DNA from: Campylobacterales bacterium | GTDB taxonomy: Bacteria > Campylobacterota > Campylobacteria > Campylobacterales > QNZT01 | Direction of reading: 5' to 3' | DNA: 58,766 bases | Assembly (NCBI GenBank): GCA_024278835.1 | Contig: JAJRSK010000057.1 | Span: 1-58,766 of the forward strand | Part shown: positions 1 to 58,766 of the stretch, piece after piece | How the letters are laid out: each line of letters begins with the position of its first letter | How positions within the stretch are numbered: the first letter of the stretch is position 1 | Notes under the pieces: generated by a model | The model's input: the letters and a program-made list of their open reading frames with translations, nothing else | The model's database searches: none | Told to the model about the DNA's origin: nothing | Translations under genes and position numbers: made by a program

Positions 1-126
1 GTGATACAAGCTATTGACAAATTAAATAGCAGACCACGAAAATGTCTTGATTGGAAAACACCATATGAAGTGTTTCAAGAACTTTCAGGGATTGATGCTA
101 GAATTGTGGTTCAGGGTATTCGTTAG
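1..126 (+). mobile_element. IS30-family transposase, C-terminal fragment (cut by window edge)
   Basis: The first 126 bases stay open in frame 1 and end at TAG; they encode 41 residues including LNSRPRKCLDWKTPYEVF. That matches the characteristic end of IS30-family DDE transposases (an LN-RPRK-L-tP-evf pattern), which cut and paste the insertion sequence. Only the last part of the integrase-like catalytic domain is visible, so I cannot tell whether the copy is intact to the left. No terminal inverted repeat can be identified, because the left end is outside the window. The gene faces away from the next gene, the DUF77 protein, with a 34-base gap, so the element boundary probably lies between 127 and 160. 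Confidence 0.8.
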
Positions 127-160
127 AGATGCGAATCCGCCCCTATTCATTGTAACATTT

Positions 161-472
161 TTATGTATTAACTTTTCCTATGATTTCTTCTACAGACCTT
201 ATCTTTGTTTTTAGTCTATTTGACTTCCCTTTTCGGATGTCAAACTTTAGTGCTGCGTAGACACGATTAGAATTTGCTTCAAGTACTGCGTAAGCGCGAC
301 GCACGATATCCAAGGCATCATCCATACTCTCCGTTTCGATGATAGTTCCCATCGGGGTTAGCTGGTAGGAAACCCCACTTTCATCAATCATCTTGATGAT
401 TTGTGCCACATCTTCTTTGACACTTTCACCCTTGTCCATCGGAAACATCGCGAATTCTAAAAGAACTGACAC
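161..472 (-). CDS. DUF77/MTH1187-YkoF-type thiamine-binding protein
   Basis: A 103-residue soluble protein. The N-terminal MSVLLEFAMFPMDKGESV followed by YQLTPMGTIIETESMDDAL is typical of the DUF77 (MTH1187/YqgV) family, small ferredoxin-like proteins that form tetramers and bind thiamine-type ligands or act as sensors. Length fits the family norm of about 100 residues. It starts directly after the stop of the desaturase gene (473-1435) on the same strand, so the two are probably co-transcribed and translationally coupled. The sequence gives no catalytic residues. The ligand is inferred from the family, not seen. A link to the desaturase is unexplained. Confidence 0.75.
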   Translation of the reverse strand: MSVLLEFAMFPMDKGESVKEDVAQIIKMIDESGVSYQLTPMGTIIETESMDDALDIVRRAYAVLEANSNRVYAALKFDIRKGKSNRLKTKIRSVEEIIGKVNT

Positions 473-1435
473 TTAGTATGCTTTTATCGCGTCATTTATC
501 TGAACATAGGCTTGTAAAGGTGTAGTTTCAAAGTACTTCATATGATGTTTTTTAGCAAAATCTTTAGTCATTTTTTGTACCTTTAGTAGATTGAAACGTG
601 GTGCTTTTGGAAAGAGGTGGTGCTCTATCTGTGTATTGAGTCCACCATAAAACCAGTGGATAAATGCTCCACCAGAGAGTGAACGACTACCACGCATCTG
701 TAGTTCCATCCATGAAAGTTCTCTGCTCTCTTCTAGGGTGAAAACTTCACATCCTAGATGATTAGTGATGAAGCCATAAGCCAGCCAGATGGAAAGCGTC
801 ACATTAAGTGTCACAAAAACAGTTAACGCATCAGCAAATGGCAAGACATAAAAGATAGTACCCCAGATGATTGGCCAATGCAATAACATAAGGGCAAATT
901 CACCATAGAGTTTTCTCTTTAACACAAAGCTATATGACTGCGCGATAAATGCCGGATACATAAAAAACATCGCGCCCCAAAAGATGATATGTTTATACTT
1001 TTTTAAAAAAGGGCTATTACCTTTGTTATTTGGTGTAAATGCCCCATCTAGTGCGCGGATATCTTCATCTTTTTCCACTACGTTACACCATGTATGGTGA
1101 TTAACGTTGTGTTTATAGTCCCACCATGAAGAAGAGTTTGAGAGGATGATAGCCGAGTAGAGATAAGAGAGTTTAAAGGAGAGTTTTTTATCTTTAAAAT
1201 ACTGAAGATGTAAGATATCATGAGAGACAAATACCGCTCTTGTAAACACCAATGTCAAAAAAAGTCCCAATAAAACAGGGTTCCACATCTTCATCGTCGA
1301 AAACGCCACGATGAGAGAAACCACAACTGCCACCATCTCGATAGTACCTCGTACGGGTACACGATTTAAAAGCCCTGCAGCTTTCACCTCCTCTTTTAAT
1401 TCATCAAAATTATCAACATATAGGGCTTTTGACAT
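473..1435 (-). CDS. Membrane fatty acid desaturase
   Basis: A 320-residue integral membrane protein with the three histidine boxes of di-iron acyl-lipid desaturases: SHDILH near residue 72, HNVNHH near residue 109 and QIEHHLFP near residue 270. Several hydrophobic spans lie between the boxes. The family introduces a double bond into membrane acyl chains using O2 and an electron donor, and so adjusts membrane fluidity; it is found in microaerobic and aerobic free-living bacteria. It is transcribed away from the HMA gene across a 69-base divergent promoter region, with a TAAGGAG-type ribosome site just upstream of its ATG, and runs directly into the DUF77 gene. Regiospecificity cannot be read from the sequence. 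Confidence 0.85.
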   Translation of the reverse strand: MSKALYVDNFDELKEEVKAAGLLNRVPVRGTIEMVAVVVSLIVAFSTMKMWNPVLLGLFLTLVFTRAVFVSHDILHLQYFKDKKLSFKLSYLYSAIILSNSSSWWDYKHNVNHHTWCNVVEKDEDIRALDGAFTPNNKGNSPFLKKYKHIIFWGAMFFMYPAFIAQSYSFVLKRKLYGEFALMLLHWPIIWGTIFYVLPFADALTVFVTLNVTLSIWLAYGFITNHLGCEVFTLEESRELSWMELQMRGSRSLSGGAFIHWFYGGLNTQIEHHLFPKAPRFNLLKVQKMTKDFAKKHHMKYFETTPLQAYVQINDAIKAY

Positions 1436-1504
1436 ACTTATCTCCTTATAAAATTTAGGTGATTATAGCTATATTTTGATAAAATAAATAAAAAAGGTTT
1501 TATC
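1436..1504. promoter_or_regulatory. Divergent promoter region, desaturase / HMA protein
   Basis: The 69 bases between the two divergent starts contain TATAAT on the minus strand (1462-1467), about 27 bases before the desaturase ATG, and a GATAAAAT box on the plus strand near 1478-1486. No good -35 element is visible on either strand, which is common in this phylum. Assignment is by position and -10 match only. Confidence 0.45.
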
Positions 1505-1801
1505 ATGATGAGAACACTAGAAGTGCTCAATGTCAAGTGTGGTGGTTGTGCTGGCACACTCAAAAAAGCACTCTTATCCAAATTTGGTGAAATGGAAGTT
1601 GATTTAGAAGTGACACCTCGTAAAATCACCCTTGATATAGAGGAGTCTCAACTAGAGGATTTAAAGCTCGCCCTTAGAAAACTTGGCTACCCGCTTGTTA
1701 GTGATAATCTCAACACCTTTCAAAGCGTCAGTACCACAGCCAAAAGTTTTGTCTCTTGCGCCATTGGGAAGATAGATAACAAACTTGATGGTGATGCGTG
1801 A
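1505..1801 (+). CDS. HMA (heavy-metal-associated) domain protein, copper-chaperone-like
   Basis: 98 residues. The first 65 form a ferredoxin-like HMA domain with the metal-binding pair C12-G-G-C15 after a beta-strand (RTLEVLNVKCGGCAG), as in Atx1/CopZ chaperones and MerP. The usual xMxCxxC methionine is absent. A tail of about 30 residues (from near TFQSVSTTAKSFVSC) has no recognisable domain. The start lies in a TATCATGATG box, a one-base variant of the window-wide palindrome; ATG at 1505 or 1508 could be used. Its end overlaps the GTG start of lpxB by 4 bases (GTGA), so the two are translationally coupled. The metal is inferred (Cu+ likely). Confidence 0.75.
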   Translation: MMRTLEVLNVKCGGCAGTLKKALLSKFGEMEVDLEVTPRKITLDIEESQLEDLKLALRKLGYPLVSDNLNTFQSVSTTAKSFVSCAIGKIDNKLDGDA

Positions 1802-2817
1802 AACTTCTAATCTCTGCGCTTGAACCCTCTGCCAATCTCCACCTAGAACCACTACTCTCTTCTATCGATGCTCAGATAGTAGGGATTTTTGACAAAAGAT
1901 TTGGCAAGCCACTCTACGCTACGAGAGAATTTTCAGTGATGGGGTTTTGGGATGTATTGCCAAAGATAAAACTCGCTAAAAGAGCCATCAAAGAGATGGT
2001 CATGCTTGCCAAAAATGTAGACTCTATTCTTTTGATAGATGCACCCTCTTTCAACCTTCCCTTAGCCAAAGCACTCAAAGAAAAATACCCCGATAAAAAA
2101 ATCACTTATTATATCCTACCAAAGGTCTGGGCATGGAAAAAAGGACGGGTGAAAAAGGTAGAGAAATATTGTGATAATCTTGCTTCTATCTTTCCTTTTG
2201 AAGACCAGTTTTACGACAAGTCTACCTATGTCGGAAATCCTCTCTTAGATGAAATCACCGTAGAAAAAGATCCAGCCATCAGCTACAACAGTGTGGCTTT
2301 TATGCCAGGGAGTCGAAAGAGTGAGATAAAGAAACTTATGCCCATTTTCAGAGAAATTGCTAAGGAGATTGAAGGGGATAAAGTCATCATCGTACCAGCT
2401 TTTTTAAAGGGTGAAGATTTGCATGAACTCTATGGCGATATCTCAGAATTTAACATCTCCTATATCATGGAAGAGACCCTCTCTCACAGTGACTTTGCTT
2501 TTATCTGTTCCGGTACAGCAACCCTTGAAGCCGCTATCATCGGCGTACCTTTTGTCCTTGCCTACAAAGCCAAGGAATTTGACTATAAAATCGCAAAACT
2601 ATTTGTCAAACTCCCTTATGTGGGATTGGCAAACATTATCTTGGATTTTGCAGGCAAAGCACCACTCCATCAAGAATTTTTACAAGAAGAAGCCAGCAAA
2701 GAAAAACTATTAGAGGCTTATGAAAACTTTGATAAAGAGGCATTTCACAAGGGTGCAAAAACCCTAAAAGCACTACTTAAAACAGGTAGTACAAAAAATC
2801 TTATAAATTTGTTATAA
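1798..2817 (+). CDS. lpxB: Lipid-A-disaccharide synthase LpxB
   Basis: 339 residues, GTG start overlapping the previous stop. LpxB joins UDP-2,3-diacylglucosamine and lipid X to make the tetra-acyl disaccharide of lipid A at the inner face of the inner membrane. Supporting motifs: the family N-terminus LLISALEPSANLHLEPLL, PKVWAWKKGR near residue 107, MPGSRKSEIKK near residue 167 and the nucleotide-sugar loop CSGTATLEAAIIGVPFV near residue 235. It is shorter than E. coli LpxB (about 380), as is usual in Campylobacterota. The LpxH-like phosphatase that would make lipid X lies four genes downstream in the same directon. Confidence 0.92.
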   Translation: MKLLISALEPSANLHLEPLLSSIDAQIVGIFDKRFGKPLYATREFSVMGFWDVLPKIKLAKRAIKEMVMLAKNVDSILLIDAPSFNLPLAKALKEKYPDKKITYYILPKVWAWKKGRVKKVEKYCDNLASIFPFEDQFYDKSTYVGNPLLDEITVEKDPAISYNSVAFMPGSRKSEIKKLMPIFREIAKEIEGDKVIIVPAFLKGEDLHELYGDISEFNISYIMEETLSHSDFAFICSGTATLEAAIIGVPFVLAYKAKEFDYKIAKLFVKLPYVGLANIILDFAGKAPLHQEFLQEEASKEKLLEAYENFDKEAFHKGAKTLKALLKTGSTKNLINLL

Positions 2818-2843
2818 TAATTTAAATTTTTAGAGGAACTAAA

Positions 2844-3329
2844 ATGAATAAACAACCAATCACCGTGTATGGGTACCGAAAACTAGGAGATGAACTCCAT
2901 GATTTAAAGATGGTGCAACGCCCCAAAACTGTTGAAGAGATAGATATCGCAAGAAGTCATGGTGATCTCAAAGAGAATGCAGAATACCATTCAGCACGTG
3001 AGCACCTACGTTTTATCGAAAAACGTATGTCAGAACTAGCGGAACTTTATGACAATGTCCAAGAAGTAGATCCCTCTGCTTTTAATCATGATAAAGTCCG
3101 TTTTGGCTCAACAGTTACGCTACTTGACCTTGATGATGAGAGTGAAGCTACTTATACTATAGTAGGAACCTATGAGAGCAACCCAGATAAAGCACTCATC
3201 TCTACCCTTGCTCCCTTGGCACGTCAATTGATGGGAAAAGAAGAAGGTGACGAAGTTTTGATAAACCTTCCCTCTGGTGAAAAAGAGTATGAGATTTTAT
3301 CAGTCTCTTACCAAGAGATTAAGTTTTAA
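2844..3329 (+). CDS. greA: Transcription elongation factor GreA
   Basis: 161 residues, family-typical length. GreA inserts its N-terminal coiled coil into the RNA polymerase secondary channel and stimulates cleavage of backtracked RNA. The acidic hairpin tip is visible (ARSHGDLKENAEYHSARE, residues about 35-52), followed by the C-terminal FKBP-like domain ending in EGDEVLINLPSGEKEYEILSV. A good ribosome site, AGAGGAACTAAA, precedes the ATG. The gene sits between lpxB (26-base gap) and argC (2-base gap) in one run of co-directional genes. Confidence 0.95.
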   Translation: MNKQPITVYGYRKLGDELHDLKMVQRPKTVEEIDIARSHGDLKENAEYHSAREHLRFIEKRMSELAELYDNVQEVDPSAFNHDKVRFGSTVTLLDLDDESEATYTIVGTYESNPDKALISTLAPLARQLMGKEEGDEVLINLPSGEKEYEILSVSYQEIKF

Positions 3330-3331
3330 TC

Positions 3332-4339
3332 ATGGTTAATGTTGCCATCGTTGGTGCTAGTGGATTTACAGGACTAGAGCTTTTAAAAATCCTCATCACA
3401 CACTCAAAATTCAACATCAGTTATATCGCTACTAGTGAAGGGGGTGTTACGGTGACTAATTTACACCCTTCTCTTACAGATGTCTTTGAGACACAAGTAC
3501 ACAAGGCTGATGCCAAAGCAATCGCCCAAAAAGCAGATTTGGCATTTTTGGCTCTCCCCCATCGTGCTTCTATGGGCTTTGCCAAAGAGCTCTTGGCACT
3601 TGGTGTCAAAGTTGTTGACCTCTCAGCAGATTATCGCTTAGAACTTGACACCTATGAAAAGCACTACTGCCCACATGAAGATAAAGCACACCTAAAAGAT
3701 GCTGTTTATGGCTTGCCTGAACTCTACCGTGAAGCACTTAAAAAAACTTCTCTTGTGGCAAATCCAGGCTGTTACCCTACCGCTTCACTCTTGGCACTTT
3801 TGCCATTTGCCCCTTATATAGATGAGAATTTTCCGATTTTTATCGATGCCAAGAGTGGTGTTTCTGGTGCAGGGAAAAAGTGCACAAGCAATACCCATTA
3901 TGTATCCATCAACGAAAATATCTTTGCTTATAATCCACTTATGCACCGTCACCAACCAGAAATCATCGAGAAGCTTCGTCTAAAATCGGGCAAAACATTT
4001 GATGTGAACTTTGTCCCCCACCTCATTCCTGCCACACGTGGAGAGATGATAGATGGGTATATGCTCCTAAAAGAGGAGATTGATCCACTTGAGATATTGC
4101 GCGAGTTTTACAAAGATGAAAAATTTGTCCGTATCTTTGATAAACCTGTAGATATCAAGTCTTGTGCAGGGACAAACTTTTGTGATATTTTTGCTAAAAG
4201 AGAAGGAAAAAAGCTCTATGTCAATAGCAGTGTCGATAATATCCTTCGTGGTGCCTCCTCCCAAGCGGTAGTCAATGCCAACTTGATGTGCGGATTTGAT
4301 GAAGATGAGGCAATCCCATTTATCTCCTATGCACCATAA
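3332..4339 (+). CDS. argC: N-acetyl-gamma-glutamyl-phosphate reductase
   Basis: 335 residues. ArgC reduces N-acetylglutamyl phosphate to the semialdehyde with NADPH, the third step of arginine synthesis. The Rossmann GASGFTGLELL motif starts at residue 8, the catalytic cysteine lies in LVANPGCYPTAS near residue 148, and the conserved histidine is in VNFVPHLIPATRGE near residue 228. Length and C-terminus (DNILRGASSQAVVNANLM) match the type 1 ArgC group. It starts 2 bases after greA; its last codons overlap the start of the phosphatase gene by 11 bases. Confidence 0.95.
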   Translation: MVNVAIVGASGFTGLELLKILITHSKFNISYIATSEGGVTVTNLHPSLTDVFETQVHKADAKAIAQKADLAFLALPHRASMGFAKELLALGVKVVDLSADYRLELDTYEKHYCPHEDKAHLKDAVYGLPELYREALKKTSLVANPGCYPTASLLALLPFAPYIDENFPIFIDAKSGVSGAGKKCTSNTHYVSINENIFAYNPLMHRHQPEIIEKLRLKSGKTFDVNFVPHLIPATRGEMIDGYMLLKEEIDPLEILREFYKDEKFVRIFDKPVDIKSCAGTNFCDIFAKREGKKLYVNSSVDNILRGASSQAVVNANLMCGFDEDEAIPFISYAP

Positions 4340-5060
4340 GATAAAAGAAGGTGCGATTTTTATCGCAGATGCGCACTATCAAAATGAGGTTCGTGAATCT
4401 TTTTATGACTTTTTACTTAAAGTACAAACCCAAGAGATAGAAACTTCCCAGCTTATCATGATAGGGGATATGTTTGATTTGTTGGTGGGGAGCATCGACT
4501 ATACGGTAAAACAAAATCAAAAGCTTATCACCCTCATCAATAAACTCTCTCAAAAAATAGAGATACTCTATTTTGAGGGAAATCATGACTTCGACTTACA
4601 AAAACTTTTCCCCACTATCTTAGTCATCCCTATTTCACAACAACCACTTTTATGTACCTATCATGATAAAAAAATTTCTCTCTCACATGGAGACCTTCAT
4701 CAGGGATGGAGTTATAAATTCTACACGTCTTGGATACGCAATATTTTCGCCTTAAAAATCTTAAATTTTCTCGATAAAAACTTTAATAATTTTATCTCCA
4801 AAAATATCCTCCAAGAACAAAAAAATAAAGATATTTGTAAGAAAATAGAAAATTTCGCCCAAATCATTAAACAAAAATCAAAAAAATACGATATTGCAAG
4901 TAACGGATTCGATGTTATCTGTGAAGGACACTACCATATGAACGAAGAGTATAGTCTTGAGGACTGTCAGTATAGGCTCTTTGCTTCTTATGCCTGTGGC
5001 AATATCTATTTTTCTATAGACTTCAAAGGAGACATCGTATTTATACCACATAAGGGTTAA
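4329..5060 (+). CDS. UDP-2,3-diacylglucosamine diphosphatase-like metallophosphoesterase (LpxH-type)
   Basis: 243 residues from the ATG at 4329. The frame is open back to an ATG at 4296, but that would overlap argC by 44 bases, and the conserved part begins at GAIFIADAHYQ. Calcineurin-like phosphoesterase motifs are all present: ADAH, GDMFD, GNHD, SHGD and a final GHYH, giving the two-metal active site. The spacing and C-terminal YACGNIYFSID resemble LpxH, which cleaves UDP-diacylglucosamine to lipid X and UMP for lipid A synthesis; lpxB nearby supports this. Two copies of TATCATGATA lie inside (4454 and 4659), coding IMI and YHD. Confidence 0.75.
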   Translation: MHHKIKEGAIFIADAHYQNEVRESFYDFLLKVQTQEIETSQLIMIGDMFDLLVGSIDYTVKQNQKLITLINKLSQKIEILYFEGNHDFDLQKLFPTILVIPISQQPLLCTYHDKKISLSHGDLHQGWSYKFYTSWIRNIFALKILNFLDKNFNNFISKNILQEQKNKDICKKIENFAQIIKQKSKKYDIASNGFDVICEGHYHMNEEYSLEDCQYRLFASYACGNIYFSIDFKGDIVFIPHKG

Positions 5061-5062
5061 AT

Positions 5063-6016
5063 ATGAATGATGACAACATACTAAAAGTTGGAACCAATGA
5101 AATGGAGTTAGTCGATTTTAGGCTACAACGCGTCACCGAAAATGGTATATATGAAGGTATATATGGTGTTAATGTTGCCAAAGTGCGTGAAATTATAAAA
5201 CTTCCAAAATTGACAGAACTCCCTGGTGCTCCTGATTTTATCGATGGGATTTTTGATCTTCGTGGCGTGGTTATCCCTGTGATAAACTTGGCCAAATGGA
5301 TGAATATCACAGCACCAGAGGGCATACAGCTACGTGTTGTTATCACTGAATTTAACAATATGATGATTGGATTTGCCGTACATGAAGCCAGACGAATTCG
5401 TCGTATCAACTGGGAAGATATCGAACCAGCTACATTTAGCGCAAGCGGAAATGGCAGCTTTGATAAAACTAAAATCACAGGCGTCACAAAATTAGAAGAT
5501 GATGAAGTCTTATTGATACTAGATCTTGAAAGTATCATTGAAGAACTTGGTTTTTATGCACCTAGTACAGAGACCGGTGATCAAAAAATCGAGCAATTTT
5601 ATGGTACCGCGCTTATCCTTGATGATAGCCCAACGGCTAGAAAGATAGTAAAAGCAGCCATGCAAAAAATGGGACTCAATGTCGTAGAAGCAGCTGATGG
5701 TGTTTCGGGATTAGAAAAACTTGAAGATTTACATAAAGTCTTTGGTGACCGCATAGAGGAAGAACTTCGTGTCATTATCTCAGATGTGGAGATGCCAAAA
5801 ATGGATGGTTTTCATTTTGCTTCAAACTTCAAAAAAGACCCACGCTTTAGAAATATTCCCTTGGTGTTTAACTCCTCTATCTCTGACCACTTTTCAGATA
5901 TCAGAGGAAAAGAAGCAGGGGCAGATGCTTATCTGACAAAATTTGATGCCAATCAATTTTATACAGAAGTCGCCCTCGCGATTCATAAACATGAAAAAAA
6001 ATTAGTTCACGTGTAA
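5063..6016 (+). CDS. cheV: Chemotaxis coupling/receiver protein CheV
   Basis: 317 residues with a CheW-like SH3-type domain (about 15-170; GIYGVNVAKVREIIKLP, FDLRGVVIPVINLAKWM) joined to a response-regulator receiver (about 187-315; LILDDSPTARKIV, phospho-acceptor Asp in VIISDVEMPKMDGFHF, Lys in YLTKFD). CheV couples receptors to CheA and its receiver adapts the array when phosphorylated. It lies 9 bases before cheA, forming cheV-cheA-cheW as in Campylobacter and Helicobacter. All key receiver residues are intact, so phosphorylation by CheA is expected. Confidence 0.95.
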   Translation: MNDDNILKVGTNEMELVDFRLQRVTENGIYEGIYGVNVAKVREIIKLPKLTELPGAPDFIDGIFDLRGVVIPVINLAKWMNITAPEGIQLRVVITEFNNMMIGFAVHEARRIRRINWEDIEPATFSASGNGSFDKTKITGVTKLEDDEVLLILDLESIIEELGFYAPSTETGDQKIEQFYGTALILDDSPTARKIVKAAMQKMGLNVVEAADGVSGLEKLEDLHKVFGDRIEEELRVIISDVEMPKMDGFHFASNFKKDPRFRNIPLVFNSSISDHFSDIRGKEAGADAYLTKFDANQFYTEVALAIHKHEKKLVHV

Positions 6017-6025
6017 GGAAAAGAT

Positions 6026-8428
6026 ATGGATGATTTACAAGAAATTTTAGAAGACTTTTTGGTTGAAGCATTTGAACTGATAGAGCAGATGGATCAAGAC
6101 TTAGTGGAGTTGGAGAACAACCCTGAAGATTTGGAACTCTTAAACTCGATTTTTAGAGTAGCCCATACGGTAAAAGGATCAAGTTCATTTTTAAACTTTG
6201 ACATCTTAACAGAATTAACACACCATATGGAAGATGTACTCAACAAAGCCAGACGTGATGAACTAAAAATAACCCATAGTGTGATGGATGTTATCTTAGA
6301 ATCGGTTGATATGATGAAGGCCTTATTAGAAGGTATCCAAGCCTCTGGTGTCGATACAGAATGTGGCATAGAGATAAGTACGATATGTGCCAAGCTTGAT
6401 GCTGTATCCAAAGGCGAATCTCTTGATGAAGTCTCTGAGCCTGTGCTTGCAGAAGAGAGCAAAGAAATAAGCCTTGAAGAGCCTAGTGCGGTAGAAGAAG
6501 AGCCTGAAATGGAAACAGAAGTGGATCTAGATCAAAACTATGAAGAGATGAGTGATGAAGATGTAGAAGCAGAGATTCAGAGACTCATCCAAGAGAAATT
6601 TGAAGAAAAAGAGGCAAAAAAAGCAGCAAAAGCAGAGCAAAGTGCTAGTGTAGAACCAGTAGCTACAGTACCAGCACAAGAAGTTGCTCCTACACCTGAG
6701 CCTGTAGCAGCGCCAACGCCTACCCCACGACCTGCAGTTACTGTCAAAAAAGAGACATCCACACAAGAGAGCGCAAAAAAACAAGCCATGGCACCTGAGC
6801 AGACGATTCGTGTGGAAGTCAAGAGATTAGATCACTTGATGAACCTCATCGGAGAATTAGTACTCAGTAAAAATAGACTTTTAAAAATCTATGATGATGT
6901 AGAAGAACGCTATGAAGGCGAAAAGTTTTTAGAAGAGTTAAACCAAGTGGTTTCTGCTGTTTCATTGGTGACAACTGATCTTCAAATCGCCGTAATGAAA
7001 ACAAGAATGCTTCCTGTCTCAAAAGTATTCAATAGATTCCCACGTCTTGTAAGAGATCTTTCACGTGATTTAAACAAAAATATAGATTTGGTGATGAGTG
7101 GAGAAGAGACTGAATTAGATAAATCAATCGTTGAAGAGATTGGTGATCCACTCGTACATATGATTCGTAACTCTTGTGATCATGGTGTAGAAGATCCAGC
7201 GACTAGAGTTGCTGCTGGTAAACCTGAAAAAGGAACTGTTAACTTAAAAGCTTACAATGAAGGCAATCAAATCGTCATCGAAATCCAAGATGATGGTGCG
7301 GGAATGGATCCTGACTTCTTAAAAATGAAAGCTTTAGAAAAAGATGTTATCACAGATAGAGAAGCCGACAACATGTCTGATAAAGAAGCGTTTGGACTTA
7401 TCTTTAGACCGGGCTTTTCAACCGCTGCTAAAGTGACCGGTGTTTCAGGACGGGGTGTGGGCATGGATGTGGTAAAAACCAACATCGAAAAACTCAATGG
7501 TATCATTGATATCGATAGTGAATTTGGAAAAGGTTCAACATTTAAACTCAAGATTCCATTGACTTTGGCAATTATGCAAGCGTTACTTGTCTCAACACAA
7601 GAAGAATACTTTGCTATCCCACTCTCTTCTGTTTTAGAGACAGTAAGGGTTTCTATGGAGGAAATTTATACCATCGAAGGTAAAAATGTACTCAAGCTAA
7701 GAGATGAAGTACTCTCACTTGTGCGCCTTTCTGATATGTTTGGTGTGGATGAAGTCTTTGACAATGGAGAACACGCGTATGTGGTCGTCATCGGACTTGC
7801 TGAAAGTAAGCTTGGTATCGTTGTAGATGGACTCGTAGGACAAGAAGAGATTGTTATCAAATCTATGGGTGATTACCTCAAAGGCATCGAGGGAATCGCA
7901 GGGGCAACTATCAGAGGTGATGGTGGCGTTACTCTTATTACTGATGTGGCAGCGATGATGCACCTGGCTAAAGAAATTAAAGTAGATGTCACACAACAAT
8001 CTGCCCTTAGTGAAGGTAAACAAAAAAATTCACCAAGTGACTATAATGTCATGGTTGTAGATGATAGTAAAACAGATAGAACTATTATGCGAAAATCTCT
8101 AGAACCACTAGGTATCACACTTACAGAAGCGACAAATGGAGTGGAAGCACTCAATATCTTAAAAGCTGGTGAGATAGCATTTGATGCGATGTTGGTTGAT
8201 ATCGAGATGCCTCAGATGGATGGGTATACCCTCGCTTCAGAGATAAGAAAGTACTCTAGATATAGAAACTTACCTCTACTTGCTGTTACTTCTAGAACCT
8301 CTAAGTCAGATAGATTAAGAGGCGTTGAAGTAGGGATGACTGAGTATATCACAAAACCATACTCACCTGATTATTTAAGAGATACAGTTAGTAAAAATAT
8401 CAAATTACCAGAGGGGGCAACAGCATGA
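6026..8428 (+). CDS. cheA: Chemotaxis histidine kinase CheA with C-terminal receiver (CheAY)
   Basis: 800 residues. Order: HPt domain (1-110) with the phospho-histidine in RVAHTVKGSSSFL; a long acidic then Pro/Ala/Thr-rich linker (about 140-255) in place of a clear P2 domain; dimerisation domain beginning IRVEVKRLDHLMNLIGELV; HATPase domain with HMIRNSCDHGVE, DDGAGMD and GRGVGMDVV; CheW-like domain; and a receiver (about 675-795) with VVDDSKTDRTIM and the acceptor Asp in MLVDIEMPQMDGYTL. The fused receiver is the Campylobacterota form and is thought to act as a phosphate sink. The stop overlaps the cheW start by 4 bases (ATGA). Confidence 0.96.
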   Translation: MDDLQEILEDFLVEAFELIEQMDQDLVELENNPEDLELLNSIFRVAHTVKGSSSFLNFDILTELTHHMEDVLNKARRDELKITHSVMDVILESVDMMKALLEGIQASGVDTECGIEISTICAKLDAVSKGESLDEVSEPVLAEESKEISLEEPSAVEEEPEMETEVDLDQNYEEMSDEDVEAEIQRLIQEKFEEKEAKKAAKAEQSASVEPVATVPAQEVAPTPEPVAAPTPTPRPAVTVKKETSTQESAKKQAMAPEQTIRVEVKRLDHLMNLIGELVLSKNRLLKIYDDVEERYEGEKFLEELNQVVSAVSLVTTDLQIAVMKTRMLPVSKVFNRFPRLVRDLSRDLNKNIDLVMSGEETELDKSIVEEIGDPLVHMIRNSCDHGVEDPATRVAAGKPEKGTVNLKAYNEGNQIVIEIQDDGAGMDPDFLKMKALEKDVITDREADNMSDKEAFGLIFRPGFSTAAKVTGVSGRGVGMDVVKTNIEKLNGIIDIDSEFGKGSTFKLKIPLTLAIMQALLVSTQEEYFAIPLSSVLETVRVSMEEIYTIEGKNVLKLRDEVLSLVRLSDMFGVDEVFDNGEHAYVVVIGLAESKLGIVVDGLVGQEEIVIKSMGDYLKGIEGIAGATIRGDGGVTLITDVAAMMHLAKEIKVDVTQQSALSEGKQKNSPSDYNVMVVDDSKTDRTIMRKSLEPLGITLTEATNGVEALNILKAGEIAFDAMLVDIEMPQMDGYTLASEIRKYSRYRNLPLLAVTSRTSKSDRLRGVEVGMTEYITKPYSPDYLRDTVSKNIKLPEGATA

Positions 8429-8925
8429 GTAGTCAATTAACAGATGTATTACAAAAACAAAAAAGCCAGATGAATCACTCTTATCATGATGAGAAAAGTG
8501 AAGATATCACGCAACTAGTGGGATTTATCATCGGAGAGGAAGAGTACGCGATACCAATCCTCAATATCCAAGAGATTATCAAGCCTATCGCGCATACAAG
8601 AGTACCTAGTACTCCCGATTATGTACTAGGCATGTTTAATCTAAGAGGTAATGTTATCCCACTTATAGATTTAAGAAGAAAGTTTCACATCGTACCTAAA
8701 AATGAAGATGCTGAGACGCGCTATATCGTCATGAAAGATGGGGATAATATCGCAGGATTTGTTATCGATAAGTTGACAGAAGCTATTCGTCTGACATCTT
8801 CTCAAATTGACCCAGCACCTGAAACACTCAAAAAAGAGAAAGGGATGATTTCTGGTATTGGAAAAAGAGCAAAGTCTATTTTGACCATTTTAAAAGTTGA
8901 AGAACTTTTAAAAAGAGACTTTTAA
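8425..8925 (+). CDS. cheW: Chemotaxis adaptor CheW
   Basis: 166 residues, one CheW SH3-type domain beginning near residue 28 (QLVGFIIGEEEYAIPILNIQEII) and containing MFNLRGNVIPLIDLRRKF. CheW links chemoreceptors to CheA in the polar array. The first 25 residues are polar and variable. It is the last gene of the cheV-cheA-cheW unit. Downstream is a convergent intergenic region with a strong hairpin and a TATCATGATA box before metF on the other strand, so transcription probably ends there. Confidence 0.95.
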   Translation: MSSQLTDVLQKQKSQMNHSYHDEKSEDITQLVGFIIGEEEYAIPILNIQEIIKPIAHTRVPSTPDYVLGMFNLRGNVIPLIDLRRKFHIVPKNEDAETRYIVMKDGDNIAGFVIDKLTEAIRLTSSQIDPAPETLKKEKGMISGIGKRAKSILTILKVEELLKRDF

Positions 8926-8942
8926 AATGTCACTTTAATGAC

Positions 8943-9040
8943 GCTACTAAGAGCAAAGCTCTGAGTAGCTACGCTCCGCTGAGGCTCTTTGGCAGAGTGC
9001 TCGCGCATAGATAAACCGTGCTTACCAAGCTATCATGATA
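8943..9040. repeat. Intergenic module, copy C: GCTACT/AGTAGC hairpin with GAGC-AAA-GCTC core, ending in TATCATGATA
   Basis: Between the convergent cheW and metF genes. Positions 8943-8969 form a hairpin: GCTACT pairs with AGTAGC, one A-G mismatch, then AGAGC pairs with GCTCT around an AAA loop. It is followed by AGCTACGCT, a GC-rich stretch with CTCGC, and the palindrome TATCATGATA at 9031-9040. The same ingredients in the same order recur at 37891-37994 and 39831-39942. A role as a bidirectional terminator is plausible, but there is no clear T-run. Confidence 0.6.
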
Positions 9041-9043
9041 GTG

Positions 9044-9961
9044 CTACTTCTTCGCGTCCAATATCCTTTTTACCAAGCCAAAATTATTCGCTGCCATGAT
9101 ATGCATCTTTGGATGTAAAGTGTAAATATCATTAAAAAGATTTACTGAAAGTTCAAATCCTATCTTCTCCTGTTCCTCATCTGATATTTTTTTCGCTTCA
9201 AAAAGGGCATTGGTAAAAGACTTTGGTACATGTACACCGGGAACATGCGCGCTTAAAAACTGCGCTGTTCTTAGTTTAGTGATAGGGAAATAGCCAAAGA
9301 TAAGCTGGGGATTATCTCTTCTTCCTGACTCTTCTTTTGCCACTTCAAACATTTCCAATAACAACTTAGCATTCTCAAGACTGTAAATAGGTTGCGTGAT
9401 GATGGCTGTCGCACCATGCTCTAACTTCAATTTCATCTTTTTTTGTAAATTTTTAGGGTTTTTTGCATACGCATTGGCAACGGCAAAAGCATAAATCTTT
9501 TTAGGTTTCTCATCTAAAGCTTTTCCCGCATAGTCAATACCTCCATTAAAGCACTTGACCATATCTAAAAGCATCGTAGAATTGCCTTCAAAAACCCCTT
9601 TTGTTTTAGGCTGGTCACTTGCACTTGCAGAGTCACCTGTCAATGCTAAAATCGCTCTTACATCAAATTCATTGGCTCCTAGTATCCCCGACTGTAAAGC
9701 AATTTTATTTTTATCACGCATAGAGATCGTGGCTAATGTCGGCTTCTTAAAGCGCTCTTGTAGTTTGAGTGTGGCAAAGAGTGAAGAGTATTTCATCTTA
9801 GCAAGAGGGGAATCTGTCACTGAAAAACCATCTACCATTTTATCCAACCCTAACTCTTCTATTCTATCAAGCACGGGAGTGAAAACAGGCGAGTGCTTTG
9901 GCGTGGTCTCTAAAGTTAAAAACGCCTCATTTTTTAACTTTTCTATAAAATCTTCAAACAT
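9044..9961 (-). CDS. metF: Methylenetetrahydrofolate reductase family protein
   Basis: 305 residues with a TIM-barrel layout of the MTHFR family: LTLETTPKHSP at the N-terminus, ATISMRDKNKIALQSGILGANEFDVRAILALTGDSA (about 78-112, the flavin-contact region), and GATAIITQPIYSLENAKLLLEMF (about 182-205) with the conserved QP. It reduces 5,10-methylene-THF to 5-methyl-THF for methionine synthesis. The N-terminus is somewhat divergent from E. coli MetF, so a related MTHFR-like reductase is possible. It faces cheW and diverges from serB. In C. jejuni, as I recall, cheW and serB are adjacent, so metF looks inserted here. Confidence 0.75.
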   Translation of the reverse strand: MFEDFIEKLKNEAFLTLETTPKHSPVFTPVLDRIEELGLDKMVDGFSVTDSPLAKMKYSSLFATLKLQERFKKPTLATISMRDKNKIALQSGILGANEFDVRAILALTGDSASASDQPKTKGVFEGNSTMLLDMVKCFNGGIDYAGKALDEKPKKIYAFAVANAYAKNPKNLQKKMKLKLEHGATAIITQPIYSLENAKLLLEMFEVAKEESGRRDNPQLIFGYFPITKLRTAQFLSAHVPGVHVPKSFTNALFEAKKISDEEQEKIGFELSVNLFNDIYTLHPKMHIMAANNFGLVKRILDAKK

Positions 9962-10020
9962 ATGTCTCTACCTCTATATTATATGTGGTATTATATCTAA
10001 AAATTTTAAAAGAGGTAAAA

Positions 10021-10644
10021 ATGGGAAAGTTATGTGTGTTTGACTTTGATTCTACACTGATGGATGGAGAAACGATTGACTTTTTAGCGGCACCTCTTGG
10101 GCTTGAAGAGAAAGTGGCTACTATTACCGAAAAAGCAATGAATGGGGAATTGGACTTTTTTGAAAGTTTGACAACAAGGGTGGCACTTTTAGAAGGGTTG
10201 CCTGTAGAAAAAGTGGAACATATATGTCAAAATCTCCCTTTTATGCCAGGGGCAAAAGAGACGATAAGTGCACTCAAGAAAAAGGGATACACAGTCGTCG
10301 TATTTTCTGGTGGATTTAGAAATGCCACAGCCCACGCTAAAGATATCTTGGGACTTGATGCAGACTTTGCCAATGTCTTGCACTTTAAAGGACGAGAACT
10401 TTCAGGACTTGTAGGTGGAGATATGATGTTTGACTTTTCAAAAGGCGATATGATCGTGCGTTTGCAAAGTTTACTTGGCATTTCACGGGCTGATACCATG
10501 GTTGTAGGTGATGGAGCCAATGATAGATCGATGTTTACACATGCCGATACACGTGTGGCATTTTGTGCCAAAGAGATACTCAAAAAAGAGGCAAATATCA
10601 TCGTAGATACTAAAGATTTAACACAAATACTCAAGGAGATATAA
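10021..10644 (+). CDS. serB: Phosphoserine phosphatase SerB
   Basis: 207 residues from the ATG at 10021, which has AAAGAGGTAAAA just before it. An in-frame ATG-like start at 9985 would add 12 residues without conservation. HAD-family motifs: catalytic VFDFDSTLMDGE (motif I), VVFSGGFRN (motif II) and VVGDGANDRSMF (motif IV). SerB removes phosphate from phosphoserine, the last step of serine synthesis. It directly abuts tal (TAA then ATG), so they are co-translated, the order also seen in C. jejuni next to the che genes. Confidence 0.93.
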   Translation: MGKLCVFDFDSTLMDGETIDFLAAPLGLEEKVATITEKAMNGELDFFESLTTRVALLEGLPVEKVEHICQNLPFMPGAKETISALKKKGYTVVVFSGGFRNATAHAKDILGLDADFANVLHFKGRELSGLVGGDMMFDFSKGDMIVRLQSLLGISRADTMVVGDGANDRSMFTHADTRVAFCAKEILKKEANIIVDTKDLTQILKEI

Positions 10645-11646
10645 ATGTGCATAGAAGAAGCAAAATTTTCACTCTGGTGTGACTTTGTAGAGAGAGAATT
10701 TTTAGAAAAAGAGCTCCCTATTATGATAGAGAAAAAAACCGTCAATGGGGCAACAAGTAACCCCTCTATTTTTAAAAATGCTTTTTTAAATTCACCTGCC
10801 TATAAAGAAGATATCACAAAGCTTAAAGGCAAAGATGCCAAAGAAATTTATGAGGCTTTAGCAATTAAAGATATCAAAACAACTGCCGATATATTAAAAG
10901 AGTTGTATTTAAAAGAAGATGATGGTTTTATCTCTATCGAGGTAGACCCGCGTCTGTGCGATGACTCTGAGGCAACCATAGAAGAGGCAAAAAGATTACA
11001 TCAGGCTATTGATGCTGATAATGTCATGATAAAAGTACCCGCCACAGAAGCTGGATTTAAAGCCATGAGGGCACTTTTTTCTGAGGGTATCCATGTCAAT
11101 GCTACACTTATTTTTTCACCGGCACAAGCAAAAGGGTGTTTAGATGCTTTTACAGAGGGTTTAAAAGCCTTTAAAGAAAAAGGTTTAGAAGAAAAAGCAC
11201 CACAGGCTGTTATCAGCATATTTGTGAGCCGTTTTGATCGCAAGATGAATGATGCTTTAAGTCAAAAATCACTACCTACAAACAGAGTGGGTATCTTAAA
11301 TGCGACAAGTATCTATCATGATATAAAAGAGAGAGACATAGAAGGGGTAAGAACACTTTTTGCCAGTACAGGTGTCAAGGGCGATGATTTAGAAAAAGAT
11401 TATTACATCACTGAGTTACTATTTGAAGATTGTGTCAATACGGCACCGATAGAGACGATAGAAGCATTTTTAGAAAATAAAAATGCCCAAGTCAAAACAC
11501 CTACTTCAGAAGAAGATATTGAGATGTTTTTTAATACTTTAAAACAAGATGGTATAGATATGAACCAAATCTATTCTGAGTTGATGCACGAGGGATTAAA
11601 GAGCTTCAACGAGGCATTTGAAGAGATTTTAAAAGAGTTAACATGA
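10645..11646 (+). CDS. tal: Transaldolase
   Basis: 333 residues. Transaldolase moves a dihydroxyacetone unit between sugar phosphates in the non-oxidative pentose phosphate pathway. Visible motifs: TSNPSIFKNAF (about 37-47), SIEVDPRL (about 97-104), the Schiff-base lysine in NVMIKVPATEAG (about 127-138) and VNATLIFSPAQA. The size and sequence fit the Campylobacterota Tal group. The ATG follows the serB stop with no gap. One TATCATGATA copy at 11314 is read as YHD. Confidence 0.92.
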   Translation: MCIEEAKFSLWCDFVEREFLEKELPIMIEKKTVNGATSNPSIFKNAFLNSPAYKEDITKLKGKDAKEIYEALAIKDIKTTADILKELYLKEDDGFISIEVDPRLCDDSEATIEEAKRLHQAIDADNVMIKVPATEAGFKAMRALFSEGIHVNATLIFSPAQAKGCLDAFTEGLKAFKEKGLEEKAPQAVISIFVSRFDRKMNDALSQKSLPTNRVGILNATSIYHDIKERDIEGVRTLFASTGVKGDDLEKDYYITELLFEDCVNTAPIETIEAFLENKNAQVKTPTSEEDIEMFFNTLKQDGIDMNQIYSELMHEGLKSFNEAFEEILKELT

Positions 11647-11699
11647 CGTGAAGCTAGCCTGCTTAATTGTCATGAAATTACAATAACAAAGGATAATAC

Positions 11700-12992
11700 G
11701 TGACAATTGCAGACATAGATAAACTAGTTGAAGAGCAGATGCATGCAGAGAATAAAATAGAAACGGCAGTTTATCAAGAACCTGCTGCTACAAAACCCCA
11801 AAAAGATATGAGTGATTTTGACTTAGCACAAGAATCCAAGTTTGAGGCAGAAGAACTTGAGTACAAAATGCTTCAAAAACTCAAATTTTATCTCAATGGT
11901 CTCATTCAACATGGGGGAAGTGATTTGCACCTCAAAACCACCGCTACCTTTAGAGGAAGAATCAATGGAGAAGTGGTAAAACTCTCTGATGAAATCCTCA
12001 CACATGCCGATGGTCTACAGCTGGCAAAAGAAGTTTTAAAAGGAAGATTTCAAGAGTTAGTGGATAATAAAAGTGTAGATTTCACCTTCAAACTCAACGA
12101 AAAATATCGCTTTCGTGGCAATATGTTTTTCCAAACAGAGGGTGTTTCAGCAGTTTTCAGGGTAATTCCTGTAAAGATTCCTACGATGAAAGAGTTAAAT
12201 CTTCCAAACACTATCGAAAAACTTTGCCATTTAAAACGTGGTTTGGTGCTAGTAACAGGACCTACAGGTTCTGGTAAGTCAACCACGCTAGCCTCAATCA
12301 TCAACCAAATCAATATTGATCAAAGAAAACATATCATTACCATCGAAGATCCTGTAGAATTTGTTTATAAAGATCAAAATTCTTTAGTCAACCAAAGGGC
12401 TATTGGGCAAGATGCGACAGACTTTTCCACAGCATTAAGAGCGGCACTTCGTGAAGATCCTGATGTGATACTTGTGGGGGAGATGCGTGATATGGAGACG
12501 ATTGAGACAGCGATGCATGCAGCAGAAACTGGGCACTTGGTACTCTCCACCCTACATACTGTTGATGCTAAAGATACTATCAACAGAATCATTGGTATGT
12601 TTCCAGGAAATGAACAAAATAAGATCCGAATGTCACTAGCCGCCACCTTACAAGGGGTACTTTCACAACGTCTAGTCAAAACCATTGATGGTAAACGTGC
12701 TGCAGCCATTGAAATATTGCTTAAAAATGCACGAATAGAATCCCTTATTGCAGATAGCAGGGATAGTGAAATCACTGAAGCCATACAAGAAGGTAAAGAC
12801 ATCTACGGCATGCAAACATTTGATCAAGCTCTTTTAGACCTCTATACACAAGATAAAATATCTAGAGAAGAGGCACTTATCAATGCTACCAACAAAAGTG
12901 ATTTAACTATGAAACTTGATGAGATGCACTCAGCGACGTACGGCACGGCTCCGCTTGAAGATTCGATGATTGACTTAAAATTACCAAATTAA
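11700..12992 (+). CDS. pilT: PilT-type retraction ATPase
   Basis: 430 residues from a GTG at 11700 with AAAGGA upstream. After a non-conserved acidic extension of about 65 residues comes the PilT/GspE core: GGSDLHLKTTATFRGRINGE (about 77-96), Walker A GPTGSGKSTTLASI (about 188), Asp box TIEDPVEFVY, Walker B region PDVILVGEMRDMETIETA and the His box TGHLVLSTLHT. PilT depolymerises type IV pili, giving twitching and DNA uptake. Most PilT proteins are about 345-380 residues, so the N-terminal extension is unusual. No pilin or PilB gene is in view. A type IV pilus-like or competence role is inferred. Confidence 0.88.
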   Translation: MTIADIDKLVEEQMHAENKIETAVYQEPAATKPQKDMSDFDLAQESKFEAEELEYKMLQKLKFYLNGLIQHGGSDLHLKTTATFRGRINGEVVKLSDEILTHADGLQLAKEVLKGRFQELVDNKSVDFTFKLNEKYRFRGNMFFQTEGVSAVFRVIPVKIPTMKELNLPNTIEKLCHLKRGLVLVTGPTGSGKSTTLASIINQINIDQRKHIITIEDPVEFVYKDQNSLVNQRAIGQDATDFSTALRAALREDPDVILVGEMRDMETIETAMHAAETGHLVLSTLHTVDAKDTINRIIGMFPGNEQNKIRMSLAATLQGVLSQRLVKTIDGKRAAAIEILLKNARIESLIADSRDSEITEAIQEGKDIYGMQTFDQALLDLYTQDKISREEALINATNKSDLTMKLDEMHSATYGTAPLEDSMIDLKLPN

Positions 12993-13054
12993 TAAGCCAA
13001 ACTTTAGATACTTTTTAGTACAATCTCGCCTTAAATTAAAAAAAGGAACATTAT

Positions 13055-13591
13055 ATGTTAGAAGGTATCGTTAGAGATAGTATCGGTAAAAAAGCGACTA
13101 AAGCTTTAAGACGAGATGGTTATCTAATCGCCAACATCTACGGAAAAGGCTTAGAAAACATCAACGCAGCATTTAAAGATAACGAATTTATAAAAGCTGT
13201 AAGAGCAAAAGAGACATTAATTTTTGATGTTAAAGTAGATGGGAAAGATTTCCCTGTTATCATTCAAGAGTATCAAAGAGATCCTGTAACAAACAGACTT
13301 CTTCACGTTGACTTAAGAGTAGCACAGAAAGGTCTTTTAGCAAGTTACCTTGTGCCCGTAAAAACAACAGGAACACCAATAGGTTTTAAAAATAAAGGTG
13401 TTTTAATTGTTTCTAAAAAGAGACTTCTTGTCAAAGCGAAAGCGGAAGATCTTCCAAATTCATTTACACTAGATGTATCTGACCTTGACGTTGGTAACTC
13501 TATCCTAATTCGAGATATTGAAGTACCTGCAAATGTAACACTTATGGATGCAGATCGTGTATCTGTTGTTGGTGTTATCAAAGCGAAGTAA
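13055..13591 (+). CDS. rplY: 50S ribosomal protein L25 (Ctc-type)
   Basis: 178 residues with an N-terminal L25 5S rRNA-binding domain ([32 protein letters not shown]) and a C-terminal TL5/Ctc beta domain (from about 95, ending [14 protein letters not shown]). The long Ctc form is usual in this phylum. A TACAAT box preceded by a T-rich stretch (13019-13024) and AAAAAAAGGAACA upstream suggest its own promoter and ribosome site. It opens the conserved block rplY-pth-lptG-lysA. Confidence 0.95.
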
Positions 13592-13597
13592 TCTTTC

Positions 13598-14158
13598 ATG
13601 ATTTTGCTTGTCGGTTTAGGTAACCCTGGCAGCGAATATGAACGCAATCGACACAATATAGGCTTTAAGGTCATCGACAAACTTGTTGATGACCTTAAAG
13701 CTGTTAATATCACAAAGTCATCTTTCAAAGGTGCCCTCTACAAAACTCCCCATTTCTTACTTTTAAAACCCTTTACGTATATGAATCTTTCTGGAGAAAG
13801 TGTACATGCTGTCAAAAGTTATTTTAAGATAGAGGATGTCATTGTCTTTCATGATGAATTAGATATTCCTTTAGGCTCCATACGTATCAAAAATGGTGGT
13901 AGTTCGGGAGGACACAATGGACTAAAATCATTGGACTTACATATTGGCAATGACTATGATAGAGTGAGACTAGGTATTGGCAGACCTGAACATAAAGGCG
14001 ATGTCACTAAACATGTTTTAGGTAATTTCTCCAAAGAAGAACTCTCTTGTTTGGAAAAGATTATCATGATAGCAAGTGATGTTGCCAAAGAAACCCCTAC
14101 TCTCTCTAACAAAGAGTTGATACAAAAGTATGTCTCTAAAAAAAGCATCTGCGAATGA
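13598..14158 (+). CDS. pth: Peptidyl-tRNA hydrolase
   Basis: 186 residues. Pth releases tRNA from drop-off peptidyl-tRNAs. Conserved elements: LLVGLGNPGSEYERNRHNIGF at the N-terminus (catalytic His in RHNIGF), KPFTYMNLSGESV (about 52-64), VFHDELDIPLG (about 86-97) and GGHNGLKSL. It sits 6 bases after rplY and its stop overlaps the lptG-type gene start (ATGA). TATCATGATA at 14062 encodes IMI. Confidence 0.95.
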   Translation: MILLVGLGNPGSEYERNRHNIGFKVIDKLVDDLKAVNITKSSFKGALYKTPHFLLLKPFTYMNLSGESVHAVKSYFKIEDVIVFHDELDIPLGSIRIKNGGSSGGHNGLKSLDLHIGNDYDRVRLGIGRPEHKGDVTKHVLGNFSKEELSCLEKIIMIASDVAKETPTLSNKELIQKYVSKKSICE

Positions 14159-15213
14159 GCATTTATCAAAAATTTTTAGCCAAGCTTTTTTTAAAAAATT
14201 TTATCATTCTTTTTTTGGCAATGGAACTTTTTTTTACCGGCATCGACTTGATGCAAAACTTTAAAAACCTTCCTCCCTCTGCCAATTTACAGATTATCTA
14301 TGCGAGCAATATCTTTTTAAACTTTGTAAATTACACCTTACCGCTCTCATTGATATTTTCTATGTTGAGCACTATATTTCAGTTGATACGCTCCAATGAA
14401 CTAGTCTCACTCTATGCTTTAGGAGCTTCCAAACGAGATGTCATTACGCCTATATTTTTACTCTCTTTTTTTATCACTTTGCTCTATATCTCGCTTAATG
14501 CTTCAAACTTTGTCAAAGCCAATGAATACGCAGATAGTATCAAAAGAAATGGAGAGATATCAGACACCACGAAACATCTTTTTTTAAAATCTCATGATGA
14601 TTATATCTATATAGAGAGTTTGAATCCTCTCAAAAAAGAGGGAACAAACATCAAGATATTTAAGACGCAGAAGAGTGATGTCACCCATATCATCACCGCC
14701 CAAAAGGCTTACTTTAAAGAAGATCACTGGGAACTTCAAAAGGTGAAAGAGTTACGAAAACCGAAGATCGATGACAATGATGCAAAACTAACCTACAGGG
14801 ATATTAACACAATGGACGCATTGGAAGGATTTAAACCACAAATCATTGATAACCTTTTTAAAGGTAAAAGTAAATTGACGATACAAGACTCTTTTTCAGC
14901 TATATCCCTTTTAAATGAACAAGATTTAAAAACCGATAAAATCCGTGCAAATCTCTATATCATGATAGCCTTTCCTCTTTTTGCACCTCTGGCGATATTG
15001 GCGCTTTTTTATCCCTTACCTGCACAAAGAAGAGAAAGTAATATCGCCCTACTTAGTTCTTTAAATATCTTAGGTGTTTTAATGCTTTGGGGTTTACTCT
15101 TTACCGTGGCAAAGATTGCTACAAATGGTGCGATATTGCCAGAACTTGGTGTTGTTTTACCACTATTTATACTCCTTTTGGTTGCTATATATATCATCTA
15201 TAAGAACAGATAA
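14155..15213 (+). CDS. LptF/LptG-family lipopolysaccharide export permease
   Basis: 352 residues of the YjgP/YjgQ family. About three transmembrane helices lie near the N-terminus (YQKFLAKLFLKNFIILFLAMELFFTGI onward), then a long periplasmic jellyroll-like domain (about 125-265), then three helices at the C-terminus. The cytoplasmic coupling segment LVSLYALGASKRDVITP (about 82-98) is the family signature and contacts LptB. With LptB and its partner it pulls LPS from the inner membrane to the Lpt bridge. LptF and LptG are hard to separate by eye; the position after pth matches a C. jejuni membrane-protein gene there. Confidence 0.8.
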   Translation: MSIYQKFLAKLFLKNFIILFLAMELFFTGIDLMQNFKNLPPSANLQIIYASNIFLNFVNYTLPLSLIFSMLSTIFQLIRSNELVSLYALGASKRDVITPIFLLSFFITLLYISLNASNFVKANEYADSIKRNGEISDTTKHLFLKSHDDYIYIESLNPLKKEGTNIKIFKTQKSDVTHIITAQKAYFKEDHWELQKVKELRKPKIDDNDAKLTYRDINTMDALEGFKPQIIDNLFKGKSKLTIQDSFSAISLLNEQDLKTDKIRANLYIMIAFPLFAPLAILALFYPLPAQRRESNIALLSSLNILGVLMLWGLLFTVAKIATNGAILPELGVVLPLFILLLVAIYIIYKNR

Positions 15214-15247
15214 GATAAAATATCTCTAAAAATAAGAGGCCTTTGTC

Positions 15248-16453
15248 ATGATAGACTACAAAACACTCAGCAACAAGTACGGCACCCCCCTTTATCTCTA
15301 TGATTTCAACCATATAAACGACCAATACAATGCACTAAAATCTGCCTTTCGTGCAAGAAAATCGCTTATCTGTTACGCCGTAAAAGCCAACTCAAATCTC
15401 TCTGTTATCAAACACTTAGGCGATATGGGTGCTGGTTGCGACTGCGTCTCTATCGGGGAAGTAAGACGGGCTCTTTTAGCTGGTGTATCAAACTATAAAA
15501 TTATCCTTTCGGGTGTTGGCAAAAGAGATAATGAAATCTTAGAAGCCTTAGAAAAAGATATCTTGATGATTAACCTTGAGAGTGAAGCAGAACTTGAACG
15601 CGTAGAAATCCAAGCAAAATCTCTGGATAAAAAAGCACGTATCTCTGTCCGTGTCAATCCAAATATCGACCCAAAAACACACCCATATATTTCAACAGGA
15701 CTTCATGAAAATAAATTTGGTGTGGATTTAGACACAGCAAAACGCATGTACATTAAGGCAAAAAATTCTGATTTTTTAGACCCTGTCGGTATCCACTTTC
15801 ATATCGGTTCACAACTAACAGAACTCTCCCCAATCAAGGAGTCTAGTGAAGTCGTTGCTGACTTGGTAAGAAGTTTAAAAGCGATTAAAATAGATATCAA
15901 GTTTTTTGATATTGGTGGTGGACTTGGTATTGATTATGAAGGAGAGAGACTGATAAAGCCTTATGACTATGCGCAAGCTATCTTTGAAACGCTTGGTACA
16001 CTAGATATGACTATTATGTGCGAACCAGGACGATTTTTAGTAGGAAATTCTGGGGAATTTATCACTAAAGTCCTTTATGAAAAAGTGAATGAAGACAAAC
16101 GTTTTGTTATTGTAGACGGTGCTATGAATGATTTAATCCGCCCTTCACTTTATAACGCTTTTCATCGAATAGAACTCCTTGATAGGGAAGAGAACATTTC
16201 TAAAGCAGATGTCGTAGGTCCAGTGTGTGAAAGTGGTGACTTTTTTGCTAAAGATATCAATCTGCCTCAAAGCTATCATGATGACTTAGTCGTTATCAAA
16301 AGTGCCGGTGCTTACTGCTTTACAATGAGTAGTAATTATAACACCCGAGGACGCGTGGCTGAAGTGGCACTAGAAGACGGCGAAGATAGACTTATTCGCG
16401 CACGTGAAAGTTTTGATGATATGATTAAGAATGAAAAAGATTATCTCATCTAA
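15248..16453 (+). CDS. lysA: Diaminopimelate decarboxylase
   Basis: 401 residues, type III PLP decarboxylase. The PLP lysine is in YAVKANSN (about 44-51); further motifs are GLHENKFGVD, HFHIGSQL, the glycine-rich phosphate loop FFDIGGGLGIDY, MCEPGRFLVGNSG and the active-site cysteine in VGPVCESGDFFA (about 326). It converts meso-diaminopimelate to lysine. The start ATG lies in TGTCATGATA, a two-base variant of the window palindrome. It precedes pheA across the E-type intergenic module. Confidence 0.95.
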   Translation: MIDYKTLSNKYGTPLYLYDFNHINDQYNALKSAFRARKSLICYAVKANSNLSVIKHLGDMGAGCDCVSIGEVRRALLAGVSNYKIILSGVGKRDNEILEALEKDILMINLESEAELERVEIQAKSLDKKARISVRVNPNIDPKTHPYISTGLHENKFGVDLDTAKRMYIKAKNSDFLDPVGIHFHIGSQLTELSPIKESSEVVADLVRSLKAIKIDIKFFDIGGGLGIDYEGERLIKPYDYAQAIFETLGTLDMTIMCEPGRFLVGNSGEFITKVLYEKVNEDKRFVIVDGAMNDLIRPSLYNAFHRIELLDREENISKADVVGPVCESGDFFAKDINLPQSYHDDLVVIKSAGAYCFTMSSNYNTRGRVAEVALEDGEDRLIRARESFDDMIKNEKDYLI

Positions 16454-16563
16454 ATTCTTGCCAAAGGCAAAGCTTCAGTGAGAGGAATTTTCAAGGAGCT
16501 TTGCTTCTTGAAAAGGAGAAAATAAAATGAAAAAGATTACCTTTAAGGAGTTATCATGATAAC
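16454..16563. repeat. Intergenic module, copy E (weaker): GCAAAGCTTC...GGAGCTTTGC, ending in GTTATCATGATAAC at the pheA start
   Basis: About 100 bases between lysA and pheA hold GGCAAAGCTTC (16466-16476), then the inverted GGAGCTTTGCTTC (16496-16508), and end in a 14-bp perfect palindrome (16550-16563) whose centre is the pheA ATG. The AGCTTTGC part matches the GAGCAAAGCTC core of the other modules, but the AAGCTACG block is missing. Membership is less certain than for copies A-C. In C. jejuni, from memory, a hydrolase gene lies at this place. Confidence 0.45.
16527..16559 (+). CDS. Possible 10-codon upstream ORF coupled to pheA
   Basis: ATG at 16527 with a strong AAAAGGAG site 6-8 bases upstream opens a frame MKKITFKELS that stops at TGA, overlapping the pheA ATG (ATGA). 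It also carries the AAGGAG that serves pheA. Only one Phe codon is present, so classical attenuation by phenylalanine is unlikely. It may simply couple translation, or may be chance. There is no homology evidence. Confidence 0.3.
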   Translation: MKKITFKELS

Positions 16564-17629
16564 GTTGGATGACCTACGTAAAAGTATCAATGAAGTGGAT
16601 GATGAACTACTAGAACTATTAAATAAAAGAATGGAATTTGTCAAACAAGTAGGACATTTAAAACAGACAGATGGCTCAAGTATCTATCGTCCTGAAAGAG
16701 AGCGACAAATCATCCAGAGGCTTGCCTCTCAAAGTAAAGGTGCCCTCACAGAAAATGCTATCGAAGCACTCTTTATGGAAATCTTTGCCGTCAGTAGAAA
16801 CCTTGAACTTCCTGAGAAGATAGCTTACTTAGGCCCTGAAGGATCTTACACACATCAAGCCGCAGAAAGTCGTTTTGGTGCGATGAGTGCCTATCTACCG
16901 CTCAACTCTATAGAAGCTGTATTTAAAGTACTAGAAAACAAAGAAGCCAAGTATGGTGTTGTACCTATAGAGAACAATACAGAAGGTGCTGTTGGCGCAA
17001 CGCTTGACTGTTTAGGGAAGTATTCGGCGTTGATTATTGCTGAGTTGTATTTGAATATTCACCACTCATTTTCCACACTGAGCGAAGATTTAAAAGATAT
17101 CAAAGTTATTTACTCACATCCGCAAGGATACAACCAATGTAAAAATTTTTTAGAAGAGCATTTTCTACAAGATGTGGAATTTATCCCGACACGCTCGACG
17201 GCAGCAGCAGCAAAGCGTGCAAAAGAGGACAAACATGCAGCGGCTATCTGTTCACATATTGCAGCAAAGATACATGGATTGCCTATCCACTTTGAAAAGA
17301 TTGAAGACAATCTCGCAAACCGTACACGTTTTTTAATCCTAAGTGACTTTAAAAATGAGAAAGGGGCACAGGATAAAACGTCTATCCTTGCCCAAACAGA
17401 AGACAAACCGGGTGCACTTTTAGAGTTTTTACAATCTTTTGAAAACAACAAGATAAATCTCACCAAGATAGAATCAAGACCTATCAAAGACAAAGCCTTT
17501 AAATCACTCTTTTATATCGATTTTCAAGGGCATATTGATGATGAAAATATCCAAAATATTATCCAAAAATATCCTAACAAAATAAAATGGCTAGGTTCTT
17601 ATATCAAAGGAGATAAAGATGAAGTTTAA
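16556..17629 (+). CDS. pheA: Bifunctional chorismate mutase / prephenate dehydratase
   Basis: 357 residues: AroQ-type chorismate mutase (1-85; LDDLRKSINEVDDELLELLNKRMEFV), prephenate dehydratase (about 95-270; IAYLGPEGSYTHQAA, VVPIENNTEGAVGATLD, TRFLILSD) and a C-terminal ACT domain (about 280-355; DKPGALLEFLQSFENNKINLTKIESRP, the ESRP motif that binds Phe). It makes phenylpyruvate for phenylalanine. The ATG lies inside TATCATGATA with AAGGAG 5 bases upstream. The end overlaps hisC by 11 bases. Feedback inhibition by Phe is expected from the intact ACT motif. Confidence 0.95.
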   Translation: MITLDDLRKSINEVDDELLELLNKRMEFVKQVGHLKQTDGSSIYRPERERQIIQRLASQSKGALTENAIEALFMEIFAVSRNLELPEKIAYLGPEGSYTHQAAESRFGAMSAYLPLNSIEAVFKVLENKEAKYGVVPIENNTEGAVGATLDCLGKYSALIIAELYLNIHHSFSTLSEDLKDIKVIYSHPQGYNQCKNFLEEHFLQDVEFIPTRSTAAAAKRAKEDKHAAAICSHIAAKIHGLPIHFEKIEDNLANRTRFLILSDFKNEKGAQDKTSILAQTEDKPGALLEFLQSFENNKINLTKIESRPIKDKAFKSLFYIDFQGHIDDENIQNIIQKYPNKIKWLGSYIKGDKDEV

Positions 17630-18716
17630 CCCCAACTTAGCGCAGATAAAAGTCTATGAAGGGGGAAAACCTATCGAACTCGTCATCAGAGAGTATGGGA
17701 TAAAACCTGAAGATATCGTTAAGTTGGCTAGCAATGAAAACCCTTTTGGCGTGAGTAAAAAAGTAGAAAATGCCCTTCAAAAAGCCGCAAAAAATGTCTA
17801 TATGTATCCTGATGATAGTATGTTGGCACTCAAAGATGCTCTCTCTAAAAAGTATCAAATCAAAAATGAAAATCTCATTATTGGTGCAGGAAGTGATCAA
17901 GTAATTTTCTTTGCAGTCAATGCAAAATCCCACCCAAAGATGAAAATCCTTACTGCTAAAACCACCTTTGCTATGTATGATATCTATGCCAAACAAGTTG
18001 GCGCAACAATTCTAAAAACACCTTCACACCAACATATTCTTTCAGAGTTTTTAGAGATTTATGAAGCCAATAAGGATATCGATATCATCTTTTTATGCCT
18101 GCCAAATAATCCCCTTGGAGAGTGTTTAAAACGCGAAGATGTTTATCAATTTTTAGAAAAAATAGGCTCAAATACTTTGGTCGTTATCGATGGTGCCTAT
18201 CAAGACTTTGCTTCGGCAAAAGATGATGCTATGCATATAGAACCATCCGACTTGATTAATAGATTCCAAAATGCTCTCTATCTAGGTACCTTTTCTAAGT
18301 CGTATGCTTTAGGTGGTTTGCGTGTGGGATATGGCATAGCACAAAAAGAAATCATGGATACTCTTTATAAAATGCGTCCTCCTTTTAATGTTACTTCACT
18401 CTCATTGGAAGGTGCTTTAGCTGCCTTAGAAGACAAAGACTTTCTTAGCAAGAGTATAGAAAATAACTTCAAAGAGATGAAAAAATACGAAAGCTTTGCA
18501 AGAGAAAATAAAATAGATTTTATAAATAGCTTTACGAATTTTATTACTTTACTTTTTTCAGATGACATGTCATCCAAAGAGTGTGCTCAAATCTTATTAA
18601 AAAAAGGTATAATAATCAGAGATTTAACAAGCTATGGTGTCAATGGCATCAGAGTTACGATAGGCACTCCTGCGCAAAATGATAGATTTTTAGAGGAGTT
18701 TAAAAAATTACTATAG
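17619..18716 (+). CDS. hisC: Histidinol-phosphate aminotransferase
   Basis: 365 residues, fold type I PLP aminotransferase. Conserved: LASNENPFGVSKKV (about 36-49), GAGSDQVIFF, CLPNNPLGE, VVIDGAYQDF and the PLP lysine region YLGTFSKSYALGGLRVGYG (about 222-240, K in FSKSYAL). It makes histidinol phosphate and, next to pheA, may also transaminate aromatic 2-oxo acids, a known side activity in bacteria lacking TyrB. It overlaps pheA by 11 bases and is 12 bases before fliF, the arrangement seen in C. jejuni. Confidence 0.93.
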   Translation: MKFNPNLAQIKVYEGGKPIELVIREYGIKPEDIVKLASNENPFGVSKKVENALQKAAKNVYMYPDDSMLALKDALSKKYQIKNENLIIGAGSDQVIFFAVNAKSHPKMKILTAKTTFAMYDIYAKQVGATILKTPSHQHILSEFLEIYEANKDIDIIFLCLPNNPLGECLKREDVYQFLEKIGSNTLVVIDGAYQDFASAKDDAMHIEPSDLINRFQNALYLGTFSKSYALGGLRVGYGIAQKEIMDTLYKMRPPFNVTSLSLEGALAALEDKDFLSKSIENNFKEMKKYESFARENKIDFINSFTNFITLLFSDDMSSKECAQILLKKGIIIRDLTSYGVNGIRVTIGTPAQNDRFLEEFKKLL

Positions 18717-18728
18717 ACTAGGTAAAGC

Positions 18729-20414
18729 ATGGATTTTAAAACTCTGGTAGAACAGATTACAACGCTCTTTACATCCCTCAACAAAAAACAAAAAACCATC
18801 ATTGCCCTCTCCACCATGGCAGTCATCGGTTTTGTTGTATTTTTAGTGCTTTATACCAATGCAAAAAAAGATAAAGATGGTTATGCTGTTTTATTTAACA
18901 AACTATCCCCATCTGACTCAGCACTGGTTATCAAGCAGTTAGAAACAGATAATATCCCTTATAAAATAGTCAATGAAAATGTTATCAAAGTACCCAAAGA
19001 AAATGTCTATAAAGAGCGTATCGTTATCGCATCCCAAGGTATACCAAAAAATAGTAAAGTTGGCTTTGAACTTTTTGATACGCAAAATTTTGTAGAGACT
19101 GATTTTGCACAAAACATCAAGTATCTTCGTGCCCTAGAAGGAGAACTCTCCCGTACTATTGAAGCACTCACCCCCATTGAAGATGCTACTGTACACATAG
19201 CCTTGCCTAAAGAGACGGTATTTGTACAAAAAGAGACACTTCCAACTGCTTCGGTTGTACTACGAACACTCCCCTCCATGAAGCTAACTTCCAAGCAAGT
19301 AATAGGTATCAAAAACCTCATCTCCGCCTCTGTCACCAAACTCATGCCTGCTAATGTAAAAATCATCGACCAAAATGGTGACCCTTTAGATGAGAGCAGT
19401 AGTGATGGCTATGGTGCTGAAGATATCAGCGCACAGGTACAGTATAAAAAGAAGTTTGAAAAAGCCCTTGAAGAGAAGATAAATAAAATTCTCTCACCCG
19501 TTGTAGGTGGAAGAGAACACTTAGTAGCAAAGGTAACCGCTGATTTTAACTTTGAACAAAAAAGTACCATTGATGAGTATTATGATCCGGAATCTGTTGT
19601 CAGAAGTGAGCAGAGTAGTGAAGAGAAAAAAGAGGGAGGAAAATCAGAAAAAGAAGCCTCAGGTGTTCCTGGCGCCATCTCCAATATCTCACCAACAGAA
19701 CCCTTAGATAAAAAGGGCAAGAATAAGGGAGAGAAGTATGAAAAGAGTACAACAACGACTAACTATGAAATCTCCAAAAAAGTAACCAACACACAAGGAG
19801 AATTTGCCACACTCAAACGTATAACGGCAGCCGTAGTTGTCGATGGAAAATATAAAACCAATGAAACTGATCCCAATAAAATAGACTATAGTAGCTTGGA
19901 TAAAAGTGAGCTTGCTGCCATTGACGGTATCGTCAAAAGAAGTATCGGTTTTAATGATAAAAGAGGTGACGAAGTGACCGTTACCAACTTGCAATTTAAA
20001 TCAGATGCAGGTAATAAAGAACCTGAAAACATCTCAGAAACTACCGCAAAATATGTCAATCCTCTCTTACCCATCTTAAAATATATTGCTGCTGGTCTAC
20101 TTTTACTAGTCTTTTATAAAAAAATAATCAAACCATTTTCAGAAAAAATGATTCAAGATTTTGAGCAAGTAGAAGAAGAGGAAGAATTTGAACTTCATGA
20201 TATAGAAGATGAGATAGAAAACAATGAAGCACTAGAAAAGTACAATCAAGCCAAGAAAAAGATAGAAGCTGAACTTGGTATCAATGATGAAATGGATGAA
20301 CAGACCCTTAAACATACAATTTTATTAGAACGCATGCAAACGGACATCAACAACAACCCAGAAGAGTTGGCTAAACTAATTCAAACTGTTATGCAAAGCG
20401 GCAAAGAGATATGA
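18729..20414 (+). CDS. fliF: Flagellar MS-ring protein FliF
   Basis: 561 residues. A first transmembrane helix (about 24-43; TIIALSTMAVIGFVVFLVLY), YscJ/FliF ring-building domains (about 47-220, with TDFAQNIKYLRALEGELSRTIEALT), a variable charged region (about 280-340), a second transmembrane helix (about 446-463) and a long acidic C-terminal tail that binds FliG. FliF forms the membrane ring on which the flagellar rotor and export gate assemble. First of fliF-fliG-fliH-dxs. Length is normal (about 560). Confidence 0.96.
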   Translation: MDFKTLVEQITTLFTSLNKKQKTIIALSTMAVIGFVVFLVLYTNAKKDKDGYAVLFNKLSPSDSALVIKQLETDNIPYKIVNENVIKVPKENVYKERIVIASQGIPKNSKVGFELFDTQNFVETDFAQNIKYLRALEGELSRTIEALTPIEDATVHIALPKETVFVQKETLPTASVVLRTLPSMKLTSKQVIGIKNLISASVTKLMPANVKIIDQNGDPLDESSSDGYGAEDISAQVQYKKKFEKALEEKINKILSPVVGGREHLVAKVTADFNFEQKSTIDEYYDPESVVRSEQSSEEKKEGGKSEKEASGVPGAISNISPTEPLDKKGKNKGEKYEKSTTTTNYEISKKVTNTQGEFATLKRITAAVVVDGKYKTNETDPNKIDYSSLDKSELAAIDGIVKRSIGFNDKRGDEVTVTNLQFKSDAGNKEPENISETTAKYVNPLLPILKYIAAGLLLLVFYKKIIKPFSEKMIQDFEQVEEEEEFELHDIEDEIENNEALEKYNQAKKKIEAELGINDEMDEQTLKHTILLERMQTDINNNPEELAKLIQTVMQSGKEI

Positions 20415-20430
20415 GTAAAGGAAAAGTACT

Positions 20431-21480
20431 ATGGACGATATAAGAACAAATGACATTGTTTTAAACAAAGAGCAACAAGAAATATACGATGATTTAAGTA
20501 TAGGGCAAAAAGTTGCTATTCTTTTAATGCAACTTGGTGAAGAGACCACATCACGAGTTTTTGCCAATCTTGATGTGGATTTAATCACACAAATCTCTAC
20601 TGAATTAGCATTGGTAAAAAATGTTGAACAACCTGTTTCTGCTATGATACTTGATGAATTTAGTACCCTAATGAAGAGTAATCAATATATCTTAAGTGGT
20701 GGCTTGGACTATGCAAAAGAAGTTCTCTTTAAGACTTTTGGTGTAGACACAGCCAATTCTATACTGGCTAAACTCACAAAAGACTTAGGTGATGCTCAGA
20801 GTTTTAAATTTTTAGCAAAAGTAAAACCTGAACAATTAGCTGATTTTATCGTGACGGAGCATCCACAAACTATAGCCCTTATCCTTGCACATATGAGTGC
20901 TATTTCAGCAGCAGAAACCCTCTCCTTTTTTGAAGATGACCTCAAAGCTGATGTCACGATACGTATGGCAAACTTGGGCGATATTTCTCCTTCTATCATC
21001 AAAAGAGTCTCCGCTGTTTTAGAGAGTAAACTAGAGTCTCTCACAACTTATAAAGTTGAAGTTGGTGGACCTCGCGCTGTGGCAGAAATGCTCAATAAAC
21101 TAGGTCAAAAAGCAACCAAGTCAACTATTGAACTTGTAGAAAAAGCAGATAGCGCACTTGCAAGTACAATCAAAGAGTTGATGTTTACTTTTGAAGATAT
21201 TGATAAACTTGATGCAAACGCTATACGTGAGCTACTCAAAGTGCTAGATCAAAACCAACTGATGGTGGCACTCAAAGGTTCCGCAGGAGATTTAAAAGAA
21301 AAATTTATGTCAAATATGTCCCAACGGGCTGCTGAAGCGTTTGAGGAAGAGATGCAATTTTTAGGTGCAGTAAAAGTTAAAGATGTTGAGGATGCCCAAC
21401 GGGCTATCGTAGAAGAAGTAGGTAAACTGGCTGAAAAAGGTCTTGTTCAAATGGGTGATGCTGACGAGGTTATAGAATAA
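20431..21480 (+). CDS. fliG: Flagellar motor switch protein FliG
   Basis: 349 residues. FliG forms the rotor face against MotA and joins FliF to FliM. Recognised parts: N-terminal domain with GQKVAILLMQLGEETTSRVFANL (about 27-50), middle-domain EHPQTIALILAHM (about 145-157), and C-terminal MFTFEDIDKLDANAIRELLK (about 250-270) with the charged torque helix region further on (MSQRAAEAFEEEMQFLGAVKVKDVEDAQ). It follows fliF by 16 bases and precedes fliH by 1 base. Confidence 0.96.
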   Translation: MDDIRTNDIVLNKEQQEIYDDLSIGQKVAILLMQLGEETTSRVFANLDVDLITQISTELALVKNVEQPVSAMILDEFSTLMKSNQYILSGGLDYAKEVLFKTFGVDTANSILAKLTKDLGDAQSFKFLAKVKPEQLADFIVTEHPQTIALILAHMSAISAAETLSFFEDDLKADVTIRMANLGDISPSIIKRVSAVLESKLESLTTYKVEVGGPRAVAEMLNKLGQKATKSTIELVEKADSALASTIKELMFTFEDIDKLDANAIRELLKVLDQNQLMVALKGSAGDLKEKFMSNMSQRAAEAFEEEMQFLGAVKVKDVEDAQRAIVEEVGKLAEKGLVQMGDADEVIE

Positions 21481-21481
21481 G

Positions 21482-22249
21482 ATGGGTAAGATAATAGATG
21501 CTGACAAACTCAATGAACACCATGTCAAAAAATTTCAATTTACTGCACTAGCGGTCAATCAAGAGAAAAAAGAACCTTTCAATCCTACACTCTTTACTGA
21601 TAATGAAGAAGTAATAGAAAGTACACAAGAAGAAGAAAAGCCAAAAAACAACAATGAGGCAGATGCACTACTCCAAAAGATAGAACATCTCAGTAGCGAA
21701 AATATCAGACTTGAAACAGAGTTAGAAACTCTTAAAAATGAGTTTGATGAGAGAGTTACAAAAGAGCGTGAAGAAGCATATGAAAAAGGTAAAGTGGAAG
21801 GTATAAAAGATACGCAAGAAACACTACAAGAACACAATGATGAGCTCAATATCCAACTCATAAAATCCATTACGGCCTTAGATGAACAAATCCAAAAACA
21901 TGAAGAATTTTTCACCTCTTGCAAAGATGAATTGGTTGAAGCCTCAACAATAATTGCTGAAAAAATCATTAAAAAAGAGTTAGAAGACCATTCAGAGATA
22001 GTCGCCAAAAAACTCGCTGATACCTTTATCAATGATTTAAAAGAGGCAAGTACAATTACTCTCAAAGTTAACCCAAAAGATGCACGATATATCGAGGAAC
22101 ATTATAAAGAGAAAAAAAACATTAAAATAGACGCTGATGATGCCATAAATAAAGGTGGAATCATTATACTTAGTGACATAGGAAATATTGACGGCAATAT
22201 CGATACACGCGTGGAAAAAGCGATTGCCTTGATAAAACGAGAGGGTTAG
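21482..22249 (+). CDS. fliH: Flagellar export ATPase regulator FliH
   Basis: 255 residues. A variable Glu/Lys-rich N-terminal part, a long coiled coil (about 60-140; with the EEAYEKGKVEGIKDTQETL glycine-repeat-like stretch) and the conserved C-terminal domain (about 145-250; STIIAEKIIKKEL, RYIEEHYKEKKNIKI, GGIIILSDIGNIDGNIDTRVEKAI). FliH binds and restrains the FliI ATPase and joins it to the C-ring. Identification rests on the C-terminal domain and the position between fliG and dxs. Confidence 0.92.
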   Translation: MGKIIDADKLNEHHVKKFQFTALAVNQEKKEPFNPTLFTDNEEVIESTQEEEKPKNNNEADALLQKIEHLSSENIRLETELETLKNEFDERVTKEREEAYEKGKVEGIKDTQETLQEHNDELNIQLIKSITALDEQIQKHEEFFTSCKDELVEASTIIAEKIIKKELEDHSEIVAKKLADTFINDLKEASTITLKVNPKDARYIEEHYKEKKNIKIDADDAINKGGIIILSDIGNIDGNIDTRVEKAIALIKREG

Positions 22250-22250
22250 C

Positions 22251-24065
22251 ATGAATATAAAAGAGTATTCTTTGGATGAACTAGATACTCTGTGCTCTGA
22301 AATAAGAGAAAAGATACTAGAAACAGTCAGTCAAAATGGTGGACATTTAAGTTCTACCTTAGGTGTTGTTGAACTTATAGTTGCGATGCATTATGTCTTC
22401 GATGTAGAAAAAGATCCCTTTATTTTTGATGTCTCACACCAAGCATATGCCCATAAACTTTTAACTGGCAGGTGGGATACCTTTGACACGCTTAGAACAT
22501 TTGGTGGGCTTAGTGGCTATACAAAACCTTCAGAATCTCCTTATGACTATTTTGTAGCGGGACATAGTTCTACCTCTATCTCATTAGCCGTAGGTGCAGC
22601 AAAAGCAATTAAACTTAAAAATGAAGATAGACTCCCCATTGCACTCATTGGTGATGGTTCGATGACAGCAGGTATGGTCTATGAAGCAATGAATGAATTA
22701 GGTGATAGGAAATATCCTGTGGTTATCATTCTTAATGACAATGAGATGAGTATCGCCAAGCCAATTGGTGCTATATCAAACTATCTTTCACAAGTCATGG
22801 CTGGTAAGTTTTACCAAAAAATGAAAGAAAATACAAAAAATATTTTAGAGCACCTTCCAGAAGGGGCAACTTATGTGGCAAAAAGATTTGATGAGAGTTT
22901 AAAACTCATCACCCCCGGACTTCTTTTTGAAGAGTTGGGCTTAGAATATATAGGACCTACCGATGGTCACAACCTTGAAGCCTTGATAGAAAGTTTCACT
23001 CTTGCAAAAGAGATGAAAAAGCCTGTTATCATCCATACGCAGACAACCAAAGGTAAAGGCTATGATAAAGCTGAAGGGAACTTTGAACACTGGCATGGTG
23101 TCAGCAAATTTGACCTTGACACAGGGGAAGCCATTAGCCGTGGTGGTGAAAAAAATGCTACCACTCTATTTAGTGAAAGTCTACTAAAACTTGCCCTTAA
23201 ACACAAAAATGTTGTGGGCGTCACTGCCGCTATGCCTAGTGGCACTGGTATCAAACTTTTGATGGAAGAGTTACCTGAACGATTTTGGGATGTGGCTATC
23301 GCCGAACAGCATGCAGTCACCTCCATGTGTGCTATGGCAAAAGAGGGATTTAAACCTTTTATCACTATCTATTCTACCTTTTTACAACGCGCGTATGATC
23401 AAGTAATTCATGATGCTTGTATCATGAATTTACCAGTGGTATTTGCTATAGATAGAGCTGGTATTGTAGGTGAGGATGGAGAGACACACCAAGGAACATT
23501 TGATATCTCATTTTTGCGTGCTATTCCCAACATGACACTCTTTGCACCACGTGATGGGGCAACTCTCGATACTATGATAGAGTTTTCATACCATCATAAT
23601 TCACCATGTGCGATTCGCTATCCTCGTGGTGCTTTTATCAAAATAGATGATTATCCATGTGATAAAATCAGCGTTGGTAAATCTCAACTTTTAAAACATT
23701 CAGATAGTGAAATACTATTTATCGGTTATGGTAATGGCGTAGGACGTGCATATCAAACGATACAGGAACTTGACTATCATGATAAGATTGCATTGCTAGA
23801 CTTAATGTTTGTCAAACCACTAGATGCGACACTTTTAAAAGAACTTTCAAAGCAATATAAAAAATGGTTTATCTTTTCTGACTCATCAAAAATGGGTGGT
23901 GTAGCCTCTGCTATCAGTGAGCTAGGGATCCCAAATATTGAGATAATATCTTTTGAGTATGAAGATAAATTTGTCCCACATGGGAATACCACTTTAGTGG
24001 AAGAGTCCTTGCAGCTTCGTCCTGTAGATTTGGCAAAGAGAGTCACACAACACCTTTCATCATAG
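22251..24065 (+). CDS. dxs: 1-deoxy-D-xylulose-5-phosphate synthase
   Basis: 604 residues. Dxs condenses pyruvate and glyceraldehyde 3-phosphate with thiamine diphosphate, the entry step of the MEP isoprenoid pathway. Conserved: NGGHLSSTLGVVELIVAMHYVF (about 25-46), DVSHQAYAHKLLTG, AGHSSTSIS, the ThDP/Mg site GDGSMTAGMVYEAMNELG (about 139-156) with NDNEMSI, and the second-domain GIAEQHAVT-like AIAEQHAVTSMCAMA. It starts 1 base after fliH, as in C. jejuni. Slightly shorter than E. coli Dxs (620). TATCATGATA at 23775 encodes YHD. Confidence 0.96.
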   Translation: MNIKEYSLDELDTLCSEIREKILETVSQNGGHLSSTLGVVELIVAMHYVFDVEKDPFIFDVSHQAYAHKLLTGRWDTFDTLRTFGGLSGYTKPSESPYDYFVAGHSSTSISLAVGAAKAIKLKNEDRLPIALIGDGSMTAGMVYEAMNELGDRKYPVVIILNDNEMSIAKPIGAISNYLSQVMAGKFYQKMKENTKNILEHLPEGATYVAKRFDESLKLITPGLLFEELGLEYIGPTDGHNLEALIESFTLAKEMKKPVIIHTQTTKGKGYDKAEGNFEHWHGVSKFDLDTGEAISRGGEKNATTLFSESLLKLALKHKNVVGVTAAMPSGTGIKLLMEELPERFWDVAIAEQHAVTSMCAMAKEGFKPFITIYSTFLQRAYDQVIHDACIMNLPVVFAIDRAGIVGEDGETHQGTFDISFLRAIPNMTLFAPRDGATLDTMIEFSYHHNSPCAIRYPRGAFIKIDDYPCDKISVGKSQLLKHSDSEILFIGYGNGVGRAYQTIQELDYHDKIALLDLMFVKPLDATLLKELSKQYKKWFIFSDSSKMGGVASAISELGIPNIEIISFEYEDKFVPHGNTTLVEESLQLRPVDLAKRVTQHLSS

Positions 24066-24125
24066 GCACTTTATAAATTGTCCTATTTGCCGATATTAAA
24101 CATAATATTAAATAAGGCATATTAG

Positions 24126-25229
24126 ATGAAAATTGTACATATATTACCAAAGTTTGACACAGGTGGAGCAGAAAAGTTTTGTGTTGACATGTGTAATACC
24201 CTAGCAAAAGAAGAAGAAAATGATGTCTATCTTATCATCTTGGGAACAATTGATGATGATGAAATATTGGCTAAACAGGTAGAAAGTAGTGTCACTCTTA
24301 TAGCACTCAATAAACAAGGTAAAAGCCTTAAAGTAATTTATGACATCTACCATATGCTCAAAGAAATAAATCCTGATGTCACCCATACACACCTGAGAGC
24401 ACAGGCATACGCAGGCTTTCCTCTCATCGCTGCAGGTGTCCCAAATATACATACCATTCACAACTTAGCCCAAAAAGAGATAGGTGGCAAGGTGCGAAAA
24501 TTTTACAATTTTCTCTATAATAAATTTAACTTTACACCCGTGGCTATCAGTGATGAAGTACTCGTTTCTATGCATGATGAGTATGGCAGCAAATTTAATG
24601 AAAAGATAGACAATGGCGCTAAAGCTGTCACTAAGAGTCCTCTTTTTGAAAAAACTAAAGCCTATATAGACTCCTTACGGGACAATCATGAAACAAAAAT
24701 ATTTCTCACTGTAGGAAGATTAACTGAGCAAAAAAATTATATCATGATGGTCTCAGCATTTGAAGAGTTATTAGAAGAAGGATTAGAGATAAAACTCCTT
24801 ATCATCGGCTCTAAAACAAATGACAAATCCTATGCAGCTAAATGTGAAGCGAATCTTACACGAAGTGATAAAATATTTCTACTTGGTGAAAAAACAAACA
24901 TTGGTGATTATCTGCTTAATAGCGATGTTTTTACACTCTCCTCAATTTATGAAGGTATGCCTATATCCATCCTAGAAGCGATGTCAGCAGGTAAAGCTAC
25001 GATATCTACACCTGTAGGTGGTGTTGTCGATATCATTCAAGAGGGAGTCAATGGCTACCTTAGCGATGATATAAGTAAAGAGAGTTATAAAGAAGCGGTG
25101 AAAAAGTTTTTAAACCACCCTTCCTGTGACGCTGAAAAAACCCGTGCAATATTTGATGAAAGCTATTCAATTGAAAAAACAGCCAAAGAGTATACAGGAT
25201 TATATAAAAAAGTAAGTACTAAAAATTAA
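24126..25229 (+). CDS. GT4-family glycosyltransferase
   Basis: 367 residues, GT-B fold. N-terminal HILPKFDTGGAEKFCVDMCN is the typical acceptor-domain start, with the conserved HTHLRAQAYAG near residue 85. The C-terminal donor domain has VGRLTEQKNYIMMVSAF (about 196-212) and the nucleotide-sugar motif SSIYEGMPISILEAMSAGKATISTPVGG (about 276-303, EX7E). Substrate is unknown; surface polysaccharide or LPS is the usual role. It stands alone, 60 bases after dxs, in the place where C. jejuni has lepA as I recall. Start supported by AAGG 9-12 bases upstream. Confidence 0.85.
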   Translation: MKIVHILPKFDTGGAEKFCVDMCNTLAKEEENDVYLIILGTIDDDEILAKQVESSVTLIALNKQGKSLKVIYDIYHMLKEINPDVTHTHLRAQAYAGFPLIAAGVPNIHTIHNLAQKEIGGKVRKFYNFLYNKFNFTPVAISDEVLVSMHDEYGSKFNEKIDNGAKAVTKSPLFEKTKAYIDSLRDNHETKIFLTVGRLTEQKNYIMMVSAFEELLEEGLEIKLLIIGSKTNDKSYAAKCEANLTRSDKIFLLGEKTNIGDYLLNSDVFTLSSIYEGMPISILEAMSAGKATISTPVGGVVDIIQEGVNGYLSDDISKESYKEAVKKFLNHPSCDAEKTRAIFDESYSIEKTAKEYTGLYKKVSTKN

Positions 25230-25230
25230 G

Positions 25231-25307
25231 TGGTGTCCTCGACGCGATTCGAACGCGTGACCTCTCGATTAGGAATCGAGTGCTCTATCCAGCTGAGCTA
25301 CGAGGAC
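25231..25307 (-). tRNA. tRNA-Arg (anticodon CCT)
   Basis: 77 bases with the CCA end encoded. The acceptor stem GTCCTCG/CGAGGAC, D arm AGCTCAGCTGGATAGAGC, anticodon arm CTCGA-TTCCTAA-TCGAG and T arm GCGTTCGAATCGC all pair. Anticodon CCT reads AGG. It is 1 base past the glycosyltransferase stop on the opposite strand, so the two are convergent. Confidence 0.97.
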
Positions 25308-25363
25308 ACAAAATATTATCTTTCATTTCAAATATGAGTAGATAAATCGCTTTTTTGTAACAA

Positions 25364-25395
25364 AAAAAAGGTGGAACCTAAGCCCCACCTTTTTT
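25364..25395 (-). terminator. Bidirectional intrinsic terminator after fusA
   Basis: AAAAAAGGTGG at 25364-25374 pairs with CCACCTTTTTT at 25385-25395 around a 10-base loop. Read on the minus strand this ends the fusA transcript with a T-run. It could also act toward the plus strand. It is the end of the large superoperon. Confidence 0.85.
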
Positions 25396-25396
25396 A

Positions 25397-25410
25397 CTTA
25401 TCATGATAAG
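25397..25410. repeat. TATCATGATA copy in 14-bp palindrome CTTATCATGATAAG
   Basis: Perfect 14-bp palindrome between the fusA stop and its terminator. The core is at 25399-25408. Member of the window-wide family. Confidence 0.9.
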
Positions 25411-25420
25411 AGATGACTAA

Positions 25421-27511
25421 CTAGCCATTTCTCTTTTTGATAATTTCTTCAGAAACATTTCTAGGAACCTCACTATAGTGATCAAATTCCATTGCATATG
25501 TTGCACGACCTTGTGTTGCTGAACGAAGATCAGTAGAGTAACCAAACATCTCAGATAATGGTACAAAAGCGTTAACAATTTTATTGCCCGCTCTATCATC
25601 CATACCTTCAACTTGACCACGTCTTCTGTTAAGATCTCCGATAACATCACCCATGTAATCTTCAGGAACTTCTACTTCTACTTTCATCATAGGTTCCATG
25701 ATAGCCGCATCTGCATTTCTAGCACCTGCTTTAAAGCCCATTGAAGCAGCAAGTTTAAATGCCATCTCATTGGAATCAACATCATGGTATGAACCATCAT
25801 AAAGTGTGACTTTAACATCTTCCATAGGGTAACCAGCTAAAACACCGCCAGCCATCGCTTCTTGAACACCTTTATCAACTGCTGGGATAAACTCTCTAGG
25901 AACTGATCCACCTTTAATAGCATTGACAAATTCATACCCCTCCCCTGCTTCCATAGGCTCAAGTCTAAGGTAAACATGACCAAATTGGCCACGACCACCA
26001 GACTGTTTAGCATACTTGTACTCTTGCTCAACAGCTTTTTTGATACTTTCACGGTATGCAACTTGTGGTTGACCAATTTCAGCATCAACTTTAAACTCTC
26101 TCATCATACGATCAACAAGGATTTCAAGGTGAAGTTCACCCATACCTGAGATGATAGTTTGACCAGATTCTTCGTCAGTTTCAACACGGAAAGATGGATC
26201 TTCTTGTGCAAGTTTTTGTAAAGCGATACCCATTTTCTCTTGATCAGCTTTTGTTTTTGGTTCAACTGCAACAGAGATAACTGGATCCGGGAAGTCCATT
26301 CTTTCAAGAACAACTTTATCCTCAGGTGCACATAGTGTATCACCAGTCGTTGTGTTTTTAAGACCAACAACCGCGCCGATTTCACCAGCATAAATCTCTT
26401 TAACTTCTTCACGCTTGATAGCGTGCATCTTCATGATACGACCAATACGCTCTTTTTTATCTTTTGTTGAGTTGTGTACATAGGAACCTGACTCTAAAGA
26501 ACCACGATACACACGGATAAATGTTAATTGACCAACAAATGGATCTGTCATGATTTTAAATGCCAATGAAGCAAAGTGACCTTCATCAGATGAAGCAACA
26601 ATCACTTCTTCTTCTTCATCATCCATCATCGTACCTTTGATATCCGCTACTTCTAATGGAGAAGGAAGATAAGCAACAACAGCGTCAAGTAAAGTTTGAA
26701 CACCTTTATTCTTAAATGCTGTACCACAAGTCATAGGTACGATATGCATAGAGATAGTTGCATCTTTAATACCTTTGATGATTTCATCATTTGAGATTTC
26801 TTCACCTTCAAGGAATTTTTCCATCAAAGATTCATTACACTCAGCTTCAGCAATCTTCTCAATCATATTTTCACGATACTCTTCTGCTTTTTCTTGCATA
26901 TCAGCAGGAATATCTTCTACATGGTAATTTGAACCCATTGCCGCATCTTGATCCCAAACAATCGCTTTCATTTGAACCAAATCAACTACACCAGCAAAGT
27001 GTTCTTCTGCACCAATAGGTAGTTGAATAGGTACGGGATTACCTTTTAAACGATCTTTGATTTGTCTCTCAACTTCATAATAATCTGCACCCGTTCTATC
27101 CATCTTATTAACAAATACTAAAGATGGCACACCATAACGATTTCTTTGTCTCCAAACAGTTTCAGACTGAGGTTGAACACCACCAACAGCACAGAAAACT
27201 GATACAGCACCATCAAGTACACGCATAGAACGTTCAACTTCAATAGTGAAGTCAACGTGACCTGGAGTATCAATGATATTGATTTGCTTGCCATCCCACT
27301 CACAAGTAGTCGCAGCAGAAGTAATCGTAATACCTCTCTCTTGCTCTTGCTCCATCCAATCCATCGTTGCAGCACCATCATGTACTTCACCGATTTTATG
27401 TTCAACACCTGTATAGAAAAGAATTCGTTCAGTTGTCGTTGTTTTACCTGCATCGATATGCGCAGCGATACCAATATTTCTTAAATCACCAAGTTTATGC
27501 GTTCTAGCCAT
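25421..27511 (-). CDS. fusA: Elongation factor G
   Basis: 696 residues. EF-G drives translocation of the ribosome with GTP. G1 [22 protein letters not shown] (about 15-36), G2 region [12 protein letters not shown]3 DTPGHVDF, G4 NKMDR, then domains II-V including [18 protein letters not shown] (about 470-487) and the C-terminal [19 protein letters not shown]. Length is standard. Last gene of rpsL-rpsG-fusA; 15 bases after rpsG. No TATCATGATA lies inside the coding region. An intrinsic terminator follows. Confidence 0.98.
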
Positions 27512-27526
27512 TATAAGTTCCTTTGA

Positions 27527-28003
<477 letters not shown>

Positions 28004-28129
28004 TCAATTTTGCAATTTACTCAAACTTTATCCACAAAGGTTGTGCCTGATAAAGCCTGGCGAATTTAACAATAATATATCTATTTATTAACGTATTCCT
28101 ATCATCATGATAAGTTACGCACAGTTAAT

Positions 28130-28501
28130 TTACTTAGGTCTCTTAGTTCCGTATTTACTTCTTGCAACTTTTCTATTTGCAACACCGGCAGTATCAAGCG
28201 CACCACGGACGATGTGATATTTTACACCAGGTAAATCTTTTACCCTTCCACCTCTTACTAGAACGATTGAGTGTTCTTGAAGGTTATGACCCTCACCACC
28301 GATATATGATATTACTTCATAACCGCTCGTTAATCTAACTTTTGCAACTTTTCTTAAAGCTGAGTTTGGTTTTTTCGGAGTCGTAGTATAAACTCTCGTA
28401 CACACACCTCTTCTTTGAGGACATTTTTCAAGCGCTGGTGATTTTGATTTTTTAATCACACGTTTACGCTCTTTTCTTATCAATTGATTGATAGTAGGCA
28501 C
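28130..28501 (-). CDS. rpsL: 30S ribosomal protein S12
   Basis: 123 residues. S12 lies at the decoding centre. The motif [12 protein letters not shown] has lysine at residue 43, and [12 protein letters not shown] keeps the second conserved lysine; both are the streptomycin-sensitive wild-type residues. First gene of the rpsL-rpsG-fusA group. The 164 bases upstream, after the rpoC stop, hold the 30-bp palindrome and a 12-bp palindrome ACACCTAGGTGT (28532-28543), so rpsL may have its own promoter there. Confidence 0.98.
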
Positions 28502-28625
28502 ATTGTTTCCTTTACTAAATTTTTCTATTACACACCTAGGTGTATAAAGGTCGGCTATGATACTAAAAATGAGATTATGTTTTGCTTAATTTAAGGGATT
28601 ACTAATATATAGAGGAAATGTATTG

Positions 28626-28655
28626 TGTAGCAAGCTATCATGATAGCTTGCTACA
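28626..28655. repeat. 30-bp perfect palindrome centred on TATCATGATA, after rpoC
   Basis: Fifteen bases on each side match exactly: TGTAGCAAGCTATCA pairs with its reverse complement ending at 28655. The core TATCATGATA is at 28636-28645. It lies 10 bases past the rpoC stop. On RNA it would form a long, loopless stem-loop. There is no T-run on either side, so it may be an RNA-end stabiliser, a partial terminator or a protein site. Confidence 0.9.
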
Positions 28656-28665
28656 GATGAAAAAG

Positions 28666-37357
<8,692 letters not shown>

Positions 37358-37458
37358 TTACTATAATTAGGAAAGAAGAACTATTCTATCCAATATATTT
37401 TATAAATTACCTGATATTTACAACATATATTAGATACAGTTCTCAACATGAGTGACAT

Positions 37459-37484
37459 AAAAAAGAGGAAAATTCCTCTTTTTT
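37459..37484 (-). terminator. Terminator/attenuator hairpin between rplL and rpoB
   Basis: AAAAAAGAGGAA (37459-37470) pairs with TTCCTCTTTTTT (37473-37484) with an AA centre. In minus-strand transcripts it ends in a T-run, 10 bases past the rplL stop. As in E. coli, partial termination here would lower rpoBC relative to rplJL; that role is inferred. Confidence 0.8.
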
Positions 37485-37494
37485 ATTGATATAT

Positions 37495-37866
37495 CTACTT
37501 GATTTCTGCAGATGCTCCAGCTTCTTCAAGTACTTTTTTAGCTTCTTCAGCATCATCTTTAGAGACACCTTCTTTAACAGTCGTTGGTGTACCTTCAACT
37601 GCTTCTTTAGCTTCTTTAAGACCTAAACCTGTAAGCCCTCTCACTGCTTTAATAACATTGATTTTCTTCTCACCGATACCAGTAAGTACAACATCAAATT
37701 CTGTTTTTTCTTCAGCAGCTTCGCCACCAGCAGCAGCACCACCAGCTACAACCGTTGGTTGTGCAGATACACCAAATTTCTCTTCAAATTCTTTTACTAA
37801 TTCTGAAAGTTCTAATACTGACATGCTTGAGATAAACTCTAAAACATCTTCTTTAGTTGTTGCCAT
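37495..37866 (-). CDS. rplL: 50S ribosomal protein L7/L12
   Basis: 123 residues. N-terminal dimerisation part ([26 protein letters not shown]), alanine/glycine-rich hinge (about 40-53; [15 protein letters not shown]), and C-terminal factor-binding domain ([32 protein letters not shown]). It forms the stalk that recruits EF-Tu and EF-G. It follows rplJ across module A and is followed by a hairpin before rpoB. Confidence 0.98.
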
Positions 37867-37890
37867 TTTATTTCCTATTTATATTGTTTT

Positions 37891-37994
37891 CTTGAGCTAG
37901 AGCAAAGCTCCACCTCAATTCATTGCACTAAAGCTACGGCAGTCGCCGAGAATCATAATGATTTTACTTTAGTATCTAACCTATCATGATAGGT
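37891..37994. repeat. Intergenic module, copy A (rplJ-rplL junction)
   Basis: From CTTGAGCTAGAGCAAAGCTC through TCAATTCATTG, AAGCTACG and CGCCGAGAA to the 16-bp perfect palindrome ACCTATCATGATAGGT (37979-37994). The first 60 bases align with module B at 39831-39895 with little gap: the GAGCAAAGC, TCAATTCATTG and AAGCTACG blocks have the same spacing. The palindrome is at the rplJ stop side and the GAGCAAAGC block is next to the rplL ribosome site. Confidence 0.8.
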
Positions 37995-38006
37995 CACTTA
38001 GCGCTA

Positions 38007-38495
38007 CTACGCTGACTCTTCTTCTAACTTTTTAGCAAGATTGTCTAATCCTGTAACCATATTTCTTGCCGGAGCAGTCCATACAGAAAGTAACATACCG
38101 ATAAGTTCATCACGTGATGGTAATTTAGCCATCGCTTCGATAGTCGCCATATCAGCGACTTTGCCTTCGATAAGACCAGCTTTGATAACAAACTTTTCTT
38201 TAAAATCAGATGCTGCATTATCAGCGATTTTACAAGCAGATATTTGATCTTCGCCCCAAACAAGTATGTTTGTATCTACTAGTTCAACTTCTTCTTGATC
38301 AGCATTTTTCATAGCTATTGCTGTTAAAGTATTCTTACAAACTTTAATTTTTGTACCTGATTCTAGTGCAGCTGTTCGAATTTTTTCAAGTTCGATACAT
38401 GTCATACCTCTATAATCACACACTAAAATAGCGTTAGCACTTTTAAACTCTTCAGTTAACTCAGCAACTATATTTACTTTTTCTTCTCGTGTCAT
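38007..38495 (-). CDS. rplJ: 50S ribosomal protein L10
   Basis: 162 residues. L10 anchors L7/L12 dimers to 23S rRNA. Recognised by MTREEKVNIVAELTEEFKSANAILVCDYRGM at the N-terminus, KVCKNTLTAIAM in the middle and a C-terminal helix (NMVTGLDNLAKKLEEE) that binds L7/L12. It has a strong GGAAGGAGG site before the ATG. The L10-L7/L12 complex usually represses its own mRNA through the leader. Confidence 0.97.
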   Translation of the reverse strand: MTREEKVNIVAELTEEFKSANAILVCDYRGMTCIELEKIRTAALESGTKIKVCKNTLTAIAMKNADQEEVELVDTNILVWGEDQISACKIADNAASDFKEKFVIKAGLIEGKVADMATIEAMAKLPSRDELIGMLLSVWTAPARNMVTGLDNLAKKLEEESA

Positions 38496-38615
38496 TTTTC
38501 CTCCTTCCTGATTTCATCGATAGGGAAAATCCAAACGGATAAGGAGATTCGGAGGAACCTCTTTTTTAAGCTTTCGCCCCTATTTTCTTAAATCAAAGAT
38601 AAAAGTAGATTTACT
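38496..38615 (-). promoter_or_regulatory. rplJ leader, candidate L10-binding autoregulatory RNA
   Basis: The 120 bases between rplA and rplJ, read on the minus strand, hold GAGG-TT-CCTC, then ATCC-GTTT-GGAT hairpins and a purine/pyrimidine-rich single strand. Leaders at this place in many bacteria bind the L10-L7/L12 complex. I recognise it mainly by position and hairpins; I could not test it against the family covariance model. Confidence 0.5.
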
Positions 38616-39320
38616 CTACTTAATTTCTAGTAATTCTAATACATCAAGGTTAACAGATGGACTCATAGTCAATGATAATGATGCTGATTTAATATATCTA
38701 CCTTTAGCAGATGCTGGTTTTTGTTTGTTAATGCTCAAAAGCATAGTATTGAAGTTTGCTTCAATATCTTCTTTTGAAAAGCTTGCTTTACCTATACCTG
38801 CATGAACATTTCCATGTTTATCAACTCTATAGTTAACTTGTCCACCTTTGGCATTTTTAACAGCTGTAGCCACATCCATAGTTACGGTACCAGTCTTAGG
38901 GTTAGGCATAAGACCTTTTGGCCCAAGAACACGACCCACTTTACCGATAAGACCCATCATATCAGGCGTCGCAATAAGAACATCAAAATCCATTTTACCA
39001 GCTTGAATATCTTCGATGATATCAGCACCACCAGCGATATCTGCACCAGCAGCTTTTGCCTCATCAGCTTTTGCATCTTTTGCTACAACGGCTACTCTCA
39101 CTGTTTTACCAGTTCCAGCAGGTAATATAACAGAACCTCTTACCATTTGATCTGCATGTCTTGGATCAACATTAAGTTTTAATGAAAGTTCAACTGTTTC
39201 ATCAAACTTCGCTGATTTTAAATCTTTTACTGTTGCCACTGCATCAGTTGCACTATACGCTTTTTCAGCGTCTACTTTTTTCAATAATTCTGTGAATCTT
39301 TTTGATACTTTTTTTGCCAT
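38616..39320 (-). CDS. rplA: 50S ribosomal protein L1
   Basis: 234 residues, standard length. L1 forms the mobile stalk at the E site and can repress its own mRNA. Motifs: [41 protein letters not shown] (about 34-75; typical), [29 protein letters not shown] (about 119-147) and [18 protein letters not shown]. It lies 57 bases after rplK. Confidence 0.98.
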
Positions 39321-39377
39321 TATTTATTTTCTCCGCATTTTGCTTCCACATTTTAAATCCTGTGGTTAGGATGGTTT

Positions 39378-39803
39378 TTAATCTACTATCTCGATACCCA
39401 TACTTCTAGCTGAACCAGCGATAATTCTTGCTGCTTGCTCAGGGTCATTAGTATTTAAATCCGCTATTTTTTGATCAACTACTGCCATTAACTGCTCTTT
39501 AGTTAACTTAGCAACTTTATTTTTCAAAGGATTATCTGTCCCTTTTTTAATGTTTGCCGCTTTTAACAATAAATCAGAAGCTGGTGGCTGTTTAGTTGTA
39601 AATGTAAAACTTCTATCTGCATAGACTGTGATAACTACAGGGATTTTGAAACCCATCTTATCTTTTGTTTTTTCGTTGAATGCTTTACAGAATTCCATAA
39701 TATTAACACCTTGTTGACCAAGTGCAGGACCAACAGGAGGTGATGGGTTAGCTTGACCAGCTGGTATGTGTAATTTAATTTGACCAGTTACTTTTTTTGC
39801 CAT
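39378..39803 (-). CDS. rplK: 50S ribosomal protein L11
   Basis: 141 residues. L11 with 23S rRNA forms the GTPase-associated centre. N-terminal [34 protein letters not shown] has the conserved proline pair, and the C-terminal RNA-binding domain ends [10 protein letters not shown]. First of rplK-A-J-L. Module B separates it from nusG. Confidence 0.98.
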
Positions 39804-39830
39804 AGTTTTTTCCTTTTTGATTTAATTTTT

Positions 39831-39942
39831 TCTTGAATGAGAGCAAAGCACTCCTTCAATTCATTGTATCTGAAGCTACGCTTTTGGCGAGAACTTAGAC
39901 TTATTTATTCTATATATAACTATCTATCATGATAGTTATATA
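39831..39942. repeat. Intergenic module, copy B (nusG-rplK junction)
   Basis: CTTGAATGAGAGCAAAGC (39831 on), TCAATTCATTG, AAGCTACG and GGCGAGAA in the same order and spacing as copy A, then a broken palindrome at 39913-39942: TATATAAC, an extra TATC, TATCATGATA (39925-39934) and GTTATATA. The right arm runs into the nusG stop codon. The extra TATC looks like a slip or a duplication within the palindrome. Confidence 0.8.
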
Positions 39943-40484
39943 ATCTTTTCTACTTGTGTGTAAAGAATCTCTACAGGTGTACTTCTACCAAATATCGAAA
40001 CATTTAGTTTCAGTGTTCCATGCACCATATCGTACTCTTCAACAACACCGGTGAAGTTTGCAAAAGGTCCTTCAGTAATACGGACGCTTTCATTCACTTC
40101 AAAGTAAATTTTTGGTTTAGGTGGACCTTTTTTCTCAGCTTTTTCGATAATCACATTGATATCTTTTTCACTTAAAGCGACTGGTTTTTTTGATTCACCG
40201 ATAAAACGACTTACTTTTGGCAGAGATTGAATCTGATGCCATGCTGCCGTATCTAGCTCTAAATGTGCAAAAACATAACCAGGGTACAGACTTCTTGAGG
40301 TTATCTTTTGTTCGCCATTTTTAACTTCGATTACATCTTCCGTTGGAACAAGTATTCTTGTTAATTTTTCCTCAGCACCAAGCTGATTAAAAATATTTTC
40401 AATAGCTGTTTTAACACTTTGTTCACTCCCTGCATGCGTTTGAATCGCATACCATTTGTGTAATGATTCATTTTCTTCAGACAT
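39936..40484 (-). CDS. nusG: Transcription termination/antitermination factor NusG
   Basis: 182 residues with the NGN domain (10-110; HKWYAIQTHAGSEQSVKTAI, LYPGYVFAHLELDTAAWHQI) and the C-terminal KOW domain (from about 125; ESVRITEGPFANFTGVVEEYD). NusG joins RNA polymerase to Rho or the ribosome. It follows secE by 9 bases. The stop lies inside the palindromic end of module B. Confidence 0.97.
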   Translation of the reverse strand: MSEENESLHKWYAIQTHAGSEQSVKTAIENIFNQLGAEEKLTRILVPTEDVIEVKNGEQKITSRSLYPGYVFAHLELDTAAWHQIQSLPKVSRFIGESKKPVALSEKDINVIIEKAEKKGPPKPKIYFEVNESVRITEGPFANFTGVVEEYDMVHGTLKLNVSIFGRSTPVEILYTQVEKII

Positions 40485-40493
40485 CTAATATCC

Positions 40494-40673
40494 TTATAAA
40501 ACTGCTGATAATGCAAATGACATTATCGCATCAATAAGCGCTAAAAACAATGAAACTACAGTTACAACTATAAAAACAGATATAAAAGCATTTCTAATTT
40601 GCTCTTTGGTTGGAAAAATGACTTTAGTTAATTCTGCTCTTGAATGACTGATATAATTTAATATTTTTTGCAT
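40494..40673 (-). CDS. secE: Protein translocase subunit SecE
   Basis: 59 residues (MQKILNYISHSRAELTKVIF at the start). A short amphipathic helix with the conserved ELTKVIFPTKEQ motif is followed by one transmembrane helix (about 31-52; ISVFIVVTVVSLFLALIDAI). This is the single-helix SecE found in most bacteria, the part of SecYEG that clamps SecY. The position between tRNA-Trp and nusG confirms it. ATG at 40673 with AGGAAGAT just upstream. Confidence 0.95.
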   Translation of the reverse strand: MQKILNYISHSRAELTKVIFPTKEQIRNAFISVFIVVTVVSLFLALIDAIMSFALSAVL

Positions 40674-40689
40674 TTATCTTCCTAGTTTA

Positions 40690-40766
40690 TGGCAGGGCAA
40701 GAGGGACTCGAACCCACAACAATCGGATTTGGAATCCGGAGCTCTACCAATTGGAGCTATTGCCCT
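40690..40766 (-). tRNA. tRNA-Trp (anticodon CCA)
   Basis: 77 bases with encoded CCA. Acceptor AGGGCAA/TTGCCCT, anticodon arm CCGGA-TTCCAAA-TCCGA (slightly imperfect outer pair), T arm GTTCGAGTCCC. It lies between rpmG and secE, a placement common in this phylum, and is probably cut from the long tuf transcript. Confidence 0.97.
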
Positions 40767-40799
40767 ATAAAGAGTGAAAGTATCCTTCCACTCAACTTT

Positions 40800-40958
40800 T
40801 TATGACTTAAGTTTCACTTCTTTATGAAGTGTTCTTTTTTTGAGTCTTGGAGAGTATTTCATAAGCTCCAACTTCTCAGTCACATTTTTTGTATTTTTTG
40901 TTGTAGTATAGTTGATATCACCAGCTTCACTACATTTTAATCCGCCTTTAATTGTCAT
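40800..40958 (-). CDS. rpmG: 50S ribosomal protein L33
   Basis: 52 residues, [20 protein letters not shown] at the start and [22 protein letters not shown] at the end; both are typical of L33. It has one cysteine only (C9), so this is the zinc-free form rather than the four-cysteine form. It lies between tuf and tRNA-Trp. Confidence 0.95.
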
Positions 40959-40985
40959 ATTTTACCCTTATTTTTTCTTAGACAC

Positions 40986-40996
40986 GAGCAAAGCTC
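40986..40996. repeat. GAGC-AAA-GCTC mini-hairpin, copy D (tuf-rpmG junction)
   Basis: GAGCAAAGCTC is the same 11-base core found in modules A and C and nearly in B. Here it lies 29 bases past the tuf stop. The rest of the module (AAGCTACG and the TATCATGATA end) is absent, apart from an ACTTACGC stretch at 41021-41030. It may be a remnant. Confidence 0.55.
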
Positions 40997-41024
40997 TCAT
41001 CTAATTAAATCTACTATCTAAAAC

Positions 41025-42224
41025 TTACGCTTCGATTGATGCAACAACACCAGCACCAACTGTTCTACCACCCTCACGGATTGCAAATCTAGTACCTTCT
41101 TCCATTGCGATTGGAGCGATTAGTTCAACATTGATTTTAACATTATCACCTGGCATAACCATCTCAGTTCCCTCAGGAAGTGTGATTGAACCAGTAACAT
41201 CTGTTGTTCTTACATAGAACTGTGGTCTATAGTTATTAAAGAAAGGAGTATGACGACCACCCTCTTCTTTACTTAGTACATAGATTTCAGCTGTAAATTT
41301 TGTGTGTGGAGTGATTGAACCTTTTTTACAAAGAACCATTCCTCTTTCGATATCATCTTTTTTAGTACCACGAAGTAAGATACCACAGTTATCGCCTGCT
41401 TCACCCATCTCCATCTCTTTTCTAAACATCTCAACACCTGTTACAGTTGTTGTTTGCGTGTCTTTGATACCAACGATTTCGATCTCTTCACCAACTTTAA
41501 CAGTTCCTCTTTCGATTCTACCTGTTGCAACTGTACCACGACCTGAAATTGAGAAAACATCTTCAACAGGCATTAAGAAATCTTTATCAGTTTCTCTTAC
41601 TGGAGTTGGGATATATGAATCAACTGCATCCATAAGTTTCATGATTTTCTCGCCCCAAGCATCAACTTTACCTTCTTTAGCTTCTTCAAGTGCTTTAAGC
41701 GCTGAACCTGCTACGATTGGTGTATCATCACCTGGGAATTCATACTCTTCAAGAAGTTCTCTGATTTCCATCTCTACTAATTCCATCAACTCTTCATCAT
41801 CAACCATATCTTCTTTGTTCATGAAAACAACGATATAAGGAACACCTACTTGCTTTGAAAGAAGGATATGCTCTCTAGTTTGTGGCATAGGACCATCAGC
41901 TGCAGAAACAACTAAGATAGCACCATCCATTTGTGCAGCACCAGTAATCATATTCTTAACGTAATCGGCGTGACCTGGACAATCAACGTGTGCATAGTGT
42001 CTAGTCTCTGTCTCATACTCAATGTGAGAAGTAGCAATCGTAATTCCTCTTTCTCTCTCTTCAGGAGCATTATCGATACCGTCATAATCTTTCATTTCAC
42101 AAAGACCTTTAGTAGACAATACTGCTGAGATAGCTGCTGTTAGAGTTGTTTTACCATGATCAACGTGACCGATAGTTCCTATATTTACGTGTGGTTTATT
42201 ACGTTCGAATTTTTCTTTTGCCAT
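41025..42224 (-). CDS. tuf: Elongation factor Tu
   Basis: 399 residues from ATG at 42224 ([25 protein letters not shown]), chosen because GGAG lies 6-9 bases upstream and this is the universal start; the open frame goes four codons further. G motifs: [35 protein letters not shown] (NKxD) and SALK. EF-Tu brings aminoacyl-tRNA to the ribosome. It is the first protein gene after the tRNA-Thr-Tyr-Gly-Thr cluster and a single perfect promoter at 42883-42911. Confidence 0.98.
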
Positions 42225-42281
42225 TGTACTCTCCAATTTTAAATTTTAATTTATAACTTACTAGTCAAAAGCTTCTTAAGT

Positions 42282-42328
42282 CATGACATAGAACATTAAA
42301 AGTTTACTTTCAAATCTTCTATGTCATG
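42282..42328 (-). other. 12-bp inverted repeat in the tRNA-Thr/tuf spacer
   Basis: CATGACATAGAA (42282-42293) and TTCTATGTCATG (42317-42328) are exact reverse complements with 23 bases between. In the minus-strand transcript this forms a stem-loop between the tRNA-Thr(GGT) 3' end and the tuf ribosome site. It could mark tRNA processing or protect the tuf mRNA 5' end. There is no T-run, so it is not an intrinsic terminator. Confidence 0.65.
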
Positions 42329-42355
42329 TGTAGGCTATTTCTAGAACCTTGATTC

Positions 42356-42430
<75 letters not shown>

Positions 42431-42547
42431 AAATTATTTACCCATATCAATTTTGTAACAAAAATATTATAGTGATTTTAAACGTAAGCAGTATCTATTA
42501 TTAAACAAGTAAAAGCGTTTAATAAGAACACAGCTCCCAGTTTAAAA

Positions 42548-42624
42548 TGGAGCGGGAAACCGGACTCGAACCGGCGACCCTCAGCTTGGAAGGCTGACGC
42601 TCTAGCCAACTGAGCTATTCCCGC
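42548..42624 (-). tRNA. tRNA-Gly (anticodon TCC)
   Basis: 77 bases with encoded CCA. Acceptor GCGGGAA/TTCCCGC, anticodon arm TCAGC-CTTCCAA-GCTGA. Third in the cluster in transcription order counted from tRNA-Thr(TGT). Confidence 0.97.
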
Positions 42625-42654
42625 ATCTTTAAAGTCTTAAAAAAGACTATTTAG

Positions 42655-42740
42655 TGGTGGTGAGTGAAGGATTCGAACCTTCGAAGGTAAAAACCAGCAG
42701 ATTTACAGTCTGCCCTCTTTGGCCGCTTGAGTAACTCACC
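42655..42740 (-). tRNA. tRNA-Tyr (anticodon GTA)
   Basis: 86 bases with encoded CCA and a long variable arm, as expected for bacterial tRNA-Tyr. Acceptor GGTGAGT/ACTCACC, anticodon arm GCAGA-CTGTAAA-TCTGC. Confidence 0.97.
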
Positions 42741-42787
42741 TTGGCTATCCACTTGAACATTTCTGGTCAAACACTGTTTCACAAATA

Positions 42788-42863
<76 letters not shown>

Positions 42864-42882
42864 ACACTTTTTGTGAGCCGTG

Positions 42883-42911
42883 ATTATACAAACATTTTTT
42901 TTAAATGTCAA
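42883..42911 (-). promoter_or_regulatory. Perfect sigma-70 promoter of the tRNA-tuf superoperon
   Basis: On the minus strand TTGACA (42906-42911), a 17-base spacer and TATAAT (42883-42888) match the consensus exactly. Expected start is near 42876, about 12 bases before tRNA-Thr(TGT). It probably drives the four tRNAs, tuf and the genes beyond. Confidence 0.9.
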
Positions 42912-42988
42912 GGGTTTTTGGAGTTTTTTTTAAATTAAGTGTAAAATGAGTAGAATTTTTGAAAATAACTAAGAAAATAGGACATATA

Positions 42989-43729
42989 ATGAAAATACTT
43001 TTTGCTCCAAGTGAAACTAAAAAAGAAGGTGGACATATGCCTCCATTAATAGGTACTGTATTTACATTCTCTTCTGATCAAAAAAAATATGTTATAAATA
43101 TATACCAAGATTATTTACATACAGCCACTTTTGATGCCTTGCAAAAACTCTTTGGTATTAAAAAGAGTAGTGATATATATATGTATCAAAATGTAGACAT
43201 CTATCATGATAGTACAATGCCTGCAATAGCACGTTACACGGGGGTAGCTTATGACTATCTTGACTATCCTTCACTTAAAGTAGATGAAAAAAACTTTATA
43301 GATAATTCTCTGATTATTTTTTCAAATCTACTTGGTGCCCTTAAAGCTGGTGAATCGATTCCTAACTATAAATTAAAACAAGGTGAAAAACTTGGGGACT
43401 TTGCTATAGAAAAATACTACAAAAAGGAGAGTTCATCTGCGTTAGATGATTACTTTCAAGATGAATTAATAATTGACCTACGCGCGGGATTTTATGATAA
43501 GTTTTATCTACCAAACAAACCCTATATCAGCATGAAATTTATCAAAAATGGAAAAGTTGTAAGCCACTGGGCAAAAGCTTACAGAGGAATGGTTGTCAGA
43601 GAGTTGGCAAAATACCAGCCAAAAACGGAAGATGAGTTCTCTCAGATAGTCTTCAAAAACCTGCGTATAAAAGAGATACTAACTAAAGGCCATAAAAAAG
43701 AGTTTATTTATGAGATTACAGAAGGTTAG
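42989..43729 (+). CDS. yaaA: YaaA-family peroxide stress protein (UPF0246/DUF328)
   Basis: 246 residues from the ATG at 42989 (MKILFAPSETKKEGGHMPP); the upstream ATG at 42959 has no conservation. The family N-terminus KILFAPSETK and C-terminal NGKVVSHWAKAYRGMVVRELA are clear. In E. coli YaaA lowers intracellular iron damage after hydrogen peroxide and binds DNA. A TAAAAT box at 42942-42947 may be its -10. It diverges from the tRNA-tuf unit. TATCATGATA at 43202 is read as YHD. It overlaps the next gene by 4 bases tail to tail. Confidence 0.85.
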   Translation: MKILFAPSETKKEGGHMPPLIGTVFTFSSDQKKYVINIYQDYLHTATFDALQKLFGIKKSSDIYMYQNVDIYHDSTMPAIARYTGVAYDYLDYPSLKVDEKNFIDNSLIIFSNLLGALKAGESIPNYKLKQGEKLGDFAIEKYYKKESSSALDDYFQDELIIDLRAGFYDKFYLPNKPYISMKFIKNGKVVSHWAKAYRGMVVRELAKYQPKTEDEFSQIVFKNLRIKEILTKGHKKEFIYEITEG

Positions 43730-44463
43730 TTTTTGATATTGCTTAAAATCCTTTTTGCTAATTTTTCATTTTTAATCTTATATCCGTATTTTTTACTATA
43801 CTCTTGAAGGGCATTTTGTGACATTTGTTTATATTTATCAAGTTGTTTATAGTTTTTTTCAATCTCTTTATCTAATTTTGCAGATGATTGTTCATATCTC
43901 TTAGAAGAAAAATCTGCCCTATTTTCTATGTCAACTCTTTTGCTATCAAATGATTTATTTTTTTGTAAACAAGTTTTCCATGATTTTTTGGAATTAAGAT
44001 ACTCTTTCAAAAGACGTATCTTATTGCGTTTATCTGCTATTTTAGGGGAGGAACCTCCCTTTATCTCTGCTATGGTTAATGGTGCAGCATAGAGATTAGA
44101 AAATTGTTTTCTTACCTTTGCCAATTTTCTTTTTAATGTTAGTTGATTCTTTTCAAGCTCATCATTTTGCTCCTGTAACGACATATAAAAATCTCTCTGT
44201 CGCTTTTCTAGACGTTTTTTCCCATAAAGATTTTTAGTGCCAAATTGCTCATCCATCTCATAAATTTTATTGAAATCATCTAGTAAGACTATTTGACGTT
44301 TCCGCCATGCAGATTTTTTAATTTTAAGCATCTCTTCTCTTTGCAAGAGTTGTTTTGCTTCTAGTAACATTTGTGCTCTTGTAGGTGCATTTTCTAAATA
44401 TTCTTTGGCAGAAAGCTGTAATAATAATCCTGAAATACCTATCATGATAAGACTTTTCTTCAT
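43726..44463 (-). CDS. Hypothetical secreted coiled-coil protein
   Basis: 245 residues, not recognised. The first 19 residues (MKKSLIMIGISGLLLQLSA) look like a Sec signal peptide with cleavage after LSA. The mature part is almost entirely Lys/Glu/Gln-rich helix, with likely coiled coil at about 85-125 (KRLEKRQRDFYMSLQEQNDELEKNQLTLKRKL) and 190-235. A single cysteine is present in the mature part (LNSKKSWKTCLQKN). The signal peptide itself contains IMI from TATCATGATA (44440-44449). A periplasmic structural or scaffold role is possible but not shown. Confidence 0.65.
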   Translation of the reverse strand: MKKSLIMIGISGLLLQLSAKEYLENAPTRAQMLLEAKQLLQREEMLKIKKSAWRKRQIVLLDDFNKIYEMDEQFGTKNLYGKKRLEKRQRDFYMSLQEQNDELEKNQLTLKRKLAKVRKQFSNLYAAPLTIAEIKGGSSPKIADKRNKIRLLKEYLNSKKSWKTCLQKNKSFDSKRVDIENRADFSSKRYEQSSAKLDKEIEKNYKQLDKYKQMSQNALQEYSKKYGYKIKNEKLAKRILSNIKN

Positions 44464-44555
44464 AAAACATCCTATATAAAATATTAATTATTTTAATATT
44501 TTATCACTTAATTATCATATCTTTATCTTATCTAATTTTATACTTAAAGTATATC

Positions 44556-44589
44556 TATCATGATAGGGTAGTTTTAAAACTACCCTATC
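44556..44589 (-). terminator. TATCATGATA joined to a 28-bp perfect palindrome, 3' of the 44595 gene
   Basis: 44562-44589 is a perfect 28-bp palindrome (GATAGGGTAGTTTT and its reverse complement). Its GATA end is shared with TATCATGATA at 44556-44565. It starts 5 bases past the stop of the upstream minus-strand gene. An RNA hairpin of 12 or more pairs is expected with an AT-rich loop, but there is no T-run, so termination is inferred. Confidence 0.65.
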
Positions 44590-44594
44590 TCTTA

Positions 44595-45002
44595 TCAAGC
44601 CTGTAGATTTAAAACCGACCCTATCGTTTCCATCTTCATTTCCGCCAATTGTGACGTGAAATCTTTCTCTTCTATCACACCTGACTCTTTTTGCTCTATG
44701 AGTTGCATCAAAACTGCTTTTGGGTCATTGGCTTCTTTGATATCTTCTACAGAGCTTGGCTCTGGTGCTAACTCTTTGGTAGTTGGAAGCTCTTTAAGCA
44801 TCTCTTTCATATCATGAGCACGTAGACCTTGGGCATGAAGTTCTTTACGCAATGAGAGTTTATCTTCTTGTGAAAAGTTATCCATATCATACTGCGCGAT
44901 AATCTCTTTTGCTTTATCTTTTTGATTATCGGTAAACGTTGTTGCTCCAGTACCTTGTATCGTGCCTTGAGGATTGAAACTGACCATACTTTGTATCTGC
45001 AT
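44595..45002 (-). CDS. Hypothetical protein, acidic, helical
   Basis: 135 residues from the ATG at 45002, which has AAGGAG 7 bases upstream; the frame is open to 45071 but the upstream part reads unlike a protein start. I do not recognise a family. It has a Gly/Thr-rich head (SFNPQGTIQGTGATTFTDNQ), then a helical part DKAKEIIAQYDMDNFSQEDKLSLRKELHAQGLRAHDMKEMLKEL and a Pro/Glu linker. The helical part recalls short EF-hand-like or chaperone-type helices, but no loop is convincing. It is cytoplasmic by sequence. It lies between the cytochrome pseudogene and the coiled-coil protein. Confidence 0.6.
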   Translation of the reverse strand: MQIQSMVSFNPQGTIQGTGATTFTDNQKDKAKEIIAQYDMDNFSQEDKLSLRKELHAQGLRAHDMKEMLKELPTTKELAPEPSSVEDIKEANDPKAVLMQLIEQKESGVIEEKDFTSQLAEMKMETIGSVLNLQA

Positions 45003-45112
45003 CTCTTGCTCCTTACTAGCTTTGTATGAAACATCGTCACAATCTCCTAAAAAGATAAAAAAAGTAACCATAAATAATTTTATTTTACTAAATTGATTAC
45101 GCTCTGTAGCAC

Positions 45113-45639
45113 TTATCTATCATGATGATGGTATTCTTCTTTTTTAAGCTTTACTAGCTTATCTCTCAGGTACCTCTCTCTCGCCTCTATCCCTAAGAGT
45201 TTTTCCCGTGTCAAATCGGGATAATTTCCACCACGCAAACCCTTGCCATCATCCCCATGACACCCACCACAGATACTCGTATAAAACATTTGTGCATCTT
45301 TTTCATAAGGTTTCTCACACTTTTTTCCAGAAAGTTCTAGTACATAACACGCTATCTTTGAGATATCTTCCTTCTGTGCAAATCCACCCTCCATCACACC
45401 ACCGGCAAACCCCAGCGTGTAAGAGCCATGTTCTATCACATTTTCTATATATTGTTTTACGTAGCTTGGTGTTTCTATTAAAGTGAGTTCTTTTTCAATG
45501 AGGTGAAGTTTCCCAACTTCTATCTTACAAACGACACAATTTTCTTCACTTTTTGGAAGATATTTTTATCCTTTTTTTGCGCATTATACACACCATAGAC
45601 CAGTACTAAGAGAATTAAAAATCCTAATACTTTATCCAT
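45113..45639 (-). pseudogene. Class I cytochrome c, split by a one-base frameshift
   Basis: Read from ATG at 45639 (ribosome site AGGA 7 bases before), the frame begins MDKVLGFLILLVLVYGVYNA, a membrane anchor or signal, and then reaches a stop within 40 codons. A different frame carries KYLPKSEENCVVCKIEVGKL and continues without a stop through a cytochrome c domain with the haem site CGGCHGDDGKG, ending HHHDR. Adding one A to the A5 run (plus-strand T5 near 45562-45566) would join the two into one protein of about 175 residues. Either a recent mutation, phase variation or a sequence error. The CVVCK is not a haem site of the usual type. A shorter product from GTG at 45439 is possible but would lack the secretion signal. 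Confidence 0.75.
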
Positions 45640-45652
45640 ATCAATTCCTGTA

Positions 45653-46504
45653 TCACGAGATATGGGGTGCAAAAGCTTTGGTACTCACATCAACCTCATC
45701 ACCGATTTGTAGCCCTTCAGACTCTTTATGTGAGATTACAACTTCCACCAACTGTTGCCCAATAGCGATGATAGCGATATAAATCACATCCACTTTGATA
45801 ATGTCTAGTATCTCCCCTCGAAAAGAAAATTTCTGACTGCCACTTGTTCTAAGCAAGACATCTTTAACCCCTCCATCATCCAATACTTTACCCTGCTCTA
45901 AAACAATCACACGCTGACTTAATTTATACATCTCACTAGGGTCATGACTCACCATGATAGTTGTCGTACCAAACTCCTTGTGCAGTGTAAGTATCTCACC
46001 TTGAAGCTTCGCTCTCATCGCAGAGTCAAGTGCAGATAGTGGCTCATCCATCAGCAATAGTTTAGGTCGATTCATCAAGGCACGACACAGACTCACTCGC
46101 TGTTTTTGTCCACCACTAAGCGTAGCAGGAGCACGATTTTTTAGTTTGCTAAGTTCTGTCATCTCCAAAAGATAATTTGCCAATTTTTTATCTTTTGAGA
46201 CAAAGAGAAGATTCTCCTCTACACTCATATTTTCAAAGAGTGCATACTCTTGAAAGACAAATCCTATCTCTCTTTTTTGTGGTGGGAGAAAATGCTTGGT
46301 ACCTTGCCAAGTTTTCCCACCTATCATGATAGTTCCCTCAGCCTTTTCTAATCCTGCTAGTATCCGCAGTAGTGTCGTTTTGCCACTTCCACTTTTACCA
46401 GAGAGTGCGACAAACTCACCCTCTTTTATATCAAGCTTTACCTCTAGGTTCATCTCACCATCAGAGCCGTGAAGTCTTTTTTGCATAGCAATCCTAAGCA
46501 TCAC
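45653..46504 (-). CDS. modC: Molybdate ABC transporter ATPase ModC
   Basis: 283 residues. Walker A ALSGKSGSGKTTLLRIL (about 33-49), Q-loop FVFQEYALF, signature LSGGQKQRVSLCRAL, Walker B LLLMDEPLSALD and switch VSHDPSEM are intact. A shortened C-terminal TOBE region (about 220-283) follows. It powers molybdate uptake through ModB. It overlaps modB by 4 bases. C. jejuni has the same four-gene order. TATCATGATA at 46322 encodes IMI. Confidence 0.9.
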   Translation of the reverse strand: MMLRIAMQKRLHGSDGEMNLEVKLDIKEGEFVALSGKSGSGKTTLLRILAGLEKAEGTIMIGGKTWQGTKHFLPPQKREIGFVFQEYALFENMSVEENLLFVSKDKKLANYLLEMTELSKLKNRAPATLSGGQKQRVSLCRALMNRPKLLLMDEPLSALDSAMRAKLQGEILTLHKEFGTTTIMVSHDPSEMYKLSQRVIVLEQGKVLDDGGVKDVLLRTSGSQKFSFRGEILDIIKVDVIYIAIIAIGQQLVEVVISHKESEGLQIGDEVDVSTKAFAPHIS

Positions 46505-47193
46505 CCTACCCCAATCTTTTTAGATTTTGCATTAAAGAGATAGACAGAGAGCAAAACAAGAAAACTGATAATCACCATGATAGCACTATAGATATGCGCC
46601 CCCTGATAATCCATCATCTCTACCATCTCATATATCGCCACCGACGCTACTTTAGTCTCGCCTGGGATACTGCCACCCACCATCAAAACCACACCAAACT
46701 CACCCACCGTATGGGCAAATGTCACGATGATAGCGCTTATGAGGGCTGGTTTGATATTTGGCAATGCCACCCTCAAGACTGTTTGTAAGGTACTTTTTCC
46801 ACTTAGATAAGAGGCTTCGAGCATATGTTGATTGAGGGATTCAAATCCCCCTTGTAGTGGTTGGACCATAAAAGGCAGCGAATAAAAGCAACTAGCCACG
46901 ACCAAGCCCGTAAAATTAAAGACTAACTTTATCTCCAAAACATCTTCGAAAAATGCCCCGATGGGAGAGTTTTGGGACAAAGCCACGAGTATATAAAATC
47001 CCAAAACAGAGGGAGGAAGCACGATAGGCAAAGCCGTCAAAGCTTCCAAAAAGGGTTTTGCTTTTGAGGAAGTTTGGGAGAGATACCACGCCAAAGGCAC
47101 AGAGAGGATAAAAAGTATCAGCGTTGTCAATCCTGCCAATTTAAAAGAGAGTAAAAAAGGTGCAAACTCCAAAGAGGAAAACATCTCAAACAT
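46501..47193 (-). CDS. modB: Molybdate ABC transporter permease ModB
   Basis: 230 residues from ATG at 47193 (MFEMFSSLEFAPFLLSFKLAG), which has GAGG about 7 bases upstream; the frame extends to 47238 inside the previous gene. It has five to six transmembrane helices and the EAA coupling loop EASYLSGKSTLQTVLRVALPNIKPALISA (about 135-165) with LPPSVLGFYILVAL near residue 70, both typical of ModB. It overlaps the Mop gene by 8 bases and modC by 4. Confidence 0.9.
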   Translation of the reverse strand: MFEMFSSLEFAPFLLSFKLAGLTTLILFILSVPLAWYLSQTSSKAKPFLEALTALPIVLPPSVLGFYILVALSQNSPIGAFFEDVLEIKLVFNFTGLVVASCFYSLPFMVQPLQGGFESLNQHMLEASYLSGKSTLQTVLRVALPNIKPALISAIIVTFAHTVGEFGVVLMVGGSIPGETKVASVAIYEMVEMMDYQGAHIYSAIMVIISFLVLLSVYLFNAKSKKIGVG

Positions 47194-47587
47194 CCAGCAC
47201 CTCATAGATAGATAATTCACTCGCCTTGATAAGCGCAATCACCTCATCACCCACTTCTAATTGCATCCTTTCTAAAGAAGTTCGCGTGATAATCGACTCC
47301 AACATCACATCAAAATAACCAAGTTTCACAGCACTTAAAAGCGAACCATTCTCTATAGCATCTATCTTGCATGGTAGTTGATTGGAGTAGCTGAGTTCTC
47401 CTGTGAGATTTTTGGCGATTGCGATATGTGTAGGTTTTACTGCCAGCTTGACCCTTGTTCCTATCATGATAGCATCACTAAGCGCCAAACTCATCATCGC
47501 TAATGTTTCTCCATGCACAACAAACTCTACGACATGCAAACTCTCACACGCTTTTATATCCCTAACCGTAGCAATGATATAACTCAC
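47186..47587 (-). CDS. Mop/TOBE-domain molybdate-binding protein
   Basis: 133 residues with two TOBE-like repeats (about 1-65 and 70-133): HVVEFVVHGETLAMMSLALSDAIMIGTRVKLAVKPTHIAIAKN and LLSAVKLGYFDVMLESIITRTSLERMQLEVGDEVIALIKASEL. Such proteins bind molybdate oligomers and store it or sense it; no helix-turn-helix is present, so it is not a ModE repressor. Located between modA and modB with short overlaps, so co-translated. TATCATGATA at 47462 encodes IMI. Confidence 0.8.
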   Translation of the reverse strand: MSYIIATVRDIKACESLHVVEFVVHGETLAMMSLALSDAIMIGTRVKLAVKPTHIAIAKNLTGELSYSNQLPCKIDAIENGSLLSAVKLGYFDVMLESIITRTSLERMQLEVGDEVIALIKASELSIYEVLDV

Positions 47588-48327
47588 GAAACCAGATACC
47601 CATACGCTAATAATATCTTTTTTGCCACATCGCTTAAAATAAAACGATAAAACGCCTCTACATCAGAAGAGTTTTCACCCTTTTTAAGTATCACTATCCC
47701 CTGACTTATCGGCGTATAAAGTCCCCTATCTACCCCAATCCAATGAATGCCCTCTTTATACTTTTTCATCTGAGGCGCAAAAAGTGCAGACTGCGCGACA
47801 AATCCCATATCCGCTGCCCTCACGGCAAAAGAGAGCGTTTGGGAGATAGACTCTCCATAGACAAACTTGCCTACTATCTTTTCATACACTCCCGCATTTT
47901 TTAATGCCTCTGCGGTAGCCTTTCCATAAGGCGCAGTATGGGAGTTTGCCACTGCTATCTTTTTGATATTAGGGTTTTGCACTATCTTGATACCTTCAGA
48001 GAAATCACGCTTTTTAGAAGAGATACATGCCAATGTACCTTGGGCATATACGACAGGTTTTGTGCTAGCAAGTCCCTCTTTATATAGCCTATCGGGATAT
48101 GCCATATCTGCTGACATAAAGAGTTGATAAGGTGCGCCATGTTTTATCTGTGCTGTTAATTTTCCGCTACTGCCGAGGATGACATCGACTTTTATATCAG
48201 GATAGATTTTGTTAAATGCTTTTGTTAAATCTTGCATCGCATAAGAGACATTGGCAGCAACGGCTACCTTGATGTTTCCTGCTATCATGATAGTGGATAA
48301 CAATGTGAGTATCACTACTTTTAACAT
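47584..48327 (-). CDS. modA: Molybdate-binding periplasmic protein ModA
   Basis: 247 residues with a signal peptide (about 1-24; VVILTLLSTIMIAGNIKVAVA). The mature part starts VSYAMQDLTKAFNKIYPDIKVDVILGSSGKLTAQIKHGAPYQLFMSAD, which has the anion-binding SSG and the FMSAD of ModA-type proteins. It captures molybdate (or tungstate) for ModBC. First gene of the mod operon. TATCATGATA at 48283 lies in the signal peptide as IMI. No ModE-type operator was recognised upstream. Confidence 0.9.
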   Translation of the reverse strand: MLKVVILTLLSTIMIAGNIKVAVAANVSYAMQDLTKAFNKIYPDIKVDVILGSSGKLTAQIKHGAPYQLFMSADMAYPDRLYKEGLASTKPVVYAQGTLACISSKKRDFSEGIKIVQNPNIKKIAVANSHTAPYGKATAEALKNAGVYEKIVGKFVYGESISQTLSFAVRAADMGFVAQSALFAPQMKKYKEGIHWIGVDRGLYTPISQGIVILKKGENSSDVEAFYRFILSDVAKKILLAYGYLVS

Positions 48328-48409
48328 TCGATGACACCTTTGTGATTATCTATGTGAAATTTTATCTTTTTAATGTTGTGATGTCAATATTGATTAGATT
48401 TTTATGTAG

Positions 48410-48484
<75 letters not shown>

Positions 48485-48513
48485 ATATATATCCTTGTTT
48501 TAAAGGAGCCGAA

Positions 48514-48542
48514 ATTATACCTCAAATTAATTTATTTGTCAA
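48514..48542 (-). promoter_or_regulatory. Perfect sigma-70 promoter of tRNA-Asn
   Basis: On the minus strand TTGACA (48537-48542), 17 bases, TATAAT (48514-48519). It has the same exact consensus and spacing as the tRNA-tuf promoter. Expected start is near 48507, about 22 bases before the tRNA. Confidence 0.9.
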
Positions 48543-48590
48543 GCTTTTTTTTAAAAAATGTGAAAAATATTTTTGTGAAGCAAAATAAGC

Positions 48591-48596
48591 TATAAT
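48591..48596 (+). promoter_or_regulatory. -10 box of the DUF1439 lipoprotein gene
   Basis: TATAAT, 28 bases before the ATG, preceded by an A/T-rich stretch with no good -35. It diverges from the tRNA-Asn promoter. Confidence 0.55.
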
Positions 48597-48624
48597 CATT
48601 CAAATAATTTAACAAGGAAAATCT

Positions 48625-49161
48625 ATGAAAAAACTCTCTATCATGATAGCACTCCTAGCGACGCTATTACTCACTGGCTGTATACAAAACATCTCTCAAA
48701 ATGGACTGACTGTGCGTATCCCCGCTTCTACTGTGACCTCTTCACTAGAAAGACAGTTTCCTATCAAACAGAGCTTTGCTTATGGAGATGTAGAACTCTC
48801 CAATCCCAAAGCCCTTCTTTCGCGGGGGAGTAACCGTGTAGTGACAGGCACTAGTATCGGATTTTCAAATGCCCTCATCCCTAAACAACAAGGTTCGCTT
48901 TATGTTTCTGGTGTACCGTTTTTTGATGCCCAGAGTGGTGCAGTATATCTAAGAGAGCCTATGATAGATAAGTTGGAATTTAATGGCTATAAACTCTCTA
49001 GCATGATTCAAGGACCTCTTAAAAGTGCTATCATCCCTATCATCAATGAGATTTTTAGAACGACACCCATTTATAAAATCAATCGCTCCTCTTTGCAAGG
49101 GTCATTTGTCAAAAATGTTGTCGTTGACAATGGAGAACTTTTAGTAACTTTTGGACTCTAA
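48625..49161 (+). CDS. DUF1439 (YceB-like) lipoprotein
   Basis: 178 residues. A lipoprotein signal peptide ends in the lipobox LLTGC (Cys 19). The mature part (QNGLTVRIPASTVTSSLERQFPIKQSFAYGDVELSNPKALL) resembles the DUF1439/YceB family, small outer-membrane-associated lipoproteins with a lipid-binding-like fold and unknown role. It overlaps the MFS gene tail to tail by 21 bases. TATCATGATA at 48639 falls in the signal peptide as IMI. Confidence 0.75.
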   Translation: MKKLSIMIALLATLLLTGCIQNISQNGLTVRIPASTVTSSLERQFPIKQSFAYGDVELSNPKALLSRGSNRVVTGTSIGFSNALIPKQQGSLYVSGVPFFDAQSGAVYLREPMIDKLEFNGYKLSSMIQGPLKSAIIPIINEIFRTTPIYKINRSSLQGSFVKNVVVDNGELLVTFGL

Positions 49162-50343
49162 AAACTCTCCAAATCCTCTCTTAAACCAGAGATAGTATCC
49201 ACCCGCTACGATAAAACCTATCCCAATCGTAGCGGTGATAAATGCCAAAGAAACCCCAAGCTTAAATGCCACCCCAATAAACATCGTTATCATGATAGAA
49301 ACCATCATAAATATCATATCATTGTACGCTACTACACGACCAAGATACGCTGCCTCTGTATGTGTCTGTATCAGCGTGTAGGTATATGACCATAGTGTCG
49401 TCGTAAAAAACCCTATAAAAAACATCATCCCCAAAGAGAGATAAAAACTATGTTCTATAAGCGCCCATATGAGTATCATGATACCTTGCAAAACAAAGAT
49501 ATAGTGTAGATTCAAGTGATTTACTATTTTGCCTATCAAGAGAGGACCAAACATCAACCCTACAGCGCGCATGGCATTGAGCCAACCGATAGCTAAAGGA
49601 ATCGCAATGATATGTTTATATTCAACATCGGTCAAGAGATTAATCAGCGCATCAAAACTTGTTAGTGCCACCGCAGCATGTATCATGATAAGGTGCAATA
49701 AGGCTTTGTGTCCTTTGAGGTAGAAAAATCCCTCTTTTATCAGCGTCGAGATGCTTTGTGTTGTCTCTTTTTTCATCTCAAACTTGATGGTACTAAATAT
49801 CATGATAGCCAGTAAAAACAGTCCACCATCTATCATGATAGTACTCTCTATGCCTAGTTTATCCACAGAGATACCACCCAAAGCCATTCCAAGGGCAAAG
49901 GTTACTGACCAGATGATAGAGTGAAGCTCATTGGCATATTTTAGAGTGTCTTTCTCCACGATCTGGGGCAAAAGTGACATCTCAGCTTGAAAAAACAGAG
50001 ACGCTGCAGTCATACGAACAAAGATAAAAAACATCAAAAGTGGCACTTGTGAGATATCCCCAATTGAGAGATAAAAAAGTGTCATCAAAAGTTCAACGAT
50101 AAGCATCATAATCATAAAACGTTTAAACTCAAACTTATCTACGATAGCACCACTAAGAGGCGCTAAAAGTGCGGGAAGTGCATACATGCTCACCACGATA
50201 GCATTGGTGATAGAATCTACACCAAACTGTAAAATCATCGTATAGATAGCCACATTGGAAAACCACGCACCAAAATAGGCAAAGAGTTGCACCAAACTTA
50301 GTCGTAGAATGAGAGGGTTTTGAAGAATCTTTTTATACATCAA
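49141..50343 (-). CDS. MFS transporter
   Basis: 400 residues, about 12 transmembrane helices. The loop between helices 2 and 3 reads PLSGAIVDKFEFKRF, an MFS-type A motif variant as in enterobactin-exporter-like (MFS_3) proteins. Substrate is unknown. The gene carries five exact copies of TATCATGATA within 560 bases (49288, 49474, 49681, 49798, 49831), each read as Ile-Met-Ile in membrane helices or next to them. Alternative starts MM/M differ by one residue. Confidence 0.8.
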   Translation of the reverse strand: MMYKKILQNPLILRLSLVQLFAYFGAWFSNVAIYTMILQFGVDSITNAIVVSMYALPALLAPLSGAIVDKFEFKRFMIMMLIVELLMTLFYLSIGDISQVPLLMFFIFVRMTAASLFFQAEMSLLPQIVEKDTLKYANELHSIIWSVTFALGMALGGISVDKLGIESTIMIDGGLFLLAIMIFSTIKFEMKKETTQSISTLIKEGFFYLKGHKALLHLIMIHAAVALTSFDALINLLTDVEYKHIIAIPLAIGWLNAMRAVGLMFGPLLIGKIVNHLNLHYIFVLQGIMILIWALIEHSFYLSLGMMFFIGFFTTTLWSYTYTLIQTHTEAAYLGRVVAYNDMIFMMVSIMITMFIGVAFKLGVSLAFITATIGIGFIVAGGYYLWFKRGFGEFLESKSY

Positions 50344-50390
50344 AGGAGTATAGCAAAATAACTAGATATTAAAAAAGAAGCGATGAAGAT

Positions 50391-50429
50391 ATTCTAAAAG
50401 AACAATCATCTAAGATTGTCTTTTAGAAT
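50391..50429 (-). terminator. Hairpin terminator after the cysteine-rich gene
   Basis: ATTCTAAAAGAACAATC at 50391-50407 pairs with GATTGTCTTTTAGAAT at 50414-50429, one bulged A, 6-base loop. On the minus strand it is followed, 10 bases on, by TTCTTTTTT. It lies between the cysteine-rich gene and the MFS gene. Confidence 0.75.
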
Positions 50430-50437
50430 GAAAGAGA

Positions 50438-50809
50438 CTAGTAAGTACCAGTAACTCTGATAGTTTTCATTTTACAATTACTAACTTTTGAAATCATTTG
50501 ACCACATACTTTTGCATAGTTCTTGTAACCTACAAGTACTTGTTCCTCGATTGTGTTCCACACTGTTTTACATTTAGTAATGGTACATTTTTTAGCGACT
50601 ACGATACCACTTGTTTGGCAAAGTTCACTTTGTTTGAAATTGATAGCACTTGTTTGCTGCTCATCCCAACATTGCTTGCTTGGAATCTTTTTGAAAACTG
50701 TTTTAAAAATTGGCTCCGTTTTACACACTGGGTAATCACATGCTACTGTACCTGCATTTAAACTAACTGCTAAACCTAATCCTACTAATACTGCTAAAGA
50801 CTTTTTCAT
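50438..50809 (-). CDS. Small secreted cysteine-rich protein of unknown function
   Basis: 123 residues with a clear signal peptide (MKKSLAVLVGLGLAVSLNAG). The mature part has eight cysteines (24, 29, 47, 64, 75, 80, 102, 112), an even number that suggests four disulfides in the periplasm or outside. I do not recognise a family. The central KKIPSKQCWDEQ is similar to a stretch in 2TM glycine-zipper surface proteins, but the glycine zipper is missing. A strong AGGAGG ribosome site lies 8 bases before the ATG, suggesting good expression. The next gene upstream is a secreted thioredoxin, which could act on its disulfides; that is inference only. Confidence 0.7.
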   Translation of the reverse strand: MKKSLAVLVGLGLAVSLNAGTVACDYPVCKTEPIFKTVFKKIPSKQCWDEQQTSAINFKQSELCQTSGIVVAKKCTITKCKTVWNTIEEQVLVGYKNYAKVCGQMISKVSNCKMKTIRVTGTY

Positions 50810-50838
50810 CTATAACCTCCTATATAATTTACTCTGTC

Positions 50839-50867
50839 AGTCTATAAAAAAGAGGCTCCCTAGTCAA
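50839..50867 (-). promoter_or_regulatory. Promoter of the cysteine-rich protein gene
   Basis: TTGACT (50862-50867), 17 bases, TAGACT (50839-50844) on the minus strand; an alternative -10 TATAGA gives 15 bases. It is a moderate match, 30 bases before the ATG. Confidence 0.4.
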
Positions 50868-50975
50868 TAAAGGTAAATTATTAATATCCTTTAAGTTTAT
50901 TTAGGTAAAGTTAAATAGTCTTAATATTTGAGATTTTTGCTGATTTGAAACTTAAATAACAAGGTAATATTTGTT

Positions 50976-51353
50976 TTACTTTTTAACAAAAAAGTAATTT
51001 TTTATATCCTTTTTTAGTTGAGTGATACTTTTTAACCCAATAAATCCATCAAGAATCTTTCCATCTTGCATATAAAGCAGTGCGGGGACCTGTGGTGTGC
51101 CATATTTTGCGACAACATCTGGGCTTTTCATGATGTCCACTTTGTAAATCTTTACTTTTTTACCCTTAACCGCCTCTAAATGTTTGCTCATATCTTTACA
51201 CGGTTCACACCAAGTGGCATAAAAATCCACGATAACATTGCCCTTCTTTGTCACCTCTTCAAACTCTTTGACACTTTTGATATGCTCAAATCCAAAACTA
51301 GAAGTCACCCATAGTGCTAAAATACTTACTATATATATGCTTTTTTTCATCAT
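50976..51353 (-). CDS. Secreted thioredoxin-fold protein
   Basis: About 125 residues from ATG 51353 (or 51350). A signal peptide (KKSIYIVSILALWVTSSFG) precedes a thioredoxin domain with VDFYATWCEPCKDMSKHLE (active site WCEPC) and the cis-proline region GTPQVPALLYMQDG. It probably works as a periplasmic thiol reductase or oxidase. The small size and the YATWCEPC form resemble Campylobacterota thioredoxins sent to the periplasm, for example in cytochrome c maturation. The spacing of AAGGA to the second ATG is better. Confidence 0.82.
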   Translation of the reverse strand: MMKKSIYIVSILALWVTSSFGFEHIKSVKEFEEVTKKGNVIVDFYATWCEPCKDMSKHLEAVKGKKVKIYKVDIMKSPDVVAKYGTPQVPALLYMQDGKILDGFIGLKSITQLKKDIKNYFFVKK

Positions 51354-51489
51354 TATCCTTTCACTAAACATCGTCACCTTCTTAGCTTACTTGAAAATTA
51401 TAAAGTGATTGTAAAGTAGATAGGTGAACATAGAGTAGAAAATTCACAAACTTATGGCATAATCCCTTCCAAAATAAATTTTCCAAGGC

Positions 51490-51501
51490 TTATCATGATA
51501 A
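51490..51501. repeat. TTATCATGATAA palindrome containing a start codon
   Basis: 12-bp palindrome around TATCATGATA (51491-51500). The centre ATG is the start of the EamA transporter gene, as at the pheA start. Confidence 0.85.
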
Positions 51502-52376
51502 AAGGCATCGACAAAGGCGTCATCTTTATGTTTTTTGCAGGATTGCTTTCCGCCTTCAATGGTGCCTTGGCAAAAATGCTCTCAGAAGATATGTCTGCCC
51601 TAGAAATCGTATTTTTTAGAAATATCTTTGGCGTCTTTTTTATCCTAGTCGCACTCTATCACACGCGCCCCACACTTCCTGGTGGCAACATCAAGCTGCT
51701 TATCTGGCGTGGTCTCTTTGGATTTACGGCGATGCTTTTTTTCTTTTATACTATCACCAAGATTCCTTTAGGTGAGGCGATAACACTCAACAAAACCTCT
51801 CCACTATTTGTGAGCATACTTGCTTTTTTTCTTTTACGGGAGAAGCTTAGCCCGCTGGGGATATTTTCCCTATTGGTAGGATTTTTAGGGGTTGTTCTCA
51901 TCACCAAGCCATTTGGTATGGATGTTGGCTTACCACATCTTTTAGGATTATTAGGCGGATTGCTAGCAGCTGCTGCCTATACCACGATACGAAAGATTAA
52001 ACACGTATATGACTCACGCGTCATCGTCCTCTCTTTTATGGGGACAGGAGTAGTACTCCCTTTTTTACTTTTTCTCATCGCTGAGAGTTACGCACCGCCA
52101 GAGCTAGATTTTATACTCGCAAAGTTTATCATGCCTGTAGGTATAGGGGTGTGGCTCCTTCTTTTTTTCATGGGTATTACTGCCACACTTTCACAATGGC
52201 TACTCACCAAGGCTTATAGTAGTACGAATGCTGGTATCATTGGTATCATCTCTTATATCATCATCCCATTTGCTATTCTTTTTGGGTCCTTGCTGGGTGA
52301 TGATTTTCCTGATATTTATACACTTGTTGGGATTGGGCTGATTGTGATGGCAGGCTTGTTGGTCAAAAAGGGCTAA
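51495..52376 (+). CDS. EamA/DMT-family transporter
   Basis: 293 residues with ten predicted transmembrane helices in two EamA repeats (about 8-135 and 150-290). MFFAGLLSAFNGALAKMLSEDMSALEIVFFRN and a repeat-end LREKLSPLGIFSLLVGFLGVVLI match the family. The substrate (amino acid, nucleotide-type or metabolite) cannot be read. AAGG is 5-8 bases before the ATG, partly in the palindrome flank. The stop is 1 base before the next gene, so the two are probably co-transcribed. Confidence 0.85.
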   Translation: MIKGIDKGVIFMFFAGLLSAFNGALAKMLSEDMSALEIVFFRNIFGVFFILVALYHTRPTLPGGNIKLLIWRGLFGFTAMLFFFYTITKIPLGEAITLNKTSPLFVSILAFFLLREKLSPLGIFSLLVGFLGVVLITKPFGMDVGLPHLLGLLGGLLAAAAYTTIRKIKHVYDSRVIVLSFMGTGVVLPFLLFLIAESYAPPELDFILAKFIMPVGIGVWLLLFFMGITATLSQWLLTKAYSSTNAGIIGIISYIIIPFAILFGSLLGDDFPDIYTLVGIGLIVMAGLLVKKG

Positions 52377-52377
52377 A

Positions 52378-53127
52378 ATGCAAAACCGCTATGTCGCTGA
52401 TATCGGGGACTTTGGTAAGTTTCAACTTTTTAGATATCTTTTTCACTCCTCTGGCTCCCTAGTAGATAAAGAATTAGCTCAGATTTGGTTTTTGCATGAG
52501 AATGAAGAGCTTAACAATGATGGTCGATATATAGACTATTTTGAGAGAGTCAAGGGGAGCGATGCATCACTTGAAGCTATCATGATAGCCTTGTTAAAAG
52601 AAGATAGGCGTGATGTGAGAGAACTTGAAAAAGAGCGTATTCTTGAAAATGCACGCTTCTATTATCCACATATACCCCTACTCTATCATGATAGAACAAT
52701 ATGGCTAGAAGATGCCCTGCGCTTTGCAAAAGGTTCTCCAATAGTCGCCGTGGCGCCAGATAACGGCATAGCACTAAAATGTCATAGAAAAGAGCAATCT
52801 TTTGCCTTTCTTTCCTATCATGATAAGAAACCAAGCCCACACAAATATATCTTTGCCAATGAAATAGATGCTTTTTACCTAGCAGAAGAGAGAGAAATCA
52901 CCATCGTCTACCAACACTTAGGCAGATGTTTCTCTCATGACAGACAGATAAACGTACAATTGGAAATGTTAAAAGCTAGATACACCTATGTCATTGCTAT
53001 CAAGTATAAACCCTATTCACCAAGGGTATTTTTCTTTTTATGTAAAGATAACTCCATATTGACACGCCTGCACAAACATCTAAAATATTTTACAACACAA
53101 CATCATGACTTTTGGGAACTCTATTGA
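52378..53127 (+). CDS. Conserved protein of unknown function (MQNRYVxDIGDFGK family)
   Basis: 249 residues. The N-terminus MQNRYVADIGDFGKFQLFRYLF is one I have seen in hypothetical proteins of many bacteria (RYVGDIGDFGKYGLLR-type), but I cannot name a function. No signal peptide, membrane segment or clear motif is present; it looks soluble. The end is tail to tail with the rhodanese gene (7-base overlap). Three TATCATGATA copies lie within 240 bases (52578 IMI, 52684 YHD, 52816 YHD). It follows the EamA gene by 1 base, so a joint role is possible. Confidence 0.65.
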   Translation: MQNRYVADIGDFGKFQLFRYLFHSSGSLVDKELAQIWFLHENEELNNDGRYIDYFERVKGSDASLEAIMIALLKEDRRDVRELEKERILENARFYYPHIPLLYHDRTIWLEDALRFAKGSPIVAVAPDNGIALKCHRKEQSFAFLSYHDKKPSPHKYIFANEIDAFYLAEEREITIVYQHLGRCFSHDRQINVQLEMLKARYTYVIAIKYKPYSPRVFFFLCKDNSILTRLHKHLKYFTTQHHDFWELY

Positions 53128-53807
53128 CGGGTAGATGTCATCCCTAGACTAAGCCAACTCTGCATCCCACCACGATACCACTTCATTTTTTTCGCAGGAT
53201 ATCCCAAAGAAAGTAACTCTTCTATCATTTGAGGAGATTGTCTACACCAGACACCATTACAGAAAAAAAGTACGGTTTTCGCTTCTGAAAAGTCATAAGA
53301 ACCCTTCTCTCCTTTTACAGCTAATTTTTTTAAAACCTCTTTTTTCAAGGCAACATTTTTAGGATCAGTTACGTGGGTAAATGGTATATTGATAGCGCTA
53401 GGGATAGAGATGCTTTTAAACCAGCCTTCTTTTCTACTATCCACAAAAAGAAGATTTGTATCATCTTGCATATCTTCTAAAAATTCTAACACTTCCAGTT
53501 CACCATACGTCTCTAAATCTTTTTCTATCTGCATCGGAGCGATTTTTCCTGCGGATGTGATAAAACTCTTTTTACAGATATCTGCCACATCTCTACTAGC
53601 ATAATCACCATCCCAATACTCTCTAGCATTAAAAGGTATCTTACGACATCGAAGGTCTGTATCTCTGGAAATAATGCTCTTTTTTATTTTACCATCTGGC
53701 GTTTTATATGCTATCTCTACACTAAGACCATGGAGTATAGTGGGTTCTGTATGAGCAAAAGCAAAGAGGTTTGAAAGTAGTAAAAATATGACTGTTCTTA
53801 GCATCAT
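53121..53807 (-). CDS. Secreted rhodanese-domain protein
   Basis: 228 residues with a signal peptide (MMLRTVIFLLLSNLFAFA). The C-terminal rhodanese domain (about 110-222) has the active-site FFCNGVWCRQSPQMIEELLSLGYPAKKMKWYRGGMQSW; the first Cys is the expected catalytic one. The N-terminal 90 residues contain two further cysteines but no known domain. Periplasmic sulfur transfer is plausible in a sulfur-oxidising type of organism; not shown. Next minus-strand gene upstream is a lipoprotein, 21 bases away. Confidence 0.82.
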   Translation of the reverse strand: MMLRTVIFLLLSNLFAFAHTEPTILHGLSVEIAYKTPDGKIKKSIISRDTDLRCRKIPFNAREYWDGDYASRDVADICKKSFITSAGKIAPMQIEKDLETYGELEVLEFLEDMQDDTNLLFVDSRKEGWFKSISIPSAINIPFTHVTDPKNVALKKEVLKKLAVKGEKGSYDFSEAKTVLFFCNGVWCRQSPQMIEELLSLGYPAKKMKWYRGGMQSWLSLGMTSTRQ

Positions 53808-53828
53808 CGTATCCTTTGTTTAATTGAT

Positions 53829-54341
53829 TTATCGTGCAAGAAAAACAAAGTTTTCTATAAAGATACCTCTTTTGCCAAACTGACACGTTTTTAAGATACC
53901 GCTAGAGTCAAAGGTGATGACCACCCCACTCTTTGTCGCCAATATCTCAGCACAATCTTCATACAACTCATCCATCCTCTTCACAGGTGCACCTTCGGCA
54001 TGGTCATTAAGCGCATCAAAACCATCTTCCTTCCAACTCGAAGTAATGATATTGTCTGCATCCAAAACAACATACTCTCGCTTCATCACAAAATCATCAT
54101 GCACCGTGATAGTTGTCTCATTCTTCAAGCCACCCCAACCAGAGGGACTTTTTCTTGTATATTGGTATGATACACCCATCCTCTCTTTGAGTCTCTCCCA
54201 ATTGGCAAGACTGATTTCAAGACTTTCATGATTTGCACCCAATTCTTCATAGAGAATTTCTTGAGGTTCTTGTACTGTTTTTGAGCTACAACCTGCCAAT
54301 AAAAGTAATAAAAGTGTCACGCCTAGTAGTATGGTCTTCAT
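53829..54341 (-). CDS. Lipoprotein of unknown function
   Basis: 170 residues. The signal peptide ends in the lipobox LLLAGC (Cys 18), so it is anchored to a membrane by lipid. The mature part (NWERLKERMGVSYQYTRKSPSGWGGLKNETTITVHDDFVMKREYVV) resembles small beta-rich DUF6174-type lipoproteins with a W...Y-Y-R pattern, but this is a weak guess. Co-directional with the rhodanese gene. The region before it contains a TATCATGATA palindrome. Confidence 0.65.
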   Translation of the reverse strand: MKTILLGVTLLLLLLAGCSSKTVQEPQEILYEELGANHESLEISLANWERLKERMGVSYQYTRKSPSGWGGLKNETTITVHDDFVMKREYVVLDADNIITSSWKEDGFDALNDHAEGAPVKRMDELYEDCAEILATKSGVVITFDSSGILKTCQFGKRGIFIENFVFLAR

Positions 54342-54363
54342 CTCAAAGCCCTTTCATTTTATG

Positions 54364-54377
54364 GCTATCATGATAGC
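54364..54377. repeat. 14-bp palindrome GCTATCATGATAGC
   Basis: Between the lipoprotein start and the end of the GGDEF-EAL gene. The core is at 54366-54375. On the plus strand it is followed by TTTTT, so it could be a weak terminator in that direction, although no plus-strand gene needs one. Confidence 0.85.
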
Positions 54378-54444
54378 TTTTTATAGTAAACTAATGGTAT
54401 CAAAATCTCTTGAAATATTTACAATTTAGTTTTTTATAAAACAG

Positions 54445-56961
54445 TTAAGACTCTACTAATCCCAACGCGGGCAGTTTCTTTTTCTCTCTATGGGTCTGGA
54501 CAAATTCTTTTATATCTTCTATTTTTTGCGGTCTACTAAAATAATACCCCTGTCCTAGATTGCAGCCCATCTCTAAAAGAAGTTTTTCTTGCGATTCATA
54601 CTCGATACCCTCTGCCACAGTTTCAAATCCAAGATTTTGAGCAAGATTGATAATCGTGTTTACGATATCTTTATCAGATTTTTGTGTGGTGATATCATCT
54701 ACAAAAGATTTATCTATCTTGATAGTATTTATAGGTAACTTTTTGAGATAAGCAAAAGAAGAGTACCCTGTACCAAAGTCATCAATAGCAATTTTATAAC
54801 CATACTCTTTTAATCTATGCAACATTTGAATATTTTTTTCTACATTATCCATGATACAACTCTCTGTGATTTCAAGTTCTATCTTAGAAGGATGGATACC
54901 AACAGTATCAGAAATATTATTAAGTGTTTTGATAAAGTTTTTTTCTCGAAACTGTATCGTTGATATATTAATCGCTATACTTTGAAGGGATGGATTTATA
55001 GTTTTTAAAACTTTAAAATCCTTACAAGCTTGTGCAAATACAAAAAGTCCAATTTTGTGAATAGCACCAATCTCTTCCGCGATAGGTATAAATTTATCAG
55101 GGCCTATAAATCCCAATGTCTCATGCTCCCATCGGATTAGTGCCTCAAAACCGATAATATAATTAGTTGTGAGACTATATTTAGGTTGATATACTAGATA
55201 AAATTCACCTTTTACAATGGCATGGTTAAGCGCTTGTTCAATTTCTAATCGTTCATTTATCTCATCTGAGAGTTCTTGGGTAAAAGTTTTAAAATTATTT
55301 CTTCCACTATTTTTAGCACGATACATTGCCGTATCCGCATGCTTGAGCAGAGTCTCGAGGTTGTCACCATCACTTGGAAAGAAAGATAGACCGATGCTAG
55401 TTGTGATATTTAAACTATGTCCAAGCACTTCAATCGGTGTTTGCAATAGTTTCAAGATTCTTTGGGCTATTTTATTGGCATCTTTCTCACTCTTTATCTC
55501 TAACAAAACAACAAATTCATCACCACCGATTCTAGCAAGAAAATCACCCCTATCTAGTGCCGATTTTAGTCTTTGTGCAAAAACCTTTAAGAGAGCATCC
55601 CCGACATGGTGTCCTAAACTATCATTAATCGTTTTAAATCGATCCAAATCAATATACAGTAGCGTGACTTTCTTATTTTTTTCAAGTATCTGATTGTTAA
55701 AGTGTTGTTCAAAGTGAAGACGATTTGGCAAAGAAGTCAATGGATCATGAAGTGCCAAGAATTTTACTTTTTTCTCTTGTTCGATATACTTGGTGATATT
55801 GAGCTTAATCGCTATATAACTTGTCAATTCATCGTCAATAATGATAGGATTGATAGAGGCTTTTTCATACATGATAGTGCCATCTTTACGTTTATTGATA
55901 AATTCACCTTCCCATCTTTGACGATTTTTCAATGTATCAGCAAGCTTTGCATAGTGTTCAGCATCCATTAAACCAGATTTTAAAATTCTAGGATTTTCTC
56001 CTAAAACTTCTTCTTTATTGTAGCCAGTCTCTTTCTCAAATGCTTCATTAACATAAATAATAGTATGGTTTTTATCAGTCATGACGATACTGTTATCACT
56101 ATTTTCTATGGCATACTTATAGGCTTGCAGTTCTATTTTATCACGTAAAGATTTTTTATACAGATAGAGGATAAAAGAGACCATCGCCACCATTGAGAAC
56201 ATGAACAGTAAAAGTATCATTTTCTCAGTCAGTAAATATTCTTGATACTTAGCTTCTAAATGCTCATACACTAAATCAAGTTTTGAAGTAATATCTAAAC
56301 GATTTACCCGTTCTTGTTCTTTTTGTATATGTGATATTTTGGCGATAACAGACTTTTCATGATAATAGAAATATTGGATATAATCATCCTTATATTTCTT
56401 TGTTAACATCTTGATTTTTTCTATATTTTGGTTTATCTTATCTCTATTTTTGATGAGACCTGCATATAGTTGTGTCGTCATAGCTAGGGTACTTCCTATC
56501 ATGCGTATATCACGTTTTTCTACTGAGGAAAGTGTATTAATATTCTTTTTTAAATCATATAGATATTGCAAAGAACTAGAGATTGCACTATTATATGACT
56601 TTAGATGCTCCAATAAAAGTATTTTTTGTTGATAATCACTTTCTATTGTGCTCACCGTCTCTAAAAGAATCTTATCATTTTTATTGTCTGTGATTTCCTG
56701 TTTTAGACTATTGAGTATGGCATTGAAATCTTTTATTTGCTGGTTGATAGTATCATAGTTTATAAAACTACCCTTTTGAAGAGAAAAGGTGTTGAAATCT
56801 TTATTTAAAAGTCGTAGTTTGTTAATCCTTTCTACTTGTTTACTATAGATTTGTATGTTATTATTGATAGACCACAGATAGATACCTATAGAGAGAAGCA
56901 AAGTCAGAAAAATCAATGACAAAGCGATGATAACATTGGGTTTAAAAACTCTTTTATGCAT
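54445..56961 (-). CDS. Membrane PAS-GGDEF-EAL cyclic di-GMP protein
   Basis: 838 residues. Transmembrane helix (about 10-31), a helical periplasmic sensor region (about 32-240), second transmembrane helix (about 243-265), PAS domain (about 278-390; IVMTDKNHTIIYVNEAFEKETGYNKEEVLGENPRIL), GGDEF domain (about 400-560; LDRFKTINDSLGHHVGDALL, RIGGDEF) and EAL domain (about 575-825; GFEALIRWEH, ELEITESCIMDN, IDDFGTGYSSFAYLKKLPI). Both catalytic motifs are intact, so it may make and degrade c-di-GMP. It starts 2 bases after the peroxidase stop, so it is likely in one transcript. Confidence 0.93.
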   Translation of the reverse strand: MHKRVFKPNVIIALSLIFLTLLLSIGIYLWSINNNIQIYSKQVERINKLRLLNKDFNTFSLQKGSFINYDTINQQIKDFNAILNSLKQEITDNKNDKILLETVSTIESDYQQKILLLEHLKSYNSAISSSLQYLYDLKKNINTLSSVEKRDIRMIGSTLAMTTQLYAGLIKNRDKINQNIEKIKMLTKKYKDDYIQYFYYHEKSVIAKISHIQKEQERVNRLDITSKLDLVYEHLEAKYQEYLLTEKMILLLFMFSMVAMVSFILYLYKKSLRDKIELQAYKYAIENSDNSIVMTDKNHTIIYVNEAFEKETGYNKEEVLGENPRILKSGLMDAEHYAKLADTLKNRQRWEGEFINKRKDGTIMYEKASINPIIIDDELTSYIAIKLNITKYIEQEKKVKFLALHDPLTSLPNRLHFEQHFNNQILEKNKKVTLLYIDLDRFKTINDSLGHHVGDALLKVFAQRLKSALDRGDFLARIGGDEFVVLLEIKSEKDANKIAQRILKLLQTPIEVLGHSLNITTSIGLSFFPSDGDNLETLLKHADTAMYRAKNSGRNNFKTFTQELSDEINERLEIEQALNHAIVKGEFYLVYQPKYSLTTNYIIGFEALIRWEHETLGFIGPDKFIPIAEEIGAIHKIGLFVFAQACKDFKVLKTINPSLQSIAINISTIQFREKNFIKTLNNISDTVGIHPSKIELEITESCIMDNVEKNIQMLHRLKEYGYKIAIDDFGTGYSSFAYLKKLPINTIKIDKSFVDDITTQKSDKDIVNTIINLAQNLGFETVAEGIEYESQEKLLLEMGCNLGQGYYFSRPQKIEDIKEFVQTHREKKKLPALGLVES

Positions 56962-56963
56962 AG

Positions 56964-57872
56964 CTACTCATTGAGACTTTTTGGAGGTTTGCCAGTAAGT
57001 GCTTCTAAAAAGCTGACTATTTTATCGACTTCTTCCTCTGAAATGGGTCTGCCTACTTGATGTTTTGCCATAAAATAGACTGCTTTTCTCAAATCAGATA
57101 CAGAACCATTATGAAAATACGGTGCGGTTTTTGCGACATTACGCAGAGAAGGAACTTTAAAGATTTGTTTGTCATTTTCATCTTTTGTGACATTAAATCG
57201 ACCAAGATTATCGTCTTTAATTGAAATTAAAAGACCAAACTTGTTATACATATTGCCCCCTACATTCCTGCCATGATGACAGGCGATACATCCTTTTTCT
57301 TTAAAAAGCTCATATCCCTCTTTTTGCATTTGCGTGATAGCTTCTTTATCCCCTCTCAGATAATTATCAAAAGGACTATCAGGTGTGATAAGTGTCTTTT
57401 CAAATTCTGCTATAGCATCCGTGATATTCTCTTTGCTGATGCCATCATGATAGAGTTTGTCAAACGTTTCTCTATAGTGTGAATCTTTTAATGTTTTTAT
57501 CACATTTTCAAAATTATTACCCATTTCAACGGGATTTACTATAGGTTCCTCTACCTGTGATTTCAGATCTCTGGCTCTACCATCCCAAAATTGACTGAAA
57601 TTAAATACAGCATTTAAAACTGTAGGTGCATTAATCGTACCTTTTTGGTTTTTGATACCTGTTGAAAACACTTTGGCATCATCACCACCCTCTAAAAGAT
57701 TATGACAGCTTGCACAAGAGACGGTACCATCCAATGAGAGGATTGGATCAAAAAATAGTGCTTTTCCAAGTGCTACCTTTGCTGGATTAGTTTTGATATC
57801 TAAAGGCAATGGTGTAATGGGCTCTGAAAAGAGATTCAGTATGGGTAGTATCATTAGTAATAGATATCGCAT
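56964..57872 (-). CDS. Di-haem cytochrome c peroxidase (CCP/MauG family)
   Basis: 302 residues with a signal peptide (MRYLLLMILPILNLFS) and two haem c sites, VSCASCHN (about 51-58) and GCIACHHG (about 195-202). The pattern KVALGKALFFDPILSLDGTVSCASCH and FKVPSLRNVAKTAPYFHNGSV is typical. It reduces hydrogen peroxide in the periplasm with electrons from cytochrome c. It is shorter than Pseudomonas CCP (about 345) but within the Campylobacterota range. Transcribed with the GGDEF-EAL gene and divergent from purT. Confidence 0.9.
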   Translation of the reverse strand: MRYLLLMILPILNLFSEPITPLPLDIKTNPAKVALGKALFFDPILSLDGTVSCASCHNLLEGGDDAKVFSTGIKNQKGTINAPTVLNAVFNFSQFWDGRARDLKSQVEEPIVNPVEMGNNFENVIKTLKDSHYRETFDKLYHDGISKENITDAIAEFEKTLITPDSPFDNYLRGDKEAITQMQKEGYELFKEKGCIACHHGRNVGGNMYNKFGLLISIKDDNLGRFNVTKDENDKQIFKVPSLRNVAKTAPYFHNGSVSDLRKAVYFMAKHQVGRPISEEEVDKIVSFLEALTGKPPKSLNE

Positions 57873-58029
57873 CAGGGAACCTTAGTCATACATTTTCGTT
57901 ATAGACTAAATCGGTCAAAAGAAAAATAAGCTTAATCCCTATCACCCACTCTTCTCGTATAAATTATATTAGCCTTTTCTTTGCTTATTTTTAGTACACT
58001 ATCAGCATAAAATTACAAGGAAATCACGT

Positions 58030-58766
58030 ATGCTATTTACCACCCCTCTTAAAAGCAACTCCATAAAAATCATGTTACTAGGCTCTGGTGAGCTTGGCAA
58101 AGAAGTCGCCATCGAAGCGAGCCGCTTAGGCGTAGAAGTCATCGCCGTAGATGCCTACCAAAATGCCCCAGCCCACCTCATCGCCAACCGTGCCTATGTC
58201 GTGGATATGAAAGATAAAGAAGCCCTACTAGAAATCATCCGTCGTGAAAAACCCACCTATATCCTCCCAGAAGTAGAAGCGCTTAGTATTGACGCACTTT
58301 TTGAGGCCCAAAAAGAGGGATTTCATGTCATCCCCAACGCCGAAGCAGTAAACAAAACGATGAATCGAAAAAATATCCGTGTTTTTGCGTGTGAAGAGTT
58401 GGGACTAAAAGCGAGTGGCTATGAATTTGTGACGACTTTTGAAGGGCTTGAAAAAGCAGCACAAAAGATAGGTTTCCCTTGTGTTATCAAGCCTGTGATG
58501 AGCTCTTCTGGACATGGACAGAGCATCGCCAAAAGTGCAGCAGATTTACCAGCATCATGGGAACTTGCCAAAGAAGCCAGAGGTGATGCGAGTGAACTTA
58601 TCGTCGAAGAATTTGTCACATTTGACTATGAAATTACTCTACTAACGGTACGAAATGGTAAAGAGACCGTTTTTTGTGAACCTATCGGGCATATCCAAAA
58701 AGATGGAGATTATATCTTTTCATGGCAACCGATGCAGATGAGTGAAATGGCAAAACAGAAATCTCA
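58030..58766 (+). CDS. purT: Formate-dependent GAR formyltransferase PurT (cut at window end)
   Basis: 245 codons before the window edge; the family is about 390. PurT adds formyl to glycinamide ribonucleotide with formate and ATP, in purine synthesis. ATP-grasp features are seen: [27 protein letters not shown] (about 15-41), AQHRAHVI-like region [47 protein letters not shown] and [16 protein letters not shown] at 58030 with AAGGA 9-13 bases upstream. The 157 bases before it diverge from the peroxidase gene. Confidence 0.93.

Follow-up and report, generated by a model that had tools for sequence, protein, structure and literature searches.

A genus-confined iterated palindrome in Campylobacterota and the older stem-loop behind rpoC that carries it at its tip

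The window analysed here, a 58,766-nucleotide stretch of a Campylobacterales genome (the source genome), holds behind rpoC a stem-loop whose tip is a copy of the 10-mer palindrome TATCATGATA. The stem-loop is old, with a structure that has been kept across the family; the motif reached its tip late. The motif itself is iterated throughout the genome, within genes as well as between them, and is a new element of the kind that includes HIP1 and the uptake sequences. An explanation in two layers, an old rpoBC stem-loop and an iterated palindrome co-opted in its tip, is probably the right one.

The stem-loop behind rpoC

A preliminary description of the window had pointed to a perfect 30-bp palindrome at 28626-28655 centred on TATCATGATA, and this is indeed present in the sequence (Table 1). 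It is the longest palindrome around any of the 1,127 TATCATGATA copies with full flanks (601 from the source genome and 526 from its genus mate); the next longest in the source genome is 22 bp, and the longest in the genus mate is 28 bp (L085:7612-7639). With arms shuffled among the 102 non-coding copies of the first source-genome sample, about 0.01 copies would be expected to show the 10 extra complementary pairs of the rpoC copy.

The palindrome starts 10 nt past the rpoC stop codon and precedes rpsL, rpsG and the EF-G gene, all on the same strand. Matches to NCBIfam confirm rpoC, rpsL, rpsG and the genes for EF-G, L7/L12, L10 and NusG in the window. As RNA, 28626-28655 folds with -18.9 kcal/mol (z -5.1), so that one feature of an intrinsic terminator, a stable stem-loop behind a gene, is found at rpoC. 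Another, a T-run directly after the stem, is absent from the source-genome copy, and no terminator-like site was found within 28400-28800. Since the source copy has no T-run, termination there is not assured; the hairpin may act as a weak terminator or shield the 3' end.

The only known RNA families found in the window were tRNAs. Four tRNA genes (Thr, Gly, Tyr, Thr) lie on the minus strand at 42356-42863, ahead of the run of nusG, L10, L7/L12, rpoB and rpoC, and a tRNA-Trp is at 40690.

Table 1. Palindromes, motif copies and neighbouring genes in the window
Feature	Position	Strand	Remarks
Stem-loop behind rpoC	28626..28655	-	13-bp RNA stem, CAUG loop, tip is TATCATGATA
TATCATGATA copy in hairpin tip	28636..28645		At this place not in genus mate
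rpoC	28666..33201	-	NCBIfam TIGR02386, 1683 bits
rpsL, next downstream gene	28130..28501	-	NCBIfam TIGR00981, 230 bits
14-bp palindrome behind EF-G gene	25397..25410		Core copy identical in genus mate
16-bp palindrome between L10 and L7/L12 genes	37979..37994		Gene calls and NCBIfam
12-bp palindrome directly behind nusG	39924..39935		Gene calls and NCBIfam
14-bp palindrome across start codon of ORF 16556-17629	16550..16563		One core mismatch in genus mate
14-bp palindrome in spacer	54364..54377		Gene calls
Two copies 33 bp apart inside ORF 49141-50343	49798..49840

The age of the hairpin was judged from relatives. A scan for RpoC in named genomes yielded 34 loci, and at 29 of them the 70 nt after the rpoC stop codon were folded; L035 was too short, and L026, L039, L056 and L058 were truncated or lacked the rpoC end. 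A z score of -2 or below was obtained for 24 of the 29 relatives, the five without a significant fold being L031, L037, L047, L049 and L053. By contrast, TATCATGATA is found behind rpoC in none of the 29, genus mate included, and the hairpin arms vary between lineages. In Sulfurospirillum loci such as L030, L032 and L052 they consist of TAAGTTAAGG and its complement, followed by ACCTTTTTTT, and T-runs follow the stem in several relatives. The genus-mate locus (L050), where RpoC is 91% identical to that of the source genome, has a stem of different sequence but with the outermost bases, TGTA/TACA, in common; when the rpoC copy of the motif is aligned to it there are four mismatches.

Because the relatives fold with differing arms and without TATCATGATA, we consider the hairpin to have been kept as a structure and the motif to have come late. 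The comparison of arms among relatives that had been put forward as a check is therefore strongly positive at rpoC, where the stem-loop persists while its arms are replaced. It does not favour the outward growth of this palindrome from the 10-mer, as originally envisaged, since no relative has the motif there and most have the hairpin.

Abundance and distribution of the 10-mer

TATCATGATA occurs 29 times in the window, against 0.18 expected. According to gene calls made with a greedy longest-ORF heuristic, 20 of the 29 copies lie inside ORFs, seven in spacers and two across a start codon. With 1,549 copies over 2.51 Mb in the source genome, the element belongs among motifs which, like DUS/USS, number hundreds to thousands; the same letters reversed, also a palindrome, occur there only 7 times. 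A 646-kb sample contains 426 copies against 1.46 expected, about 290 times first-order expectation, while the next 10-bp palindrome is only some 6-fold over-represented. As with HIP-type elements, one palindrome thus stands far above others of its length. The count of ATCATGAT in the same sample is 516 compared with the 426 for TATCATGATA, which identifies the 10-mer as the unit. The symmetric flank on the 3' side of coding copies is G in 62% and A in 23%, giving YTATCATGATAR. Variants differing by one base are together about five times as frequent as expected and, in the manner of HIP-type elements, lie mostly at the two outer positions; the centre is avoided. Two other sequences are over-represented in the window and samples of the source genome and genus mate, GATATC at about 4 times and TATCGATA at about 6.7 times first-order expectation.

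The genus mate (G001) has 1,009 copies. In overlapping surveys covering 59 relatives, 397 class genomes and 10 genomes from the genus of G056, the next highest counts were 166 (G056), 88 (G006), 66 (G021) and 49 (G019), and outside the family and G056 no surveyed genome exceeded 23. In 200-kb samples of G056 and G006, no 10-bp palindrome is more over-represented than the 10-mer (about 27-fold and about 51-fold, respectively). G056 belongs to another family of the order, and since its nine genus mates have 8-15 copies the rise there looks recent and separate. Several of the G021 copies are close together on a few contigs, which are probably foreign to this draft bin.

Along the chromosome the spacing of copies is random (CV 0.97 and 0.96), and even spacing for chromosome organisation was rejected. 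AT-rich stretches hold fewer copies, though the motif itself is AT-rich. The longest copy-free run of the source sample (L006:1-11619 on contig C1; 11.6 kb, 31% GC) looks like a surface-glycan locus, judging by the beginnings of its proteins, and is probably acquired DNA; the second longest is rpoBC itself.

Copies inside genes

The preliminary description overlooked that the majority of copies are intragenic. ORFs contain 315 of the 426 sampled copies, the others being in spacers or across ORF ends, so that the spread through the genome and within genes resembles that of HIP-type elements. Coding copies occur only in the two stop-free frames, and their density is below that of the spacers; the coding fractions of 0.92 and 0.94 are probably too high, given the heuristic gene calls.

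The two frames leave a clear mark on protein sequences. In the source genome, 277 of 283 instances of Ile-Met-Ile are encoded as ATC-ATG-ATA, whereas Ile codon use predicts 13%, and 200 of 206 instances of Tyr-His-Asp as TAT-CAT-GAT, with 43% predicted. The motif codons account likewise for 240 of 273 and 189 of 207 instances in the genus mate. The tripeptides are also frequent in themselves, at 105 and 77 per 100,000 residues respectively in the source genome, compared with 22 and 18 in G056 and 28 and 15 in G006 (220-kb samples). Since the tripeptides are enriched and their codons nearly fixed, the motif is driven at the DNA level and has put Ile-Met-Ile and Tyr-His-Asp into hundreds of proteins.

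Source genome and genus mate share 75% nucleotide identity over the 213 kb aligned, and the alignment takes in 143 of the 426 sampled sites. Sixty of these have the same letters in both genomes (39 of 107 coding, 21 of 36 non-coding), compared with 4.6% of coding and 8.9% of non-coding control 10-mers, taken from the neighbourhood in the same frame. The remaining 83 include the rpoC copy.

Palindrome arms, gene ends and close pairs

Other extended palindromes had been listed in the window. The lengths given for the 16-bp example and for the three of 14 bp (Table 1) were right. Within a supposedly broken palindrome at 39913-39942, the 12 bp at 39924-39935 are palindromic but the flanks imperfect, and a presumed spacer copy, that at 16550-16563, actually lies across a start codon. 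Such lengths are not unusual, palindromes of at least 14 bp being found around 55 of the 601 source-genome copies. For 949 copies (425 source, 524 genus mate), the pairing of left with right arm was compared with that obtained when arms were shuffled among copies, separately for coding and non-coding copies. Complementarity is frequent at the first flanking pair, where the motif tends to be preceded by C or T and followed by G or A, and is about as common as these base preferences predict. Beyond this first base, observed and shuffled arms pair equally and for that reason the 14-16-bp extensions are attributed to chance. A few palindromes exceed chance: the rpoC copy, the 28-bp palindrome in L085 and the cases of 20-22 bp, those of 22 bp being in L118, L099 and L211. 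Outward growth around single copies, which had been proposed for these palindromes generally, was accordingly rejected, there being no excess of arm pairing past the 12-mer.

Copies nevertheless have a distinct relationship with gene ends. Six of the seven spacer copies in the window lie no more than 29 nt downstream of a stop codon, and in the samples copies are densest between convergent genes, with 1.75 and 1.90 per kb against 0.79 and 0.85 between divergent ones. Pairs 15-30 bp apart number 24 in the source genome, where 6 are expected, and 11 in the genus mate, where 3.6 are expected; many close pairs sit just behind stop codons. With inner-arm pairing capped at 3 bp, the 25 non-coding pairs no more than 32 bp apart have inner arms pairing over 1.32 bp, against 0.63 bp when shuffled (sd 0.14), and the 11 coding pairs over 0.64 bp, against 0.38 bp (sd 0.18). 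Gene 3' ends with the motif have median folds of -12.7 and -13.5 kcal/mol, compared with -9.6 and -10.0 kcal/mol for those without, a difference partly owed to the motif's own palindromy. Pairs behind genes that form hairpins, a feature of DUS/USS, are thus found here too. Uptake sequences are described as occurring in pairs in terminators and in excess between convergent genes in PMC1852404. The suggested likeness to uptake-sequence pairs acting as terminators therefore holds up, with a three- to fourfold excess of pairs, many of them behind stops, and arms that pair.

Possible origins and functions

The two-layer explanation would run as follows. The stem-loop at 28626-28655 would end or protect the rpoBC transcript ahead of rpsL-rpsG-fusA, and in the source genome the tip of this existing structure has become a copy of the palindrome iterated in the genus. 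A cellular protein would recognise YTATCATGATAR in double-stranded form, and the motif would be driven into every tolerant stretch, inside genes and out, the copies behind genes being co-opted into hairpins, singly as a tip or in pairs. If DNA of kin carrying the site were favoured, sites could spread by molecular drive. The likeliest of the readings, in our opinion, is that the motif serves as a signal of self in DNA uptake or recombination, although this can be put forward only tentatively. ComEC, found in source genome and genus mate, permits natural transformation, but is widespread, indeed near-universal, and its presence says little. Against uptake through a hypothetical receptor stands the symmetry of the motif, the known uptake sequences being, to our knowledge, all non-palindromic and oriented. 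A broader claim, that YTATCATGATAR is at once a palindromic uptake or recombination signal and a HIP-type palindrome, and that such elements arise repeatedly, without MutL, and rewrite proteins, is possible but doubtful. Phages as carriers were rejected: among 98 IMG/VR stretches retrieved with two patterns, none has more than 4 copies, and five of them compared with the genome samples gave no blastn match at 1e-10.

A rather unlikely alternative, modelled on HIP1, would have an orphan adenine methyltransferase mark the CATG of each site, with repair or replication that reads the mark making and keeping the sites. A solitary D12-type enzyme, classed by PADLOC as type II or orphan, is encoded at L211:12916-13926 (source genome, contig C77). 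It adjoins an ORF resembling exonuclease III, none of the ORFs nearby is a restriction gene, and the enzyme is widespread in the order. Its putative specificity, judging by its relatives, is presumably CATG, which is the centre of the motif. The enzyme is present in all four enriched genomes (source, genus mate, G006 and G056) and the one-base variants avoid the centre, as they do in HIP1 according to PMC4390886. However, of the 28 other genomes searched, 14 have an enzyme of the same clade and yet no strong motif enrichment, and 235 of the 397 class genomes have a match at 1e-10. As sole cause a CATG-type methyltransferase was therefore rejected, though its participation may yet be required. 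Away from the motif, CATG shows no enrichment, at 0.83 and 0.64 of expectation. A mismatch-repair ratchet has been proposed for HIP1, as set out in PMC4390886, but MutL was found in neither source genome nor genus mate, so that the MutL-dependent ratchet cannot run there as described; the search gave weak, sub-threshold matches in G056 and G008. Random spacing, too, is not the saturation that a ratchet would give. Another candidate, N6_N4_Mtase (PF01555), was rejected, since the genus mate gave no match and the source genome only two, both sub-threshold and frame-broken. A hypothetical dimeric nucleoid or chromosome-segregation protein, with sites selected for chromosome-wide spread, would suit the symmetry of the 12-bp site, its tolerant rim and the keeping of sites in place; yet the spacing is not even, and neither the excess behind genes nor the hairpin-forming pairs are predicted, which makes this unlikely. 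The view that each long palindrome grew locally around a single copy, or was selected separately as a terminator, draws support from the few palindromes that exceed chance and from the pairing of inner arms in close pairs, but the shuffled-arm comparison and the greater age of the rpoC hairpin render it very unlikely. Finally, it is hardly credible that codon or base composition, or the assembly process, produced a motif so far above first-order expectation, present in two separately assembled genomes and denser in spacers than in ORFs.

Comparison with known systems

HIP1 has long been an unexplained oddity of cyanobacteria, and only in two families are amplified uptake sequences well known. 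Among open-licence papers we found no relevant report of the iterated 10-mer or its two 12-mer forms, the matches being unrelated by title or start of abstract, nor any report of a DNA uptake sequence in Sulfurospirillum or of over-represented palindromes in Epsilonproteobacteria. The element shares the testable features of HIP1-type palindromes, with a methyltransferase link as a possible further one, and departs from uptake sequences in one feature, being a palindrome.

The rpoC hairpin itself is comparable to the intrinsic terminators of Sulfurospirillum, which have a long stem at the same place, ahead of rpsL in most loci; the source genome differs in its arms, in the iterated motif at the tip and in having no T-run. 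In Campylobacter jejuni, DNA uptake involves a methylated RAATTY site and a methyltransferase that helps to mark the cell's own DNA. This system belongs to the same phylum and likewise has palindromic recognition, but its site is six bases long, degenerate and naturally frequent, and we know of no case of its being an amplified repeat.

DUS/USS of Neisseriaceae and Pasteurellaceae, as described in PMC1852404 and PMC1939737, likewise comprise about a thousand copies or more, mostly genic, with one sharp core motif and hairpin-forming close pairs behind genes. The motif described here is, in contrast, a perfect palindrome with symmetric flanks, and its uptake role is putative; if real, it would be an amplified uptake signal outside these two families. 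HIP1 (GCGATCGC) and the alternate HIPs of cyanobacteria share with it, according to PMC4390886, a genome-wide distribution inside genes and outside, a density of hundreds per megabase, variants that differ by one base chiefly at the ends and an orphan methyltransferase that may read the centre. The differences are that the present methyltransferase does not clearly track the motif and that MutL was not found in the source genome or genus mate, which argues against the mismatch-repair model as a general one. Moreover, the element is limited to a single genus, apart from weak and separate rises elsewhere, and this two-species branch of Campylobacterota, together with its nearly motif-free close relatives, offers a before-and-after comparison of which gene came with the motif. 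Unlike HIP1, it is an AT-rich 10-mer enriched behind genes and in hairpin pairs: a DNA-level signal that shapes protein sequence and that has also been co-opted into an older hairpin.
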